Positions 1-64,000 of a DNA stretch of 64,000 bases are shown piece after piece. The stretch is taken from the NCBI GenBank assembly GCA_019359395.1, contig JAHHHK010000013.1, forward strand, positions 124,001-188,000, given 5' to 3'. Within the stretch, counting starts at the first letter, position 1. Each line of letters begins with the position of its first letter. The DNA is from Komarekiella atlantica HA4396-MV6 (GTDB lineage: Bacteria > Cyanobacteriota > Cyanobacteriia > Cyanobacteriales > Nostocaceae). The notes below the pieces were generated by a model. That model was not told the DNA's origin. It saw only the letters and a program-made list of their open reading frames with translations, and did no database searches. A program made the position numbers and the translations under genes.

Positions 1-108
1 TTGACGCTCAACACAGCTAATAAAGCGATTCTCAATCTCCATGCTGCTAATTACTAATGGCTCATTGTCTTTTGTCATTAGCGATTAGCCAAAGTCTAAA
101 ATAGCCCT

Positions 109-324
109 TTAGGTGACTCTGGTATCGCCCACCGAGTCGCTAGTACCTTTTGGGTGTATCTCAGACAATATTTGCGAAATAATTGCCTTTGCATCTTCTA
201 ACGCCAAACGGGTCTTTTGATGTTTATAGGCAATTCCTAGTTGGTCGCACAGAGAAAACACCTTTTCCACAGTAATACTGTAGTCTGCTGCTATCTCTGC
301 GATCGATAGGTCTGCAAAACCCAT
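109..324 (-). CDS. Small protein resembling the N-terminal domain of translation factor IF-2
   Basis: A 71-residue protein. Its first part (AEIAADYSITVEKVFSLCDQ) has the helix pattern of the IF2_N domain: a short helix that picks out a 'stage' followed by a hydrophobic helix. I believe this is a small protein conserved in Nostocales and usually labelled IF-2-like. It lacks any GTPase domain, so it is not the initiation factor itself. The ATG at 322-324 is the only sensible start. The C-terminus is polar and probably disordered. It lies on the same strand as the permease genes at 507-2248, downstream of them, but 180 bases of low-complexity DNA separate them, so cotranscription is uncertain. 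Function unknown. Confidence 0.55.
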   Translation of the reverse strand: MGFADLSIAEIAADYSITVEKVFSLCDQLGIAYKHQKTRLALEDAKAIISQILSEIHPKGTSDSVGDTRVT

Positions 325-506
325 AATGTTTGTTAACTGACAGATAGAGATTGAGTCGCTGTAATACCAATATCACGTTAAGAGTGCAATTTGTTGCTCA
401 AAATACGGTTTGGGGATCGGGGGAGGGAGGACAAGGGGTAGGGGGAGCAGGGGAAGCAGGCGAACAATTATTATTTCCATTCCCCATTCCCTATTGCCCA
501 TGCCTA
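325..506. repeat. G/A-rich low-complexity gap
   Basis: Positions 415-465 are a purine tract built from variants of GGGGGAG, GGAGCAGG and GGAAGCAGG. It is followed at 477-500 by the pyrimidine string CCATTCCCCATTCCC. Similar strings recur at 7180-7260, 34650-34665, 44705-44740 and 61190-61250 in this window. I see no gene here. Confidence 0.5.
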
Positions 507-1343
507 TTAACCTTTCCCCCCAGTAAACGTGACGCTTTGAATAAAGTAGCGGTTGAAAAAGGCGTAAATACCTAAAGCTGGTAGGGTGAACACCATAGAG
601 GCTGCCATAATGTAATTCCAATAACTGATGTATTGACCTTTGAAGGTATTCAGCCCCAAAGGTAGGGTAAACATTTCTGGATCAAACAGGATAACTATCG
701 GCAGCAAGAAATTATTCCAACTCCCCATGAACACAAAAACAGCTTGTGCTGCTAATGCTGGTTTTGCTAAAGGTAAGACAATATGTCGGAAAATCCCAAA
801 GGTGTTTAAGCCATCTAGTTGAGCGGCTTCTTCTAGTTCTTTAGAAAAATTGACAAAAAACTGCCGCATCATGAAGATAAAAGTAGCATTAACCATGCTA
901 GGCACAATCATGCCTTGATAAGAATTCAGCCAGCCGATCGCTTTTAAAATCAAAAATGTCGGAATCAGCGTGATTTGTGCTGGTACTGCCAGTACTGCCA
1001 AAATTAAGAAAAACCAAAAGCGTTTGCCCACAAAGCGTAGTCTTGCCAAGGCATAACCTGCCATTGAATTTAATAACAAATTTAAAATAGTGACGCTGAC
1101 GGCAATTACCACACTGTTAAATAACCAGCGCCAAAACAGCGGTTCTTGCAGGAAGATTTGCCTGTAGTTGTCGAGAGTAAAATTCTTAGGGAAAAAATTA
1201 GGTTCACCGCTGACAATTTCTGTAAGCGACTTAAATGATGCCGAAAGCGCCCAGAGAAAGGGAATTAGAGTAATCAGCGCATAGAGTGTTAGCAAGACAT
1301 ATAACAACACTTTGAGCCAGGACGAGCCAGAGATTTTAGTCAA
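507..1343 (-). CDS. Carbohydrate ABC transporter permease, MalG/UgpE type
   Basis: A 278-residue inner-membrane permease with six predicted transmembrane segments; the first is near residues 10-30. The cytoplasmic EAA loop that contacts the ATPase is clear: EEAAQLDGLNTFGIFRHIVL at about residues 170-190. This is the binding-protein-dependent sugar-importer family (MalG branch). Its start overlaps the stop of the partner permease upstream by 4 bases, which indicates translational coupling. The binding protein at 4290-5549 is on the same strand and is the likely partner. No ATPase gene is present in the window, so the complex presumably uses a shared ATPase of the MsmX/MalK kind encoded elsewhere. 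The substrate cannot be told from sequence. Confidence 0.9.
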   Translation of the reverse strand: MTKISGSSWLKVLLYVLLTLYALITLIPFLWALSASFKSLTEIVSGEPNFFPKNFTLDNYRQIFLQEPLFWRWLFNSVVIAVSVTILNLLLNSMAGYALARLRFVGKRFWFFLILAVLAVPAQITLIPTFLILKAIGWLNSYQGMIVPSMVNATFIFMMRQFFVNFSKELEEAAQLDGLNTFGIFRHIVLPLAKPALAAQAVFVFMGSWNNFLLPIVILFDPEMFTLPLGLNTFKGQYISYWNYIMAASMVFTLPALGIYAFFNRYFIQSVTFTGGKG

Positions 1344-2248
1344 ATCCTTTCGCCTCCAAAAAGTTGCCGCTGAATCAGAGTAATCGTAATAATAACTGCT
1401 GCTAATAAAAAGGCGATCGCAGCAGCATATCCCATTTGTAAATTGCGAAATACAGCTTGGTAAATTAGCAGCACCACAGTCAAGGTAGCGTTGTTTGGCC
1501 CACCAGTACCACCAGAGAAGATATAAGATTGGTCAAATAGTTGAAAAGTGCCAATCACCCCTATTGCTACTACAAAGAACGTTACAGGCTTGAGCAAAGG
1601 AATCGTGATGTGGATAAACTTTTGCCACCCATTTGCTCCATCAAGTTCTGCCGCCTCGTAAAGTGTTTGCGGTATATCCTGCAACGCTGCCAAATAAATC
1701 ACCATGTAAAACGGCGCAGTTGACCATATATTCATCAGCATAATGCCTTTGAGTACAACTGCTGGATCACCTAACCAGTTATAGGTGGGCAGTCCTATAG
1801 AAGCAAGAAAATCGTTTAGTAGCCCATCGGTGTTATAAATCCACATGAAGATGAGTGTCAGCACCGCTGAAGAAGTAACCGTCGGCAAAAAGTAAAGGAT
1901 GCGCCACCAATTTTTGCCGCGAATCCCAGAGTTGAGAGTTACTGCCAGAATTAAAGCCAGGACAGTTTGGGTTGGCACAACAATGACTACATATTCTGCT
2001 GTGTTTCTCAAAGCAATCCAAACGCGTTCATCTTCAACTAAGCGTGTGAAATTCCGCAAGCCAATGAACTCGTACTCAACACCGCCAAGAAGTTGGACTT
2101 TTTGCAGGGAAAGAAAAACGGCGTAGAGAATAGGTAAAACTACAAAAGTCCCCAAAACTAAAATGGTGGGAAGCATGAACATATACCCAGCCAAGTCTTC
2201 TATGATGTTCCAATTGGGGTTTCTGTGCCGTCTGCTGATTTCAAACAC
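1340..2248 (-). CDS. Carbohydrate ABC transporter permease, MalF/UgpA type
   Basis: A 302-residue membrane protein with about six transmembrane helices, the first at about residues 20-45. The EAA motif (YEAAELDGANGWQKFIHITI, near residues 200-220) marks it as the MalF-branch partner of the downstream permease. The two genes overlap by 4 bases and form a transcription unit on the minus strand. The unit's own upstream gap (2249-2413) contains a lone copy of a repeat end (AGGACTTACGCA at 2345-2356), so the connection to the binding-protein gene 2 kb upstream may have been cut by later insertions. Confidence 0.9.
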   Translation of the reverse strand: MFEISRRHRNPNWNIIEDLAGYMFMLPTILVLGTFVVLPILYAVFLSLQKVQLLGGVEYEFIGLRNFTRLVEDERVWIALRNTAEYVVIVVPTQTVLALILAVTLNSGIRGKNWWRILYFLPTVTSSAVLTLIFMWIYNTDGLLNDFLASIGLPTYNWLGDPAVVLKGIMLMNIWSTAPFYMVIYLAALQDIPQTLYEAAELDGANGWQKFIHITIPLLKPVTFFVVAIGVIGTFQLFDQSYIFSGGTGGPNNATLTVVLLIYQAVFRNLQMGYAAAIAFLLAAVIITITLIQRQLFGGERI

Positions 2249-2344
2249 TACTAAACCTCTGCCTAATCCAGCACTAATCCGACTCTAAAAATGGGTTATG
2301 CATGATTATTATTTATCCTCGTGCTTAGAACTTAAAACTCCATC

Positions 2345-2356
2345 AGGACTTACGCA
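2345..2356 (+). repeat. Solo end of the AGGACTTACGCA repeat family
   Basis: This 12-mer is identical to the left terminus of the inverted-repeat element at 8773-8913. No matching right end lies nearby, so it appears to be a fragment left by decay or a partial insertion. Confidence 0.5.
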
Positions 2357-2413
2357 AAGGTTCTGTATGATTTTGTTGAGCAATGCCTAGTTTGCTGCTG
2401 ATGCGGAGCGTTG

Positions 2414-2788
2414 CTAATTGATTACCGTTAAAATTGCTACCTTCGCAAACTCTTGATCGGCAGTCACCAAGCTTGCTGAATTTTGGATTGTCATTGCTGC
2501 AATTACTGCATCTGGTAGTTTCAATCGGTATTGCTTGCGAATTTCAATAATTTTCTCAATTAAAACAGCATCACTCGCCACTAAATTGACAACCTCAACT
2601 CGTTGCAAAAACTGCTCAAAAAGTTGATGATCCTGTTGACTCAGCCCAGAAAACGCCAGAAATTCAATTTGGCTAATAACTGAAACTCCAATCCAATCAG
2701 CATCTTGAAGTAATAGAATAAGTCGAGAACTCCCTTGAAGCAGAGCCACAATCGCATTCGTATCCAAGACGTAGCGATTACCACTCAT
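2414..2788 (-). CDS. PIN-domain toxin of a VapBC-type pair
   Basis: A 124-residue PIN-domain protein. The four acidic residues that bind metal in PIN ribonucleases are all visible: D9 (VLDTN), E42 (SQIEF), D93 (LPDAV) and D111 (TADQEF). VapC toxins cleave specific RNAs, usually tRNA or rRNA. The preceding gene encodes the likely antitoxin and overlaps this one by 11 bases, the usual arrangement for VapBC. The pair sits between the ABC permeases and the transporter's binding protein, on the same strand, and looks like an insertion into that unit. The catalytic set is complete, so the toxin is probably active. Confidence 0.88.
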   Translation of the reverse strand: MSGNRYVLDTNAIVALLQGSSRLILLLQDADWIGVSVISQIEFLAFSGLSQQDHQLFEQFLQRVEVVNLVASDAVLIEKIIEIRKQYRLKLPDAVIAAMTIQNSASLVTADQEFAKVAILTVIN

Positions 2789-3026
2789 CGCGTAGAGTCC
2801 TCTGCGCTGCTACCGCATCTCCCTGCCAAGTTAATCGTCCCACTAAATCAGAGAAATCATAACTAGTTTGCTGCTCTTTCTCTGACGAAACTGGATTCAA
2901 AACAACTACAATGTCTACTTTGACTGCCGCTAACTGCGTTGGAATATTAAGATTCAAATATCCTGATTCATCAATTTTAGTCGTAAGTTTTAAAACTTCC
3001 ATTGCCAAATAGTTAGTAAACTTCAT
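2778..3026 (-). CDS. Antitoxin of the VapBC-type pair
   Basis: An 82-residue protein overlapping the PIN toxin gene by 11 bases. The N-terminal half (LKLTTKIDESGYLNLNIP) resembles the short DNA-binding antitoxins of cyanobacterial PIN pairs. The C-terminus ends in TLRDEW, an ending I recognise from that family; this tail would wrap the toxin. An alternative ATG eight codons downstream (3002) gives a 74-residue protein and may be the true start; neither start has a strong ribosome-binding site. It probably represses its own promoter together with the toxin, as is usual for the family. Confidence 0.78.
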   Translation of the reverse strand: MKFTNYLAMEVLKLTTKIDESGYLNLNIPTQLAAVKVDIVVVLNPVSSEKEQQTSYDFSDLVGRLTWQGDAVAAQRTLRDEW

Positions 3027-3112
3027 CTTATTCTAGATTTTGTAGAGCGAACATTACGAATATTTATTTTACTCACTGCTTGAGAAGCTTTGTGGTAATA
3101 CCATGAAGATAA

Positions 3113-3277
3113 TAGACCTCTTGCATAAATGCTTAAATGTCATGTTGAACGGAGCGAAACATCTCGGAGATTCTTTCCTGCGGAACCAAGGCGTAGCTTG
3201 CTTCCCCGTAGGGGTACCCTCCACTACGTTCTGGTCAGAATGACACTCAGAATTTTTGGACTTTTGCAAAAGGTCTA
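3113..3277. mobile_element. MITE-like element, TAGACCTCTTGCA family, copy 1
   Basis: The element begins TAGACCTCTTGCA (3113-3125) and ends TGCAAAAGGTCTA (3265-3277), inverted repeats matching at 12 of 13 positions. TA occurs at both outer ends, consistent with a TA target duplication. The 165-base interior has no transposase. A second copy with perfect 13-base ends lies at 58233-58340; the interiors differ. It is a non-autonomous element that would need a transposase from elsewhere. Confidence 0.7.
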
Positions 3278-3337
3278 ATCATTGATAGGACGGACATCTA
3301 ACGCCCTAGAGTTATATCTGTTTCAATCAGGTTAAAA

Positions 3338-4273
3338 ATGCGTTTTGATTCTCGCAAATTCCTGCTAACAGGCATAGGATTACTAGCGATCGCCTACGTT
3401 GTAACTTGTCTATTACTCTTTTTTCGGCAGCGTTATTTTATCTTTCGCCCCACTTCGCAATTTTTAACACTACCGAGTTCCCCTGACTTCAAACTTCCCT
3501 ACAAGGATGAACGTTTACCCATTGCTAACTCTAGTGAATATATACATGGCTGGTGGATTCAGGCACCATCAGCTTAAGAGAAACTCTCCGCTCTCCCAAA
3601 TGAACCTGTGAGAATTCTTAAATCCCCAAAGGTTATTTTATATTTTTGTGGTGCTGCTGGTAATAAAGGTTACTACAACCATGTAGCAAGACTTCAGGGA
3701 ATGCGGCAGTTGGGGTTTTTGGTATTGGTGATTGACTACCGAGGTTTTGGCAGCAGTCAGGGGCATTTTCCTAGTGAGTCTCAGCTTTATCAAGATAGTC
3801 AAATAGCCTGGAATTATTTAGTAAAAGTACGAAGCATCCCTCCAGAGCAAATTGTCATTTACGGAGAATCACTTGGGGGAGCGATCGCTTTAGATTTGGC
3901 AGTAAAACAACCAGAAGCCAGCGCCTTGATTGTGCAAAGCTCGTTTACATCAATGGCAGAGGAAGTCAAGCACAGAGATTGGTTATGGATGTTTCCCGTC
4001 GATCTACTACTGACACAAAAGTTTGATTCCATTTCAAAAATTCGTTCTCTACGTATTCCTGTTTTGTTTATTCATGGAACCGCTGATAGTGTTGTTCCAT
4101 CCTACATGAGTCAACAGTTATATGATGCTGCCTTTGAACCCAAACAAATTTTATTAATTCCAAAAGCAGAACATTTCCGAATTTATCAGCCTGGAAGCAA
4201 CTCGTATTTACAAGCAATGCAGAAGTTTATCGAAAAGGTCGAGTCTCGCCGGAAAATGGAGAGTAGAAAATAG
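3338..4273 (+). pseudogene. Alpha/beta hydrolase with a single in-frame stop
   Basis: The reading frame is continuous over 312 codons except for one TAA at 3575-3577. Before it lie a membrane anchor (about residues 10-30) and the start of the hydrolase fold (to IQAPSA). After it the frame continues EKLSALPNEPVRILKSPKV and then a full hydrolase core. The nucleophile elbow YGESLGG (Ser 178 counted through the stop), the acid loop HGTADSVVP and a His in AEHFRIY give an intact Ser-Asp-His triad. CAA to TAA would explain the stop. A GTG at 3608 could restart translation of the 221-residue core without its anchor. This family includes bacterial lipase/BAAT-type peptidases; the substrate is unknown. 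Either a recent pseudogene or a sequencing error. Confidence 0.8.
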
Positions 4274-4289
4274 GACAATTTTTAATTGC

Positions 4290-5549
4290 TTAATCCATCG
4301 CCCTAATTTGCTTATTAGCTTCATTCTGCGCCCTTAGCATTGCCTGCTTTAATGGTTGTTGTCCTAACAAGGCGCTGACAAACTGGTTATCAAAGTTGTT
4401 GACGATCGCAGCTGGATACTTGCCTACTTGCCAGGGTGTAGCGTAATTAACTCCCGCGACTAATGGCGATCGCAAAGGGTCTTGATCATAACCTAATTTC
4501 TCAGCTACGGATTTACGTGTTGGCAAAGCAAATCCTGTTCCTGTCCACTTCTGCATCCCTTCTTTACTAGTGAGATAGGAAATCAATTCCCAGGCTTCGG
4601 CTTTGTGCTGTGCTTGTTTGTTCATTACATAGGCAACGGTAAATACCATTGTGCCTTTTTTGTTATTTATAGTTGGTATTTCTGCGGTAGCAAACTCTAT
4701 TTGGGGAAAGGTTTCGGTTAAATAAGGAATTGCCCAGTTACCTTCAATTACCATTGCAACTTTGCCTTGACCAAACATTTCACTACCTGAGTTTGTGCCT
4801 ACATCAGATTTTTGGGCCGAGGAGCGGTCTTTTTGATACTGGTCTACTACTAATTGCAATCCCTGCAAACCTGCCTCACTAGCAAAGGTAGCGTAATCAT
4901 TTTGGTCAATTATTTGTCCACCAAAGGCTTTGATTTTGTAAGCTTGACGCGCCAACTCTGGAATTTCGCCAAAGCCGTATTTGTTAAGTTTGCCTGTCAA
5001 CCTTTGGGAGTAAGTACGTAATTCATCCCAAGTAGTTGGTGGATTATTCAAACCAGCAGCAGCGAAGGCTTTTTTGTTATAAAACAGCGCAAGGGTAGAA
5101 TAGTCTTTAGGAAGACCATAAATCTGGTTCTGGTATTTGAAACTGTCGAGTAGAGTTTTCTCAAAGTCCGCTAAATCAAATTCTGGGGTGATATAAGCAT
5201 CTAGCGGTTCCAAAATATTCTGGCTCATCAAGAAAGGAGCCTCAAGAGCATCCAGATAAAAAACATCAGGCGCGGCTTCCCCAACCAAGCGCGTTTTGAT
5301 TACATCCATGTACTGGTCGGAAATCACCTCATATTTAACTTTGATAGTGGGGTGCTGCGCCTCAAAATCTTGTAGTACTTGTCTGAGGAGTTTTTGCTCA
5401 ACAGGAGAGCCTCCCCAACCACTAAGTTTGATGTTGACTGCGGTAGGTGCTGACGGTTTGCTGAGTAGTTGGAGATTGTGATAACCAATAATAGTGATAG
5501 CGATCGCTATTATTAATCCCAAAAAGTTAAATAAACTTCTTCTGTTCAC
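4290..5549 (-). CDS. Extracellular sugar-binding protein of an ABC importer
   Basis: A 419-residue family-1 solute-binding protein. The N-terminus has an uncleaved-looking or cleavable hydrophobic segment (about residues 8-26) without a lipobox Cys, so it is a periplasmic or membrane-anchored protein rather than a lipoprotein. Family features follow: KLSGWGGSPVEQ, then PDVFYLDALEAPFL, then GKVAMVIEGNWAIPYL, and a C-terminal SYLTSKEGMQKWTGTGFALP. It presumably delivers a carbohydrate to the permeases at 507-2248, which lie downstream on the same strand; the pair of broken or inserted genes between them is unusual. It is divergent from the MFS gene at 5737, with a 187-base shared promoter region. 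Confidence 0.88.
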   Translation of the reverse strand: MNRRSLFNFLGLIIAIAITIIGYHNLQLLSKPSAPTAVNIKLSGWGGSPVEQKLLRQVLQDFEAQHPTIKVKYEVISDQYMDVIKTRLVGEAAPDVFYLDALEAPFLMSQNILEPLDAYITPEFDLADFEKTLLDSFKYQNQIYGLPKDYSTLALFYNKKAFAAAGLNNPPTTWDELRTYSQRLTGKLNKYGFGEIPELARQAYKIKAFGGQIIDQNDYATFASEAGLQGLQLVVDQYQKDRSSAQKSDVGTNSGSEMFGQGKVAMVIEGNWAIPYLTETFPQIEFATAEIPTINNKKGTMVFTVAYVMNKQAQHKAEAWELISYLTSKEGMQKWTGTGFALPTRKSVAEKLGYDQDPLRSPLVAGVNYATPWQVGKYPAAIVNNFDNQFVSALLGQQPLKQAMLRAQNEANKQIRAMD

Positions 5550-5736
5550 GGACTAATGAAAGTTTCTCTCACCTAACTTAATATTTTTTGTAGCTAAGAA
5601 ATAATATTTGACTGCTCTAAAAGTTTATTGAAAAACACAAGCTAAAATGACTAAGAATTATCAACAATGCTGATAAAAAGATTTAACCTTAGCAACTGGA
5701 CTCTTGCTAGAATGCTTTACCCGTAGACGATAGTGT

Positions 5737-7179
5737 ATGAATTCTGTTCCAGATGAAACTGCTACGCCTTTGACTTTAGAAATTTCCCAGATTGCCTCAC
5801 CACCCACAGCACCCTATCCCACCTCACAACCCAGCTTTAAAATTCCCAAGGATGCGATTCGCACCAGCCTAAGAGCCTCTACTGGGGATGCTGTCTTGTC
5901 AGCAATTTTTTCCTTGACTACTGGCGGGATTTTGCTTTCTAATTTTCTGGTAGAGTTGGACGCCAGCCCAGTGGTATTTGGGATGCTGTCCTCTATCCCG
6001 ATGATTGCGAATCTTATTCAGCCGTTGGGTGCTTACTTCTCTGAGAGCACTACTAGCCGCTTTCAATATTCTCTTTTGACTCATGGAATCTCTCGACCAC
6101 TGTGGCTAATTTTAGTAATTGGCATTTTAGCCACAAGCTGGGGTGGAGTTAATAGTCAGCAATTGGTGATATTGACACTTTTGATTGTCTTAGTCACTCA
6201 TCTTTTGGGGGCACTAGGAAGCGCAGCTTGGCTAAGTTGGGTGGCAATGATAGTCCCTCGGCGATTGCGAGGTCGGTATTTCGGCTTACGTAACAGTGCC
6301 GCCAGTTTAACTAATTTAGTCTGCTTACCTTTGGCTGGTCTAGCTGTATCACACTGGTACGGAGGAACCCTACAGGGTTATGGAGTAGTTTTACTGGTAG
6401 GTATCGTGTTCGGGATTGTAGGGATAGGCTGTCAGTATTTCCAGGTTGATATAAATCCGCGATCGCAAAACACTTATGTTGCTAAGTTATCTCAAAGTGA
6501 GATTCAGTCAGACGTTGCAAAGAATGAATCTTGTGAGATATCTGAATCAATCTGTTTGCCACAGTCGCCTACTTCCCAAAACCAGTTAATTAGCAGCATC
6601 AGGCAAAATACTAACTTTTTGATATTCCTGCTTTATTTCGGCTTGTGGATGCTTGCTATTAATCTCAGCGCTCCTTTTTTTAATCTTTACATGCTGGACA
6701 CGCTGGATATTGATGTGAGTTGGGTGACTATTTATAGTAGCCTTCAGGCAGGGGCGAATCTGCTAATGCTCATCCTATGGGGCAAATTAGCGGATAAAGT
6801 AGGTAATCGACCCATCCTCATCTTTGTTGGTATTTTGGTTGCAGTTACACCATTGCTGTGGCTGGGGATTGGTGCTAATCGCCTTGATATCTGGGTATGG
6901 TTGCCACTATTACACATCTTCTGTGGCGGTACTGGGGCAGCAATTGATTTGTGCAATAACAATATGCAGCTAGGGATTGCATCAATTAAAAATCAGTCTA
7001 TCTATTTTGCGATCGCAGCCGCCGTTGCTGGAGTAAGTGGTGCTTTGGGCGCAACCATAGGTAGCTTTATCGTGCAATTTGCAGAATTTGGAGGCTTACT
7101 AGGGTTGTTCATCCTCTCTAGTCTATTTCGACTAGCAGCGCTTATCCCCCTTATGTTTGTCCAAGAACCGACAAGATGA
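5737..7179 (+). CDS. Major facilitator superfamily transporter
   Basis: A 480-residue protein with twelve predicted transmembrane helices in two halves. A polar loop of about 60 residues (near 235-295) separates the halves. The loop between helices 2 and 3 region holds the MFS-like basic motif PRRLRGRYFGLRNS, and the second half holds GKLADKVGNRPIL, the usual D-R/K-x-G-R-K-like signature. An N-terminal extension of about 35 residues is Thr/Pro rich. Substrate unknown. The gene is divergent from the sugar-binding protein, so it may belong to the same carbohydrate locus as an exporter or alternative importer, but this is only positional. Confidence 0.85.
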   Translation: MNSVPDETATPLTLEISQIASPPTAPYPTSQPSFKIPKDAIRTSLRASTGDAVLSAIFSLTTGGILLSNFLVELDASPVVFGMLSSIPMIANLIQPLGAYFSESTTSRFQYSLLTHGISRPLWLILVIGILATSWGGVNSQQLVILTLLIVLVTHLLGALGSAAWLSWVAMIVPRRLRGRYFGLRNSAASLTNLVCLPLAGLAVSHWYGGTLQGYGVVLLVGIVFGIVGIGCQYFQVDINPRSQNTYVAKLSQSEIQSDVAKNESCEISESICLPQSPTSQNQLISSIRQNTNFLIFLLYFGLWMLAINLSAPFFNLYMLDTLDIDVSWVTIYSSLQAGANLLMLILWGKLADKVGNRPILIFVGILVAVTPLLWLGIGANRLDIWVWLPLLHIFCGGTGAAIDLCNNNMQLGIASIKNQSIYFAIAAAVAGVSGALGATIGSFIVQFAEFGGLLGLFILSSLFRLAALIPLMFVQEPTR

Positions 7180-7266
7180 GGGAAAGAGGGAAAAAGGGAA
7201 AGAGGGGAAGAGTGAAAGAACTTGTGTAAATACTTCCTTGCTGCCCCTACTGCCCCTACCCCTGCC
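7180..7266. repeat. Purine-rich spacer repeats
   Basis: The spacer between the convergent MFS and accD genes holds GGGAAAGAG-type repeats at 7180-7215, followed by CTGCCCCTA repeats at 7240-7262. No terminator with a clear T-run is visible. Confidence 0.4.
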
Positions 7267-8217
7267 CTATTCTGCGGCGCTAGAACTCAAAGACATTGTT
7301 TCCCACAACACCATATGCGGTGCGGTTGGTGCAGGCTGGTGCAAGGAAATCAGCTGCGCTAACGTATTCTTTAACTGGGTACGGGGTACGATATCATCGA
7401 CAAAACCGTGCTTAAGTAAATCTTCTGCTGTCTGAAAATCATCGGGTAGTTTTTCCCGCAAGGTTTGCTCAATCACTCGCCGACCGGCAAAACCAATAGT
7501 TGCTTTGGGTTCTGCGATGATGAGATCGCCCAACATTGCAAAACTAGCGGTAACGCCCCCTGTGGTGGGGTTTGTCAAAACAGGTATGTATAATAGTCGA
7601 GCATCTTGATGGCGTTGTAAGGCTGCGGAGATTTTCGCCATCTGCATTAAAGAAAGCATTCCTTCTTGCATTCTGGCACCACCGGAGGTGCAAATAATTA
7701 CAACAGGATAACGTCGTTGAGTGGCTTGCTCAATTAAGCGGGTGAGTTTTTCCCCTACAACTGAACCCATGCTACCACCCATAAAGCGGAAGTCCATCAC
7801 TCCAAGAGCAATGGGCAAACCATTGATTTGACCCAAACCTGTTTTAACAGCGTCTAACAAGCCAATTTTATCTTGGGTTTCCCGTAGGCGATCGCTGTAT
7901 GGTTTGCGATCGCGAAATTGCAGCGGATCGCTTGGACGTAAATGCTCATCCATCGCTCTCCAGGTATTGTGGTCAATCAATTGGCGGATGCGTTCATCGC
8001 TGTCCACTCGATTATGATGACCACATTCAACGCAAACCATCTGATTTGCTCTCAGGTCTTTTGTATATGTTAATACACCGCATTTAGAACATTTATGCCA
8101 TAGCCCATCAGCAATTTCACGTTCTTGACGTTCAAGGCTGGTAGATCCTGATTTACGTCGATTTGCAAACCAATCAAATAGAGACTTTAAACCGCGTGAT
8201 TCTTCGTTGTTCGCCAT
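7267..8217 (-). CDS. accD: Acetyl-CoA carboxylase carboxyltransferase subunit beta
   Basis: A 316-residue protein when started at the internal ATG (8215-8217), which gives the usual cyanobacterial beginning [17 protein letters not shown]; an upstream ATG adds five residues. The N-terminal C4 zinc ribbon is complete (C43, C46, C62, C65). The carboxyltransferase core shows [18 protein letters not shown] and [12 protein letters not shown], which form the acyl-CoA site. With AccA it transfers the carboxyl group from biotin to acetyl-CoA, giving malonyl-CoA for fatty-acid synthesis in the cytoplasm. Length and motifs are normal. The gene stands alone, convergent with the MFS gene. Confidence 0.97.
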
Positions 8218-8291
8218 TTTTATTTTATTCAAGGGATATGTGGTAGAAAATAGGTCAAGCCGCTATGAGGAGTCTAAGGTAAAAAGCCTAA

Positions 8292-8347
8292 AGTCCAATT
8301 AAATTGGACTCTTGACTCTTGTAAAGACGCGCTTTTTGAGTGCGTCT
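8292..8347. other. Two hairpins upstream of accD
   Basis: AGTCCAATT-A-AATTGGACT (8292-8310) is a perfect inverted repeat, and AGACGC...GCGTCT (8325-8347) a second. On the minus strand the first is followed by a T-rich run (TTTAGGCTTTTT), so it could terminate transcription of the small gene at 8426-8647. The second is related to the repeats at 15886 and 34528. Confidence 0.4.
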
Positions 8348-8425
8348 CACTCACTTGTCTTGACTACATCGTCAAATTACGTTTGTAAGCAATTCAGACC
8401 TTATTTTGCATCTTTGGTTGCCAGC

Positions 8426-8647
8426 TTAACGAAAATACTCATGCCAATACAAGTCTCTTGCTCGTCTTTTAGAGGACTTATTCTGTGAACGTACTGACAC
8501 CATGAGAATACCAACCTCCAAATAGGATGCTGTACCCTTTGCACCCAAATTAATCATTCGTGTTGTTGGATCATGAGCAATGAGCATCTGTTGCATTAGC
8601 TGTGCTTGCCAACGGGTAATCGTCGTTAAGAGGGTAATACAAGTCAC
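8426..8647 (-). CDS. Small protein of unknown function
   Basis: A 73-residue reading frame that I do not recognise. It has a mixed composition with a basic patch (KSSKRRARDLYWHEYF) at the C-terminus and no membrane segment. Coding is not certain: no strong ribosome-binding site is seen, and the surrounding 700 bases otherwise hold only repeats. Its length and amphipathic first helix make it more plausible than the other short frames nearby. Confidence 0.35.
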   Translation of the reverse strand: MTCITLLTTITRWQAQLMQQMLIAHDPTTRMINLGAKGTASYLEVGILMVSVRSQNKSSKRRARDLYWHEYFR

Positions 8648-8772
8648 AGCCTGATATTACCAAAATATAAAGGGCAGATGGGGTAATGCAAGTTACAATC
8701 ATGAGCGGATAATAAGTGCTGAGGAATGAGGATTCGGTTTTTCACCGAATTTCAACCCATTTCAACTTTTTC

Positions 8773-8913
8773 AGGACTTACGCATGGGTTACGGAAAATC
8801 GAACCACAAAGGCGCAGCGAAAAGTTTGCGCGTCCGGGTAACAGGAGCGCAAAACTTTTCAAGACAGAGGTCACGGAGAAATAAGAGTTTGAGAGATTTT
8901 TTGCGTAAGTCCT
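8773..8913. mobile_element. MITE-like element, AGGACTTACGCA family, copy 1
   Basis: The ends AGGACTTACGCA (8773-8784) and TGCGTAAGTCCT (8902-8913) are perfect 12-base inverted repeats. The interior carries GGTTACGGAAAATCGAACCAC and, near the right side, CTTTTCAAGACAGAGG and GAGTTTGAGAGATTTT. The 329-base element at 54196-54524 contains the same landmarks in reverse orientation, so the two are copies of one family. No transposase is encoded. Confidence 0.75.
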
Positions 8914-8937
8914 ATTTTTAATAAATTCCCCCAATAC

Positions 8938-9756
8938 TCACGATGCTGGAAAAAATAATCTCAGATAGCTAGACAAAATAGCTTCGCCGCCAAATAGAGT
9001 AATTACAGATCCTAAAGCCAGAAAAGGCCCAAAAGGCATTTTTTGTCCCAACTGTCGCGATCGCATCATTGCACCACTACCTGCTAACGCTCCCAGCGCA
9101 CAGGCAATAAAACTAGCCAGCAGCAAATACTTCCATCCTAACCAAGCTCCCATCATTGCTGCTAATTTGGCGTCACCTGCACCCATCGCCGCTTTACCAA
9201 AGGCAATTGAACCAATTATTGCGATCGCATCAAACAGCCATAAGCCCAATACCGCACCAACTATTGCCTTCATCAAGTGATTTACCAATGGCTCCGAGCT
9301 AGCCTCTGGTAAAAAACCAACAATTATTTGAAATATAATCCCTACTACCAAACCAGACTGAGTAAGTGCATTGGGTAAGGTCATCGTATCTAAGTCTATG
9401 AGCGATAGTGCCAATAACCAACTGCAAAAAGCCCAATAGCTTATAGTTAAAATTGAAACCTTAAATATTACAAATATAAGTAAAAACACTATGCCAGTTA
9501 TCGCCTCTACCACTGGATAACGGACAGAAATCTTGCTTTTGCAGTATCGACATCGCCCTTTTAACCATACCCATCCCAGCACTGGAACATTATCATAGGC
9601 TTTTAGCTGGTTTAAACAATGGGGACAGCGAGAAGGAGGCCAAAGAATCGACAACCCAGCAGGTAGCCGATAAACAACAACATTGATAAAGCTGCCAATA
9701 GATGCACCTAATGTAAAAACAATGACACTCGCCGAGACGACCATCAAAATGTTCAT
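8938..9756 (-). CDS. pilD: Type IV prepilin peptidase and methyltransferase
   Basis: A 272-residue A24-family aspartic protease of the inner membrane. The cytoplasmic zinc-binding domain of bifunctional enzymes is intact (C44, C47, C69, C72). The two catalytic aspartates are in SLIDLDTMTLPN (D121 or D123) and MGAGDAK (D195). About seven to eight transmembrane segments follow. The enzyme trims the leader from type IV pilins and pseudopilins and methylates the new N-terminus. In cyanobacteria it is needed for pilus motility and DNA uptake. The chemotaxis operon at 45.8 kb would act on the same motor. The gene stands alone between repeats. Confidence 0.94.
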   Translation of the reverse strand: MNILMVVSASVIVFTLGASIGSFINVVVYRLPAGLSILWPPSRCPHCLNQLKAYDNVPVLGWVWLKGRCRYCKSKISVRYPVVEAITGIVFLLIFVIFKVSILTISYWAFCSWLLALSLIDLDTMTLPNALTQSGLVVGIIFQIIVGFLPEASSEPLVNHLMKAIVGAVLGLWLFDAIAIIGSIAFGKAAMGAGDAKLAAMMGAWLGWKYLLLASFIACALGALAGSGAMMRSRQLGQKMPFGPFLALGSVITLFGGEAILSSYLRLFFPAS

Positions 9757-9886
9757 GTAGTCATTTGTCCTTTGTCATTTGTCACTTGTCATTTGTCCTT
9801 GATTTTTTGCCCTTTGTCGAGAGCTAATAAATTTTGACTGATGACTGATGACTGATGACTGTTAACTGTTAACTGTTGACTGATGA
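9757..9886. repeat. Short tandem heptad repeats
   Basis: Upstream of pilD, runs of TCATTTG(T/C) variants (9759-9815) pass into TGACTGA and TAACTGT heptads (9835-9888). These are the short tandemly repeated sequences common in heterocyst-forming cyanobacteria. Related runs lie at 35331, 36017 and 63290. They do not encode protein. Confidence 0.75.
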
Positions 9887-10147
9887 CTAATACATGTGTG
9901 ACTCAATTTGATTCAATGGCACAAAGCATTCTTGAGGTAAGAGAACTGGTTGGTTAGTGAAAATTACCTTACCTCGATGAGTTACACGATTAATTGCTAC
10001 ACCTGAAGGCTGCCCAGCTATTTCGGGATGAACCTCGCAGTGGGTATAGTAAATTTGCCCAGCGGCTCTGATTACAGCGGGATCAATCAAAGGAGGCTGA
10101 TTCTTAGGGGCAGTAAAATTTGTTTGTCCTTGTCGTAATGCGTACAC
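9887..10147 (-). CDS. Conserved hypothetical protein
   Basis: An 86-residue soluble protein I do not recognise by function. It contains IDPAVIRAAGQIYYTHC, a His/Cys-containing segment (YTHCEVHPE) and a beta-rich C-terminal half (VTHRGKVIFTNQPVLLPQE). It has no signal peptide or membrane segment. The start codon is ATG at 10145-10147. Composition and codon use look like those of neighbouring genes, so I consider it a real cyanobacterial small protein. It is on the same strand as leuB downstream of that gene but separated by 90 bases. Confidence 0.55.
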   Translation of the reverse strand: MYALRQGQTNFTAPKNQPPLIDPAVIRAAGQIYYTHCEVHPEIAGQPSGVAINRVTHRGKVIFTNQPVLLPQECFVPLNQIESHMY

Positions 10148-10237
10148 TATCGACTGCTATATAATTGCTAGATTTCCCTTTAGTCTACCCGAAACTTTTA
10201 GCCAAGGTTGCCAAATCGCCCGGTTTAAACTGCAAAA

Positions 10238-11326
10238 TTATTTTTCTCCAAGAGCTTGAATTAGTGCATGGCCCATATCGCGGCAACCTAAAAGATTTTT
10301 TCCTGGAGAGATTATATCGCCTGTGCGATCGCCTTGTTCTAAAACTTGGAATACGGCTTGTTCAATGTGGTCTGCCGCTTCTGGCTGGTCTAAACCGTAG
10401 CGTAACATCATTGCTGCACTCAAAACCTGTGCTAGAGGATTTGCTTTATCCTGTCCTGCAATATCTGGGGCGGAACCGTGGACAGGTTCAAACACGCCAG
10501 GCCCAGAAGCGCCCAAACTAGCAGAGGGTAACATCCCGATACTACCTGTGAGCATGGCAGCAGCATCAGAGAGAATATCGCCAAACAAATTTCCTGTAAC
10601 GATGGTATCGAACTGCTTGGGAGCGCGTACTAGTTGCATAGCAGCATTATCGACGTATAAATGAGAAAGTTCGATATCTGGATATTCTTGAGAAAGTTGG
10701 GTGATGCGATCGCGCCACAACTGAGATACTTCTAATACATTCGCCTTATCCACCGAACAGAGTTTCCCACCACGTTTTCGCGCTGCTTCAAACGCCACCC
10801 GTCCAATGCGTTCAATTTCTGATTCTGTGTAAACCATTGTGTTCACACCACGCTTCTCACCAGTTTCCGTAGCAAAAATTCCCTTGGGTTTCCCAAAGTA
10901 AATTCCACCAGTGAGTTCGCGCACTACCATAATATCCACACCTTCCACAACTTCGCGTTTCAAAGTTGAGGCGTCAATTAGCTGAGGCAAAATTTTTGCT
11001 GGGCGCAAATTGGCAAATAGTCCCAATCCTGCGCGTAGTCCCAATAAACCTGCTTCTGGGCGTAAGTGAGATGGTAGAGAATCCCACTTATAACCACCAA
11101 TAGCGGCGAGTAATACAGCATTACTATTGCGGCAGGTATCTAGGGTAACAGCTGGCAGAGGTTCGCCTGTAGCGTCTATCGCTGCACCGCCGATTAGGGC
11201 TTCTTGGAATTCAAACTGAATATCAAACTGCTTCCCTACAACTTTCAGCACATCTACTGCTACTGCCATAATTTCAGGGCCAATTCCATCGCCAGGGAGT
11301 AGAGTAATGCGGTAGTTCTGAGTCAT
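10238..11326 (-). CDS. leuB: 3-isopropylmalate dehydrogenase
   Basis: A 362-residue enzyme of the isocitrate/isopropylmalate dehydrogenase family. It oxidises and decarboxylates 3-isopropylmalate with NAD in leucine synthesis. Visible motifs are [12 protein letters not shown] at the start, [18 protein letters not shown], the catalytic stretch [12 protein letters not shown], and the metal/NAD signature [15 protein letters not shown], ending with [12 protein letters not shown]. Length is normal. It is a single-gene unit here; other leu genes are not in the window. Confidence 0.97.
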
Positions 11327-11624
11327 AGCTAGTTTTTACTCGGTAAATGCTTGCAGATTAAATATCATACCGAGCAAAATGTACCTGTGGAGTTTTTAAT
11401 TTATTGAAAGTTGGGGAATTTTTATCCCACAAGCAATATTGTGCATGGGGCATGGGAAAGGGTTAATGGGAAAAGGGAAAAACCATCTCTTTACCCTCTC
11501 TTACAAAGTTTTGAGCGGAGGTTTCCTCCGCTCAGACTTTGCGCTCCGCTTAGACTTTGCGCTTTACCCTTTAACCTTTACCCTCTCTTAAGAGTCACCA
11601 GCCACAAGTCAAAGCTAGCTCTGT
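11327..11624. other. Gap with repeats, no gene seen
   Basis: The gap upstream of leuB holds GGGAAAAGGG-type purine strings (11460-11480), then an inverted pair of CGGAGG/CCTCCG and two copies of CTTAGACTTTGCGC or CTCAGACTTTGCGC near 11528-11565, and finally ACCCTCTC repeats. It looks like repeat debris. Confidence 0.4.
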
Positions 11625-12080
11625 CTAGTTGCTGAAAGCATCCTTGATGCTATCAACAGTGCGTTCAACAGCATTCTTTGTGTTGTCTACTGCTTTCTGT
11701 GTGCGAGCTGCATCTTCTTCTGCTCTTTTCTCAATTCGAGCTGCATCTCGCTTGGCTTTGCGCTCAACAAAACTACCACTGTCTGTTGCTTGATCAACTT
11801 TAGCGGCATTTTTCTTTGCAGTGCTCTCAACTTTATCTGCTGTATCTCGGATAAAGTTCTTGGCTCGTCCAGCATCTTCACTGGCTTTTCCTTTAACCTG
11901 ATCGCCTGCGTCTGCTGATGCGATCAAGGTTGCAGCAGGCTCAGCCATTGCTGAGGTGTTTGAGAAAAACGCACCTTGCCAAACGAAAGCGATCGCTGAT
12001 ACACAAAATAGTGTTGTGGCTATCCAGCGTCCTACAGTCGAAAGCCGTTTCGTAAAATAATTTAGTTTCATAGAATACAA
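11625..12080 (-). CDS. Exported Ala/Lys/Asp-rich protein, LEA-like
   Basis: A 151-residue protein. An N-terminal signal peptide or membrane anchor runs over about residues 14-45 and ends near SAMAEP. The mature part is a highly charged helix with repeats of about 11 residues such as AGRAKNFIRDTADKVEST and KRDAARIEKRAEEDAARTQ, the composition of late-embryogenesis-abundant or CsbD-type stress proteins. It has no Cys or catalytic motif. It would sit in the periplasm or on the membrane as an extended helix; a desiccation or osmotic role is a guess from composition. Transcribed alone. Confidence 0.65.
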   Translation of the reverse strand: MYSMKLNYFTKRLSTVGRWIATTLFCVSAIAFVWQGAFFSNTSAMAEPAATLIASADAGDQVKGKASEDAGRAKNFIRDTADKVESTAKKNAAKVDQATDSGSFVERKAKRDAARIEKRAEEDAARTQKAVDNTKNAVERTVDSIKDAFSN

Positions 12081-12445
12081 TCTGTACGAGATTTAGCTTA
12101 CTATTTTTACTTCATCTGGCTTATCAGCCAAATCTTTCCTTAGACAGAGGTTTTCTCATCGTAAGTTGTTAGATGAATTCACTCTTTCAATGGTTGTGTT
12201 GTAAACAATCTTGGTTGTGTTACAAAAACTAGTTAGATTTCAAGAAAATGTATAAATTATACTTAAGTACACAAACATCTAATTGTTATTGCATTTCAGA
12301 ACTCTTATCTTGTTATCAACTTTTGCAAATAGTGCAATGTTACTTTCGTAATCATCAAATATTAATATTCAGCAAGGAGCAAAGTTATTTACCATTAGCT
12401 TATGCTTAAAATTTCTCACGTCAAAAGTATTACCATCTAATAATT
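12081..12445. other. AT-rich divergent promoter region, no gene seen
   Basis: The 365 bases between the divergent exported protein and the pentapeptide gene are AT-rich. A direct repeat GGTTGTGTT(G/A) occurs at 12191 and 12211. I cannot assign promoter elements with confidence. Confidence 0.35.
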
Positions 12446-12928
12446 ATGCTAAATTCCTCTACTCAAGACTTACGCTATACTGCCATCGAGTTTTTAAAAC
12501 AAAGCCCCTTCCAACGTCTACAAATGCTCAAGCAATTAGGTATAGCTCGTTATGATTTCTTAACTAAAATACGCCTAAATGAAGCAAATATAATTTGTAC
12601 AATCCGGTTTTTACAATATCCAAATAAACTAAAATTTCCTAATTTGATCGGAGCAGATTTATCTGGTTTAATTTTAGATGGGGTAAATTTCATCAAGGGA
12701 AATCTATCAGAAGTTAATTTGCAAGGCAGCAGTTTAGTTAATGCAGACCTTTTATTTGTCAATTTTACAAGAGCTAACTTAAGAAATGCAGATTTAAGGT
12801 GTGCAACTCTGAACGAGACTATTTGGTTAGATACGCTAGTAGATGAGTGCGAATTTGGAGCAGGAATCGGATTAACAAAAATGCAACGTCAAGATTTACA
12901 ACGACGAGGAGCTAAGTTTAATCATTAG
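12446..12928 (+). CDS. Pentapeptide-repeat protein
   Basis: A 160-residue cytoplasmic protein. The N-terminal third is helical ([18 protein letters not shown]). Residues about 70-135 carry A(D/N)LxX pentapeptides: [33 protein letters not shown] and [15 protein letters not shown]. Such repeats fold into a right-handed square beta-helix. The C-terminus ([19 protein letters not shown]) is the ending seen in many cyanobacterial members. No enzymatic function is known for this class. It stands alone. Confidence 0.8.
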
Positions 12929-12929
12929 C

Positions 12930-13058
12930 CTTTTCACCTTAGTGCCTTAGTGCCTTAGTGGTTGAAAAGTCAGTTTTTTTAACCACCCTCCGGGTTCATC
13001 AGTCGCCTACGGCGGGAAACCCGCCTACAGCGCTGATTCACTAAGACACTGCGAAAAG
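12930..13058. repeat. Inverted-repeat element downstream of the pentapeptide gene
   Basis: CTTTTCACCTTAGTG (from 12930) with tandem GCCTTAGT units faces CACTAAGACACTGCGAAAAG (13039-13058). Inside is a hairpin formed by GGCGGGAAACCCGCC around 13012-13026. The layout suggests a small degraded palindromic element of the kind spread through cyanobacterial spacers. Confidence 0.45.
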
Positions 13059-13151
13059 TATGTAGCAAGCAAGATCCAGTAAGGTGCGCTGGCTTCCTCC
13101 AAATCCAAACTTGAGGCGAACATAACTTTTCAAATATTGTCTTAAAGCATT

Positions 13152-14162
13152 TTACCTCGTAGCACTGTTGGGGGAATCAACTGTAGCGACTGGATTGGGC
13201 TGATTCAGGTAGTTGTAGACTAGCTGGGAAACTTGACGAATAAAGTCTCTTCCCCTAGTGTCCTTATATGGACGTCTGACAAAGATAGCCGCTAAGTAGC
13301 GCTTGCCATTGGGCATAGTAATAAATCCAGCGTCGCCAATGAGAAAGCCGATATCTCCGGTTTTGTTGGCGATGACTGCACCTTTACCCAAACCTGCGGG
13401 AAGCAGTGTATTAGTGACGGTGCGATGCAGAATATCTAAGACCTGTTCTTGGCTGTGTGCAGAAACTAGCTTGTTATTGACTAACAAAGCCAGCGTCCGC
13501 GCCATGTCTTGAGAACTTGTAGTGTTGGTTCCCCGCAAATCAGCTAAAAGACGCCGAATTACTGTATTTTTCAGCCCCCAACTACGGAAACGCTGGTTGA
13601 GTCGTGCCGCTCCACCCAAACGATCAATAATCATGTTGGTGGCGGTATTATCACTAATAGTAACCATCTTGGTAACGGTTTCCAAAGCCGTGTACTTCTT
13701 GCCGACTCGCTCATACTGCATAGTTCCAGAGCCATTGGTTACTAAGTCACGCCGCATAGTTAGTTTTTCATTCAGGGTGACTTTACCAGCGTCTAAATCT
13801 TGAAAAAAGGCAATGAGAATTGGTAGCTTGATTGTACTAGCAGCAGGGAAAACGCGATCGCCTCCAACATCGAGATAATTCCCAGTATCCAAATCCAGGA
13901 AAAACATGCCTGTTTTCAGAAAACTGTAGCGAGTCATTAAGCCTTTAATCTGAGGCTCCAGCACTTTCATTGGTGCATGTAAGGGAACTACATCAGCAAA
14001 TAAACTTTTATCATCAACTGTTGAGGCAGTACTAGGTTGAACCGAGCTAATTTCTTGAAACTTCGCAGCAGCTTGGACATTAGACCCAAGTAGGAACACA
14101 CTTAAAAAGCTGGGTAGAAGCCAGCTTACTTTCACAATATTTGCTTTGGGTGTAAGTCGCAT
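13152..14162 (-). CDS. Class A beta-lactamase-like serine hydrolase
   Basis: A 336-residue exported protein starting at the ATG 14160-14162; an upstream ATG at 14228 adds 22 residues before the signal peptide, and I prefer the shorter form because it begins directly with a signal peptide cleaved near VQAAA. The active-site motifs of penicillin-recognising enzymes are present: S109-T-I-K112, S170-D-N172 and K267-T-G269. The loop that carries the deacylating Glu166 in true class A beta-lactamases is short here (LADLRGTNTTS) and shows no clear Glu. It could therefore be a slow beta-lactamase or a D,D-peptidase acting on peptidoglycan. Transcribed alone, convergent with the pentapeptide gene. Confidence 0.82.
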   Translation of the reverse strand: MRLTPKANIVKVSWLLPSFLSVFLLGSNVQAAAKFQEISSVQPSTASTVDDKSLFADVVPLHAPMKVLEPQIKGLMTRYSFLKTGMFFLDLDTGNYLDVGGDRVFPAASTIKLPILIAFFQDLDAGKVTLNEKLTMRRDLVTNGSGTMQYERVGKKYTALETVTKMVTISDNTATNMIIDRLGGAARLNQRFRSWGLKNTVIRRLLADLRGTNTTSSQDMARTLALLVNNKLVSAHSQEQVLDILHRTVTNTLLPAGLGKGAVIANKTGDIGFLIGDAGFITMPNGKRYLAAIFVRRPYKDTRGRDFIRQVSQLVYNYLNQPNPVATVDSPNSATR

Positions 14163-14326
14163 CAGTGATAACTTGCTGTGTGAGGAGGATTCATAAAAAA
14201 ACAAAAGGCGCTCACCATTAAAGCACAATCCTAAAATTTTTCAGAATCATGGACTGAGACGAAAAAGCGATCGCTTGCAAGTTATTGTGAGAACTATTAT
14301 AAATATTCAACTAATTTGAGTAAATA

Positions 14327-15820
14327 TCACAATCCCAAATCCACGGCAATGCGATGAGCACAGGCAAACCCAGAAAAAGCTACCGCATTCAATCCCTGAC
14401 CTGGGAAGGTACTATCCCCCACACAATAAAGTCCTGGAACAGTGGTGCGATTAAACGGCATCCCCAACAACCCCCGCAACTTGCGCCGGGGGATTGGGCC
14501 ATAAGTGCCATCCTCACGACCCAAAAAGCGGCGATGGGTGCGAGGTGTTCCCACCTCTAGATAATCTAATCCGCTATCTAAACCGGGAAAAATCTTTTCT
14601 AGTCTGTCAATAATTCGCCAAGCTGCTTCTTCTTTCTTCGCCTCGTACTTATCCTGAGAAAGTCCTTGCCAATCATCAATCCAGTGAGGCGTAAAGGCAT
14701 GAATTATGTGATATCCGGCTGGTGCTAAATCTGAGTCAAGCAATGTGGGAATCGAAACAAAAATTGTACCTTCCACTGCCGCCATCTTTTCCCAATCTTC
14801 CAGCAAAATATGATGGCACTCCGTTTCCCTAGGCAAAACTTCCGCCTTCACCCCCAGATGCAAACTCAAAAAGCTCGGTGACTTTTGATAATTTTGTTGC
14901 CACTTTTTCTCATTATGTGGTATTTCCTTTGCTGATAGTAATTGTTCAAAAGTATCCCACCGTGTAGCATTAGAAACTATGCGTTTACCCCGGTATACTT
15001 TACCATTAGCCAGTTGCACACCTACGGCTTTTTCTTGTTCTGTCAGAATTTTGGTGACTCTGGCTTGGTACTGAATCTTACCTCCAGCCTTTTCTAAACC
15101 CTCTACTAGTTTTTGGGCAATTTGTCCCACCCCGCCTTTAGGGTAGTTAACTCCGCCGTAATGCCTGTCAGAGAAGACCATTCCAGCATTAATCATTGGT
15201 GTCATGTTAGCTGGAACTACCGACCAGCAATAACATTCCATATCGATAAATTTCAATAATTGGGGGTCTTTGATGTAGCGCCGTGCCACATCGCCAACGT
15301 TTTGGGGTAGATACTTGGCTAAACCGAGACACGCCAAAGGATGCTGGAAAAATACCCGCATTAAATACCGAGGTTCTTCCAGCGACAGCAAATCCATGCT
15401 GTTGAGGCAATTAAAAACCTTCCAGCATTCGTCATAAAAGCGACGAATCCCTTGTTCTTCATGACGAAAATAAGCAGCAAGATTTTGCAAAAACTTTTCA
15501 TAAACCCGGTCAACTTTCAAGTCTAGACCTTGGGGTAGATGATAGTGAATCTGCACAGGATCGACGATTGTTTGCTGGCTAACATTCACAGCGTCCAAGG
15601 CGCGGGTGAGTAAGTTGGTGGTGCCGTTGTGTCCTAGCCCAAAAATCATCGATGCCCCAACATCGAATCGATAACCTTGGCGTTCAAAATAACCAGCGCT
15701 GCCACCGGGGATCAGATAACGTTCAAGTACCAGCACTTTAGCACCCTTGGCTGCTAGCTGGGTTGCTGTCACTAATCCGCCAATGCCAGACCCAATTACA
15801 ATTACGTCAATATCTTGCAT
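14327..15820 (-). CDS. crtH: Carotenoid cis-trans isomerase
   Basis: A 497-residue FAD protein of the phytoene-desaturase-like family. The dinucleotide-binding fold opens the sequence ([17 protein letters not shown], then E33). The middle resembles cyanobacterial CrtH/CRTISO (for example [20 protein letters not shown]) and the C-terminus holds the FAD-closing motif [22 protein letters not shown]. The enzyme converts poly-cis-lycopene to all-trans-lycopene in carotenoid synthesis at the membrane. Length fits the family. It stands alone with its own upstream repeat-containing region. Other CrtI-like oxidases are possible, but the [11 protein letters not shown] stretch favours isomerase. Confidence 0.88.
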
Positions 15821-15835
15821 GTCACTTTGCAGAGT

Positions 15836-15935
15836 TCAAGTCAAGAGTCCACAGTCAAGAGTAACCTATTTTGACCCTTGACCCTTGTACAGACGCGGTT
15901 AATCGCATCTCTACTCTTGACTCTTGACAAAAAAA
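15836..15935. repeat. CTTGAC / GACGCGGTTAATCGC repeat cluster
   Basis: AGTCAAGAGT and CCCTTGACCCTTG units flank GTACAGACGCGGTTAATCGC (from 15888), ending in ACTCTTGACTCTTGAC. The same core occurs at 34530-34590 and inside the thiO-thiG coding sequence at 62044-62070. It lies upstream of crtH. Confidence 0.6.
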
Positions 15936-16156
15936 GAGGGACAAGCCTGCTACCGCTGGCCAATCCCGTCTGCCGATCCTTAAAGAGAGGAGAACACTGT
16001 ATAACAATATAGCCTTGATTGAGAATAGATGTCAACTGCTAATGCAAGTATTTATCAATAATTTTTAGGGTGTTGATTTTAGCTGTCAGTCGGAGGCAGG
16101 AAAGAGTATTATGATGTTTCAGTTCTTGTACAATAAAAAGTCGCCTAGTTCTGGCT
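15936..16156. other. Divergent crtH-upp spacer
   Basis: The region between the divergent crtH and upp genes is AT-rich near upp. I see no additional gene and no confident promoter. Confidence 0.3.
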
Positions 16157-16807
16157 ATGACGCTACAACTGCGTGTTTATGTTCCACCCCATCCGCTGAT
16201 CAAGCATTGGCTGGCAGTCGCCCGTGATGCTGCCACACCTCCAGTATTATTCCGCAGTGCGATGACTGAGTTGGGAAGATGGCTGACTTATGAAGCTGCG
16301 CGAGACTGGCTACCTACCCAAGAGACAATGGTGCAGAGTCCCTTGGATTCCTGTCCGGCAACTTTGATTGATCCACAGATGCCTGTAGCAGTAGTGCCGA
16401 TTCTGCGGGCTGGGCTAGGATTATTAGAGGGGGCGCAGACTTTATTGCCTTTAGCATCAATTTACCATCTTGGCTTGGTGCGAGACGAAGAGACGCTGGA
16501 ACCCTCGTGTTACCTGAATAAATTGCCAGAAAAATTTGATCCTCAAACAAGGGTGTTAATTACCGATCCGATGTTAGCGACGGGAGGGTCGATAATGACT
16601 GCAATGACAGAATTGACACAACGAGGTATTGACCCAGCCTTGACGCGGATTGTTTGCGTGGTGGCGGCTCCGCCAGCTTTGCAAAAACTCAGTGCTGCTT
16701 ATCCAGGTTTAATTATTTATACGGCTGCTATCGACGAAAAACTTAACAGCAAAGGATATATTGTACCGGGATTGGGAGATGCAGGCGATCGCATCTTTGG
16801 GACTTAA
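16157..16807 (+). CDS. upp: Uracil phosphoribosyltransferase
   Basis: A 216-residue cytoplasmic salvage enzyme that makes UMP from uracil and PRPP. The PRPP-binding loop is clear (VLITDPMLATGGSIMTAM, about residues 132-150), as is the uracil-site region near the C-terminus (YIVPGLGDAGDRIFGT). An N-terminal VYVPPHPLIKHWLAVAR is typical. Length is normal. The neighbour downstream is on the same strand with a 76-base gap. Confidence 0.96.
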   Translation: MTLQLRVYVPPHPLIKHWLAVARDAATPPVLFRSAMTELGRWLTYEAARDWLPTQETMVQSPLDSCPATLIDPQMPVAVVPILRAGLGLLEGAQTLLPLASIYHLGLVRDEETLEPSCYLNKLPEKFDPQTRVLITDPMLATGGSIMTAMTELTQRGIDPALTRIVCVVAAPPALQKLSAAYPGLIIYTAAIDEKLNSKGYIVPGLGDAGDRIFGT

Positions 16808-16883
16808 GCTAGTATGCAGCTAAGGCAGAAAAATAGCTTAACTATATGTAACAGTTGCAAAGTTTGTTGAAGGCGGTAAAGAT

Positions 16884-17237
16884 ATGAGTCAGCGAGATGG
16901 TTTTACCAGTGGTTTTGTCGCAGGGGCATTTGTTGGTGGTGTATTTGGTGGCGTCATTGGGGCACTGATTGCTTCTCGACGCGATCTGGAATTGACAGGT
17001 GAGGAGGATACAGAACTTACAGATAGCCAAGTCGAAGCTAAGAAAATATCAGCGAAACGGCGTCAGATGAAAGCCGCAGAAAGTGAGGGTATGGCAATGG
17101 AAACGGCGCGGCGCTCGCTAGAAGATAAAATTGCTCAGCTTAATTCCACAATTGATGAAGTGCGAAAGCAACTGGGGAATGTCAATGGTGGCTCACCACA
17201 GGTAATTAGCGATCGCTCCGTCACTAAAGACTCTTAA
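16884..17237 (+). CDS. YtxH-like small membrane protein
   Basis: A 117-residue protein. A glycine-rich membrane segment occupies about residues 8-32 (FVAGAFVGGVFGGVIGALIA). A long charged helix follows and a coiled coil is predicted near residues 70-100 (RRSLEDKIAQLNSTIDEVRK). This resembles the YtxH/gas-vesicle-like family of small anchored coiled-coil proteins, whose role is unknown. Start codon ATG at 16884. It lies between upp and yggT, all on the plus strand with gaps of 76 and 126 bases. Confidence 0.65.
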   Translation: MSQRDGFTSGFVAGAFVGGVFGGVIGALIASRRDLELTGEEDTELTDSQVEAKKISAKRRQMKAAESEGMAMETARRSLEDKIAQLNSTIDEVRKQLGNVNGGSPQVISDRSVTKDS

Positions 17238-17363
17238 AGTTTGTTTAGGCATGGTGAAAGTGTCAAGTGTGGTAAATGCGTAATCTGCATACACTATGAC
17301 ATGGGCTAAATTAAAATCAATAACAAGACCGCTTTTTACACTTAGCAGGAAACCAAGCTATCT

Positions 17364-17621
17364 ATGGAATTGCAATTACTGGTCAACACTCTGGCTACTT
17401 TCATCCAGATTTATACTGTTTTGCTAATTATTCGGGTTTTATTGACCTGGTTCCCCACTATCAACTGGTACAACCAACCATTTACCACTTTGAGCCAGAT
17501 AACCGATCCCTATCTAAATCTGTTCCGCTCAATTATTCCTCCATTAGGTGGTATGGATTTTTCACCGATGTTAGCTATTATACTGCTTCAAATAGTAGGT
17601 GGCGGTTTGCAAGCTGTGTAA
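17364..17621 (+). CDS. YggT/Ycf19-family membrane protein
   Basis: An 85-residue protein with two transmembrane helices (about residues 5-28 and 62-84). The connecting segment bears the family signature LTWFPTINWYNQPF...ITDPYLNLFRSIIPP. In chloroplasts and cyanobacteria YggT/Ycf19-type proteins have been linked to thylakoid/nucleoid distribution and cell shape. Length and motifs are typical. The start is an ATG close behind a weak purine tract. Confidence 0.85.
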   Translation: MELQLLVNTLATFIQIYTVLLIIRVLLTWFPTINWYNQPFTTLSQITDPYLNLFRSIIPPLGGMDFSPMLAIILLQIVGGGLQAV

Positions 17622-17708
17622 ATAACACAGAATTTGCAGTTTGCTGCAATTCAAGTAAAACATTCTTAAGTCTGGGCTAGTTAAGTCCAGACTCATTTAT
17701 ATTGTCTA

Positions 17709-18218
17709 TTAACGCCGCACTTGTCCACTAAACCCAGCTGCCTTAAACTGCTTCAGCTTTAAAGGTAACGGTTGATTCGCAGGTACAGAAATTCTCAATT
17801 CAAAATCACTAGTACCTGGTGGCACTTCGGCAATAGAACCTAGACGAGTGCGGTTTTGCATCACCGAGTCATTATTGGCATCATAGATGCGTCCAAAAAT
17901 GTCTGCGTCGTAGACTGTTTTATTAGTACCATTTTCCGCTTTGCCAATGACAATAAAGCAATTAGCAGATGCAGAACCACTACTAATAACTGCTCCTTGT
18001 GCCAGTTCTGGTGGGCATTCTTTATAAGAAACATCAGATAGTTTAATCTGTGTCAGCGCTTCGGCTGGGAGAGTAATCACCCACGATAAAAAGGTGATGA
18101 AGCAGGAAATAAAGACGACCTTTATTAGTCCTGAGTACTGTTTCCTGAGTTGTGAGTAGTTCGATCTAGGCAAAGCTAGGGAATTCAATAAGAATACTAT
18201 GCTGTTTTTCTTTTCCAT
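17709..18218 (-). CDS. Exported protein of unknown function
   Basis: A 169-residue protein with a hydrophobic segment at about residues 30-52 ending in LPAEALT, probably a signal peptide preceded by an unusually long polar N-terminus, so the true start may be further in. The mature domain is beta-rich and carries two Cys (KECPPEL and SANCFIVIG), likely a disulfide in the periplasm. The part TNKTVYDADIFGRIYD and PPGTSDFELRISVP resembles FxLYD-type beta-sandwich domains. I do not recognise a specific function. Convergent with yggT. Confidence 0.6.
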   Translation of the reverse strand: MEKKNSIVFLLNSLALPRSNYSQLRKQYSGLIKVVFISCFITFLSWVITLPAEALTQIKLSDVSYKECPPELAQGAVISSGSASANCFIVIGKAENGTNKTVYDADIFGRIYDANNDSVMQNRTRLGSIAEVPPGTSDFELRISVPANQPLPLKLKQFKAAGFSGQVRR

Positions 18219-18474
18219 ATCTCAAAATGGTGGCAATTAAAAGTAACTAAACCAACTCAGCACGAGCGTGAGAAGTCTAAGGGTAAGCTTTTGACGCTCT
18301 GGTGCGGACGCGGAAACGGCAAATCGGCGCTATCCGATGGTCTGTATCACCAGCGCATCGCGAACAGGAGTGTTTTTAACCCCAGCTTACCTGAATTTCA
18401 CTACCAGAAGATTGGAGACTTTAATTTAACCTTTGTAATAATTAGGGAAACAAACCCTCACTTGTTATTAACTT

Positions 18475-19086
18475 ATGACTCCAGATGAGGTTGAAACAGT
18501 CTTGCAAGCAGCCTTTAATAGTTGCGATGCAGTAGGCTGTCCTCTCACTGATACGCAGAAACAGATATTACTGCAAGTAGTCGAGCAAATTCAGGGAAAT
18601 TCTAACTCTGGGGCGTTAGATATTGCTAATCCCTTAGACGAACTTAACCCAGAGGAGTTAGAAGCATTTTTACAGTTTGTTAAGGACGAAGAACTACGCA
18701 ACCGCACCTGGAAAGTGCAATTACTTAATGACTGGTTACTAGAAAAGGACTCTGGAACAGTACAATTTATCCGCCAACGCTATGGTTTGCAGTGGTTGAA
18801 TCGTGTTGAGTCATATCATTTTGATAAGTATTCTTATTTTGAGGATGCATTGAAATTAAGACTAGGCGATCGCATTGAAGTTTCAAATGCGTTATGGGAA
18901 TGGGTACAAGAGGATGGGCCCTGTAAGCGTGAATGGTTTCCCTGTATGGTGATTCAAGTTCAGGAAATTAGCAATGGTAGTGATTCCTCTACTAATTGCA
19001 TCGTCCGCCTCTACAACGGTGCTGAGTACGAAATTCAAGGCATCTACGAATGGAATCGCTACAATTGGCGCTGGCCTCAAAAGTAA
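18475..19086 (+). CDS. Conserved cyanobacterial hypothetical protein
   Basis: A 203-residue soluble acidic protein. Residues about 1-60 are helical (a TPDEVETVLQAAFNSC...TDTQKQILLQVVEQI segment) and end in a LNPEELEAFLQFVKDEE motif. The C-terminal half (about 120-200) is beta-rich with many Trp and Tyr (NGAEYEIQGIYEWNRYNWRWP) and looks like an SH3-like or small barrel domain. I do not recognise a function. It is 89 bases upstream of the oxidoreductase gene on the same strand. Confidence 0.6.
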   Translation: MTPDEVETVLQAAFNSCDAVGCPLTDTQKQILLQVVEQIQGNSNSGALDIANPLDELNPEELEAFLQFVKDEELRNRTWKVQLLNDWLLEKDSGTVQFIRQRYGLQWLNRVESYHFDKYSYFEDALKLRLGDRIEVSNALWEWVQEDGPCKREWFPCMVIQVQEISNGSDSSTNCIVRLYNGAEYEIQGIYEWNRYNWRWPQK

Positions 19087-19174
19087 ATACCGTGTACACA
19101 CAAGTCGATGCTCTATGTCCACCCTGTTACGTTAAAGTTGCAAATGAGCGTGCATCTACCAGGAGGAAAGAGTC

Positions 19175-20179
19175 GTGAAAGCAGTCTTAATGACGGCAGC
19201 TGGCAGTCCTGAAGTTTTGGAAGTACAGGAAGTGCCACCTGCTGTTACTGTAGGGAATACTGAACTTTTAATACGCTTGGTGGCGGCTGGAATTAACCCC
19301 ATTGATACTAAACTTCGTAGCCGAGGCACTTTCTACCCTGATCAAATGCCTGCAATTTTAGGATGTGATGGTGCGGGTGTTGTTGAAGCAGTAGGAACTG
19401 GTGTCCAGCGTTTTCGCCCAGGAGACGAAGTATATTTTTGCCAAGGTGGCTTAGGCGCACACCAAGGTAATTATGCCGAATATACCGTTGTCGATGAGCG
19501 GTTTGTAGCGCGTAAACCTGCTTCCATCTCCTTTGCAGAAGCCGCAGCAGCGCCTTTGGTTTTAATCACTGCTTGGGAAGCTTTGTATGAACGGGGACGA
19601 TTGGAACCTGGGGAACGAGTTTTGATTCATGCGGGTGCTGGTGGTGTCGGTCATGTAGCAATTCAATTGGCAAAACTCAAAGGTGCTAGTGTATCTACTA
19701 CCGTAAGTTCTCAAGAAAAGGCTAATTTCGTCAAACAACTCGGTGCTGATCATGTAATTTTTTATAAACAAACGGACTTTGTGCAAGCAGCTTTAGATTG
19801 GACTAACGGCGAAGGCGTAGATTTGGCTTTTGACACTGTAGGCGGCGAAATCTTTCACAAAACTTTTCCAGCGGTACGAGTGTATGGCGATATCGTGACG
19901 ATTCTCGAACCAAATGCCAATACTGTTTGGAAAAATGCCCGAATGCGTAATCTCCGCATTGGTTTAGAATTAATGCTGACACCAGCGTTGCTGGGATTAG
20001 AAGAGAGCCTTCAGCACCACGCAGAAATTCTCGAACAGTCTGCTAACTGGATTGATCAGGGCAAGTTAAAAATCCACGTTAGTCACAAGTTTCCTTTAAA
20101 AGAAGCGGCGAAAGCGCACCAATTACTTGAAACTGGCTCTATCACAGGTAAAATTGTTTTGCTGATTAGTGATGAATGA
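19175..20179 (+). CDS. Zeta-crystallin-like NADPH:quinone oxidoreductase / alcohol dehydrogenase
   Basis: A 334-residue medium-chain dehydrogenase/reductase. It starts with GTG at 19175, chosen because AGGAGG sits ideally at 19161-19166. The GroES-like domain has ILGCDGAGVVEAVG, and the Rossmann motif is HAGAGGVGHVAIQLAKLKGA at about residues 149-168. The structural-zinc cysteines of true alcohol dehydrogenases are absent, placing it with quinone reductases that reduce quinones or enones using NADPH. The physiological substrate is unknown. It lies just before the large membrane protein gene (9-base gap). Confidence 0.87.
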   Translation: MKAVLMTAAGSPEVLEVQEVPPAVTVGNTELLIRLVAAGINPIDTKLRSRGTFYPDQMPAILGCDGAGVVEAVGTGVQRFRPGDEVYFCQGGLGAHQGNYAEYTVVDERFVARKPASISFAEAAAAPLVLITAWEALYERGRLEPGERVLIHAGAGGVGHVAIQLAKLKGASVSTTVSSQEKANFVKQLGADHVIFYKQTDFVQAALDWTNGEGVDLAFDTVGGEIFHKTFPAVRVYGDIVTILEPNANTVWKNARMRNLRIGLELMLTPALLGLEESLQHHAEILEQSANWIDQGKLKIHVSHKFPLKEAAKAHQLLETGSITGKIVLLISDE

Positions 20180-20188
20180 TCGAGCAAT

Positions 20189-22426
20189 TTGCATAAGTTA
20201 TTTTTTAAACGCAGAGGAACGCGGAGTTTAAACGCAAAGGTACACAGAGAGTTTTCTTTGCGTTACTCTGCGCTTTCCTTTGCGTGCCTCTGCGTTTTAT
20301 TAATTCTCCTCTTTCTACCTCTACCAGCTTGGGCAGCACAGGTACAACTAGAACGCACACCCTTAACTCTGGAATTATTGCAAGAGCGGCTGCGTACACC
20401 GATGCTTCGTGAAGGCAGTTTGACGGTGGATTTGCGGCAAATGGTGATCGATTTGCGTCCAGAAAATGGCAGCTTTCGTGATGCTTTTTACCAAACGCTG
20501 CGAAAAGAATTGGGTGCAAAACCTTTGGGTTTAGACCTCAGCTATTCTTTGATTCAAGGGGATTTTGTGGGTAGCGATTTGGGTTTAAGAACACCCCTCT
20601 ACGCTCAAGCGATTGCCCCTATTTTCACTGCAACTGAACAAGAAGAACTGGAACGCTTGCGCTTTGTATGTTTGCAGTCATTTACAATCGCTTTACCCAA
20701 TTCTAAAGATTGTCGATCGCTTTTGGGAACTCAGTTAACTCCAGCCAGTGAAATCACTGTCTTTCGTGGTGCTCTAACGTTGGTGCAAACTCGCTTCAAT
20801 GGAGAAGTGAAGTTTCTCAATACATTCTTTCTTCAGTCTGTGGATGCTCAAAATGCTAGCTTTCTTCAACCCGCTAACTGGACTGAAACTAGATTCAGCC
20901 GTCCTGTTAGCTTTATCAGTGCTAACTTTCGGCAAGCAAGCAATTTTCAAAGTAGTGTTTTTTTTGATAAAGCTAATTTTAAACAAACACAATTTCAGGA
21001 AACCGCTGATTTTCAAGGCAGTATATTTGTAAATACTGCTAACTTTAATCAAGCAAGTTTTAAGGAATTGGCTAAATTTAGTAATGTGCAGTGGCAAGAT
21101 AGTGTAGATTTTTCTGATGTGCGTTTTTCTAATCAAGCGCAGTTTACTAAAGCTAGTTTCAATCAGTTACTACTAACAGAAGCAACTTTTGAGCAAGCTG
21201 TAAGCTTTCGGGAAGCGGAGTTTAATCAACCTGTAAATCTGCGTGGTGCTAGCATTCTCAACCAAGCAGATTTTAGCGATGCGAGGTTTGCTAAGGCAGC
21301 TTTTTTAAGTGTACCTGGTTTAACTTTTAACTCTAACCAAGCGAAAATTTTAGGTAATCCCGGTCAGATTGGTAAAATGTTTTCTATACCTACTTTGCAA
21401 GGTAATCAAAACGTTTTGCGTAATTTGGGGCAAAATTTCCGTCAGCAGCAGCAAGTTACTGATGCAAATCAACTGGAGTACACAAAACAACAGCTGCGAC
21501 TAACAGAGTTAAGCCGCAGTTTGACGGCTACAAATATTAATAGTGCAACTCTTGCAAGTTTGATTAATTTGGGTTTTTCTAAAACTCAAGCAGAAGCGAT
21601 CGCCTACCGCCGTCGGATAAAATCGTTTCGCAACCGCAGCGAGTTACTGACTTTAGCAGATATTGATTTAGAAAAATACATGCAACTGAGCGATCGCTTA
21701 GTTGTTGGTGAACCCCTTTCCCCAGGTGCGTGGTTACTACAAGCTTGGAGTTGGTTGGCATTAAGTGTATTGTTGCTATTGAGCGGCTATGGTACAGATT
21801 TTTGGTTAGTTTTTGGTGTGGGGGGATTAGCGATCGCCTATTTTGGCTTGCTATTTTGGCTAGTGGATCGCTACCGCCGTTTGTATCCTATACCAATTAT
21901 TCCCACATACTACGAAACCACTTCAATGTTGATTAGTTTTAGCTTGTTAGCACTCTTTAGTTTATTAGCTATCTTTCGTAATGCTGAACAACCTTGGCTC
22001 ACATTAAGTTGTTTTTTAATTATCGTCATTCCTATACCAATAGCTTTATTATTCAAACTTTATCAACAAGGTCGTTATCACGATTTAATGAACATTTCCT
22101 ACTTTACAGAAGATGGGACATTTCGGCAGTTACGATTGTTAATTGGACGCTTACCAGTTATTCCTAGAAATGAGACTTTCCGCGAACGATATATGTCTTT
22201 ATTATGGAATCGCCGTTGGAATTGGCTCAACTACTATGACTTTAGCCTCAACAACTTATTGAGATTAGGATTTAACGACATTCGCCTACGAGACGAACAT
22301 CTACCTGGTATGATCTCTGCACTTGCTTGGTATCAGTGGAGTTTGGGTGTGATTTACATTACTTTAGTTTTGTGGACTCTTTCCCGCACAATTCCGGGAT
22401 TAAATCTGCTGATTTATCTGAAGTAA
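20189..22426 (+). CDS. Pentapeptide-repeat membrane protein with a helix-hairpin-helix segment
   Basis: A 745-residue protein. It seems to start with TTG at 20189, because no ATG or GTG is available before the signal peptide. Order of parts: signal peptide ending near PAWAAQ (about residue 50); a mixed domain; pentapeptide-like repeats at about 210-385 (ANFKQTQFQETADFQ, TANFNQASF, ADFSDARF); a HhH-type segment at about 449-500 (NSATLASLINLGFSKTQAEA); then about five transmembrane helices from 515 on with a polar stretch at 620-700. The repeat part should face the periplasm. The function is unknown and the combination is unusual. The first 35 codons lie within a genomic repeat (see repeat entry at 20207). 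It is 9 bases after the oxidoreductase gene and may be cotranscribed. Confidence 0.75.
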   Translation: MHKLFFKRRGTRSLNAKVHREFSLRYSALSFACLCVLLILLFLPLPAWAAQVQLERTPLTLELLQERLRTPMLREGSLTVDLRQMVIDLRPENGSFRDAFYQTLRKELGAKPLGLDLSYSLIQGDFVGSDLGLRTPLYAQAIAPIFTATEQEELERLRFVCLQSFTIALPNSKDCRSLLGTQLTPASEITVFRGALTLVQTRFNGEVKFLNTFFLQSVDAQNASFLQPANWTETRFSRPVSFISANFRQASNFQSSVFFDKANFKQTQFQETADFQGSIFVNTANFNQASFKELAKFSNVQWQDSVDFSDVRFSNQAQFTKASFNQLLLTEATFEQAVSFREAEFNQPVNLRGASILNQADFSDARFAKAAFLSVPGLTFNSNQAKILGNPGQIGKMFSIPTLQGNQNVLRNLGQNFRQQQQVTDANQLEYTKQQLRLTELSRSLTATNINSATLASLINLGFSKTQAEAIAYRRRIKSFRNRSELLTLADIDLEKYMQLSDRLVVGEPLSPGAWLLQAWSWLALSVLLLLSGYGTDFWLVFGVGGLAIAYFGLLFWLVDRYRRLYPIPIIPTYYETTSMLISFSLLALFSLLAIFRNAEQPWLTLSCFLIIVIPIPIALLFKLYQQGRYHDLMNISYFTEDGTFRQLRLLIGRLPVIPRNETFRERYMSLLWNRRWNWLNYYDFSLNNLLRLGFNDIRLRDEHLPGMISALAWYQWSLGVIYITLVLWTLSRTIPGLNLLIYLK
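20207..20300. repeat. Inverted AAACGCAGAGG repeat inside a coding region
   Basis: AAACGCAGAGG (from about 20208) faces CCTCTGCGTTTT (ending about 20300), with CGCAAAGG/CTTTGCG units inside. Similar text is frequent in cyanobacterial spacers. Here it is translated and supplies the charged N-region and much of the hydrophobic core of the downstream protein's signal peptide. Confidence 0.65.
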
Positions 22427-22438
22427 GTTTGATTAGAT

Positions 22439-23158
22439 TTACTTTGGTGCTTGGGGGTTTGGTGTCGGACAAGTTTTATTAACGTAATCACACTGATAAA
22501 TATGAGATTCTTGCCAACCTAGGGGAATTTCTAGTAAATCTCGTGTACCTGTCATACCTTGCCCGATAAATAATAATAAGGCAATGCAATTTAAAATTGT
22601 ATGGATAGTGCGCCAGCGCTGAGATTTATCCTGATAAATATCTTGAACAATTGCTAATGAAAAAATCATCAGCAGTGCTGCGCTAAGTCCAATATAATAA
22701 TGTGACCAATACCACTCATTTGTGCGACGAAATACTCCATCCTGACAGCCTAAAACTACTAAGCCTGCACCTGTTAAAGTTGCAAAAACTGCTCGCCATA
22801 CTTTTTGCTTTGCTCGATACAGTAATACCAAACAAGTAATAATTGCAGCAAACATCAATAAGATGAAAATAACTTGAAAAGGTACTTTATTCCACAGTTG
22901 ATTATTCAGAATATTTTTGCCAATTGGATAAGCTAAACCTAGTAAAGTTAATCCTACAACTGCACTTGTTAGCCATTTTCCCAAATCTCTATGTTCTGAA
23001 CCAACTATTGGAGGAATTTTACTTTTATTTCCAGCTAAGTTTTGCAAGCGGCGTTGGCGTGTTTGCCATGCGAAATTAACCACCATACCAATGAGTGGAA
23101 ACACAAAAATAACTGCGATCGCCGGATGTATAAGTCCCAAAAAATCTGTTAATTGCAT
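22439..23158 (-). CDS. DUF4079-family membrane protein, cytochrome b561-like
   Basis: A 239-residue inner-membrane protein starting at the internal ATG (23156-23158; an upstream ATG adds three residues). About six transmembrane helices alternate with polar turns. His residues fall in or near helices (HPAIAVIFVF, the WYWSHYYIGL segment and TIHTILNC), as expected for a b561-like haem protein. The DUF4079 family is mainly cyanobacterial. The gene is 57 bases downstream of a DM13-domain lipoprotein on the same strand. DM13 domains are often proposed redox partners of b561-type membrane proteins, so the pair may form a small electron-transfer module. That is an inference. Confidence 0.7.
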   Translation of the reverse strand: MQLTDFLGLIHPAIAVIFVFPLIGMVVNFAWQTRQRRLQNLAGNKSKIPPIVGSEHRDLGKWLTSAVVGLTLLGLAYPIGKNILNNQLWNKVPFQVIFILLMFAAIITCLVLLYRAKQKVWRAVFATLTGAGLVVLGCQDGVFRRTNEWYWSHYYIGLSAALLMIFSLAIVQDIYQDKSQRWRTIHTILNCIALLLFIGQGMTGTRDLLEIPLGWQESHIYQCDYVNKTCPTPNPQAPK

Positions 23159-23214
23159 ACAACCCAAATTGAGAAATTTCTTACTTGTTAATTAGCTATT
23201 ACCCGTTAATCAAA

Positions 23215-23670
23215 CTATTTAGGCAATGAAGCATAACCAAAATTAGCATTAAATTGACGACACCATACCGCTACTGAGCGAAAATCTGTCAGCTTGACAT
23301 TTTCAGGCAAAGCATAGCGTTGAGAACCACTTGTCTTTTGTAAGCGGCTAATGCTTGCATAATCTTTCTCTTTAATACCATATACTGGCGGTGCATCAGA
23401 ACGATGCAGAATTACAAATAAGTCTGGGCCTTTATTAGTTTTGAAACTTTGATCAAACTCAAGATAGCGTTTTCCTCGTTCGGTGACAATGCTAACTTTT
23501 CCTGTAGTTGGGTGTTCCCCGGCTTTAAAGGTTCCAGTCTCTACCACTGTACTAGCTAAGGTTGTTGTAGATTGCGCTTGAATACTGGGCAGATTTGAAG
23601 TTTCTTTGCTTGTACAGCTGATATTTATAACGGCAACGATCCCAATAATGGCTAAATGCTGAAATCTCAT
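23215..23670 (-). CDS. DM13-domain lipoprotein
   Basis: A 151-residue lipoprotein. The signal peptide ends in a lipobox (VINISC, Cys 19), so the protein is anchored on the outer face of a membrane. The DM13 domain spans about residues 45-150: TGTFKAGEHPTTGKVSIV, KTNKGPDLFVILH and the conserved Cys-containing SVAVWCRQFNANFGYASL. DM13 is thought to bind a redox-active cofactor or partner through this Cys. It is followed by the DUF4079 membrane gene on the same strand (57-base gap), so the two are probably cotranscribed. Confidence 0.82.
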   Translation of the reverse strand: MRFQHLAIIGIVAVINISCTSKETSNLPSIQAQSTTTLASTVVETGTFKAGEHPTTGKVSIVTERGKRYLEFDQSFKTNKGPDLFVILHRSDAPPVYGIKEKDYASISRLQKTSGSQRYALPENVKLTDFRSVAVWCRQFNANFGYASLPK

Positions 23671-24133
23671 AGCTTTGGTATCCTTAAATTCATCTTTAAG
23701 GATAATTTAAAGCCTCATGCCATCACCAAAATTAATTTAACCTGAGAATTGGTTAAGAATAAACCGCGAAATGAATAATTGATTTTTAGAATATTGGAAA
23801 GTCACTTCCTAACACCATGAAAAATGTAATGGTTTAGATATGACATTTAAATATGAGCAGCTACTCTTATTTGTTTAAATTTTTAGTAAGTTAATTCAGC
23901 TATTAGCTCAATTTTTTTGTGTATTACTCTTATTTTGACTAATTTATCAAAAGTAAATAGTCTATTATTCTACAAAAGATTATGACTGGTGCAAACGGCA
24001 AGCTTATGTATTAAAAGGCACAAAACTTGCAATTTGATAATGTAAAATATTATAGTTAATTTTTTGTAACATTTTTTCAAAAATTACGTCACAATAATCA
24101 GACAAAATTCTTGGTTTTTCAGGAGAGTTTTAG
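23671..24133. other. AT-rich divergent regulatory region
   Basis: The 463 bases between the DM13 lipoprotein gene and the cellulose-synthase-like gene are strongly AT-rich and contain only very short reading frames. A ribosome-binding sequence AGGAGAG lies at 24121-24127 before the GTG start. No further element is called. Confidence 0.4.
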
Positions 24134-26422
24134 GTGCAGAAGCGCGAAATAACAGTATCAAAGCTTAGCTATAAATCCTCTCAAACTCTTGTTTCCAAGA
24201 GAATTATTCAATTTAGAACAGCAACGCTGATTTTATTGGGTATCGTTTTTTTATCTGGTATCTTCGTCACAGCATGGTTTACTGGTGAAGGCAGAATTAC
24301 GGAAATTTTTTCTCAAATTAATACTTTACAACAGCAGCCACCAATGTGGTTAGAAGTGCCAAGGGTGGAGGTCGAATATTTACTTGCACCGACTGTGGTA
24401 CTTTTATTAACAGTATTTTTAGTGATGAAAATTTCGCCTCAGCCTCGTGTTTGGTCGCGACGACTGGTAGTAGGAATTTTAATTGTTCTCACTTTGCGTT
24501 ATGTTATTTGGCGATCGCTTTCTACTCTAAATGTTGAAGATCCACTAAATGGGGTGTTTAGTCTAGGGTTATTCTTCATGGAAATGACATTACTCGTGAG
24601 TAATATTATCCAACTATTTTTCATGTTGAATGTCAAAGACCGACACCGTGAGGCAGACCAAAAATCATTAGCTGTGATTCATGGTAGCTTTGTTCCATCT
24701 GTAGATATTTTAATACCGACTTACAACGAACCAGTATTTATTTTGCGGCGCACGATTATTGGTTGTCAAGCCCTGGAGTATGCAAATAAAAAAATTTATC
24801 TTTTGGATGATACTAAACGTCCAGAAGTCAAAAGTTTGGCTGAAGAATTAGGATGTAAATATGTAATACGACCCGATAATAGTTATGCTAAAGCTGGGAA
24901 CTTGAATCATGCGATCGCCAACACTCAAGGTGAGTTAATTGTAGTTTTTGATGCCGATTTTGTCCCCACAAAAAACTTTCTTACCCGTACGGTTGGCTTC
25001 TTTCAAAATGAGAAAATCGCTCTTGTCCAAACGCCTCAAAGCTTCTACAACGCTGACCCCGTAGCCCATAATCTCGGATTAGAAAATGTTATTACCTCAG
25101 ATGAAGAAGTATTTTATCGGCTGATTCAACCAATACGTGATGTCACCGGTAGCGTAATTTGTGCTGGTACTTCTTTCGTTGTTCGTCGCAGTGCTTTAGA
25201 AGAAACTGGGGGTTTTGTAACTGAGTCATTAAGCGAAGACTATTTCACAGGAATTCGGATAACTGCTCAAGGCTACCAATTGATTTATTTAAATGAAAAA
25301 TTAAGCGCTGGTTTAGCAGCAGAAAATATTGCTGCTTATGCGGTTCAACGATTAAGGTGGGGACAGGGTACACTGCAAGCCTTTTTTATTAAATCTAATC
25401 CTTTAACTATTCCTGGATTAAACATCTTTCAAAGATTAGCTCATTTAGAGGGATTATTAAGTTGGTTTAGCCCGATATCTCGCGTTTATTTCCTTCTCAT
25501 GCCGTTAGCTTATTCGTTTTTAGGTGTGATTCCGCTTCGAGCAAATTTAGCAGAAATAGTGTATTTTATCTTACCTTGTTATTTGGTAAGTTTTACAGTA
25601 TTTAGTTGGTTAAATCACCGATCGCGTTCAGCTTTATTATCAGATGTTTACTCTCTATTACTATGTTGTCCTTTAGCTGTGACTGTAATCAAAGTTATGC
25701 TAAATCCTTTTTCAAAAGGGTTTAAAGTTACACCTAAAGGTATAGCAAGCGATCGCTATATTTTCAACTGGAATTTAGCTTTACCTTTAATTATTATATT
25801 TATCGCTACTGCTGTTAGCTTGTGGCGTAATTTAGGTCTGAGTATGGTTCAAGGAATGTCGGCTACCTCAGTACCGCCGGAAGTCGCCCAAGGAGTTAAA
25901 GGTGTAGGCTTAGGTTGGCTGTGGAGTACTTACAATCTATTCATGATTGGCATTGCTTTATTGATTTTGCTAGATGCTCCAAGAAGAGATATTTATGAAT
26001 GGTTTGATTTGCGGCGAGTGGTGCGGTTAAAAATTGGTAAGCAAAATTTATGGGGTGTGACTACAATGATTTCAGAAGTAGGTGCTGAAGTTGCTCTGAC
26101 TCAGTTACCCTGCGGAAATTTATTTACAAATCAGTTAGTAAACATCGAAATTGTTGAGGAGAATCTCCATTTGATTGGTGAGATTGTACGTACAGGATTT
26201 AATGATGAATTTCCCACAGTGCGCGTCCGGTTTGAATCAGTGAATTTGAAGCAACATCGACACTTGATAGAAATGTTATTTTGTCGTCCAGGACAGTGGA
26301 AATGCCAGAACACACCAAGAGAGTTTGGTTCGTTTTTGTTACTGTTGAAAATATTGCTGAAACCGCGAATTTTGTTTGATCGAAAAGTCGATATAAGTGC
26401 GATCGCAGTTTCTAAAGTCTAA
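24134..26422 (+). CDS. Cellulose-synthase-like family 2 glycosyltransferase with PilZ domain
   Basis: A 762-residue membrane enzyme with GTG start and an AGGAGAG ribosome-binding site 6 bases upstream. Transmembrane helices flank a cytosolic GT-2 domain (about residues 190-430). The catalytic signatures are in order: D in LLDDTKRPEV, DADFVP, the TED-like SLSEDYF, and QRLRWGQG. A PilZ domain follows at about 625-735. Its RxxxR (R627 to R631) is present, but the second c-di-GMP motif DxSxxG reads M645-I-S-E-V-G650. The enzyme would build and export a beta-glucan such as cellulose; in filamentous cyanobacteria similar proteins contribute to sheath or hormogonium polysaccharide. No bcsB or other partner is adjacent. 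Confidence 0.88.
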   Translation: MQKREITVSKLSYKSSQTLVSKRIIQFRTATLILLGIVFLSGIFVTAWFTGEGRITEIFSQINTLQQQPPMWLEVPRVEVEYLLAPTVVLLLTVFLVMKISPQPRVWSRRLVVGILIVLTLRYVIWRSLSTLNVEDPLNGVFSLGLFFMEMTLLVSNIIQLFFMLNVKDRHREADQKSLAVIHGSFVPSVDILIPTYNEPVFILRRTIIGCQALEYANKKIYLLDDTKRPEVKSLAEELGCKYVIRPDNSYAKAGNLNHAIANTQGELIVVFDADFVPTKNFLTRTVGFFQNEKIALVQTPQSFYNADPVAHNLGLENVITSDEEVFYRLIQPIRDVTGSVICAGTSFVVRRSALEETGGFVTESLSEDYFTGIRITAQGYQLIYLNEKLSAGLAAENIAAYAVQRLRWGQGTLQAFFIKSNPLTIPGLNIFQRLAHLEGLLSWFSPISRVYFLLMPLAYSFLGVIPLRANLAEIVYFILPCYLVSFTVFSWLNHRSRSALLSDVYSLLLCCPLAVTVIKVMLNPFSKGFKVTPKGIASDRYIFNWNLALPLIIIFIATAVSLWRNLGLSMVQGMSATSVPPEVAQGVKGVGLGWLWSTYNLFMIGIALLILLDAPRRDIYEWFDLRRVVRLKIGKQNLWGVTTMISEVGAEVALTQLPCGNLFTNQLVNIEIVEENLHLIGEIVRTGFNDEFPTVRVRFESVNLKQHRHLIEMLFCRPGQWKCQNTPREFGSFLLLLKILLKPRILFDRKVDISAIAVSKV

Positions 26423-26565
26423 CTACAAATAGGTTAAAAAGTAAGCGATCGCACGCGTAAAAAGTGCTTCTGTGTCGGTAACTCAGGATGGCAGGTTTCT
26501 GATATTTGTTAGGATATTCGATTAAATAGTTTCTAGTGAGAGATAGCTGACAAATGCCAGCATTT
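26423..26565. other. Short convergent spacer
   Basis: The 143 bases between the two convergent genes contain one GCGATCGC and no clear terminator hairpin. No gene is seen. Confidence 0.3.
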
Positions 26566-27126
26566 TTAACCACCCATCTTTAACCATCCATAAACTTGAT
26601 TAACAGTTAGTGTCAGTTCAACTTCTTCTAAAACTGGTAAATAATCTTCACCTTGAAGTAACTCTGGTTGTTGTTCTGGCAAAAATACCAAAATACTCAG
26701 GTCATCAGGGTCAAGAAACCACCCCAGGCGGCTACCGTACTTCAAACACTGGAGAATATTACCAATCACTTTGTTCGGCTTTTGTTCTGGCGAGATCTCA
26801 ATTGTCCAATCTGGTGGCAGTTCAAAGTTATCCGGTACTTGCTCATCGACAGTAAATGGTATGCGTCCCCAGTTGAATATAGCCACATCTGGTACGATTG
26901 AGCGTTCTCCAAAGCTACACCGTAGTTCTGGAAATGCGTATGCAATCTTTGGCAATTCTACAACTTGATTTACTACCGCACACAATTTTCCTTGCAAACG
27001 GCTGTGTCTCCCTTTTGGCATTGGCTTGGGAATAATTTCTCCATTAATATATTCACTAGCTGGTTTAGTTTCTGGGAGCTTCAGAAACTCTTCTAGGGTT
27101 AGAGGTTGAGTTGTCGTAGCACTCAT
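26566..27126 (-). CDS. Uma2-family (DUF820) nuclease-like protein, copy 1
   Basis: A 186-residue protein starting at the ATG 27124-27126; a longer frame to 27201 exists but lacks family sequence. The Uma2 fold belongs to the PD-(D/E)xK nucleases: EYINGEIIPKPMP, then ERSIVPDVAIF (catalytic Asp region), then PPDWTIEISPEQKPNKV (expected Glu-x-Lys region) and a LGWFLDPDD stretch. Compared with copy 2 at 56854 (TIEIFSPEQ) it lacks one residue before SPEQ. These proteins are greatly expanded in cyanobacteria; their role is unproven. It stands alone. Confidence 0.82.
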   Translation of the reverse strand: MSATTTQPLTLEEFLKLPETKPASEYINGEIIPKPMPKGRHSRLQGKLCAVVNQVVELPKIAYAFPELRCSFGERSIVPDVAIFNWGRIPFTVDEQVPDNFELPPDWTIEISPEQKPNKVIGNILQCLKYGSRLGWFLDPDDLSILVFLPEQQPELLQGEDYLPVLEEVELTLTVNQVYGWLKMGG

Positions 27127-27296
27127 AGCTCCGTCAATCCTGATTTTATTTGCACTCAGTTTAGCAAAATAAACTATAGCTATAGGTGCAGACCATAGCA
27201 CTTAAGGAAAAATACACTCTGTTTTCCTGCCATGTCCTTGAGGTGTCGAATCGTAGCTTCCATTTGATCAGTAACCTTTACTGAGTGTATTAGAAC

Positions 27297-28919
27297 TCAT
27301 AGCCTTTTTAGTTGCCAAAGTCCCCCAGCTGGAACTACCTGCACTAGTTGACCATATTTCGACTCAATAGCCTGGACGAGTTGGGGCGAGGGACGAAACA
27401 AGAATGTTTCAGAATTTCTTGAGAGTAGAGGCTCTACATTTGATATCTCTAGTTTGGGAGGCTGACCAAACAGTACTAATAGCACATCATCATCTAGTAA
27501 ATAGCTCAAAGACAGTAAGTCTCCTAAATTAGTCCCGTCATAGCCACCATCGCTAAGTAAAACCGGGGAAGAAACAGCATTAACTCGCCGTGCCATTTCC
27601 GCATTAAAATGGCTAGGGATATTGCTCCACCAAGTATCAGAAAAAGCGCTAACTGTAGAGGATATGACACTACATGTAACTAGCACTACCATGACACCCC
27701 GCCAGAGGCGTTGTCTATTCAGTATTTTAGTTGCCAGAAAATAACCTACCGTTAGCTGCACTCCAGGAAAACAAGAAATCAAATAACGGCTAACCGCAGA
27801 CCGCTGCGTTTCTAAAATAAAATCTGACACAGCTAACATCAGAAAAGGTACAAAAATCACAGTTAGGATAAATAACCAGGTTTTCCGACTGGTGTAACGA
27901 CATTGGTAGATAGCCGCAGCAATCAGCAGCAGAATTAGCAACCTGGGTATATAAGTCCAGATATTGTTAAAACCAAAATCTAAATCTAAAAATAGGGCAG
28001 TAAAACTTAGAATCCATAGCTTTACGCGGTAAAGAATGTCACCGCCTTTAACCCAGCTTGTAGTGTCCAAAACCCGCTGGTAATTGCTTTTCAGCACAAA
28101 TAACCACGGACTGTAGAGAATCACTGAGGTGGCGATCGCTAGCCCGAAAAATATTAAATTAGAAATTGAAAATTTATCCTGATTTCTAGACAAATTCTGG
28201 GAATCCTCTGCCCTCACTTTGGAATTTTTAATCAAAAGATTTGTTAACAGCACATAAACTATATGACCACTCAGAGTCAACCCAAAAAAAGGTTGACTAT
28301 ACAAGCCGAGTGTAACCATCAGTGCATAAAGTCCCCAGTTGTACCAAGTTGGCAAGCGTAACGCCCTAAGCAAGAAAAAACTACTAGCAATTACGCATAC
28401 TGTCAGAAAACTATACTGCCTTGCAATCTGAGCAAATAAGATGTCAAACGGAGATAGAGCTAAAAGCACTGTCGCTAGCAAAGCCGCTATTCGGGAGGTA
28501 AAAAGCTCTCGTCCAAGAGCATACATCGACACTAAAGATAGCAGACTTAATAAAGCTGGCAAACTACGCGATGCTGTACTAGAACTGCCGAATGCCTGCA
28601 TCCAGAAACGGGCCATCAAAAAGTATAGCGGTGGATGTTGCGGGTCTTCTACTGCTAGAGATTTGATTGTATCTACTGGAGTAGTTCCTGCTTTTAGACG
28701 CTGATACTTCTGTAATTCCTGTGGTGAAATAATCTGGTTTTGAAAAATTTCTTCACCAATTTCTTGACCTGTGAATCCAGCTGCTCGGAAGGAAGTATAA
28801 ACTTCATCATGCCAATAAATTTTATGATCCAGATTAAAAAACCGGAAAAAAACGCCAAGTACTAATAGTAATACGATAAAAAATCGTAACCAACTCGGAG
28901 AAAGTTTGGGATGCCGCAT
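27297..28919 (-). CDS. GT-C-fold membrane glycosyltransferase, GT39-like, copy 1
   Basis: A 540-residue integral membrane protein with about 10-12 helices. The first periplasmic loop bears the acidic HDE of GT-C enzymes (NLDHKIYWHDEVY, near residue 35), and a LYFLMARFWMQAFG stretch near 105 matches the PMT/ArnT-like family. Such enzymes move a sugar from a polyprenyl-phosphate carrier to an acceptor outside the cell. The neighbour at 28978 is a paralogue in the same orientation with a 60-base gap, so the pair arose by tandem duplication. Substrates are not predictable. They sit near the cellulose-synthase-like gene, suggesting an envelope polysaccharide locus. Confidence 0.8.
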   Translation of the reverse strand: MRHPKLSPSWLRFFIVLLLVLGVFFRFFNLDHKIYWHDEVYTSFRAAGFTGQEIGEEIFQNQIISPQELQKYQRLKAGTTPVDTIKSLAVEDPQHPPLYFLMARFWMQAFGSSSTASRSLPALLSLLSLVSMYALGRELFTSRIAALLATVLLALSPFDILFAQIARQYSFLTVCVIASSFFLLRALRLPTWYNWGLYALMVTLGLYSQPFFGLTLSGHIVYVLLTNLLIKNSKVRAEDSQNLSRNQDKFSISNLIFFGLAIATSVILYSPWLFVLKSNYQRVLDTTSWVKGGDILYRVKLWILSFTALFLDLDFGFNNIWTYIPRLLILLLIAAAIYQCRYTSRKTWLFILTVIFVPFLMLAVSDFILETQRSAVSRYLISCFPGVQLTVGYFLATKILNRQRLWRGVMVVLVTCSVISSTVSAFSDTWWSNIPSHFNAEMARRVNAVSSPVLLSDGGYDGTNLGDLLSLSYLLDDDVLLVLFGQPPKLEISNVEPLLSRNSETFLFRPSPQLVQAIESKYGQLVQVVPAGGLWQLKRL

Positions 28920-28977
28920 AACCAGTCACAAATAAGTCTCCAGAGTTTAAGTTTCTCTCACATCGTGTACCACACTG

Positions 28978-30642
28978 TCAAGCTGTAGATAATTTATTCT
29001 TGCGAGGAATATCGCGTCGGCGCAAGCTTCGAGGTTTAGTTAATTTCCAGACTGAATAATAATTATCACTATAAACAATCTCCGCCTTCAAGTCGTATCT
29101 TTTTTCGATTATTTGACGCCAGTCATACGAAGGATTGAGTAAAAATACATCACTAAACTTATCAGGAATCTTGGGAACTCTTTGGTCTTGTACCAACAGA
29201 AATCGTACTTTAGGTTCCAAAAGATAACTTAAAGAAAAGACATTCCCATAATTAATGCCAGAAGCATCACTAATCAACAGTGGGCTAGTAGCCTGATTAA
29301 TAATTTGGGCAACTTGTGGATTTCCGTAGCTCATACTTTTATTCCACCAAGTTTCTGCCTGGGAACTTACCCTAGAAGAAACTATACCACAAATAATCAA
29401 CAGACCTATGATTATTTGCCAGTTTTTCTGGTGTGACCCGCTCCCATTATATAGTTGCGTAGCTATCAAGTAAGCAACAGCTATTTGAATACCTAAATAA
29501 GCTGGTATTAAATATGGTTCAGAAGCGGCTCGGATGCTTCCAGAAAATAAATCGGGTAGCATTAGTGGTAGTGCTGGGACTACTATCAACGTCACAATAA
29601 ACAACCAAACTTTGTAATTAGTTGTCTGACAAAGAAAATAAATGGCATATCCAACCAAAACTACAAAAATTGATGCAATTAAATAGCTGAAAGGATTTTC
29701 CCAGACTAGGTTTAAATCATAAAAAATCCGGCTTAACTGCATTAGTAAAAATGGAAATACAGGCACTAAAGAGAAATCTTTAGTTGTCACCTCTGCTGAA
29801 ATCAAAAATTGGAAGAAGTCAGCTATTACAACTGTCATCCAAGGCATGAAGGCTAAAAAACCCACCAGTGATGCTAGCAAATAAGCTCTGACAGTTTCAG
29901 TTAACTGGAATTTGTTAGTAATAATTACATAAGTGCCATGAGCAACTGCTACAAATCCACTCCACAAAAATGTGTAAAAACTCAGCGCTAAGGTTATTGA
30001 ATAAATGCTCCAGGTAGCGAAGCGATCTGATCGTTGCTGTTCTTTTGTTAATTCGCCTTTATCTTTTGATTCCAGATTGATTGCTCGCAGCAGTGCAGCA
30101 CTAGATAGTAATATGGTGACTAACCAGAGAATATATTCTTGTGCTTCCTGGGCATAGACTAGGTGAATTGGAGAGATTGCCATAAGTGCGATCGCTATAC
30201 CAGGTATTGTTAACGGTACGCTAAATAATTCTTGGCATAACCAATAAACGCAAGGAAAAACCAAAAAGCTGATAAAGACAGACAAGCTTCTAATAGCTGT
30301 CACCGAGTTGCCAAAGATTCCCATCCACAATCGAGCTATTAGATAATAAAGTGGTGGATGCTGAGAATCTGCCGTTACCAAGGTCATAATTGTGTCATTT
30401 AAGTTTTTTTCCCGATTGACACCTTGAAACTTAGCAAAGCTTTCTCTAGCAATGATCAGACCATTAAAAATTCGCTGTTTTACTTGAGTAGTTGTATAAC
30501 CAGAAATTCGTAATGAGCTATAAGTTTCATCATGCGAATAAACTTTGCTGTCAAGATTAACAAAGCGAAACAATATACTCATCACCAACAAAAATACAAC
30601 TAAAAAACGCAACCAACTCGGGCCAAGTTTGAGATGGCGCAT
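28978..30642 (-). CDS. GT-C-fold membrane glycosyltransferase, GT39-like, copy 2
   Basis: A 554-residue integral membrane protein starting at the ATG 30640-30642; this gives a start (MRHLKLGPSWLRF) that lines up with the downstream paralogue (MRHPKLSPSWLRF). An upstream ATG would add nine residues. The acidic loop motif reads SKVYSHDETY, and HPPLYYLIARLWMGIFGNS matches the paralogue's PPLYFLMARFWMQAFG. It precedes copy 1 on the same strand with a 58-base spacer and is likely cotranscribed. Probable role: glycosyl transfer from a lipid-linked sugar at the outer face of the membrane. Confidence 0.8.
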   Translation of the reverse strand: MRHLKLGPSWLRFLVVFLLVMSILFRFVNLDSKVYSHDETYSSLRISGYTTTQVKQRIFNGLIIARESFAKFQGVNREKNLNDTIMTLVTADSQHPPLYYLIARLWMGIFGNSVTAIRSLSVFISFLVFPCVYWLCQELFSVPLTIPGIAIALMAISPIHLVYAQEAQEYILWLVTILLSSAALLRAINLESKDKGELTKEQQRSDRFATWSIYSITLALSFYTFLWSGFVAVAHGTYVIITNKFQLTETVRAYLLASLVGFLAFMPWMTVVIADFFQFLISAEVTTKDFSLVPVFPFLLMQLSRIFYDLNLVWENPFSYLIASIFVVLVGYAIYFLCQTTNYKVWLFIVTLIVVPALPLMLPDLFSGSIRAASEPYLIPAYLGIQIAVAYLIATQLYNGSGSHQKNWQIIIGLLIICGIVSSRVSSQAETWWNKSMSYGNPQVAQIINQATSPLLISDASGINYGNVFSLSYLLEPKVRFLLVQDQRVPKIPDKFSDVFLLNPSYDWRQIIEKRYDLKAEIVYSDNYYSVWKLTKPRSLRRRDIPRKNKLSTA

Positions 30643-31184
30643 AACTAGGTTTCCCAAAAAGTTGTCCAAAATAATCCAGTTAAGCGGACTGGATGAAGTG
30701 CGATGATTGCCAAAATGTCAAGTGGAGCTTATTCGTTAAACATCGCCAACCTCATAGTTTGCAGCATTTTTTATTAGCATCATCACCAGCCCATAACTTG
30801 AAGGATATTGTGGGCGGATAGATTGGGGAGTATAACCCATCAGTCACAATCTGTCTTGATTTCAGTGCTTTTTAACACACTTGTGCTGTTACAGATGAAC
30901 AGTCTAAAATCAAGTTTTTTGGGGTGAGGGGTTAAACCCTGCGGTTAATTATGCCACAGCACCATGAATTTACAGACGGATGTTGTGACAGGTGTAAGAC
31001 ATCAGCTAACTGTAAATTGAGGGTCATTTGATTTGGAAGATTGGCGATGAACACCTCTTCTCTATTAACTCTGAAAAGAATTGGCTAAGGTTGTATCAAA
31101 TCCCGCAAAACTGATTCAAATTGCAAGTTTTGTCAGCAGCCACACACAATACCTTTAACTTTGCTCCTACTTTCCTTGCTGATT
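30643..31184. other. Upstream region of the glycosyltransferase pair
   Basis: The 540 bases between the glycosyltransferase start and the next small frame hold no convincing gene. GGGGTGAGGGGTTAAACCC near 30921-30940 forms a small hairpin. Confidence 0.3.
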
Positions 31185-31307
31185 ATGACTTTTCCTATTC
31201 CCCATTTCCACCCCGAAGAAACCGATAAACCTGGAAGACCGAAAAAGGTAGCTTCCCCAGTTGTGACAGCCAAGTACAAGCTTGGAAAGCCGAAGAAGAC
31301 GGCATAA
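31185..31307 (+). CDS. Possible 40-residue basic protein with AT-hook-like motif
   Basis: A short frame reading MTFPIPHFHPEETDKPGRPK and continuing with a KPGRPKK core and a later LGKPKKTA ending at TAA 31305-31307. The GRP core flanked by Lys resembles a single AT-hook, which binds the minor groove of AT-rich DNA. No Shine-Dalgarno sequence is visible, so translation is uncertain. It lies 58 bases upstream of the gene at 31366 on the same strand. It may be a real small protein or a chance frame. Confidence 0.35.
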   Translation: MTFPIPHFHPEETDKPGRPKKVASPVVTAKYKLGKPKKTA

Positions 31308-31365
31308 TCCACGCCCTGAGCATCTTCGTAAACTGCTCAAACTAAGGCTATAACTAAGGAAAACC

Positions 31366-31731
31366 ATGAGAGACGATGACATATTGACTGCTTGCGCCTT
31401 GCGCTTTGATGGATGGAAATATCAGCAAGAAACCAAATTTGATGTAAGAATTGCGATAGATAGTTTTTTTGCTAGCCAAAAATGGGAATTACAGCCGTTA
31501 AAAAAGCTAGCAACTTTTTTCTTATTGCAGCGATCGCTCTATAAATACGACTTGCAGTATGAGCCAAATGATCGCAAGTTTTATAAAGCATTTCGCACAC
31601 TATTTTTTGAATGTGTTGATTTGGATATTCCAGTTGAGTATCAGATTCAAGAGTATTACAAAAATTGGGAAAGCCAGTACAAGCCTGATTTAGAAAAGCT
31701 TAAAAATACTATGAAAGGAAATAGGAAATAG
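31366..31731 (+). CDS. Conserved hypothetical protein
   Basis: A 121-residue soluble protein that I do not recognise. It is rich in aromatic residues and Lys, all-helical by appearance (FDVRIAIDSFFASQKW, LATFFLLQRSLYKYDL, FYKAFRTLFFECVDLD), with no signal peptide. The start is an ATG preceded by AAGGAAAACC. Base composition matches the neighbours, arguing for a real gene. A role cannot be inferred; the adjacent possible AT-hook peptide is the only same-strand neighbour. Confidence 0.5.
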   Translation: MRDDDILTACALRFDGWKYQQETKFDVRIAIDSFFASQKWELQPLKKLATFFLLQRSLYKYDLQYEPNDRKFYKAFRTLFFECVDLDIPVEYQIQEYYKNWESQYKPDLEKLKNTMKGNRK

Positions 31732-31973
31732 GGAACTCTTAGTAGAGAGTACTAAACCGTTTATTATCTTGCTAGGTTTTAAAGAGTTCCTCTGCGGTAT
31801 GCCTCCGGTACGCTATGCGAACGTTAAAAAAATTGGCTTTGACAAATAGTTTTAACCTTAGCTGAACCGTGTTGGATCAAATTTACTTTAAACATCTCAC
31901 TTTTATCAAGTCCACATAGGTGGGCTTTCTTTGTTTATCTACAAATTCTATTCATTCTTAAAAAAGAAAGCTT

Positions 31974-32765
31974 TTATACAACTGGATAACGCCATCTAGC
32001 AAAGTCTGCAATATTAGATATAGTTAAAAAATCAATAGTCTTAAACTGCCGATCAATAGCTGGAAGGCTGCATATCTTAGCTCCAATATTTAAATATGCT
32101 TGCAAAATATTAGGAAGCTCAACATTACATGCATCTTGGCATTTTTGAGTAAGTTCTAGACAAAATTGTGAATTTGGATAAACTAAAATACTTGGATGCA
32201 TCAAAGCATTCTGCTGAAAATAATCAAAAGCACAAGCAGCTTGCAAAGGGCATTGTGTGAGTAATGATGCACAGCCAAAAAAGTACTGATTTCTACTTTG
32301 AATAAGATAATTTGCTAGCCCTTGCCAGAGTAATAAAAGTGCTTGAATATTGCGGTATTCTTTAGCTATACATGCATAGCCAACTTCCACAGACGCTTGA
32401 AGCACAGGATCAGGAATTGTATCGAGATTAAATATATCAGCAGCATCAAATCCCAGCCCTTGAGAAGCCATTGCATAGGTTTGCATCCGATAAGTTCCTA
32501 TCGTTTTACCAGTGTGTTTGGAAATTAGTATTAAATGATGGCAAACCGCATCAAAATTGTCTTGCTCTATTTGGGTAAGGTTAGAAGTAGAGAATCCCAG
32601 ACCTAGTTCCTGATTAAAAACTTCAAAGCGCAACCGGAAAATGGATTCTAATTCTTCATCAGTTGAGGCAAGCCGTAAGATATAGTTTTCTGTTTGAAGA
32701 ACGGGAAAATCTGTAAAGAGGGGAGGAGGACTTAGTGGGTAATTGATGTTGCGTCCAGATTCCAT
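31974..32765 (-). CDS. GNAT-fold N-acyltransferase-like protein
   Basis: A 263-residue protein of the Acetyltransf_5 / autoinducer-synthase-like branch of GNAT enzymes. Features are LRLASTDEELESIFRLRFEVFNQELG at the N-terminus, ILISKHTGKTIGTYRM (the central strand with the TYR-x core) and the EVGYACIAKEYR acyl-CoA/ACP-binding segment, followed by LLLWQGLANYLI. Relatives include ornithine lipid synthases and hemolysin-like acyl-ACP N-acyltransferases, which join fatty acyl chains to amino groups. The substrate is unknown. It stands alone between repeat-containing spacers. Confidence 0.72.
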   Translation of the reverse strand: MESGRNINYPLSPPPLFTDFPVLQTENYILRLASTDEELESIFRLRFEVFNQELGLGFSTSNLTQIEQDNFDAVCHHLILISKHTGKTIGTYRMQTYAMASQGLGFDAADIFNLDTIPDPVLQASVEVGYACIAKEYRNIQALLLLWQGLANYLIQSRNQYFFGCASLLTQCPLQAACAFDYFQQNALMHPSILVYPNSQFCLELTQKCQDACNVELPNILQAYLNIGAKICSLPAIDRQFKTIDFLTISNIADFARWRYPVV

Positions 32766-33026
32766 CTGTCTTCCTATTTAAATTGTGAGAATTTTCTATT
32801 AGGATTTAGCAGATCACATTATGTATTAATGTGCCGAAGCGTAATTGAGACAGTTTTCGATCAAAGATTCTCCAGAAAGCTTTTTTTGCCAAATCCTCCC
32901 TCGATATCATGTCTGATTTATTACCCACAATTCCCGCTTGCTTTCTTTGATGAGGTCTAGGGTGTTTTTATTATGAGCTTGACTGCCGGAAAGATCTGGC
33001 AATAAGATACAAAATTTTCCTTTTAT

Positions 33027-33126
33027 ACCAATTTAAAAAAAGAATATGACAGATAGACCATGTAGAGACGTTGCATTGCAACGTCTCTACCAAAGGATTT
33101 GTTGGAATCATAATTGAATCGGTATT
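33027..33126. repeat. Palindromic element with a perfect 14-bp stem
   Basis: The core GTAGAGACGTTGCA-T-TGCAACGTCTCTAC at 33062-33090 is a perfect inverted repeat of 14 bases with one base between. ATACCAATTT at 33027 and AATTGAATCGGTAT at 33113 are imperfect outer inverted repeats. The core type is widespread in Nostoc spacers. It carries no gene. Confidence 0.65.
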
Positions 33127-33178
33127 ACATACGCTATCAATGTAAGTCAGCAAAGAAAGTCACGATAGGGGGTAAGAA

Positions 33179-33201
33179 AGCCCCCGGATAATCCGAGGGC
33201 T
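33179..33201 (-). terminator. Terminator of the ndhA-nadK unit
   Basis: Read on the minus strand the hairpin is AGCCCTCGGATTATCCGGGG followed by GCTTTCTT. The stem of nine or ten pairs has one mismatch and a T-rich tail, and lies 64 bases after the NAD kinase stop. Confidence 0.55.
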
Positions 33202-33264
33202 GGAATAATTTTGCGACTCTTTAGGAGCATTACAGACAAGCTGCGGCACTCTTAAGCTACTCAA

Positions 33265-34185
33265 TCAATTTCGATGATTATTACTGTAGCGAACCCTTGT
33301 ACCTGCCCAGAGCAACTTCTCCCGCAACGTCTGATAATATGAATTGTTCTCCCGCAAAATAATAAATTTAGCCCGACACTCTGCCATCCGCACATCAACG
33401 CGGTGTCCTGGCCAAATTGAAGTTCCTAACACCCCATCCGTCCACAACTTAGTGCTCAAATCGTAATCCCCCAAAGGCCAAATACTGACCACGGAACCAG
33501 GGGGCAAAACCAGAGGGCGACTAGAAAGACTCATTGCACAAATGGGAGTGATGGTAATTGCCTCCATACCATCGTGCATAATTGGGCCATTCGCAGAAAC
33601 GGTGTAACCAGTAGAACCAGTAGGAGTGGAAATAATTAACCCGTCCCCTACATATTGATCGACTACCTCACCATCAATTTCCATTTCAAGAATTGAGGTA
33701 ATCATTCGGTCAGCGGAAGCGGGTTTGACACAAAATTCATTCAAAGCGAGGTAACGCTCACTCACTGGTTCTAAATTTGAACCATGACCTTCATATACCG
33801 CCGCTTGTAACATCATCCGCCGCTGGATAGCATAGCGATCCTCCAACAGCCGATCCCAAACTTGCTCTGTATCCTGGAATTCTTCAACGGATTCAGTTAA
33901 AAAGCCCAGATGACCCCCCACATTCACTCCCAGAATGGGGATGCCAGCTGGGGCTAAATGTCTGGCACTAGTTAAGACAGTACCATCACCACCGAGTACC
34001 AAAGCTAGATCGATTGGTTGACCAGCCGAAGCCAAAAACACTGGATACGGATTGTCTTTTGGCCCGCTAGGCCCCATCAAAACTTGGCACTCGCGATTTT
34101 CTAGTTGTTTAGCACAGATTTCTGCCCAGCGTTTACTCTGGGCATCTCGCGCTTTATAAGCAATGATTACCTGCTTTAGTTGCAC
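33265..34185 (-). CDS. nadK: NAD kinase
   Basis: A 306-residue cytoplasmic enzyme that phosphorylates NAD to NADP. The signature GGDGT is at residues 65-69, followed by NVGGHLGFLTES and the second conserved block DGLIISTPTGSTGYTVSANGP. Length is normal for cyanobacterial NadK. It directly follows ndhE on the same strand with 6 bases between, so it is probably the last gene of the ndhA-ndhI-ndhG-ndhE unit, linking NDH-1 with nicotinamide supply. Most cyanobacteria have two NAD kinases; this is only one of them. Confidence 0.96.
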   Translation of the reverse strand: MQLKQVIIAYKARDAQSKRWAEICAKQLENRECQVLMGPSGPKDNPYPVFLASAGQPIDLALVLGGDGTVLTSARHLAPAGIPILGVNVGGHLGFLTESVEEFQDTEQVWDRLLEDRYAIQRRMMLQAAVYEGHGSNLEPVSERYLALNEFCVKPASADRMITSILEMEIDGEVVDQYVGDGLIISTPTGSTGYTVSANGPIMHDGMEAITITPICAMSLSSRPLVLPPGSVVSIWPLGDYDLSTKLWTDGVLGTSIWPGHRVDVRMAECRAKFIILRENNSYYQTLREKLLWAGTRVRYSNNHRN

Positions 34186-34191
34186 GCACTA

Positions 34192-34497
34192 TTACCACTT
34201 CAGGAGATTAAACTGCTCCATATCGACGGTATCGCGGTTGCGATAAATGGCAAGCACGATCGCTAAACCCACCGCCGCCTCGGCCGCTGCCACGGTGATC
34301 ACAAACACGGTGAAAACCTGACCTTTAATTAATGTTGAGTCAAGGAAGTTGGAAAATGCCATTAAATTCAGATTAACAGCATTGAGCAGTAACTCAATTG
34401 ACATCAATACCCGTACGGCGTTACGGCTGGTAATTAAGCCATAGATACCAATACAGAACAGAGCGGCTGCTAGTAATAAAAAGTACTGGAGTTGCAT
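34192..34497 (-). CDS. ndhE: NDH-1 subunit 4L
   Basis: A 101-residue protein with three transmembrane helices, matching NuoK. The motifs [20 protein letters not shown] and [26 protein letters not shown] include the conserved membrane Glu residues used in proton translocation. It is part of the membrane arm of the thylakoid NDH-1 complex for respiration, cyclic electron flow and CO2 uptake. It follows ndhG but is separated by 169 bases with tandem repeats, an unusually long gap for this operon. Confidence 0.96.
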
Positions 34498-34520
34498 GAA
34501 TCTTTTGTCAGTTGTTATTT

Positions 34521-34613
34521 GTCAAGAGTAGAGACGCGATTAATCGCCTCTGTACAAGAGTCAAGAGTAGAGACGCGATTAATCGCCTCTGTACAAGGGT
34601 CAAGGGTCAAGCT
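34521..34613. repeat. 39-bp tandem repeat between ndhG and ndhE
   Basis: The unit GTCAAGAGTAGAGACGCGAT plus TAATCGCCTCTGTACAAGA starts at 34521 and at 34560, two copies in tandem followed by a third partial CTTGAC-type unit. GCGATTAATCGC in each copy is a perfect 12-base palindrome. Related cores are at 15886 and in the thiO-thiG gene at 62044. Confidence 0.75.
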
Positions 34614-34666
34614 GTGTTCCTCCGCTCCTTTATCTTCCCAGTTCCCAATCCCCATTCCCCGGTCGT

Positions 34667-35314
34667 TTATTCACGACGAGAACCACCACGAAAGGTATCA
34701 GTATCGCTTCCAGTACTGGTGCTTGTCGATATCAGTTCTCTAGGGCGTTCTGGCAAAGTCAAAACAGTTTGCCGCAGTTCAGATGGCGTAACTTGGTCTG
34801 GCAAATACTCACGACGCGCCAAGATTATTGCTCCTACCATCGCTACCAGCAGCAAAATTGAAGCCAGTTCAAAAGGTAGTAAAAAGTCAGTGAAGAAATG
34901 TTCACCAATCAAAACTATAGAACTTTCACCAGCCACAGAAGTAGTTGAGTAAGCCCAAGGGGTCGCCAGTACCATCGTACTTAAAAGAGCAAACAATCCT
35001 AAACTGACTACAGCTGTTAGGACTTTCCGCACCCAAGAGTTAGGAAACGGCACAAAATTCTGCCGCTTGTTCACCAACATAATGGCGAACAAAATCAGCA
35101 CGTTAACCGCCCCAACATAAATTAGTATTTGTGCAGTTGCAACAAAGTCAGCATTTAGCAATAGGTAGATTCCCGCTATGCTGATGAACACGCCTCCCAG
35201 CATGAAGGCAGAGTAGACGATGTTGGCAAACAGCACTACGCCAATAGCTGCCCCAATCATCATCGCACCTAGCACGCCAAACGATACAGTCTGTACTCCT
35301 TCCGCTAAATTCAC
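34667..35314 (-). CDS. ndhG: NDH-1 subunit 6
   Basis: A 215-residue protein homologous to NuoJ, with five transmembrane helices from about residue 8 to 165. The motif YVGAVNVLILFAIMLVN is the classic NuoJ segment. The C-terminal 50 residues are polar (RELISTSTSTGSDTDTFRGG), a low-complexity tail longer than in bacterial NuoJ but usual in cyanobacteria. It lies 92 bases after ndhI, with heptad repeats in the spacer. Confidence 0.95.
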   Translation of the reverse strand: MNLAEGVQTVSFGVLGAMMIGAAIGVVLFANIVYSAFMLGGVFISIAGIYLLLNADFVATAQILIYVGAVNVLILFAIMLVNKRQNFVPFPNSWVRKVLTAVVSLGLFALLSTMVLATPWAYSTTSVAGESSIVLIGEHFFTDFLLPFELASILLLVAMVGAIILARREYLPDQVTPSELRQTVLTLPERPRELISTSTSTGSDTDTFRGGSRRE

Positions 35315-35330
35315 TGTTTTTTGTCCTCAA

Positions 35331-35404
35331 TAGTCATTGGTCATTAGTCATTGGTCATTGGTCATTAGTCATTAAGAAAGGACAAATAACAAAGGACAAC
35401 TGAC
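35331..35404. repeat. Heptad repeats between ndhI and ndhG
   Basis: Successive TCATTGG and TCATTAG units occupy most of the spacer from about 35331 to 35373, followed by AGGACAA-type units. Operon spacers filled with such repeats are common in Nostocales. Confidence 0.7.
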
Positions 35405-35406
35405 AT

Positions 35407-35991
35407 TTATTTTTCCGTTTGTTCTACAAGGTCTTCTGGACGCGCACCGGCACGAGGCGCATCCACAGGCAGTCCATGAGGTTCGAGGACGCCCTTAGGC
35501 AGGTAAACTAGTTCACGCAGTGGCGTTACCATTGGGTCATCTGTTACTTTGTAGGGCAGACGACCTAGTGCTACGTTGTCATAGTTCAATTCATGGCGAT
35601 CATAAGTGGAAAGCTCATATTCTTCTGTCATGGAAAGACAGTTAGTGGGGCAATATTCCACACAGTTGCCGCAAAAAATACAAACTCCAAAGTCAATGCT
35701 GTAGTGGTTGAGCTTTTTCTTTTTACTGGCTTTGTCAAATTCCCAATCTACTACAGGTAGGTTAATCGGACAAACTCGAACACAGACTTCGCAGGAGATG
35801 CACTTATCAAACTCAAAGTGAATCCTACCGCGAAACCGTTCGCCAGGAATCAGTTTTTCGTAAGGGTACTGTACGGTAATTGGACGCCGCCGCATATGGT
35901 CGAAGGTGACAGACAGCCCTTGACCAATGTAACGCGCAGCTTGCACAGTTTCTTTGGCGTAATCACCAACTTGCTTCAGGAACTTTAGCAT
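35407..35991 (-). CDS. ndhI: NDH-1 iron-sulfur subunit I
   Basis: A 194-residue ferredoxin-like subunit, begun at the ATG 35989-35991 (an upstream ATG at 36018 adds nine residues that are not typical). The two 4Fe-4S cluster motifs are complete: C64-I-S-C67-E-V-C70-V-R-V-C74-P and C104-I-F-C107-G-N-C110-V-E-Y-C114-P. It carries electrons to the quinone site in the NDH-1 connecting arm. It follows ndhA with an 87-base spacer containing heptad repeats. Confidence 0.97.
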
Positions 35992-36016
35992 TTTTCGTGT
36001 TTCTCTCTCTTTTGTC

Positions 36017-36079
36017 ATTTATCCTTTGTCATTAGTCATTAGTCATTAGTAAGCTGACAAATGACTAATGACTAATGAC
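36017..36079. repeat. Heptad repeats between ndhA and ndhI
   Basis: TCATTAG and TGACTAA units from about 36028 to 36078 read as inverted sets (TCATTAGTCATTAG and ATGACTAATGACTA), so the spacer could form a hairpin. Confidence 0.65.
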
Positions 36080-37197
36080 TATCCGCCGAAGGCGAAAGGA
36101 AAGGCTAGTTTTAGGGCTGCGGTTAATAGGAGATTAGCTAAACCAACAGGCAACAAAAACTTCCATCCTAAATCTAACAATTGATCAATCCGCACCCGTG
36201 GTACTGTCCAGCGCAGCAGGATGGCGACAAATACCAATAAATAAGCTTTGAGTACGGTCATGGTAATACCCAAAGAAGCAGTTACTATCTGCAATACGGG
36301 ATTTGCTTCACTGACTCCCAGCCAGCTAGCTATGAGGTTGAGGGGAATAGGAAAGTCCCAACCGCCTAGATATAAAACTGCTACCAATAGGGAAGAAAGT
36401 ATCAAGTTAACGTAGGAACCTAGATAGAAGAGACCGAATTTCATCCCAGCGTATTCAGTCTGATAGCCTGCTACCAGTTCTTCTTCTGCTTCCGGTAGGT
36501 CAAAGGGCAATCGTTCGCATTCAGCTAAGACTGATATCCAAAAAATTACGAACCCGGCTGGTTGACGCCAAATGTTCCAGCCCAAGATACCGTAGCCTGA
36601 TTGTTGATTAACAATGTCAACGGTACTGAGGCTATTAGACATCATAGCGATCGCAAGTACCGCCAGCGCCAAAGGAATTTCATAACTAATCGACTGTGCT
36701 GCTGCCCGCAAGCCTCCCAAAAGAGAGTATTTGTTATTAGATGCATAGCCAGCCATCAACAAGCCAATGGGTTGAATACTAGACAAGGCAATCCACAAAA
36801 ACACACCCATGCCCACGTTGCCAATTACGATATTCTGTCCAAAGGGTATAATCAAAAACGACAGAAACACCGGAATTACAACAATAATTGGGCCGAGAGT
36901 GAATAGCCAGGGGTCGGACTTGGCTGGAACTATATCTTCTTTAAAGACCAACTTTAGACCATCCGCTACAGGCACTAACAACCCAAAAGGCCCTTGATAT
37001 TCTGGGCCAATTCGTTGCTGCGCGGCGGCAGAAATTTTTCGCTCTAGCCAAGTGGCGACCAAAACCCCTACTGTTGCTCCAATTAGCATCAGTATCATTG
37101 GCAGTGGCATCCAAATCGCTTTGGCTGTTCCTGCTGGTATTCCTAAGTCCTTGACGGATTCAATAAAAGTTCCTTGGAGGTCAATTCCTGAGTTCAT
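36079..37197 (-). CDS. ndhA: NDH-1 subunit 1
   Basis: A 372-residue membrane protein with eight transmembrane helices, homologous to NuoH. The quinone-chamber loops are clear: [21 protein letters not shown], and [20 protein letters not shown] with its conserved Glu cluster. It heads the minus-strand unit ndhA-ndhI-ndhG-ndhE-nadK. The upstream spacer (37198-37598) is the likely promoter region. Confidence 0.97.
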
Positions 37198-37598
37198 GTT
37201 TCCGCTCTTTAAGTCATCGAGTCATGGTGAGTTACAACTATTAGTTCAATTAATACCTGTAAATTCACCGTTTTATAATCTCTACTAAGACGATACTTGA
37301 TTGAAGATTTGTTGCTAATTCCCATGCCTAGTATATCCTTGGATGGTTTGACCACCCTGAAGCGATATGAGAAGTTCTACTTATGGTTGGCATTGAGATT
37401 AGCTAATAAAGCCTATTACTTTGAGGAGGAGTAGGGGGAGTAAGTAAACAATTACTCTTGTCTCCCCCTTCTTTCATCCTTCATCCCCTTAGTATGTCAA
37501 CACAAAACCTCCCTACCATTTCAGCAACGGTTATCTGCTTTTGATTTTTGTGCTTCCTGTAAACTGAGGTTGGTTATGAATGACAATCAAACTGCTAG
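37198..37598. other. gltA-ndhA spacer and ndh promoter region
   Basis: About 400 bases between the stop of gltA and the start of ndhA, both on the minus strand. It holds a GAGGAGTAGGGGGAG purine stretch at 37423-37440 and a CCCCCTTCTTTC counterpart. No gene is seen; the ndhA promoter should lie here. Confidence 0.35.
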
Positions 37599-38735
37599 TT
37601 AACGTTGCTCAATTGGGGTGTAAGGAATTTCGTGCCGACCGTTGTAAATCTGGGTAGGACGGAAAATCCGGTTTTCTGCTAGTTGTTCTTTCCAGTGAGC
37701 TAGCCAACCTGCAACACGGGCGATCGCAAATATTGGTGTAAACAAGTCTGTGGGAATACCCATTTTTCTATACACCAAACCAGAGTAAAAGTCAACATTG
37801 GGATAAATCCCTTTGGAGGCGAGTTTTTCCTCTACCACTCGTTCCATCTCCTGGGCAATGTCATAGAATTTATCGTGCCCAAACTTCTCAAACAACTGTT
37901 CTGCCAATTTTTGCAAAATCGTAGCTCGTGGGTCTTTTACTTTGTAGACACGATGCCCAAAACCCATAATCTTAGCTTTGCGTTCCAGACAATCTTGGAT
38001 GTAGGGACGCACATTGTCCACAGAGCCAATGTCTTCCAACATCTGAATTACTTCTTCATTGGCTCCACCATGCAGAGGGCCTCCCAAGGTTCCTACTGCA
38101 CTAGCAACGACGGCATAGGGGTCAGTCAGGGTAGAAGCTGTTACCCTGGCACTAAAGGTGGAAGCGTTCATCGTGTGTTCGACATGAAGTATCAAGCAGA
38201 TGTCAAAAATTCGTGCCGCCAACGGGTCGGGTTCTTGCTCATTGAGCATGTATAGGAAGTTGGCGGAGTAGTCTAAGTCATCACGGGGACGTACGGGGTC
38301 ATTGCCTTTTCGCATCAACTGGAAGGCCGCTACCATTGTGGGAATGGTTGCTATCAAGCGAACCACCGAATCTCGAATGTAGGCAGGATTATGTAAATCC
38401 CGGAGCGAATAAAATAAGCCTAAAGCAGCAGCAGAAGCTTGCAAGGCATCCATTGGATGACCGCTTTCTGGAAAGCATTTCATCATGTCCCGAATGCGGT
38501 ATTTTATCCGCCTGTGGTAACGAACTTCATGCTCAAATACTTCCAATTCTTCCTTGCTTGGCAGTTCGCCCCAGATTAAGAGATAAGCAGTTTCCAGGAA
38601 TGTACTTTTTTCTGCTAGTTCCTCAATCCGAATGCCACGATATTCTAGTATTCCCTTTTGCCCATCAACATAGCTAATACTCGATTGAGCGGCGGGAATG
38701 CCTTCTAGACCAGGCTTGTATTCGCACACCATCAT
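37599..38735 (-). CDS. gltA: Citrate synthase
   Basis: A 378-residue type of citrate synthase that condenses oxaloacetate and acetyl-CoA. The catalytic residues are in the expected motifs: His in GTLGGPLHGGANEEV, His in IMGFGHRVYK and Asp in PNVDFYSG. An ATG immediately in front gives MMVCEY; the second Met is equally possible. It supplies 2-oxoglutarate for nitrogen assimilation, since cyanobacteria use a modified cycle. It is 401 bases upstream of ndhA on the same strand, probably a separate unit. Confidence 0.97.
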   Translation of the reverse strand: MMVCEYKPGLEGIPAAQSSISYVDGQKGILEYRGIRIEELAEKSTFLETAYLLIWGELPSKEELEVFEHEVRYHRRIKYRIRDMMKCFPESGHPMDALQASAAALGLFYSLRDLHNPAYIRDSVVRLIATIPTMVAAFQLMRKGNDPVRPRDDLDYSANFLYMLNEQEPDPLAARIFDICLILHVEHTMNASTFSARVTASTLTDPYAVVASAVGTLGGPLHGGANEEVIQMLEDIGSVDNVRPYIQDCLERKAKIMGFGHRVYKVKDPRATILQKLAEQLFEKFGHDKFYDIAQEMERVVEEKLASKGIYPNVDFYSGLVYRKMGIPTDLFTPIFAIARVAGWLAHWKEQLAENRIFRPTQIYNGRHEIPYTPIEQR

Positions 38736-38847
38736 GGCAACACCATTTACTTTTTGAAATATCTGATCACGCTAACTTACCAGAAATTGTTGTTGCCATA
38801 ACAGTTGCCGTTCTAACAACAATTCTGACAGAAAAGTTGAAAAACTG

Positions 38848-39384
38848 TTACAGCAAGTACTTGGGTGGTGTCAACCAAAACATTTGACTACGACCCAGGG
38901 GAGAGCCGGCTTCTGGTAGTTTTATCCCAATCATACCTGCTTTTTTCAAGACTAAACCTGCTTTGACCTCAGACAACTCTCTGGAGCGGCTTTCACTGCT
39001 CATAATTTCGGTTCCCCAAAGGAGGGTTTCTGCCCAAATACTCAAATTAGGTTCATGTCCAACTAGCGCAAGTTGGGTATTTTGTGAATAATTCTTTGGC
39101 TCTAACCAGTTTATAAGCCAGCTGGATATATTACCATCAGGGGCGAGGTAGCTAGATTCTTCCAACTGGGAACTTAGTCCACCTGCTATAAGAATTTCAG
39201 CAGTTTGGCGAGCACGTACTAAGGGACTGGTGACAATCAAATCAAACCGCAAACCTAACTTTTTAAGTCGTTGAGCAACTTTCTCTGTTTTTTGCCGCCC
39301 TTCTTTGGTGAGGCTTCGCTCCTCATCCTTTATACCAGGTGCTTGGTCTTCGGCTATACCATGACGAATTAAATACAATTCCAT
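38848..39384 (-). CDS. sixA: SixA-type phosphohistidine phosphatase
   Basis: A 178-residue member of the histidine phosphatase superfamily. The catalytic motif LIRHG is at residues 5-9 (R7, H8), followed by the SPLVRARQTAEI arginine and the second His in LALVGHEPNLS. SixA removes phosphate from His-containing phosphotransfer domains, damping two-component or PTS signals; its target here is unknown. It lies upstream of gltA on the same strand with a 112-base gap. Confidence 0.87.
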   Translation of the reverse strand: MELYLIRHGIAEDQAPGIKDEERSLTKEGRQKTEKVAQRLKKLGLRFDLIVTSPLVRARQTAEILIAGGLSSQLEESSYLAPDGNISSWLINWLEPKNYSQNTQLALVGHEPNLSIWAETLLWGTEIMSSESRSRELSEVKAGLVLKKAGMIGIKLPEAGSPLGRSQMFWLTPPKYLL

Positions 39385-39451
39385 ACTTTGAGTTCTGTTA
39401 GCGTCGCGAGGCGTAGCCTGTGCTGAGTTAGGAGTTACGAAGGAATTTGAA

Positions 39452-39637
39452 TTAACAAATTCTAACTTTAATTATTACGTATTTGTTGCTCTGCCATTCG
39501 TCTGGCTGGTAGTTACCCAAATCGAATGGTAATTCATCTGTTTTTGGTTCAGTGATAACACGAGATTCTTGACTTTCGTACTTCTCCACCAGAGATTTTA
39601 TCTTTTCGTCATATAGAGTTTTAATATTGTTAATCAT
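39452..39637 (-). CDS. Small protein overlapping the RusA-like gene
   Basis: A 61-residue frame beginning MINNIKTLYDEKIKSLVEKY, helical and acidic, with an ending that resembles no family I know. It overlaps the stop of the RusA-like gene by 4 bases, implying coupled translation. It may serve as a small partner of that protein. Because the upstream gene is broken, its expression is doubtful. Confidence 0.5.
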   Translation of the reverse strand: MINNIKTLYDEKIKSLVEKYESQESRVITEPKTDELPFDLGNYQPDEWQSNKYVIIKVRIC

Positions 39638-40035
39638 AAGTATTTTACCAATGGTTGAGATTCACTAACTTTTACATAAACACACTCTTTACCTGTGATG
39701 ACAGCACGCTGTAATAAGGAAGGTAGACTTCTAATATCAATCGGGTCAGACATAAATCGACGATGACTATCAACATTTGATATTAAACTATCATCTTCAA
39801 AAACTAAGTTTACAAGTGCATCCTGAATTGGCTTGATAATATTATCGATGTCAGCAGGAAACTCATCACAAAGATAAACTAATGTCAACTGTAGATCGCC
39901 TTTTGTAATGGAACTGTTATGTTTCCAAACCTTTTAGGCTTCAACGCGTACAAAATTCTTCCATATCTGAAGATTTTCTCTTTTCTTTGTCTGTAACGAA
40001 ACAGGTCGTCTGGAAATGAGAAATTCAAAAGGCAT
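39634..40035 (-). pseudogene. RusA-family Holliday junction resolvase-like gene with an in-frame stop
   Basis: From an ATG at 40033-40035 the frame reads MPFEFLISRRPVSLQTKKRE and on to VRVEA, meets TAA at 39934-39936, then continues KVWKHNSSITKGDLQLTLVYL to the end. Past the stop comes the RusA signature DIDNIIKPIQDALVNLVFEDD with its catalytic-type aspartates and N. The full product would be 133 residues, normal for the family. A C-to-T change of CAA or GAA-type codon could make this TAA. A TTG restart at 39888 would give only an 84-residue fragment lacking the first strand. RusA enzymes cut four-way DNA junctions and are usually phage-derived; the broken state suggests a decayed acquired gene. 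Confidence 0.75.
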
Positions 40036-40352
40036 TAATCGTATTCCAATTGCATATCTTGATAATTAGTTAACAAAATTACAGCAATTTTTACAGAGGA
40101 CTCCTTAGATGTTGGGCATATCTACACTTATACAGTAGGTACGCACGAGTTAATTTTATTTATGTCTACCTACTTAACATTAGGCACGAACGACATTCTC
40201 AATCAGTTGAGCCTCTGTGAGAAGACGAAAATTCCCGACTTTTCTAAAAAGTTGGGAATTATGTTGATCACGAATGACTTAAGGATGCTATCTAACCAAA
40301 CACTTTGACTACTGCATTTCTTAGCAGTTCTCCCCATCTCCTTAATTTCCCT
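40036..40352. other. Spacer with terminator, no gene seen
   Basis: Contains the hairpin at 40230-40260 and otherwise no convincing reading frame. The promoter of the RusA-like unit should lie at its left part. Confidence 0.35.
40230..40260 (-). terminator. Terminator downstream of the DHH gene
   Basis: AATTCCCGACTTT...AAAGTTGGGAATT is an inverted repeat of 13 bases with one mismatch and a five-base loop. On the minus strand it is followed by TTTTCG, so it should end transcription of the gene that stops at 40353. Confidence 0.6.
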
Positions 40353-41633
40353 TTACTCCGACTGAATCGGGTTGTCTTTGGGGTTAACTAACCTCAGCAG
40401 CTTTTGCTTAATTTGAGCGTCGAACACTTCCCATTTCATTTTCGCATAAGTAGAATTTTCGTTACTGCCAGACAAAAAGCCCATTGGGATTTCAAAACCA
40501 CCTGCGCTTGTCCGTCCACCGCCAAAAAACCGCCCACTGCTATCTTGTCCAAAGGCTTCTTTGATGAATTCATCGGGGTCTAGGGTGAGTTTAGTGGTTC
40601 TTAAGGAGCCAATGACTATTTCCAATTCTTCATCTTCATCGTGGACAATGCCGTAAACTACGGCGGTGTGGACGTTTTCTTCTGTGACGAGAAAATCAGC
40701 TGCTTGGGGAATGGCGTCCCGGTCGTCGTAGCGTAAGTAACCCACACCAGCAATAGAAAAGTTATTTTGGACGATGCGATTTTTGAGCGATCGCTCGATC
40801 ACATCCATTACCCGCTTGGAACGATTCGCCTGTAAAATCGCGTTTAGCAGTTGGGCGTCATAAAATCGACTCAGATATGCAGCTGCCATAAAATCCTCTT
40901 CTTGCGCTTGCATGAGCCGATTTGTATCCGATCGCAAGCCGTGCATCAAGGCAGTAGCACATTTAACATGTTGATTGATGCTGCTATCTAGAGCCAGTAA
41001 TCCCGATTGTAAGTATTGAGTGAAAATGGTCGCCGTAGCTCGTACATAAGGACGAACATCCTCAAACTCTGAGTTGAGTTCTCCCTGTAAGCTGTGATGA
41101 TCGATCAGCGCCACTAAGGGAATTCCAGCCTGCTGTACCGCTGATAATAGCTGAGAAGTGGTTCCCTGGTTATCAATTAGTACGAAACCTTGATAAGATG
41201 ACAAATCTTTACTTTTCAAGGTTTGCAGTGTCCAGCGTTGAACAGGCAAATTAGTCAATCTCACCAAGGCAATATTCTCTTGGTGGCTCAAAGCACCAGC
41301 ATAAATGATTTCACATTTGATATCGTATTGCTGAGCAATTAACTGATAAGTCCAAGCAGAGGATAGAGCATCCGGATCAGGGAAATCTTGCAGGATTACC
41401 AATTGGCGATCATGTCGGTGCGCCAAGAGGGTTTTTTGCAGTTCTTCTGATTTCTGATTTGCCAGAGAATTACCACGCTGCGCTGGATAAGTGCCACTTT
41501 CACCTGTCGATAGTGGTAAAGACGGGCGGGTAAGTGGAAGTTCCACTGGTTTCTCTATTTCAGGTTCATCTGAGTTTGGCTCTGTGGTTAATGACAAACT
41601 ATCAAACTGAGTAACAGGAGAATTCAAGTACAT
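40353..41633 (-). CDS. DHH-family phosphoesterase
   Basis: A 426-residue protein of the DHH superfamily. Catalytic motif I is DFPDPDALSSAW (D83, D86, D88) and the DHH motif is IDHHS (178-180). The C-terminal DHHA1-like RNA-binding part has SGRFFGGGRTSAGGFEIP near residue 385-400, where the usual GGGH is GGGR. The family covers RecJ exonucleases, oligoribonuclease/pAp-phosphatase (NrnA) and cyclic-di-AMP phosphodiesterases. The arrangement fits NrnA-like enzymes best. The N-terminal 70 residues are polar and probably disordered. It stands alone. Confidence 0.8.
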   Translation of the reverse strand: MYLNSPVTQFDSLSLTTEPNSDEPEIEKPVELPLTRPSLPLSTGESGTYPAQRGNSLANQKSEELQKTLLAHRHDRQLVILQDFPDPDALSSAWTYQLIAQQYDIKCEIIYAGALSHQENIALVRLTNLPVQRWTLQTLKSKDLSSYQGFVLIDNQGTTSQLLSAVQQAGIPLVALIDHHSLQGELNSEFEDVRPYVRATATIFTQYLQSGLLALDSSINQHVKCATALMHGLRSDTNRLMQAQEEDFMAAAYLSRFYDAQLLNAILQANRSKRVMDVIERSLKNRIVQNNFSIAGVGYLRYDDRDAIPQAADFLVTEENVHTAVVYGIVHDEDEELEIVIGSLRTTKLTLDPDEFIKEAFGQDSSGRFFGGGRTSAGGFEIPMGFLSGSNENSTYAKMKWEVFDAQIKQKLLRLVNPKDNPIQSE

Positions 41634-42321
41634 AGGAAACGTTGTTTGAAGTGTAAGGCTCCGTTGATTCTTTAAAAAATACTAAAATTAACAATTTACT
41701 GATTTAGTCATATATTATAATTTTCGCAAAAATCTAAAATCATCGCACTATATATCTGAGTATATTTTTCGTCAGTAGTAGTGCCGCTACCCTGATCAAT
41801 CAACTAAATCCATCCAGAATACATGTAAGGTTTACAAATAATCACTTCTTTTCTCTTTCATGGTTTGGATAAACAGGATTTTTGTTCAAAGTTGCTCGCT
41901 AACTTCAAAATTTATCTGACTTAAGGTATACCAGCCGCTTCGTACTTTATACTCAATTCTTGATTTGACAGCTTTTTATTATGTCAATATTCTCATCCTT
42001 GTGACTAATGAGCAATTAACAATTGTTTTTAGTAAAATACGCTTTTTTCGTATCTGCTTTTGAATAATTTCAAGCGCATTTCAGTTATTTTGTCATGTTT
42101 ATGAGGTAAAATAGTAAGCCGTTATTTTGCTTGCCAAAATTGGTGCAGATTACTTTATCTCCTGATGTCTGAAAACACCCCTCACAAGCCTCAGACAATT
42201 CTTATACAGGGAACAGCGATTAAAGTAAAATGTGTCAAGTAAAAGTTTAGCTGCCCTCCGAAAGGATAGACAGCTATGCCAATAAAGCAGCAAAAAGATC
42301 AATAGATGACCAAATAATTAC
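41634..42321. other. AT-rich noncoding stretch, no gene seen
   Basis: Nearly 700 bases upstream of the DHH gene are AT-rich with no reading frame longer than about 25 codons (one at 42164-42241 reads MSENTPHKPQTILIQGTAIK and stops after four more codons) and no tRNA. A hairpin (AGCTGCCCTCC...GACAGCT, about 42248-42275) lies near the right end. Confidence 0.35.
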
Positions 42322-42475
42322 TAATTCGTAATTCGTAATTAAAGAGGGTACAGAGCAAGCACTAAATCTTTGATTTAGTGGTCTTCAATCAGTGGTGGGT
42401 TCAAGCCCCTACTGATTGTAACTACGAATTACGTAGCTTGCTTCCCGCTTTGCGGGTATTATCAATTACGAATTA
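42322..42475. repeat. Palindromic element downstream of the HNH gene
   Basis: Outer repeats TAATTCGTAATT (42322-42333 and again) and AATTACGAATTA (42464-42475) are inverted. Inside are CACTAAATC-TTT-GATTTAGTG (42360-42380) and AATCAGT...ACTGATT (42387-42417), each a hairpin. The nested hairpins suggest a folded mobile repeat. Confidence 0.6.
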
Positions 42476-42518
42476 TGTTGACTATTCTTCTGCGCTTCTG
42501 GGGCTAGATTGCTTCATG

Positions 42519-43016
42519 TCAAAGACCAATAACATACTTTTGCCATTCTTGGTGCAGTCCACTCTTGAGATGTTTACTAACCTCGAAATAGAGGCTGCTG
42601 TAAGGTTGACGGGGGGGATGACGCAAAGGCATATGGGCTTCGTGGGGCGTGCGGTTGCCTTTTTTAACATTGCAACGGACACAAGCTGTAACAATGTTTT
42701 CCCAAGTATCACCCCCGCCGCGCGATCGCGGTATCACATGGTCTAGGGTCAACTCATCCCCTGTATAACCGCAATATTGACAAGTGTGACCGTCACGGTG
42801 CAGTATATTTCGGCGAGTCAGAGGAATTTCCTTATAGGGAACGCGCACATAGTGACGCAACCGGATCACAGTTGGCAGCGGGAAATCCGAGTACAGGAAT
42901 TTGCCGTTATGTTCCACGCGTTCTGCTTTGCCCTTGATTAACAGAACCGTAGCGCGACGCCAGCTCGTTATATTGAGCGGTTCGTAAGAAGCGTTTAAGA
43001 CTAAAACCTTCCCCAT
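42519..43016 (-). CDS. HNH-endonuclease-domain protein
   Basis: A 165-residue protein widely conserved in cyanobacteria. The zinc-binding pairs are C79-x2-C82 and C112-x2-C115, around the metal-binding LDHVIPRSRGG (H93) and an Asn at 107. The N-terminal 75 residues (VLVLNASYEPLNITSWRRAT) form the characteristic extension. Some such proteins act in replication or repair, but no role is proven. It is divergent from alr, with a 435-base spacer. Confidence 0.85.
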   Translation of the reverse strand: MGKVLVLNASYEPLNITSWRRATVLLIKGKAERVEHNGKFLYSDFPLPTVIRLRHYVRVPYKEIPLTRRNILHRDGHTCQYCGYTGDELTLDHVIPRSRGGGDTWENIVTACVRCNVKKGNRTPHEAHMPLRHPPRQPYSSLYFEVSKHLKSGLHQEWQKYVIGL

Positions 43017-43451
43017 TGATCTGCGCTCAGGGTATTAGTTTTACATATATTAACACAAATATACTCTGCTGGAGAGAGAAGAATAAATTATACTTCCGAG
43101 ATAATTCAAAATTAAATTTGGAAGATAGAAGAATTTACTCAGGCAAAAATGAGGTTTGAATGTCGCAATGGAGTAAATTTTACGAAATTACGCATATTAA
43201 AGGAAGTTTGTAGCAGTCAGAAGCTATTTGTAGAGTAACAATTCTGGACGACAGTTATTATCCTGTGGGAATGGTAAGAGCCAACTGACTTCTAACTGTC
43301 TAGGGGAAAGTACATTGCAAGTAACTGAAAACCGCTATAAGTATCTTGTATCAATTCCCGGATGAACGGTAAACTTCCTGTTTAATCTGATATCGCTTCT
43401 AGGAGCGTGAATAGATAGTCTGGATGTTTAGCAGTGGTGTGATAGGAGTCA
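43017..43451. other. Divergent spacer between the HNH and alr genes
   Basis: About 435 bases, AT-rich, with no convincing gene. AGTCAGAAG (43217) and ACTGACTTCT (43285) form a weak inverted pair. The promoters of both genes should lie here. Confidence 0.3.
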
Positions 43452-44642
43452 GTGAAAATGTTAAGCCGCAAGCAAACCCCTAGTGTATCCAATCAGCAAT
43501 GCGATACTTACGCGTGGTTCTCACAACGAGCTTGGGTAGAAATTGATTTGGGGGCGTTGTCGTACAATGTGCAGCAGCTAGTACAGTTTTTGTCGCCGCG
43601 TACCCAATTGATGGCAGTGGTGAAAGCTGATGCCTATGGACATGGAGCCGTAACAGTTGCCCAGACAGTACTACAATCTGGAGCAAGTTGGTTAGGAGTG
43701 GCTACAGTTCCAGAGGCTATTCAATTGCGAGAAGGCGGGATTAAAGCTCCAATCGTGATTTTAGGGGCAACCCATACACCAGAGCAAATTCATGCGATCG
43801 CTCACTGGAAACTTCAGCCAACATTGTGCAGTCCCAAACAAGCTTTGGTATTTTCCAATATCCTAGAAGAGATGAATTATGATTCACCCGTACCTGTACA
43901 TATTAAATTAGACACGGGAATGTCTAGATTGGGAACTAACTGGCAACAAGCAAGTGAGTTTGTGCAGTTAGTGCAGCGATTACCACATCTTTCTATTGCC
44001 AGCATTTATTCCCATTTGGCAACAGCGGATAGTCTTGACACCACAGTCATGAAAGAACAGCATAGACGATTTGAGGAAGCGATCGCTCACATCAAAGCAA
44101 TAGGAATACAACCACCCTGTTTGCACTTGGCAAACTCAGCGGCAGCCCTCACAGATCCCGCATTGCACTACGATATTATCAGAGCAGGTTTAGCAATTTA
44201 CGGACTCTATCCAGCACCTCATTTACAAAATGTGATCAACCTGAAGCCTGTTTTACAACTTAATGCACGAATCACTCAAGTAAAAACAATTTCCCCAGGA
44301 ACCGGTGTCAGCTATAACCATCAATTTATTGCCCCGCATGAACTTCGCCTCGCCGTCGTCGGAATTGGTTATGCTGATGGTGTCCCTCGAAGCCTCTCCA
44401 ACAAAATGCAAGTGTTAATTCGTGGTCAACGGGTGTCGCAGATCGGTACAATTACAATGGATCAGTTGATGCTGGATGTGAGTGCCATACCCAATGTCCA
44501 AGAAGGAGAAGTTGTCACTTTACTGGGAGAACAGGGAAACGAACGAATCTCAGCGGATGATTGGGCCGAACAATTAAACACTATTTCTTGGGAAATTCTC
44601 TGTGGTTTCAAGCATCGTCTGCCTCGTGTTGCAGTGATGTAA
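43452..44642 (+). CDS. alr: Alanine racemase
   Basis: A 396-residue PLP enzyme giving D-alanine for peptidoglycan. The PLP lysine is in AVVKADAYGHGA (K58, counting from the GTG at 43452), and the catalytic Tyr region is GVSYNHQF near residue 290; LKLDTGMSRLG-type sequence (HIKLDTGMSRLG) is present in the middle. The start could also be the ATG two codons on (43458); a GGAG sits 4 and 10 bases upstream of these. Length is normal. It stands alone before a tRNA gene. Confidence 0.96.
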   Translation: MKMLSRKQTPSVSNQQCDTYAWFSQRAWVEIDLGALSYNVQQLVQFLSPRTQLMAVVKADAYGHGAVTVAQTVLQSGASWLGVATVPEAIQLREGGIKAPIVILGATHTPEQIHAIAHWKLQPTLCSPKQALVFSNILEEMNYDSPVPVHIKLDTGMSRLGTNWQQASEFVQLVQRLPHLSIASIYSHLATADSLDTTVMKEQHRRFEEAIAHIKAIGIQPPCLHLANSAAALTDPALHYDIIRAGLAIYGLYPAPHLQNVINLKPVLQLNARITQVKTISPGTGVSYNHQFIAPHELRLAVVGIGYADGVPRSLSNKMQVLIRGQRVSQIGTITMDQLMLDVSAIPNVQEGEVVTLLGEQGNERISADDWAEQLNTISWEILCGFKHRLPRVAVM

Positions 44643-44780
44643 GCATTGGACATTGAAAACAGACAAGGTAAACAGGAAGAGACTTCTTCAATAATTCCTC
44701 CTTGTTTTCGCATTCCCCATTTCCCATTCCCTAATACCTATTCCCAGAAGTAATTTGTTATGGTATTATAGTAAACTGAT

Positions 44781-44862
44781 GCGGATGTGGCGGAATTGGC
44801 AGACGCGCTAGATTTAGGTTCTAGTTCCGAAAGGAGTGAAGGTTCAAGTCCTTTCATCCGCA
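44781..44862 (+). tRNA. tRNA-Leu (anticodon UAG)
   Basis: The acceptor arms GCGGATG (44781-44787) and CATCCGC (44855-44861) pair, followed by discriminator A. The anticodon stem CTAGA/TCTAG encloses the loop TTTAGGT with anticodon TAG. A variable arm of leucine type (TTCCGAAAGGAG region) and a T-arm with GGTTCAAGTCC are visible. CCA is not encoded. There is no intron, unlike the UAA isoacceptor of many cyanobacteria. It decodes CUN codons. Confidence 0.97.
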
Positions 44863-45770
44863 CTTTTGAGAGATTGCCATCTCCTAAAATGTGCCTAAAA
44901 AATTTAAAATTTACGCACTCAGATTAGTGTTCCAAATTGGCCTAATTTAGACTGATCTAGTGTCTTGTGCAACCTAGTATCGCAAGACATAGAGATGAAG
45001 TAATGCCCAATGCTTTTAAACCTCAGTACTCAAGTGAATAAAATCTACAAAGATCCTGAGAACGCAAAATGTAAATATCAGTGATACTAGCTCTTTGGTA
45101 AAGGTATAAATAGTATTAATTTACCTACGGTAATATACTAATAAAATTGCCACTATAAACGGCAAAAGCAATGCTAGTTTTAAATTATAGTTGTAAATCT
45201 CTTGATTTAAATAGGCAAAAATTATACTTTGTATAAAATAATACTATTCAATAACTACTAACTCTATTAAAATAGTAGAGATTATAACCTTGACAAGACT
45301 AAAATAGACAGTAGTAACAGTCAAAGCTGAAGAAGTTTATTATCAAAATTCATATATTCTAAATAATTTTACTTAGATTGTCTCAGAGTTTATCTGAGTT
45401 AAGTCCTAGTATTCGCTTACGAGTAAATACTGGGGCTTAACTATATTAATGTCAATAAAATCAGTATTATTCCTGTAGTCAGATTGGGGTCACTCAATGG
45501 AAAGTGGCTTCATCTGGTCTTGACATTTTTGTGCATTATTCTCTAAATATGTCCATTAATCTCAATACTGGTAAGTAAAATAACAGCAGATTATGAGTTT
45601 ATTGAGATTTAAAAATCTGAAAATAATTCTGCTGTGGACTTGTACCACAAAACTAGATATGAACTTATGTATGTTATGATACGAAAATTTAACTTCATAT
45701 TTAATTTTAATTGTGGAAGAAAGCTACTGCACAAATTAAGCTTACACATATCGAATTTAGCTGAAGGAAA
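44863..45770. other. Long AT-rich leader region of the chemotaxis operon
   Basis: A 908-base stretch without a gene between tRNA-Leu and the operon's first gene. It is strongly AT-rich. I see no tRNA, repeat family member or reading frame over about 15 codons with a ribosome-binding site. AAGGAAA at 45763-45769 lies just before the start ATG of the first gene. It may hold a complex promoter or leader RNA. Confidence 0.45.
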
Positions 45771-46844
45771 ATGAGCACAACTCCTATAGGTAGCTACAGG
45801 TTGTTCCAGAAACTACATCCGCTATCTCTGTTGGCACAACTAACCAGCCGACATGCTACAGGTTGTTTACGGGTATTTACCGAGACAGTTTCTTGGTCAA
45901 TCTATCTAGAGGACGGTAAACTTACTTATGCCTCCTATTCAGATAAACTGTTTGAGCGGCTTGATAGTCACTTGCGACGTTTGAGTCAGCAAATTCCCAC
46001 TCTCAACAGCGCTACTCGCGTGCAGATGCGGCTGAGGTTTGAAAATCAAAATGAAAACCAATTAATAGTAAATGCGGATTATCAAGCTATTTCTTGGTTA
46101 GTTAATCAGAATTACATTACCTCTGTGCAAGCAGGAAACCTGATAGACGAATTGGCAAAAGAAGTGCTAGAGTCATTTCTTTGCTTAAAAGAAGGAAGCT
46201 ATGAATTTAACCCTGAAGACTCGTTGAATGAACTACCAAAGTTCTGTCGCTTAGATTTGCGGCTACTAGTTGAACATTGTCAAAAGCAGCTACGAAATCG
46301 GCAAAATATCCAGTCATCAATTCCTGCTGCTGGAGGTTCTCCAATTTCATCTACAACACAACTGCCTCAAGTTCAGCCACCATTGCAAATAAAACTTGGG
46401 CAACAATTGTCTAAAAAAATTAATTTTGATCTTCCTGAGAATAAAAATAATCAAACTACTCAATCATCTATTGGCAAGACTCTCTATACAATTGCTTGCA
46501 TTGATGATAGCCAAACAGTTTTAAATTCTATCAAACATTTCTTGGATGAAAACACATTTTCGGTTGTGATGATCAATGATCCAGTGAAAGCTTTAATGCA
46601 AATTCTTCGGAGTAAACCAGACCTGATTTTGCTGGACGTTGAAATGCCAAGCTTAGATGGATATGAGCTATGTTCATTATTACGAAAACATTCAGCTTTT
46701 AAAAATACGCCAATTATTATGGTAACTGGCAGAACAGGATTTATCGACAGGGCAAAAGCCAAAATGGTCAGATCATCAGGCTATTTGACTAAACCTTTTA
46801 CACAATCAGATTTACTAAAAATGGTTTTTAAACACATTGGTTAA
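45771..46844 (+). CDS. PatA-type response regulator of the chemotaxis operon
   Basis: A 357-residue protein. The N-terminal half is the PatA/DUF4388-like output domain (SLLAQLTSRHATGCLRVF...WSIYLEDGKLTYASY, residues 12-60). The C-terminal receiver starts about residue 240 with IACIDDSQTVL and has its phosphoacceptor D289 (LILLDVEMPSLDG) and the conserved Lys in LTKPF. This matches PixG/HmpA-type proteins that begin pix and hmp loci in cyanobacteria. PatA-like proteins affect heterocyst pattern in Anabaena, but in this operon the likely role is motility output. The start ATG has a good AAGGAA. It leads the operon. Confidence 0.85.
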   Translation: MSTTPIGSYRLFQKLHPLSLLAQLTSRHATGCLRVFTETVSWSIYLEDGKLTYASYSDKLFERLDSHLRRLSQQIPTLNSATRVQMRLRFENQNENQLIVNADYQAISWLVNQNYITSVQAGNLIDELAKEVLESFLCLKEGSYEFNPEDSLNELPKFCRLDLRLLVEHCQKQLRNRQNIQSSIPAAGGSPISSTTQLPQVQPPLQIKLGQQLSKKINFDLPENKNNQTTQSSIGKTLYTIACIDDSQTVLNSIKHFLDENTFSVVMINDPVKALMQILRSKPDLILLDVEMPSLDGYELCSLLRKHSAFKNTPIIMVTGRTGFIDRAKAKMVRSSGYLTKPFTQSDLLKMVFKHIG

Positions 46845-46913
46845 TTTAGTAGTAATAGTAAATAAAAGTAATCAAATTTAATAGTTTTGAGTTAGTTTTT
46901 AGGAGATTTAGTA

Positions 46914-47291
46914 GTGAGCCTGATTTTACTTGGCACAATTCTAATTGTAGAAGATTCTCCCAGCGAATTGGAACTAATGAGCCATTATCTAAAAGAAAGT
47001 GGTTACAACGTAATTAAAGCTACTGGTGCAAAAGAAGCTTTAGAAAAAGCTGCGTCACAAAAACCCGATGTGATTGTTACCGATGTGGTTATGCCTGAAA
47101 TGAGTGGATTTGAATTGTGTCGCTCTTTGAGAAGAAACCCAATTACTGAAAAAGTGCCGATTGTGATTTGCAGTTCTAAAAATCAGGAGATTGACCGATT
47201 TTGGGCGATGAAACAAGGTGCTGATGCTTATATAACAAAACCTTACACCCGTGACCATCTCCTGCATACTATTAAATCAGTGGTAATTTGA
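46914..47291 (+). CDS. CheY-like response regulator
   Basis: A 125-residue stand-alone receiver, started with GTG after AGGAG (46901 region). It has the acidic pair (IVEDSPSELEL), phosphoacceptor D57 in DVVMPEMSG, Thr/Ser in IVICSSKN and Lys in ITKPYTRD, all intact. This is the PixH/HmpB position in cyanobacterial chemotaxis loci. It would receive phosphate from the CheA at 51059. Confidence 0.88.
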   Translation: MSLILLGTILIVEDSPSELELMSHYLKESGYNVIKATGAKEALEKAASQKPDVIVTDVVMPEMSGFELCRSLRRNPITEKVPIVICSSKNQEIDRFWAMKQGADAYITKPYTRDHLLHTIKSVVI

Positions 47292-47295
47292 ATCA

Positions 47296-47793
47296 ATGAC
47301 TAGTTCAAAAATTACACTTTCCTCGAAACAAACCTACAATAATTCGGGAGATGGCTATCTTAAGTTTCAGCTAAATCAACAGACGGCTGCTGTTTTATCA
47401 ATGAAATATACGCAAGAAGCGGTTATTGTGCCTGTTGAATCTGTAACTTCAATGCCAAATATGCCCGCCTGTATATTAGGATTAATGAATTGGCGAAGTC
47501 GGATAATTTGGGTAATTGATCTGCCAAGAATGCTCAATTTACAATCCCTAGACAATAGACTACGGCAGTACAATGCAATTGTTATCAGAGTGGAATCACT
47601 GCTGTTGGGTTTAGTTGTGCAAGAAATCAAAGGTACAACTAAGTTCTTGTCTGATGATGTTCATTCTCCTGTGGGACAAGTTGCATCTAGTTTAGTTCCT
47701 TATTTACGTGGCTGTGTTGTGCAACAGAAAGAAATATTATTGGTATTAGATGCACAGGCGATTGTGCAGTCTTCCATTCTCCGCAGTGATTAG
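47296..47793 (+). CDS. CheW-like adaptor
   Basis: A 165-residue CheW-fold protein that links receptor and CheA. Features: FQLNQQTAAVLSMKYTQEAV at the start, MPNMPACILGLMNWRSRIIWVIDLP (the core CheW motif region) and YLRGCVVQQKEILLVLDAQA at the end. It lies 4 bases after the CheY gene and 63 before the receptor. In pix/hmp loci this is the third gene. Confidence 0.85.
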   Translation: MTSSKITLSSKQTYNNSGDGYLKFQLNQQTAAVLSMKYTQEAVIVPVESVTSMPNMPACILGLMNWRSRIIWVIDLPRMLNLQSLDNRLRQYNAIVIRVESLLLGLVVQEIKGTTKFLSDDVHSPVGQVASSLVPYLRGCVVQQKEILLVLDAQAIVQSSILRSD

Positions 47794-47856
47794 GGTCTAC
47801 TACTAAAAAATAACGATTTTTAGTGTTCTTATTCACATACTTAGGGGAAATCCTTT

Positions 47857-50679
47857 ATGTTTAATAAAACTGACACGGCTAAGAGTGGTGATGCTAAAAA
47901 TCAGGCATCAATGATTTCATCTCAAAAAATTACTCATGGTAGAGTGCAACTAACGAATAAACCAACTACGGAAATTTCTCATAATTCTCCACGCAACCAA
48001 GCAGATGTCTATTTCAAAAGACTCAGCTTGGATACGAAAACGACAATTTTGGCGATCGCAATCGGTATACTACCAGTATTGGGCATAGGCGCGATCGCCT
48101 ACAGTTTTGTCAACAAATCGATTAATAAGCAAATTACTCAATCTCAAGAAGCAGAAGCCACTGGCTTAAGCGATAAAGTCAACCGTTTCATGTTGGAACG
48201 TTATGGAGATATTCAAGTACTCTCGAATTCGCCATTTTTGACAAATCCTCAAGCTAGCGTCAGCACAACTACTCAAGAAAAGCAAGCAGTTCTCGATGGG
48301 ATTGTCGAAGCGTACAAAGCTTATGACAGTGTTGCCTTTTTTGATCTTCAAGGTAACTCGATTGTCCAATCCACAGGCGAACCTTTGGATAATCACAAAG
48401 ACCGTAACTATTTTCAAGATGCTCTGCAAAAAGACGCTCCTGTCATCAGTAAAGCTGAAGCTTCAAAAAGTACAGGCGTCATCAGCATTTACATAGCTGC
48501 ACCTGTTAAAGATAAAGTTACAGGTCAAAGCATTGGCGTGGTAAGAGCGCGTATGCCCTTAAAATCTTTAAACGAGGTAATTGAAAACTATGCAACCAAA
48601 CATCAATACTCTCTAGTTGATGCTTCGGGAAAAGTTTTTGTAAGTTCACAAAAGCAATTCTTGGGTAAAGAAGCCAAGGCTGAGTATCCTAGCTTAGCTA
48701 AGCTGTTAGCAGATAAAAAGGTTGATAGTTTCACAGCAGTTCCTAAAACTTATAACAAGCAAGAACTAGTAAGCTATGTGCCATTTAGAAAGCTTAATGG
48801 CTTACCAGATTTAAATTGGCAAGTGCTTTTATCTACAGACACAACAATTGCATTTGAGCCTCAAAGACAATTATTGTGGATTATTGCGATCGGGACAGCA
48901 TTAACAGCCTTGATTGTAGGAGCGATCGCATCTTGGTTAGCCAAGCGTACCACACAGCCAATTCTAAATGCGACTGCGGCATTGACAGAGCTAGGTAAAG
49001 GTAAATTCAATACCCGTCTGGTGATAGAAAGAGAAGACGAATTAGGAGTATTGAATGCAAAAATTAACCAGATGGCCGAGCAATTGCAGGTTTTGGTCAA
49101 AGAACAAGAACTAGATATTGAAGGGGCCAAATTACTTGCAGATATTACCTTACGAATTCGGAGAATTCTTAGAACCGAAGACATTTATCAAGCAGCAGTC
49201 AAAGAAGTGCAGCAAGCGCTGAATACAGACCGGGTAATTATCTATAACTTGAATCCAGATACTTGGGATGGCATAGTTGTTGCAGAATCGGTAACTGGTA
49301 ATTGGCCAAAAATGCTCGGAGTGCAAATCGACGACCCCTATTTTCCAGAACGCTACTTAGAGCATCAAGATAGTCGAGTGCAGGCTATTACTAACATTCA
49401 TCAAGACCAAAGCTTGAAAAATGCCGATAGTTACATCCAACTATTGGATAAATTTGCCGTCAAAGGTATTTTGAGCATACCGATTTTTGCTCAAGAGCAA
49501 CTCCTAGGCTTACTAATTGCTCATCATTGCGAAACTCCTAGGATTTGGCAACAGCCGGAAATTGACTTGTTTCAACAGATAGCAACTCAAGTCGGTTATG
49601 CCTTAGAACAAGCCAAACTACTTGAAAAGATAGAAAAAGCAAAGACAACAGCAGAACAAGGCTCAGACCAAGAACGCCAACAAAAAGAAGCACTGCAACA
49701 GCAACTTTTAGAACTGCTCAACGATGTAGAAGGTGCAGCTAGGGGCGACCTAACAGTGCGTGCAGACGTAACCGCTGGAGAAATAGGTACTGTTGCCGAC
49801 TTTTTCAACTCCATTGTAGAAAGTCTGCGAGATATTGTAACCCAAGTTAAACAAGCTGCTACCCAGGTGAATGGTGCAGTTGGTTCTAACGAAGTAGCCA
49901 TCCGCCAACTAGCAGAGGAAGCGCTCACACAAGCTGCCGAAATCAACCACACACTGGATGCTGTTGACCAAATGACGCAGTCCATGCAAGTCGTAGCCGA
50001 AAACGCTCAGCAAGCTGCTACCATTGCTAACCATGCAACTCAAACTGCCACCAAGAGTGGACATGCAATGGATTTGACAGTACAAAATATCCTGTCTCTG
50101 CGGGAAACCGTTGGTGAAACTGCTAAAAAAGTCAAACGGCTGGGAGAATCTTCTCAACAAATTTCCCGCGTGGTGTCTTTGATTAACCAAATCGCCATCC
50201 AAACTAACTTGCTCGCCATCAACGCAGGTATTGAAGCAGCGCGTGCGGGTGAAGAAGGTCAAGGTTTTGCCGTAGTTGCGGAAGAAGTTGGTGAACTAGC
50301 AGTCAGAAGTGCAGCCGCAACCCAAGAAATTGAACAAATTGTTGGTAATATCCAACGAGAAACCAGTGAAGTGGTGCAAGCAATGGAGCTAGGTACTACT
50401 CAAGTGGTGGAAGGCACACGGATTGTAGAGGAGGCTAAGCAAAGTCTAGGTCAGATTTTGGATGTATCACGTCAAATAGACTCTTTAGTACAATCCATTT
50501 CTACTGCGACAACATCCCAGGTACAAACATCCCAAACTGTCAGACAATTAATGAAAGACCTCTCTGCTGTATCACAACGCACCAGCGATTCTTCGCGCCA
50601 GGTTTCGGAATCTCTGCAACAAACTGTCGAGATTTCTCAAGAGTTGCAGGAGACAGTTGGTACATTTAAAGTCAGTTAA
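47857..50679 (+). CDS. Methyl-accepting chemotaxis protein with cache, HAMP and GAF domains
   Basis: A 940-residue receptor. Order: a short Ser/Asn-rich N-terminus, TM1 at about 66-86, a periplasmic cache-like domain (about 90-335), TM2 at about 345-365, HAMP (about 365-420), a GAF domain (about 430-590), a second HAMP-like stretch (about 625-680) and the signalling helix bundle with hairpin [20 protein letters not shown]. The GAF is of the phytochrome/cyanobacteriochrome type ([27 protein letters not shown]), but the CH that binds bilin is D524-S-Y526 here. It corresponds in place to HmpD/PixJ. It sits 64 bases after cheW and 379 before cheA. Confidence 0.87.
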
Positions 50680-50730
50680 GTAATCGTCAGAAGTCAAGAA
50701 TCCAAAGTCAAGAGTCCAAATATTTGTAAC

Positions 50731-51030
50731 CCTTGACCTTTGAACGCCAGTCGCCTCAAGTCGGGAAACCCTTTCGGCAATCGCTCATGGGGGAAACCAC
50801 GCCAGTTCCTACAACGGGGGGAACCCCCTCAATGGACTGGCTCCCCAAGACCGCGTTGCCTCACCACGGCGCTGGCTCCCCTTGACCCTTGAACGCCAGT
50901 TGCCTCAAGTCGGGAAACCCTTTTGGCAATCGCTCATGGGGAAACCACACCAGTTTCTACAACGGGGGGAACCCCCCCCCCAATGGACTGGCTCCCCAAG
51001 ACCGCGTTGCCTCACCACGGCGCTGGCTCC
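50731..51030. repeat. 149-bp tandem duplication between the MCP and CheA genes
   Basis: Two copies, 50731-50879 and 50880-51030, follow directly upon one another. Each begins CCTTGAC(C/CC)TTTGAACGCC-type sequence, then GCCTCAAGTCGGGAAACCC, TGGACTGGCTCCCC and CTCACCACGGCGCTGGCTCC. Differences include a few substitutions and a longer C-tract in copy 2 (CCCCCCCCCC at 50975-50985). A third start CCTTGACCCTTGAC follows at 51031. High G+C hairpins make this unlike the neighbouring genes. Confidence 0.85.
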
Positions 51031-51058
51031 CCTTGACCCTTGACTATTAACAAAAACC

Positions 51059-54000
51059 ATGTCACAGGACAAAGAATTAGAAATCCAGATGCAATTTCTG
51101 GAAGAAGCAACTGATTACTTGAATACGCTAGAAGGAGTATTACTGGAAATCGACACCAGTAACCGCATCGATTTGGATAAAATCAATGCTGCACTCCGAG
51201 CCGCTCACTCCATTAAGGGTGGCGCGGCTATGATGGGATTTCGGGCATTGAGTGATTTAGCTCATCGTTTAGAAGATTCTTTTAAAGTTTTAAAAACCCG
51301 AAAAAACTCCCTAGAAATTGACACCCAGTTGCAAAGTTTATTGTTATCTGGAGTTGACTGGCTACGTCAAATAGTGGAATTGCTCTCAGAAAGGAATACT
51401 GTTGAAGAACAGTGGTTGGCAACCTTTTGTTACCCGATTTTTGATGAGCTGCACGATCGCCTGGGCGACCCCACTCCTGAAGACGCCACAACCATGCTCT
51501 CACCAGAAGATGGGCAAGATATCATCCCCTTGCTATTTGAAACAGAAGTCGAAGGCTGTTTACAGCGTTTAGAATCTATATTGGCCGATAGCGAACAGCC
51601 TGGTTTGCACGAAGAAGTTGTGATCATGGCAGCTGAATTAGGCGGTTTGGGGGAAATGCTCCAGTTACCCGCTTTTACCCAGTTGTGTGAGTCAGTAACG
51701 CAGCATTTAGAAGCTGTAACCTCCGATCGCATTCCCGAAATTGCCCAATTAGCATTAGAAGCATGGCGGCGATCGCAAGCTCTAGTACTGACAAATCAAC
51801 TAGATAATCTACCTACAGAAATTGAATTCGGTGGAGTGGCGAATACATATACTCAATCTGAATCATTCTCAACAGCTGAGACAATAGCGCAGTTCCTCGC
51901 TACAGATGTGACTGACACCAATCTCCACGAAATAGAAATAGTATCAACTGATAATTTACAACCAGAGCAAACTGAAGAGAACTGGCTAGTAAATGAACCA
52001 ATTGCTGCCAATTTTACTTTTTTGGATACAGATATTGCTAATGACGTCGCTGCTGTCAACATCCCACCAAGCACAATAGTTACTGGAGAAATTGCTACAG
52101 ATTCGGAATTTGTTGAACGCAAAAATGAGCCAGTTGGTGTTGGCAAAGAGCGTGACCTTCAAGAAAATAACGTCAGAGTTCCCAGCAAACAACTTGAGCA
52201 AATTAACGATTTATTTGGGGAACTGATTGTCCAACGCAATGGATTAAACTCGCATTTAGAAAGATTACGCAAGCTTGTGCGTCACTTGAATCAACGAGTA
52301 CAAGTTCTCGAACGAGAAAATCAAGAACTTCGTACAGCATACGACAAAATGGCTACTCAAACCGTGATACCAGCTGGTGTGTCATCTAATATAGAACATA
52401 ACTTAGTATCTGAAGATAGCTATCAAACCCAAGGCATAAAAAGAGGATTTGATACCTTAGAAATGGATCGCTACAACGACTTAAACCTGTTATCACAGGA
52501 AGTCATGGAAACCATTGTTCAGGTACAAGAAGTCACAACTGATATTCAACTTAGCGTTGACGATACAGATCAGATTGCTCGCAAACTAAATAAAACATCG
52601 AAACAGTTACAGACAAAACTCAATCACATTCGGATGCGTCCCCTGTCCGATTTAGTCGAGCGTTTTCCTAGAGCTTTGCGCGATTTAAATGTGGAGTATG
52701 GGAAAAACGTACAGCTAAAACTTGAAGGTGGTAATACCCTAATTGAACGCAGCATTTTGGAGGCTTTGAATGAGCCTTTAATGCACTTGTTAAGAAATGC
52801 CTTTGATCATGGTATCGAAGAACCTGCGACACGCCGCACCTTGGGTAAACCAGAACAAGGATTGATTGAAATTAAAGCTACTCACCACAGTAATCGCACC
52901 CTGATTACTATGCGTGATGATGGTCGGGGCATTTCTTTAGAGAAAATTCGCGATCGCGCCCTTACAATGGGATTAGATGCTTCTCTACTCGCTAGTGCTA
53001 GTGATGAAGAACTGTTATCACTAATTTTTGAACCAGGTTTTAGCACCTCCGACCAAGTTACAGCATTATCTGGTCGCGGTGTCGGGATGGATATAGTTCG
53101 CAACAACCTCAAACTGATTCGTGGAGATGTCAAAGTTGATACAGAGTGGGGTGTCGGCACGACCTTTACTCTATCAGTACCGTTTACACTTTCCGTAGCA
53201 CGAGTTTTGTTGGTAGAAATCAACAGGATACTCTTAGCATTTCCCACAGATGTCATTTCAGAAATATTCTTATTCCAAAACGACCGAGTTTTCCCAATGG
53301 CGGGTAGTGAAGTTTTGAATTGGCAAGGAACCATGTTGCCACTAATTCGCCTTGGTCGTTACTTAGAATTTAATTGCCCACGTTACGATAGCCCAGAACT
53401 GGAAACTCCGCCAGCGATTAACGCTAGCAGCGTCTTAGTAGTCAAAAGCAACAATCAGCCAGTAGCCATACAAGTAGACCGTTGCTGGGGTGAGCAGGAA
53501 GTTGCCATCCGCCAAGTCGAAGGAAATATACCTTTACCTGAAGGCTTTAGCAACTGTACGATTCTCGGTGATGGTCGAGTAGTAGCCCTAGTTAATACCA
53601 ACGAATTGCTCTACTGGATTGCCACTAATCAGCGGACTCCCAGAAGCAATCAGTTACCGTCAGCCAGATTAAAAACAGCATTCCTCATGTTTGAGGATGA
53701 AAAAGTACCAGCAACCCCTGCTAACCAAAAAGGCACGATTTTGATCGTAGATGACTCGATTAACGTTCGGCGCTTCTTAGCCCTGACTCTGGAAAAAGGG
53801 GGGTATCAAGTAGAACAAGCTAAAGACGGTCAAGATGCTTTAGAAAAACTTCAGAGTGGTTTACAAGTCCAGGCAGTAATTTGTGATATTGAAATGCCTC
53901 GCCTTGATGGTTATGGCTTCTTAGATCGTGTAAATACAGACGTTGATATGAAAAATATTCCCGTTGCCATGCTGACCTCTCGTAGTAGTAATAAACATCG

Positions 54001-54121
54001 GCAACTAGCAATGCAACTCGGTGCGCGAGCCTACTTCTCCAAACCTTACAACGAACAAGAATTACTCCGAACAATCGATGAAATAATTTGTACTGTAACT
54101 GGAAGCGCAACATCTAATTGA
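51059..54121 (+). CDS. CheA-type histidine kinase with C-terminal receiver
   Basis: A 1020-residue hybrid CheA. Order: HPt domain with phospho-His in AAHSIKGGAAMMG (H50); a second helical region; an acidic linker (about 260-390); the dimerisation helices; the HATPase domain with LLRNAFDHGIEEP (N box) and DDGRGISLEK (G1 box); a CheW-like regulatory domain; and a receiver (about 895-1015) with TILIVDDSINVRR and phosphoacceptor D943 in CDIEMPRLDG. This is the PixL/HmpE type. It closes the operon, and would phosphorylate its own receiver and the CheY. The 5' gap holds the tandem duplication. Confidence 0.9.
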   Translation: MSQDKELEIQMQFLEEATDYLNTLEGVLLEIDTSNRIDLDKINAALRAAHSIKGGAAMMGFRALSDLAHRLEDSFKVLKTRKNSLEIDTQLQSLLLSGVDWLRQIVELLSERNTVEEQWLATFCYPIFDELHDRLGDPTPEDATTMLSPEDGQDIIPLLFETEVEGCLQRLESILADSEQPGLHEEVVIMAAELGGLGEMLQLPAFTQLCESVTQHLEAVTSDRIPEIAQLALEAWRRSQALVLTNQLDNLPTEIEFGGVANTYTQSESFSTAETIAQFLATDVTDTNLHEIEIVSTDNLQPEQTEENWLVNEPIAANFTFLDTDIANDVAAVNIPPSTIVTGEIATDSEFVERKNEPVGVGKERDLQENNVRVPSKQLEQINDLFGELIVQRNGLNSHLERLRKLVRHLNQRVQVLERENQELRTAYDKMATQTVIPAGVSSNIEHNLVSEDSYQTQGIKRGFDTLEMDRYNDLNLLSQEVMETIVQVQEVTTDIQLSVDDTDQIARKLNKTSKQLQTKLNHIRMRPLSDLVERFPRALRDLNVEYGKNVQLKLEGGNTLIERSILEALNEPLMHLLRNAFDHGIEEPATRRTLGKPEQGLIEIKATHHSNRTLITMRDDGRGISLEKIRDRALTMGLDASLLASASDEELLSLIFEPGFSTSDQVTALSGRGVGMDIVRNNLKLIRGDVKVDTEWGVGTTFTLSVPFTLSVARVLLVEINRILLAFPTDVISEIFLFQNDRVFPMAGSEVLNWQGTMLPLIRLGRYLEFNCPRYDSPELETPPAINASSVLVVKSNNQPVAIQVDRCWGEQEVAIRQVEGNIPLPEGFSNCTILGDGRVVALVNTNELLYWIATNQRTPRSNQLPSARLKTAFLMFEDEKVPATPANQKGTILIVDDSINVRRFLALTLEKGGYQVEQAKDGQDALEKLQSGLQVQAVICDIEMPRLDGYGFLDRVNTDVDMKNIPVAMLTSRSSNKHRQLAMQLGARAYFSKPYNEQELLRTIDEIICTVTGSATSN

Positions 54122-54195
54122 GTTCAACCAGAAGGCGGCTTTGCATAAGGTAGCAAGTCGCATTTTCTCGACCCAGGCGACTGCATTTCCTAAAT
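54122..54195. other. Spacer after the chemotaxis operon
   Basis: Only 74 bases lie between the CheA stop and the next mobile repeat. No clear terminator hairpin is seen. Confidence 0.3.
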
Positions 54196-54524
54196 AGGAC
54201 TTACGTAAAATACCTCTCTAAATCTCATTCCTCTCGAAGTTCTGATGCCTGTCTTGAAAAGTTTCCTACGGCGGGAAACCCCGAAGTTCTGATCGCCGGA
54301 CGCCGGCGCTCAGACTTCTCTCCGCCTACAGAACTTTTCGCTGCGGCGGGCTGCGCCAACGGATAGCGCAGCGTAAAGCCTGCGGCATGGCTACGCTTAG
54401 AGCGAGTCTTCGCCCAAGGGGCGACGCTAAGAGCGAACGAGCGTCGGAAGCCTCCGCTCAGACTTCTCTCCGTGTCCTCCGTGCCTCTGTGGTTCGATTC
54501 TTCCGTAACTTGCGCGTAAGTCCT
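54196..54524. mobile_element. MITE-like element, AGGACTTACGCA family, copy 2
   Basis: The left end AGGACTTACGTA (54196-54207) and the right end CGCGTAAGTCCT (54513-54524) form near-perfect inverted repeats. Read on the minus strand it shares with copy 1 at 8773-8913 the landmarks GTTACGGAA, AATCGAACCACAGAGGC, TTTTCAAGACAGG and GAGATTTAGAGAGGTATTTT. It is 329 bases because a GC-rich palindromic block (about 54270-54440) has been added. No transposase. Confidence 0.75.
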
Positions 54525-54598
54525 ACTAAAAAGAAGAGTATCCAAAAGGCTTGTCACCATACATAGCCTCAGATAGATTCTGCTTTGGAGGATTGACA

Positions 54599-54647
54599 CT
54601 TGGTAAAATCATACCAAGCTCAGAAATACATACCAATTCAATTGGTA
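54599..54647. promoter_or_regulatory. Paired TTGGTA/TACCAA operator-like inverted repeats
   Basis: CTTGGTA-6 bases-TACCAAG (54599-54618) is followed by TACCAATT-C-AATTGGTA (54631-54647). Each carries two TTGGTA/TACCAA half-sites, the second in the opposite sense. A TTGACA promoter-like hexamer lies at 54593-54598 just upstream. The second palindrome ends 6 bases before the RHH-TOBE start codon, occupying the position of a ribosome-binding site. An autoregulatory operator is likely. Confidence 0.6.
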
Positions 54648-54652
54648 AAAAT

Positions 54653-55090
54653 ATGCCAAGAAAAGAACAAGGATGGGTTACATTTCAAACATCAGAAGAA
54701 GAGCGGAAAATTCTAGAAGAATTCTGCCAGCAGTCTCAGCGTACAAAAACTGAGATCCTCCGAGAACTAGTACGCGGTCTTAATGATCACTCTTCAGCCC
54801 CAGCACCAATACCAACCAAACAGAAGATCAAGGAGGATGTTGAGGCTCCTGATATAAAAATTAATAGTCAAAAGAAGCTATTAAAAGTTAGCTCCCGCAA
54901 TGTGCTTAAGGGAGTTGTTAAACGAGTGATTACAGGAGCGGTTAATACTGAGGTAACACTAGAGATTGTTCACAAAGTTGAGTTAACCTCGATGATCACT
55001 AGAGTGTCAGCAGAAGAATTAGAACTGTCTGAAGGAACAGAAGCCTATGCAGTCATCAAGTCTAACGATATAGTCATTGCTAGAGAATAG
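54653..55090 (+). CDS. RHH and TOBE-domain protein, possible molybdate/tungstate-linked regulator
   Basis: A 145-residue protein starting at the ATG 54653 (a frame extends upstream but overlaps the repeat region). The N-terminus (TFQTSEEERKILEEFCQQS, then TEILRELVRGL) has the pattern of a ribbon-helix-helix DNA-binding domain, residues about 8-45. A linker follows. Residues about 80-145 form a TOBE/Mop domain: RNVLKGVVKRVITGAVNTEV, EIVHKVELTSMITRVS and AYAVIKSNDIVIAR. TOBE domains bind molybdate or tungstate. The combination suggests a metal-oxyanion-sensing repressor. The paired palindromes directly upstream are probably its own operator. Confidence 0.75.
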   Translation: MPRKEQGWVTFQTSEEERKILEEFCQQSQRTKTEILRELVRGLNDHSSAPAPIPTKQKIKEDVEAPDIKINSQKKLLKVSSRNVLKGVVKRVITGAVNTEVTLEIVHKVELTSMITRVSAEELELSEGTEAYAVIKSNDIVIARE

Positions 55091-55156
55091 CAGGTATTTT
55101 ATTGATACCAATTTTGAGTTTAATTATTGCTGAAAATTTTGAGTTACAGCAGGTTA

Positions 55157-55399
55157 GTAGGGTAGGCATTGCAATGCATTGGTGTCAACTTCAGCTAAAA
55201 ATAGCTTTACTGTTGGCCTCCTCACCCACCAGAGAATGAATTCTCTGGCGGATGAGCGAAAGTCTACTTTAGTAGACTCAGGATTTTGGGCAATTTTATA
55301 GTCATAAAGATGACTTTTGCTATGAGCAAGGAACTTCAATTAAAGGCGGGATATGGATTTCACGTTAAGTTCCACGTATAATTGCAATGCCCACCCTAC
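55157..55399. mobile_element. MITE-like element with GTAGGGTAGGCATTGCAAT ends
   Basis: The ends GTAGGGTAGGCATTGCAAT (55157-55175) and its inverted copy ATTGCAATGCCCACCCTAC (55381-55399) match at 18 of 19 bases. The 243-base interior includes the palindrome CCAGAGAATGAATTCTCTGG (55229-55248) and AGTCTACTTTAGTAGACT (about 55261). No protein is encoded. Confidence 0.7.
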
Positions 55400-55471
55400 A
55401 TATTTGCTGTAGTCTACTCAATTGAAAACTACTGCAATTCCCTGGAAATAAAATACTTCTGAGAACTTCTA

Positions 55472-55756
55472 TTAAGACTCAACTTTTACACCTTTCCAGA
55501 AGGCAACATAGCCCTCAATATTTTTAGCCTTTTCTTTGGCACTGGGATAATACCAAGCAGCATCTTTGTTGATTTGACCATCAACATCGATACTGTAGTA
55601 GCTGGCGACACCTTTCCAAGGACAAGTGGTATGGGTGTTACTTTCTTGGAAGTACTGCTTGTTAATGGCATCAGCAGGAAAATAATGGTTGCCTTCCACA
55701 ACTACGGTGTTATCGCTTTCGGCTAAAACAGTTCCATTCCAAATAGCTTTCGGCAT
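55472..55756 (-). CDS. DUF427-family protein
   Basis: A 94-residue protein of DUF427, a small beta-rich family found widely in bacteria and plants. Motifs: AIWNGTVLAESDNTVVVEG, YFPADAINKQYF, CPWKGVASYYSIDVDG and AWYYPSAKEKAKNIEGYVAFW. The family has no established biochemical function. It stands alone, about 70 bases right of a repeat element. Start ATG at 55754-55756. Confidence 0.85.
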   Translation of the reverse strand: MPKAIWNGTVLAESDNTVVVEGNHYFPADAINKQYFQESNTHTTCPWKGVASYYSIDVDGQINKDAAWYYPSAKEKAKNIEGYVAFWKGVKVES

Positions 55757-55903
55757 AAGTGATTTTGTGAATAAAGTTTACATATAACATTTTGACACTT
55801 CCACGGGTTCAATCCCTAGGATTCTATTAGTGCCAAACTTTTGCGAAAGGGTATGTGTGAAAATTAAAGTAATTTTTACATATACTGAATCTGTAGTGAA
55901 TAT

Positions 55904-56209
55904 GGATGTAATAATCAAATTGCGATCGCTGCCTTAGTACAACTGCTGCAATCAACTACTGTGGATGACTTCACCTTTAACCAGCCAGCATCTAGCTTAG
56001 GGGAAATTATACAGAATAATCAGCATCGCATTGCGGTAGTCAAAGCTTTAAGTGGTTATTGGCGATTGGATTATCAATACTACAATTTAGCCTGGAAATG
56101 CGCCCAGAATATGCCTTACCCCGATTTCTATCAAGCTTGGCATCAGCATAATGTTGCTACTCGTGCGATGCAAAGCTCAAAGAAAATCCTCTTCACAAGA
56201 AGAATTTAA
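55904..56209 (+). pseudogene. 3' remnant of a HEAT-repeat (NACHT-type) protein
   Basis: In one frame the text runs NNQIAIAALVQLLQST (55910 on), then VDDFTFNQPASSLGEIIQNNQ, then HRIAVVKALSGYWRLDYQYY and on to a TAA at 56207-56209. The first parts are HEAT-like repeats of the kind found in cyanobacterial NACHT ATPases, and the last 50 residues (LDYQYYNLAWKCAQNMPYPDF) look like the C-terminal part of such proteins. The frame opens without a proper start, apart from the GTG at 55961. It is therefore probably what remains of a larger defence- or signalling-type gene. The identification relies on recall of family text. Confidence 0.5.
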
Positions 56210-56212
56210 GTA

Positions 56213-56460
56213 CTTTTGCCGCAGCAACGTTACAAATGAAGTTTCTGTGGTAACAACAGCTTGTCAGTTCGTTACCAACACAAGTTGTTTCGTTCAGAAT
56301 TCTTATCCGTTGATTCACAACACAAGTTGTTTCGTTTAGAACGCTTATCCGTTGTTAACAAAAATTTGTCTGTTCGTTCATAACACAACTTATTTTGTTC
56401 AGAACGCTTGTCCGTTGGTCATTAAAACTTGTCTGTTCGTTCAGAATGCCGAACTATTTT
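56213..56460. repeat. Degenerate ~42-bp tandem repeats
   Basis: TTCGTT(C/T)AGAA followed by (C/T)(G/T)CTTATCCGTTG and AACA(C/A)AA(G/A)TTG recurs with a period of about 42 bases between about 56257 and 56450, four or more copies with drift. It directly follows the HEAT remnant. No protein is encoded. Confidence 0.6.
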
Positions 56461-56607
56461 TGACAAAACTTATGCGATCGTTACAACAGCTTAAGCAAAA
56501 CTTATAAATAATCTGTTTGGCACTCTATAACTATAGTATTGATGCTTAATCAGCGTCGAGTAATTTACATTAGATTACACAACTGCAAAAGTTCTAAAGG
56601 TTTTTTT

Positions 56608-56799
56608 ATGAACAAGATGGTAACAGTTGTATTTGATGGAGGTGTTTTGCGCCCAGATGTTCCTTTGGATTTAGCACCTAACACACGTTACGTAATTACA
56701 ATTCAAGAGTTGCCAGAACCATCGGGTGATGTTTGGGATGTTCTGGAGGCGATGACGGGAACTGTTGATGCACCCCAGGATTGGTCTAGCGCTCCCTAA
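56608..56799 (+). CDS. DUF104/AF2212-like antitoxin family protein
   Basis: A 63-residue protein started at the ATG 56608, preceded by AAAGG. Its sequence KMVTVVFDGGVLRPDVPLDL, then NTRYVITIQEL, matches the DUF104 (AF2212/PG0164) family of small beta-hairpin antitoxins. The toxin gene that normally follows is a PIN-domain protein, but the next gene is a Uma2 protein and none is seen nearby. It may be an orphan antitoxin or have a different partner. Confidence 0.72.
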   Translation: MNKMVTVVFDGGVLRPDVPLDLAPNTRYVITIQELPEPSGDVWDVLEAMTGTVDAPQDWSSAP

Positions 56800-56853
56800 A
56801 ATCCAAAGTTAGGAAATGCTAGGATTTCAATCAAATATGGCATTTGCACAGCT

Positions 56854-57426
56854 ATGGCAACCACGCTGCACAAATCAATCTCCTTAGCAGAGTTCCTCAA
56901 ACTGCCGGAAACAAATCCTGCTAGTGAATTTATAGACGGTCGTATCTACCAGAAACCAATGCCGCAAGGCAAACATTCCCGGCTACAATTAAAACTTTGT
57001 AACGCAGTTAACAAAATTGCTGAAGAACAAGAAATTGCTTTGGCTTTTCCAGAATTACGTTGTACTTTTGGTGGACGTTCGATTGTACCAGACGTGAGTG
57101 TATTTGCTTGGAAACGGATTCCCTTTGATGCTAATGGGGAAATTGAAAATACCTTTGGAATTTATCCTGATTGGACAATTGAAATTTTTTCACCAGAACA
57201 AAATACAACCAAGGTAATTATAAATATTCTCCACTGTTTAAAACACGGCACTCGATTAGGGTGGTTAATCGATCCAGATGAACGCTTGGTGTTAGTATTT
57301 TTGCCAGGACAGCAACCTATAGAGATGACTGGAGATGAAGTATTGCCTGTACCTGAATTTTTGCAACTGAATTTAACAGTTACACAGATTTTTGCATGGC
57401 TAAAACCAACGAAAATTAGTCTATAA
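56854..57426 (+). CDS. Uma2-family (DUF820) nuclease-like protein, copy 2
   Basis: A 190-residue protein, closely related to the one at 26566. Landmarks are EFIDGRIYQKPMPQGKHSRL, RCTFGGRSIVPDVSVFAWKR (catalytic Asp region), IYPDWTIEIFSPEQNTTKV (Glu-x region intact) and LGWLIDPDERLVLVF. It lies 55 bases after the DUF104 gene on the same strand, so the two may be cotranscribed. A terminator follows at 57465. Confidence 0.83.
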   Translation: MATTLHKSISLAEFLKLPETNPASEFIDGRIYQKPMPQGKHSRLQLKLCNAVNKIAEEQEIALAFPELRCTFGGRSIVPDVSVFAWKRIPFDANGEIENTFGIYPDWTIEIFSPEQNTTKVIINILHCLKHGTRLGWLIDPDERLVLVFLPGQQPIEMTGDEVLPVPEFLQLNLTVTQIFAWLKPTKISL

Positions 57427-57464
57427 AGATGATTAATATTCAGTTAAAAGATGCAAGACTAAAT

Positions 57465-57502
57465 ATCTCCAACTTTTTGCAGAAGTTGGGGATTTGATTT
57501 TT
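57465..57502 (+). terminator. Terminator of the DUF104-Uma2 unit
   Basis: ATCTCCAACTT (57465-57475) and AAGTTGGGGAT (57483-57493) form an 11-pair stem with a 7-base loop, followed by TTGATTTTT. It is an intrinsic terminator 39 bases after the Uma2 stop. Confidence 0.75.
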
Positions 57503-57512
57503 CAGCTATAAC

Positions 57513-58148
57513 TTAAGACTGACCTTGTTCAAATTGGTCAATGGCTTGAATCTCGTCTGAAATCTGAACACATTGCTCTAATAAAGCAATATTTAATTCT
57601 GGCAATAATTCACTTGACGTAATCTGTTCATAGCCGTAAGTATCTAAAAACTCAGATGGTGTTTCTTCCCGTAAATAGTAAAGTTTGAGTCGATTGAATT
57701 GCCAAATCCAAACTTCAGCAACTCCCAAACGGCGATAAATTTCTAATTTATCAATACTTCCACTGGTAATATTCACCTCCATAGCTAAGTCTGGGATATT
57801 TTTCTGCTCACCAATGCTGTAACATTCATCTGGTTCAACCCCAGCTTGCTTAAGTTCTTTTTTAATAGTAGAACTCCCCATTGGACTGAATCGAATTCGC
57901 TTTGAGTAGAGATAGCGTTCTATCAAAATAGCCAAACGTTTTTTGATATTTTCATGTCTGCTAGAGGGTGACACAATTTCTAATATTCCATCTAAGTAGA
58001 TGACACGATAATGAGAGTTATCTTCTAATTTGTTTAGTAGGGCTTCATACATTTGCCAACTAACGCCACTAGTAACAAATTTTTCTTCTGGGTCATCAAT
58101 ATGAGCTAGTTCTGGGTCATCCAAGAGTTCTTTCAAACTGCTGACCAT
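57513..58148 (-). CDS. Uma2-family (DUF820) protein, long type
   Basis: A 211-residue member of a different branch of the family from the other two copies. It has a longer N-terminus (ELAHIDDPEEKFVTSGVSW), then EIVSPSSRHENIKKRLAIL, IPDLAMEVNITSGSIDKLEIY (the D and E-x-N pattern; where many copies have ExK) and VAEVWIWQFNRLKLYYL. Convergent with copy 2 with 86 bases between. No function is established for these proteins. Confidence 0.83.
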   Translation of the reverse strand: MVSSLKELLDDPELAHIDDPEEKFVTSGVSWQMYEALLNKLEDNSHYRVIYLDGILEIVSPSSRHENIKKRLAILIERYLYSKRIRFSPMGSSTIKKELKQAGVEPDECYSIGEQKNIPDLAMEVNITSGSIDKLEIYRRLGVAEVWIWQFNRLKLYYLREETPSEFLDTYGYEQITSSELLPELNIALLEQCVQISDEIQAIDQFEQGQS

Positions 58149-58232
58149 TATTTTCTGTATCCTACTAAAGTTTTGCTGGGTTATTTAGATTATGCCTTTT
58201 GCTTGTTAGCTTTAATTATAAAGTGGTTACAA

Positions 58233-58340
58233 TAGACCTCTTGCACGAATATCTGAAAATAAGAATTTTAAGGTTCACGCAGAGACTAACGAGAAATTTC
58301 TCTATTTGGAGTTCATAATCTGATTTATGCAAGAGGTCTA
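58233..58340. mobile_element. MITE-like element, TAGACCTCTTGCA family, copy 2
   Basis: TAGACCTCTTGCA (58233-58245) and TGCAAGAGGTCTA (58328-58340) are perfect 13-base inverted repeats around a 108-base AT-rich element. TA lies at each outer end. It belongs to the same family as 3113-3277. Confidence 0.8.
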
Positions 58341-58393
58341 ATATTTTCTCTTTCTGCCTTTGTGCCTTTGTGGTGAAAAAATAATTTATGAAA

Positions 58394-60598
58394 CTACAAC
58401 TTAGACAAGATTTCTGGTAATAACTGACTAGGAACTTTAGATAAAGCCAGATTTTGTCCCTGTATCCCTAACTCACTATGGAAAGCACGAATAGTTTTTA
58501 CCACATAAGTAAAAGTTGTTTGATAAAGTTCTGGTTGTTTGTTTAATCCATTTAAGGCTTGCAAATGATTATCTAATGCTGCTTCTAGGTGTTGAGAACG
58601 CGTCGTCTTATCTCCATTGAAAGAATTATCTACTACTAGCTGATAATGGGCTAGACCCAGGTTATTATGAGTAGCCAGCAAATCAAAACTTAAAGAAGTA
58701 TCGTTAAGTGAGTGAGCTAGAGCAATAGCTTCTTCGTAAGCGCTGATACATAGTTGCAGATACTTTTGCCGTACTTCTTTAGTTGTTTGAGATAGGTTTG
58801 CTAAATGCCAGTAAGCAGTGCCCAGATTATTTTGTGTTGCGGCGCAGGCACTAGGAACATGTGCTGGAGTACGATACTTGAGAGCTTCACGATAAACATC
58901 AATTGCTAGCTGGAGATTTTCCGCTGGTTGTTCGTATTGTGCCAGATTCCAGCAAGCAGTACCGATGTTATTTTGAATCATGCCATACTTGAGTGGTTCT
59001 TGTTCAGGGCTGTAGTGTATAAGTGCCTGATTGTAAGCTGCGATCGCTTTCTTTAAATGCACAATCGGTTGATTATATTGCCCTAAATGCCAGTAGGCAG
59101 TACCCAAATTATTCTGACAAGCCGCATACTTTAAAGAGTCCATGTCAGATGTCCGATAGCGGAGTGCTTCGCTGTAAGCTGAAACCGCTTGCTGCCAATT
59201 CTCAGATTGATTAGAAAAACGAGCTAAATCACCATAAGCTGTCCCCAGATTATTTTGCACACGAGCGTAAGTTTCAGGATGTGTCTCTGGCGAGATCAGC
59301 TTTAATGCCAACTGATAAAATTCTATTGCTTGCTCTATATAAGTTTGTCCCTCTTCCAAATTTGGTGGTGTACGGTATAGCATCCAGTAGAGTGTACCCA
59401 AGTCATTCAAGATATCTGGTAGTTGACTTGAGGTTTCGTCGTAGCTAATTGCCTCCTGATAGGCAATAATTGCCACCATTAAATTTTCTAAAGTTGACTG
59501 TCCTTGCTCAATGCGAAGGCGATATAAGCTACCCAAACGATGATAAGCTTCTGCCAGTGACTCTCCCGAAGCTTGCTGTGAGTGCAATGCTTCAATCTCT
59601 AACAAAATTTGCTGCGGTTGCCAATAATCCTCTGAGTCTTGAGCAATTTTTGTGTTAATTGTTGCTATTACTAGCTCTGTTAACTCGCTGCTAATGTGAG
59701 ATAAAGACGACAGCGATTCATTATTACTCCCACTGGCAGATCTAGTAGTAAATTCCTGTGGCTGTGGCACAGTATTTAATAAATCCACTATTGGCGATGA
59801 TGGTTCTTGAGTTTTGTGTGAGTGATTCGGTTGTGTCTGAAAATCATAATCCTCAGACTTCATCTCAGTATTTACTGTTCTAAGTTCTGCTGGGGTGACT
59901 GATTCATCTGGAATCGGTTGCTCAAGATTTCCCAAATCCAAACTTCTCGAACTAGAAAAACGTTCTGGATAACCTGAATTGTGCGTCGTTGGTGTCGGTT
60001 CTCCAGCAAACGTAAATACACCAGTACGGCAACGCCAAAACTGTGGTGCTGATTGCTGAATAGCTGACAACCAAGGACGCGGTATCCACAACAGGAGATT
60101 AGAATCTAGAAATCGGCTGGACTCTTGGGTAGAGAAATATTGTTCGCTTAAGCGCAGATAGTGCAAAAATAAACGCTGTATTGCCACTGGTTGCTTGGTT
60201 AGCTGCTCCACCCCTACAATCTGAAATCCTGGTATTGGCAAGGACTTCCCTGGAGTATCTTTTGATGCCCCAACAATTGGTGGTGGATAATTAGCCAACC
60301 ATTGATTTATCTGAACTATAGGATTGGGATCGTTTAGATTTAACCGCAATGTGACTAATCGCGGATAAGCTGGAGTGCTATTTTCTTGTGTATCTGATGG
60401 CTGATATAGCACTTGTCCCACAGGATAAGCCAATGTAGAGTGCAAACGAGCCGCAACTTGATTTCTCAAGTGTAAATCATCACACACTGCTAGAAAGAGT
60501 TGTCGCCGCAAGCCAAGACTTAGGGCAAGTTTTAGGCGGTGGTATACTTGCCGATTCCAAGCAAAATTATCGTTATGTGCAGTATCATTCACGCTCAT
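58394..60598 (-). CDS. TPR-repeat protein with a STAND-like N-terminal domain lacking a P-loop
   Basis: A 734-residue cytoplasmic protein, started at the ATG 60596-60598 (an upstream ATG adds eight residues). Residues about 15-210 form a domain that resembles the ATPase part of STAND-type proteins (LALSLGLRRQLFLAVCDDL, LLLWIPRPWLSAIQQSAPQF, WRCRTGVFTF), yet there is no GxxxxGKS/T Walker A. A Ser/Thr/Asn-rich linker follows (about 210-340). About ten TPR-like repeats run from 340 to 700, each marked by NNLGTAYWHL or NNIGTACWNL. Probably a scaffold that has lost nucleotide binding. It stands alone. Confidence 0.72.
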   Translation of the reverse strand: MSVNDTAHNDNFAWNRQVYHRLKLALSLGLRRQLFLAVCDDLHLRNQVAARLHSTLAYPVGQVLYQPSDTQENSTPAYPRLVTLRLNLNDPNPIVQINQWLANYPPPIVGASKDTPGKSLPIPGFQIVGVEQLTKQPVAIQRLFLHYLRLSEQYFSTQESSRFLDSNLLLWIPRPWLSAIQQSAPQFWRCRTGVFTFAGEPTPTTHNSGYPERFSSSRSLDLGNLEQPIPDESVTPAELRTVNTEMKSEDYDFQTQPNHSHKTQEPSSPIVDLLNTVPQPQEFTTRSASGSNNESLSSLSHISSELTELVIATINTKIAQDSEDYWQPQQILLEIEALHSQQASGESLAEAYHRLGSLYRLRIEQGQSTLENLMVAIIAYQEAISYDETSSQLPDILNDLGTLYWMLYRTPPNLEEGQTYIEQAIEFYQLALKLISPETHPETYARVQNNLGTAYGDLARFSNQSENWQQAVSAYSEALRYRTSDMDSLKYAACQNNLGTAYWHLGQYNQPIVHLKKAIAAYNQALIHYSPEQEPLKYGMIQNNIGTACWNLAQYEQPAENLQLAIDVYREALKYRTPAHVPSACAATQNNLGTAYWHLANLSQTTKEVRQKYLQLCISAYEEAIALAHSLNDTSLSFDLLATHNNLGLAHYQLVVDNSFNGDKTTRSQHLEAALDNHLQALNGLNKQPELYQTTFTYVVKTIRAFHSELGIQGQNLALSKVPSQLLPEILSKL

Positions 60599-60795
60599 GG
60601 CGGCTAAAGAGCCAAGATACAATATATATCACTCTTCTGGACGCATCCAAGCAGACTAAAAATCTCATGATGACAATGATTTTTAAGTGGATGTAGGTTC
60701 TGCTCAGGATAAATCAAGCCTTTGAGATTTGGTAGAGTTAAAAAGTATATAATTATACTTAACGACTAATTCAATTTTAACAAAAAATAAAAAAG

Positions 60796-60821
60796 CAGGC
60801 TCCTACTAAAATCGGAACCTG
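60796..60821 (-). terminator. Terminator of psb34
   Basis: On the minus strand CAGGTTCCGATTTTAGTAGG continues AGCCTG and then CTTTTTTATTTTTTG. The stem CAGG-CC/GG-CCTG ends in a long T-tract, 40 bases after the Psb34 stop. Confidence 0.7.
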
Positions 60822-60861
60822 AAAAACCAAAACGATGAAGTTTTATTAAAATGGTTGATGC

Positions 60862-61038
60862 TTAAGTCTTGGAAACAAAGAAGGCTACCACAATCAAGCT
60901 ACCAACCAAAACTGTAGCAGCGATACCAAGGAAAATATAGGTTCGCTTTTGTCCATCAGTTGGAGGTTCTGCTTGATAAATCTTCGGTTCTCGCGCAAAA
61001 TTATTCAGAAGACCGCCTTCTTCATTTGTATAGGGCAT
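60862..61038 (-). CDS. psb34: Psb34-like small membrane protein (ssl1498 family)
   Basis: A 58-residue protein that begins MPYTNEEGGLLNNFAREPKI. The polar N-terminus (YTNEEGGLLNNFAREPKIYQ) is followed by one membrane helix (about residues 34-54, FLGIAATVLVGSLIVVAFFV). This agrees with the ssl1498/Psb34 family, which binds photosystem II assembly intermediates near CP47. It is a cyanobacterial photosynthetic gene too short for routine gene callers. It has its own terminator (60796-60821) and an ATG at 61036-61038. Confidence 0.8.
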   Translation of the reverse strand: MPYTNEEGGLLNNFAREPKIYQAEPPTDGQKRTYIFLGIAATVLVGSLIVVAFFVSKT

Positions 61039-61247
61039 GAATTAAGTCCTTTATCTTAATCTTATTCTTCACTTAATGTTACATAAACTTTATATTTTGA
61101 CTTACACATAGGAGATAAATCGTTACATTGAGCATTGGGCATGGGGCATTGGGCGTTAAAAAAAGACAAGGGAGTGACTTCTTCAATAATTCCTCCCAGT
61201 CCCCATACTTCGACTTCGCTCAGTACAAGTTCCCCATTCCCCATTCC

Positions 61248-63287
61248 CTAGCTAGTAATTGTCCCAGTCAGAGGTGAACTAGGGCTAGCGTAGTCTTTGA
61301 TAGGCATCCTGCCGGCAAGATATGCTAAACGACCGGCGACTGTTGCCAAATTCATGGCGCGGGCCATTGCTGCTGGGTTTTGGGCAAGGGCGATCGCACT
61401 ATTAATCAACAAAGCATCTGCCCCTAATTCCATCGCCTCTGCGGCTTGAGAGGGTGAGGCAATACCGGCATCTACCACCACTGGTACAGTTGCATTTTCG
61501 ATAATTATTTGGATATTGGCAGTTGTTTTTAGCCCTTGTCCAGAACCAATTGGCGAAGCTAAAGGCATTACCGTGGCACAGCCTACATCTTCTAAACGCT
61601 TGGCTAACATCGGGTCAGCATTGATATAAGGTAATACTGCAAAGCCTTCTTTTACTAATTGTTCTGCTGCTTCTAATGTCCCAATCGGATCTGGGAGTAA
61701 ATACTTAAGATCAGGTATTACTTCTAACTTTACGAAGTTATTATCTTCTTGCCCCAATAATTTCGCCATTTCTCGCCCTAAACGCGCAACCCTAATCGCT
61801 TCTTCGGCTGTTTGACAACCTGCGGTATTAGGTAACATCCAGATTTTTGTCCAATCTAGGGCTTCAGCTAAACCTTCATGTCCTGGTGCTTTGGTTTGTA
61901 CCCGTCGTACAGCTACAGTGACAATTTGACAGTCGCTAGCGACAACACTTTGTTGCATTTCCTCAATGCTGCGATATTTGCCAGTTCCCGTTAGTAAGCG
62001 AGATTGGAAGGTTTTGCCAGCGATAGTTAGTGCTGAGTCTTGAGTACAGAGGCGATTAACCGCGTCTGTACAGGAGAGTTCTGAGTTTTGCGACGATACG
62101 GTAGGGCGATGCCCGTTGGAGAAATTGGCAGAGTGAGTGAGCATGGAAGTGTGAGTAGATGGCTGAGCGTGAAAGCGCGAATAGTGAAAATCAGCAAGTA
62201 AAGGGTCAGACTTCTGCTGACAGATTAAATCGGCTATTAGTGCCGCTGTTATAGGCGCAAGCAGAATTCCATTGCGGTAATGACCAGTGGCAAGGGTTAA
62301 ATTTTTACAATGGCTAGTACCAATGATGGGTAATTCATCGGGGGTGGCTGGGCGAAATCCCCACCAGAATTCCTGGATAGGATAATGCTGTAATTGAGGA
62401 TATAGGCGGATAGCTGCTTGTAATAGTGTTTGAATGCCATCTGGGGTGTTGTGGGGGGTAAAGCCAACATCTTCAACCGTTGCCCCAATAATGAGCGATC
62501 GCTTTTCTTTCAGAGGCGCTGCGCGATCGCATCTCGGTACAATGTAAATATCTTGACCAAACAAAACCCGCTGCAAGGGCAATTCTGGTAAGAGTTCTGG
62601 TACTTGCACACTCAACATTTGTCCTTTTTTGGGGCAAACTGGTAGTGGTAATAATTCATTTGACCAAGCACCTGTAGCTAAAACATAATGTGCAGCGCGG
62701 ATTACTCCAGCATTGGTTTGAACACCAATAACTTGTCCCTGTTGTTGCCTAATTGCTTCTACTGTAATGCCTTGTTTGAGTTCAACACCAAGGGATTCGG
62801 CTGCTGTCCACAGTACATGTGCTAGAGCTCGATTATCAACTTGTGCATCTTCAGGATACCACCAACCACCAGCGACGTCTGCTCCCAATCCTGGCTGATA
62901 TTGATGAATTGCCTGTTTGTCTAACCAGTAAGCCGGAGAGAGGGGCGAAGTGGCAGATAAACGAGTATTTTCTTCCCCAGCCGCCCTGCTCTCTTCATAG
63001 ACAGGTGCTAGGATACCGCAGGGCCAGTAGCCAGTATTTAAACCAGTCAGTTCTTCAAGCTTATATGTCCAGTCGGGATATAGAGCACGCGATCGCCAAC
63101 ACAAGGAACGCATTGCCCCATCCGGGATATTTTCCGCATCTGGTGCTAACATCCCAGCGGCGGCGTGGGTAGCTGCGGCACAGAAATCACGACAAAGCAC
63201 GGTGACATGTGTCCCGCGCAGTTTTAGCTCAATGGCGATCGCTAAACCAATAACGCCACCACCAATAATTACAATCTCACTAGTCAT
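61248..63287 (-). CDS. thiO/thiG: Fused glycine oxidase - thiazole synthase (ThiO-ThiG)
   Basis: A 679-residue bifunctional thiamine-synthesis enzyme of a kind known from cyanobacteria. The ThiO half (about residues 1-375) starts with an FAD-binding fold ([20 protein letters not shown]) and turns glycine into iminoglycine. The ThiG half (about 420-670) is a TIM barrel with the Schiff-base lysine in [18 protein letters not shown] and phosphate loops [20 protein letters not shown] and INSAIA. It forms the thiazole from 1-deoxyxylulose-5-phosphate and ThiS. The linker (about 380-420) contains an in-frame copy of the GCGATTAA repeat (62044-62070). No TPP riboswitch was seen upstream. Confidence 0.93.
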
Positions 63288-63583
63288 TAGTCATTAATCA
63301 TTTATCATTAGCCATTTCTTATTAGTACATAACTAATAACTCATAACTAATAACTTACGACTGATAACTCATAACTTGTAACTAATGACTAGTACCGCTA
63401 CGCGGAATTTGTAATTCCTGTACCGCAAGCGTTTCATCGATTGAGAATGAGTAGTTTTCCATCACGCTGTACTAGTACAGTACAGCAAGAATAAGCTAGA
63501 CAGTTAAAAACAAACAAAAAAACAGATTTCACGAGCATTATAGACTTCTATATTCTGTCTAGCTGCTTTTGTTCTACCAACCG
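63288..63583. repeat. Heptad repeats upstream of thiO-thiG
   Basis: From 63288 to about 63400 lie TCATTAG, TAACTCA and TAACTAA-type heptads, then a fragment of a CGGGTACCGC-like repeat (63391-63425). The right part up to 63583 is AT-rich. No gene is seen. Confidence 0.6.
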
Positions 63584-63940
63584 CTACCATAAGGCTCGAA
63601 TTGGTTCATTGTTTTGATTTCCATCAGTTGATTGAGTATCTGTGAATTGAGTATCTGTTGTATCAGTTTCATCGGTAGCGTTATTCTGAGCAACGCTAGT
63701 CCTGCTTTCATCTCTGTCAGATGCAACACTGCCCCTGCTTTCATTTGTTTGAGATGTATCGTTATTCCTGCTGCCAGCAGTACTATTAACATTGATATTA
63801 GCTGGAAGAACTCTGGCTTTTTTGTCAGTGGGAGCGTTAGCGCTTTGTTGTCCGCCCATAGGAAAGTTAATGCCCAGTAATGTACCAAGCAGAATCGCCA
63901 AGCCGCCAGCCATGAGAATTAAGGGTGTCCATCTACCCAT
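63584..63940 (-). CDS. Small membrane-anchored protein with a disordered polar tail
   Basis: A 118-residue protein. One N-terminal membrane segment (about residues 5-25, PLILMAGGLAILLGTLLGI) is followed by a low-complexity region rich in Asn, Asp, Thr and Ser (STAGSRNNDTSQTNESRGSV, ATDETDTTDTQFTDTQSTDG). The tail has imperfect repeats (NESRGSVASD/DESRTSVAQN). I do not recognise a family. Start ATG 63938-63940, with GGAGC upstream. It may be a periplasmic linker protein. Confidence 0.55.
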   Translation of the reverse strand: MGRWTPLILMAGGLAILLGTLLGINFPMGGQQSANAPTDKKARVLPANINVNSTAGSRNNDTSQTNESRGSVASDRDESRTSVAQNNATDETDTTDTQFTDTQSTDGNQNNEPIRALW

Positions 63941-64000
63941 CTTGTTTTGCTCCTTTTTAACCTTCTGGTGTCCACACTATTTGAGAACCTTAACCGGAAA

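Follow-up and report, generated by a model that had tools for sequence, protein, structure and literature searches.

The gene at positions 54653 to 55090 on the + strand raises the question of whether a small protein with a ribbon-helix-helix (RHH) domain fused to a Mop-type TOBE domain represses its own expression in response to a metal oxyanion and, if so, which other genes it controls. The window analyzed is the whole stretch of 64,000 nucleotides (G000:C5:124001-188000) from a home genome of 7.78 Mb in 80 contigs. A preliminary description of the window had proposed an autoregulated, oxyanion-responsive repressor. The comparative evidence given below supports this prediction: the gene is paired with modA in relatives, the predicted operator recurs at modBC and at a second modA gene, and a near-copy is found at the main modA gene. 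We consider it highly probable that this protein, here designated RHH-TOBE, is a molybdate- or tungstate-dependent, autoregulated repressor of mod genes, with its DNA binding, ligand, and direction of control predicted from sequence comparison.

The gene begins with the ATG at 54653, and its stop codon ends at 55090, giving a product of 145 amino acids. A longer ORF starting at 54551 is unlikely to be the gene, because many relatives, although not the three closest, have stop codons in the frame upstream of the ATG and because protein conservation in relatives begins at MPRKEQGW, i.e., from the ATG at 54653. The protein is predicted to consist of an RHH DNA-binding domain (residues 1 to 45; 54653 to 54787), a Mop-type TOBE domain (residues 77 to 143; 54881 to 55081), and a variable linker of low model confidence that joins the two (residues 46 to 76; 54788 to 54880). 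The AlphaFold2 model of the whole protein is modest (pLDDT, 63.6; pTM, 0.38), with a pLDDT near 80 in the TOBE part. Among the best 80 of 199 relatives, the closest named ones belong to Nostoc and Roholtiella. A search of plasmids with the protein gave 34 records, all of them less than 60% identical and only one with at least 80% query coverage. In Trichormus sp. NMC-1, the gene is present in two tandem copies that have the upstream start region in common.

TOBE was the only Pfam family above its cut-off in the window protein (PF03459, residues 80 to 140; 52.8 bits versus a cut-off of 22.3). The protein also exceeded the cut-off of the NCBIfam Mop model TIGR00638 (69.1 versus 55 bits) and is thus assigned to the Mop/TOBE class by curated models of both collections. 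The best structural matches of the TOBE part were ModG (Z, 11.5), ModE (Z, 10.6), and MopII (Z, 9.4), and the SSRN and IKS stretches of this putative oxyanion-binding part are kept in 43 aligned close relatives. The RHH domain was recognized through the family. The window protein alone scored 14.8 bits against RHH_1, below the cut-off of 20.5, and a full-length family member that includes the TOBE domain (L196; 56% identical) passed it with 24.5 bits over residues 9 to 41. The AlphaFold2 secondary structure has a strand at residues 8 to 10 followed by helices at residues 15 to 27 and 32 to about 45-47; this strand-helix-helix of ~45 residues, together with the RHH_1 match in the family, supports the assignment of the N-terminal part as an RHH domain. 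Among 22 diverse members, all matched TOBE, six matched RHH_1, and two matched TraY, itself an RHH family, at E values of 0.05 or less. The RHH half was far more conserved than the linker in these members, and residues M1, P2, K4, Q6, G7, W8, T10, F11, Q12, and S14 were unchanged in all 22. A fold search with the RHH model compared one chain only and gave none with a Z score of at least 2, and a PDB sequence search with an RHH profile gave only weak matches, none of them named as an RHH protein. The fusion of an RHH domain to a Mop-type TOBE domain proposed in the preliminary description is borne out, with the TOBE part above the cut-offs and the RHH part recognized via L196.

By membership, the protein falls outside ModE: the ModE family model NF007957 scored 23.9 bits against a cut-off of 369 and covered residues 63 to 143 only, and the window protein has a single TOBE stretch, not the two Mop domains (DiMop) of ModE. 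The HTH and PBP_like domains of the VnfR type gave no match above cut-off in the Pfam search with the window protein.

The DNA upstream of the gene contains five half-sites, i.e., TTGGTA at 54600, TACCAA at 54612, TACCAA at 54631, TTGGTA at 54642, and TGCCAA at 54654, which form three overlapping palindromes rather than the two palindromes of four half-sites counted earlier. Palindrome A (TTGGTA-N6-TACCAA) occupies 54600 to 54617. Palindrome B (TACCAA-N5-TTGGTA; 54631 to 54647), the predicted core operator, lies at -22 to -6 from the ATG. Palindrome C (TTGGTA-N6-TGCCAA; 54642 to 54659) has a half-site in common with palindrome B and lies over the start codon. A TTGACA hexamer on the + strand (54593 to 54598) adjoins palindrome A without the overlap that had been described; a promoter scan of the + strand paired this hexamer with nothing, and we rejected it as the -35 element of a normal promoter. 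The + strand of palindrome A reads TGnTAAAAT at 54601 to 54609, a putative extended -10-like promoter element. The corresponding word TTGGTARRAT is found in 61 of 103 distinct upstream regions, so that the six bases between the half-sites of palindrome A are not random. Palindrome B is located at the Shine-Dalgarno place, as had been suggested, and a Shine-Dalgarno-like word (AGGA, GGAG, or GAGG) was found between -18 and -5 in only 1 of the 103 distinct upstream regions, window included. On the basis of the -10-like word in palindrome A and the near absence of Shine-Dalgarno-like words, the predicted operator appears to occupy the positions of both the promoter and the translation start.

Two known boxes were compared with these palindromes and rejected. 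Palindrome A can be read as GTA-N6-TAC, which has the wrong spacing for an NtcA site, quoted as GTAN8TAC (PMC4284476), and the ModE box differs from the upstream palindromes in sequence. Just upstream of the operator, the region from 54216 to 54530 is laden with repeats, such as a 23-nucleotide repeat at 54302 and 54450. Since the shorter upstream region of the relative L015 is without this stretch, it is probably an insertion. By eye, a degenerate tandem repeat of GTTCGTT/AACACAAGTTGTTTCGTT-like units was also seen at 56254 to 56470 in the window.

Conservation of the sites was evaluated in 81 regulator upstream regions, i.e., the window and the best 80 of 199 relatives. TACCAA-N5-TTGGTA was exact in 27 of these and within one mismatch in 28, while for TTGGTA-N6-TACCAA, 38 regions had an exact copy and a further 30 a copy with a single mismatch. 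When the set was reduced to 25 upstream regions with less than 80% mutual identity, the N5 core was exact in 7 and palindrome A in 12; in 200 rounds of shuffling, the highest numbers reached were 0 and 1, respectively. Not all relatives carry the N5 core: in one Nostoc clade, mainly palindrome A and the start-codon TGCCAA are retained, and exact sites before the regulator have disappeared from an Anabaena-like clade. The absence of the palindromes from relatives, which would have spoken against the preliminary description, was not seen overall, and half-sites were found again in many relatives within the Nostocales, although most of the 81 regions lack the exact N5 core and the Anabaena-like clade lacks exact sites.

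No molybdenum gene adjoins the regulator in the window. The lack of molybdate transporter neighbors noted earlier therefore stands for the window but not for the family, in which modA is found beside the gene in relatives. A member of the modA cluster was present in 23 of the 80 regulator loci (best 80 of 199 relatives) and was listed as the immediate divergent neighbor in 21 of these 23; in the other two (L038 and L089), modA is present and the regulator is missing from the ORF list. The divergent gap is 91 to 102 bp in 18 loci; in the remaining three, an ORF is overlong and the gap is only 2 bp. The identity of the modA cluster was tested with one member (L016), which matched TIGR01256 with 235 bits against a cut-off of 62.5. 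In a second set of 51 regulator loci, which partly overlaps the 80, modA was found in 18. When distances were read by eye, the regulator was at most 3 kb from modBC, or from the N-terminal part of modBC, in 17 of 99 family genomes, 16 of them with a divergent arrangement. The 1-kb modBC upstream region had been fetched separately for 12 of these 17 linked genomes and contained modA in 10. Based on the modA-bearing loci, the linked modBC genes, and the modA genes upstream of them, the usual linked arrangement is regulator <-> modA(-modBC). Another neighbor, a conserved gene for a 265-amino-acid protein (e.g., L051:3833-4627), occurs in 30 of the 80 loci and in one Nostoc clade is usually divergent from the regulator; searches with a single member found no match in NCBIfam at 1e-5 or in Pfam at 0.01.

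The preliminary description had called for a genome search for targets of the palindrome, and this search led to molybdate uptake genes. In the 7.78-Mb home genome, the exact 17-bp core TACCAA-N5-TTGGTA occurs in four places, compared with one for the reversed-pattern control. Two of these are ~448 bp before modBC and 179 bp before a second modA gene, the third is before the regulator, and the fourth lies inside a coding region labeled amidinotransferase-like by eye. The second modA-family gene (L102:7625-8470; G000:C25) has a product that shares 47% identity with the modA query and matches TIGR01256 with 160.7 bits. A copy with one mismatch, TACCAATTAAATCGGTA, lies ~70 bp ahead of the ATG of the main modA gene, which is located on a different contig and has further half-sites in its leader; this leader resembles those of divergent modA-regulator pairs, yet the regulator gene is absent beyond it. 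The home genome has palindrome A at six further positions; because no molybdenum gene is located at any of them, we discarded palindrome A as the diagnostic motif and used palindrome B instead.

A search of the home genome with the RHH-TOBE protein found one RHH-TOBE gene; the other three matches were a lone Mop gene, which is without the site, and two small-RHH loci. The five TOBE matches in this genome were RHH-TOBE, the lone Mop protein, two sulfate-type ABC ATPases, and an ABC ATPase assigned by eye; none of the five was ModE, and ModBC itself gave no TOBE match. A complete census of exact core sites was made in the home genome and four same-genus genomes (G000 to G004; 4 and 15 sites, respectively). 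The 19 sites comprised five at the regulator (including that of G003, which an overlong ORF had caused to be labeled as inside a coding region), five at modBC, one at the second modA gene, one at an HTH+PBP_like gene, and seven in coding regions, five of the last apparently in one and the same gene. No exact core site was found in other intergenic DNA of these five genomes.

In wider searches, at least one exact core site was found in 26 of 31 genomes. Twenty stretches picked by hand among the matches listed, mostly with A+T-rich spacers, contained 27 exact sites; 15 of these accompanied genes of the regulator, mod, mop, ModA-like, RHH-only, or HTH+PBP_like type, and the remaining 12 did not. 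In automatically given loci from more distant genomes (L117 to L131), 5 of 15 sites were at the regulator or modA and 10 were inside ORFs. A ModBC match was found in 96 genomes, and modBC upstream regions of 900 bp or less were examined for 70 of them. The core was exact in 4 of the 70 and within one mismatch in 16 (shuffle control at the same stringency: mean, 0.12; maximum, 3; 50 rounds), and the N4 and N6 spacings were found in none. Two of the 16 matches (L304 and L317) were inside the coding region of an upstream modA. The other 54 regions had no core site within one mismatch; since modA fills the DNA before modBC in 26 of 40 separately fetched stretches, the site could sit further out. 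Genomes lacking any match to the RHH-TOBE protein had the site in 0 of 5 modBC upstream regions, a number too small to weigh.

Some of these sites accompany genes other than mod. An RHH-only paralogue without a TOBE domain (L147:2397-2626; G005) lies beside a vnfV-like gene on a contig with a V-nitrogenase cluster. The start of this paralogue, MPRKEQGW, is preceded by an exact TACCAA-N5-TTGGTA that ends 6 bases away, almost as at the window gene. Exact sites are also found 261 to 287 bp upstream of three HTH+PBP_like genes (L142:5969-7168, L149:5848-7038, and L167:2-1240), of which the first was labeled by a family search (HTH_3, PBP_like) and the others as alike by eye. These sites suggest that RHH-TOBE may control another molybdenum-related regulator. 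A gene labeled HSDR_N-like recurs as well (L156:1213-3605, L191:1838-4288, L192:15629-18266, L198:1294-2220, and L150:4411-5382), with core sites (0 to 1 mismatch) upstream or in the gap; in L156, L191, and L192, a ModA-like gene lies divergently to it. The HSDR_N label was tested in L156 only and, like the amidinotransferase-like and vup-like labels used here, was otherwise given by eye or by neighbor similarity.

Because a rare site is common to the regulator gene and to molybdate uptake genes, RHH-TOBE very probably turns molybdate uptake off. In the proposed mechanism, the Mop/TOBE part would bind molybdate and probably also tungstate, and the oxyanion-loaded protein would bind TTGGTA half-sites through RHH dimers, at TACCAA-N5-TTGGTA as the core and at TTGGTA-N6-TRCCAA. 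At its own gene, the bound protein would cover the extended -10-like element and the ribosome-binding place, resulting in negative autoregulation. In trans, it would repress modBC, modA, and the second modA gene, so that high-affinity molybdate uptake would be shut at sufficient molybdenum and opened when molybdenum is scarce.

The same protein and sites could also operate in the opposite sense, with the apo-form binding DNA or acting as an activator (oxyanion release or activation under molybdenum starvation). Sequence cannot give the direction, and positions of about -180 and -450 are rather distant for sites of simple repression. However, the sites at the regulator gene overlap its leader and start codon, and in Anabaena variabilis both molybdate and tungstate repress the transcription of a molybdenum transport gene (PMC4284476); we therefore consider this alternative unlikely. 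It is also quite unlikely that the protein is mainly a Mop-like molybdate buffer with a side role and that TTGGTA is read by another factor, such as a VnfR-like HTH_3+PBP_like protein. Lone Mop proteins are indeed common, and the exact sites before the HTH+PBP_like genes of L142, L149, and L167 would fit such a factor, but none of the four exact sites in the home genome is at an HTH+PBP_like gene. The high conservation of the RHH half relative to the linker, the overlap of the sites with the beginning of the RHH-TOBE gene, and the nearly equal placement of the exact site before MPRKEQGW in the RHH-only paralogue all argue against a buffer.

The palindromes might instead be leader RNA hairpins that hide the start codon: TACCAA-N5-TTGGTA could fold as a 6-bp hairpin at -22 to -6, and 102 of the 103 upstream regions are without Shine-Dalgarno-like words. 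However, the element also precedes modA by ~70 bp, the second modA by 179 bp, and modBC by ~448 bp. In addition, one-sided changes per pair (19 to 45 of 103) exceed two-sided complementary changes (1 to 15 of 103), a weak comparison in that site-less upstream regions are included. We therefore regard the hairpin explanation as highly improbable.

A wider role for RHH-TOBE may be considered, although we put it forward tentatively and think it doubtful. MopII chains with a single Mop domain form a ring of six Mop domains. By analogy, a six-domain Mop ring of RHH-TOBE carrying three RHH dimers on flexible linkers might grip the three palindromes simultaneously, with oxyanion-driven ring assembly as the switch. 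The protein could be the top sensor of a two-tier molybdenum network, set over mod, mop, vnf-near ModA-like, and VnfR-type HTH+PBP_like genes, and help to switch between the Mo- and V-nitrogenases.

Molybdenum sensing and the regulation of its uptake in heterocyst-forming cyanobacteria are partly known, and the present analysis proposes a candidate protein, fold, operator, and set of targets. A close functional parallel is ModE of Escherichia coli and others, which likewise joins Mop/TOBE sensing to a DNA-binding domain; a molybdenum-dependent repression of uptake is predicted for RHH-TOBE in the same manner. The TOBE part aligns with ModE, but the ModE structure entries are titled DiMop and RHH-TOBE has one Mop domain. 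The N-terminal domain of ModE is a winged helix, whereas that of RHH-TOBE is an RHH domain. The operators also differ, with the ModE consensus being ATCGCTATATA-N6-TATATAACGAT (PMC2700814) and the predicted RHH-TOBE core being TACCAA-N5-TTGGTA. RHH-TOBE is thus not ModE by membership but probably works like it.

In A. variabilis, a "modE homolog just upstream of modA" has been suspected as the regulator of molybdenum transport (PMC4284476). It shares with RHH-TOBE the position beside modA and the suspected role, and the passages of that review concerning it give neither an operator nor a fold. The regulator is beside modA in Anabaena azotica (L087), Nostoc parmelioides (L092), and others, which suggests that the A. 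variabilis "modE homolog" probably belongs to the RHH-TOBE family; the response of the transport gene to tungstate fits a Mop sensor. VnfR1 and VnfR2 of A. variabilis are also Mo-dependent repressors in heterocystous cyanobacteria (PMC4284476). However, by synteny (vnfH, a vnfV-like gene, and vup-like ABC genes, labeled by eye), the genes in the VnfR position appear to be of the HTH_3+PBP_like type, as matched by the relative in L142, and we ruled out RHH-TOBE as VnfR on this basis. In its passages on molybdenum uptake, the same review gives neither an operator nor a regulon for the regulator in heterocystous cyanobacteria, which it simply calls a probable "modE homolog" (PMC4284476). Literature searches for an RHH/Mop/TOBE/molybdate regulator and for the operator word gave no description among the matches listed, which largely exclude subscription journals.

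NikR carries a sensing domain on an RHH domain, as RHH-TOBE does, but senses Ni(II) through an ACT-type domain, whereas RHH-TOBE is predicted to sense an oxyanion through TOBE. MopII, ModG, and tungbindin have the Mop fold and the SxRN motif in common with RHH-TOBE but are without a DNA-binding domain and serve in oxyanion binding or storage. If the proposed role is correct, RHH-TOBE would represent an independent answer to the problem solved by ModE, with the same oxyanion sensor placed on a different DNA-binding fold.
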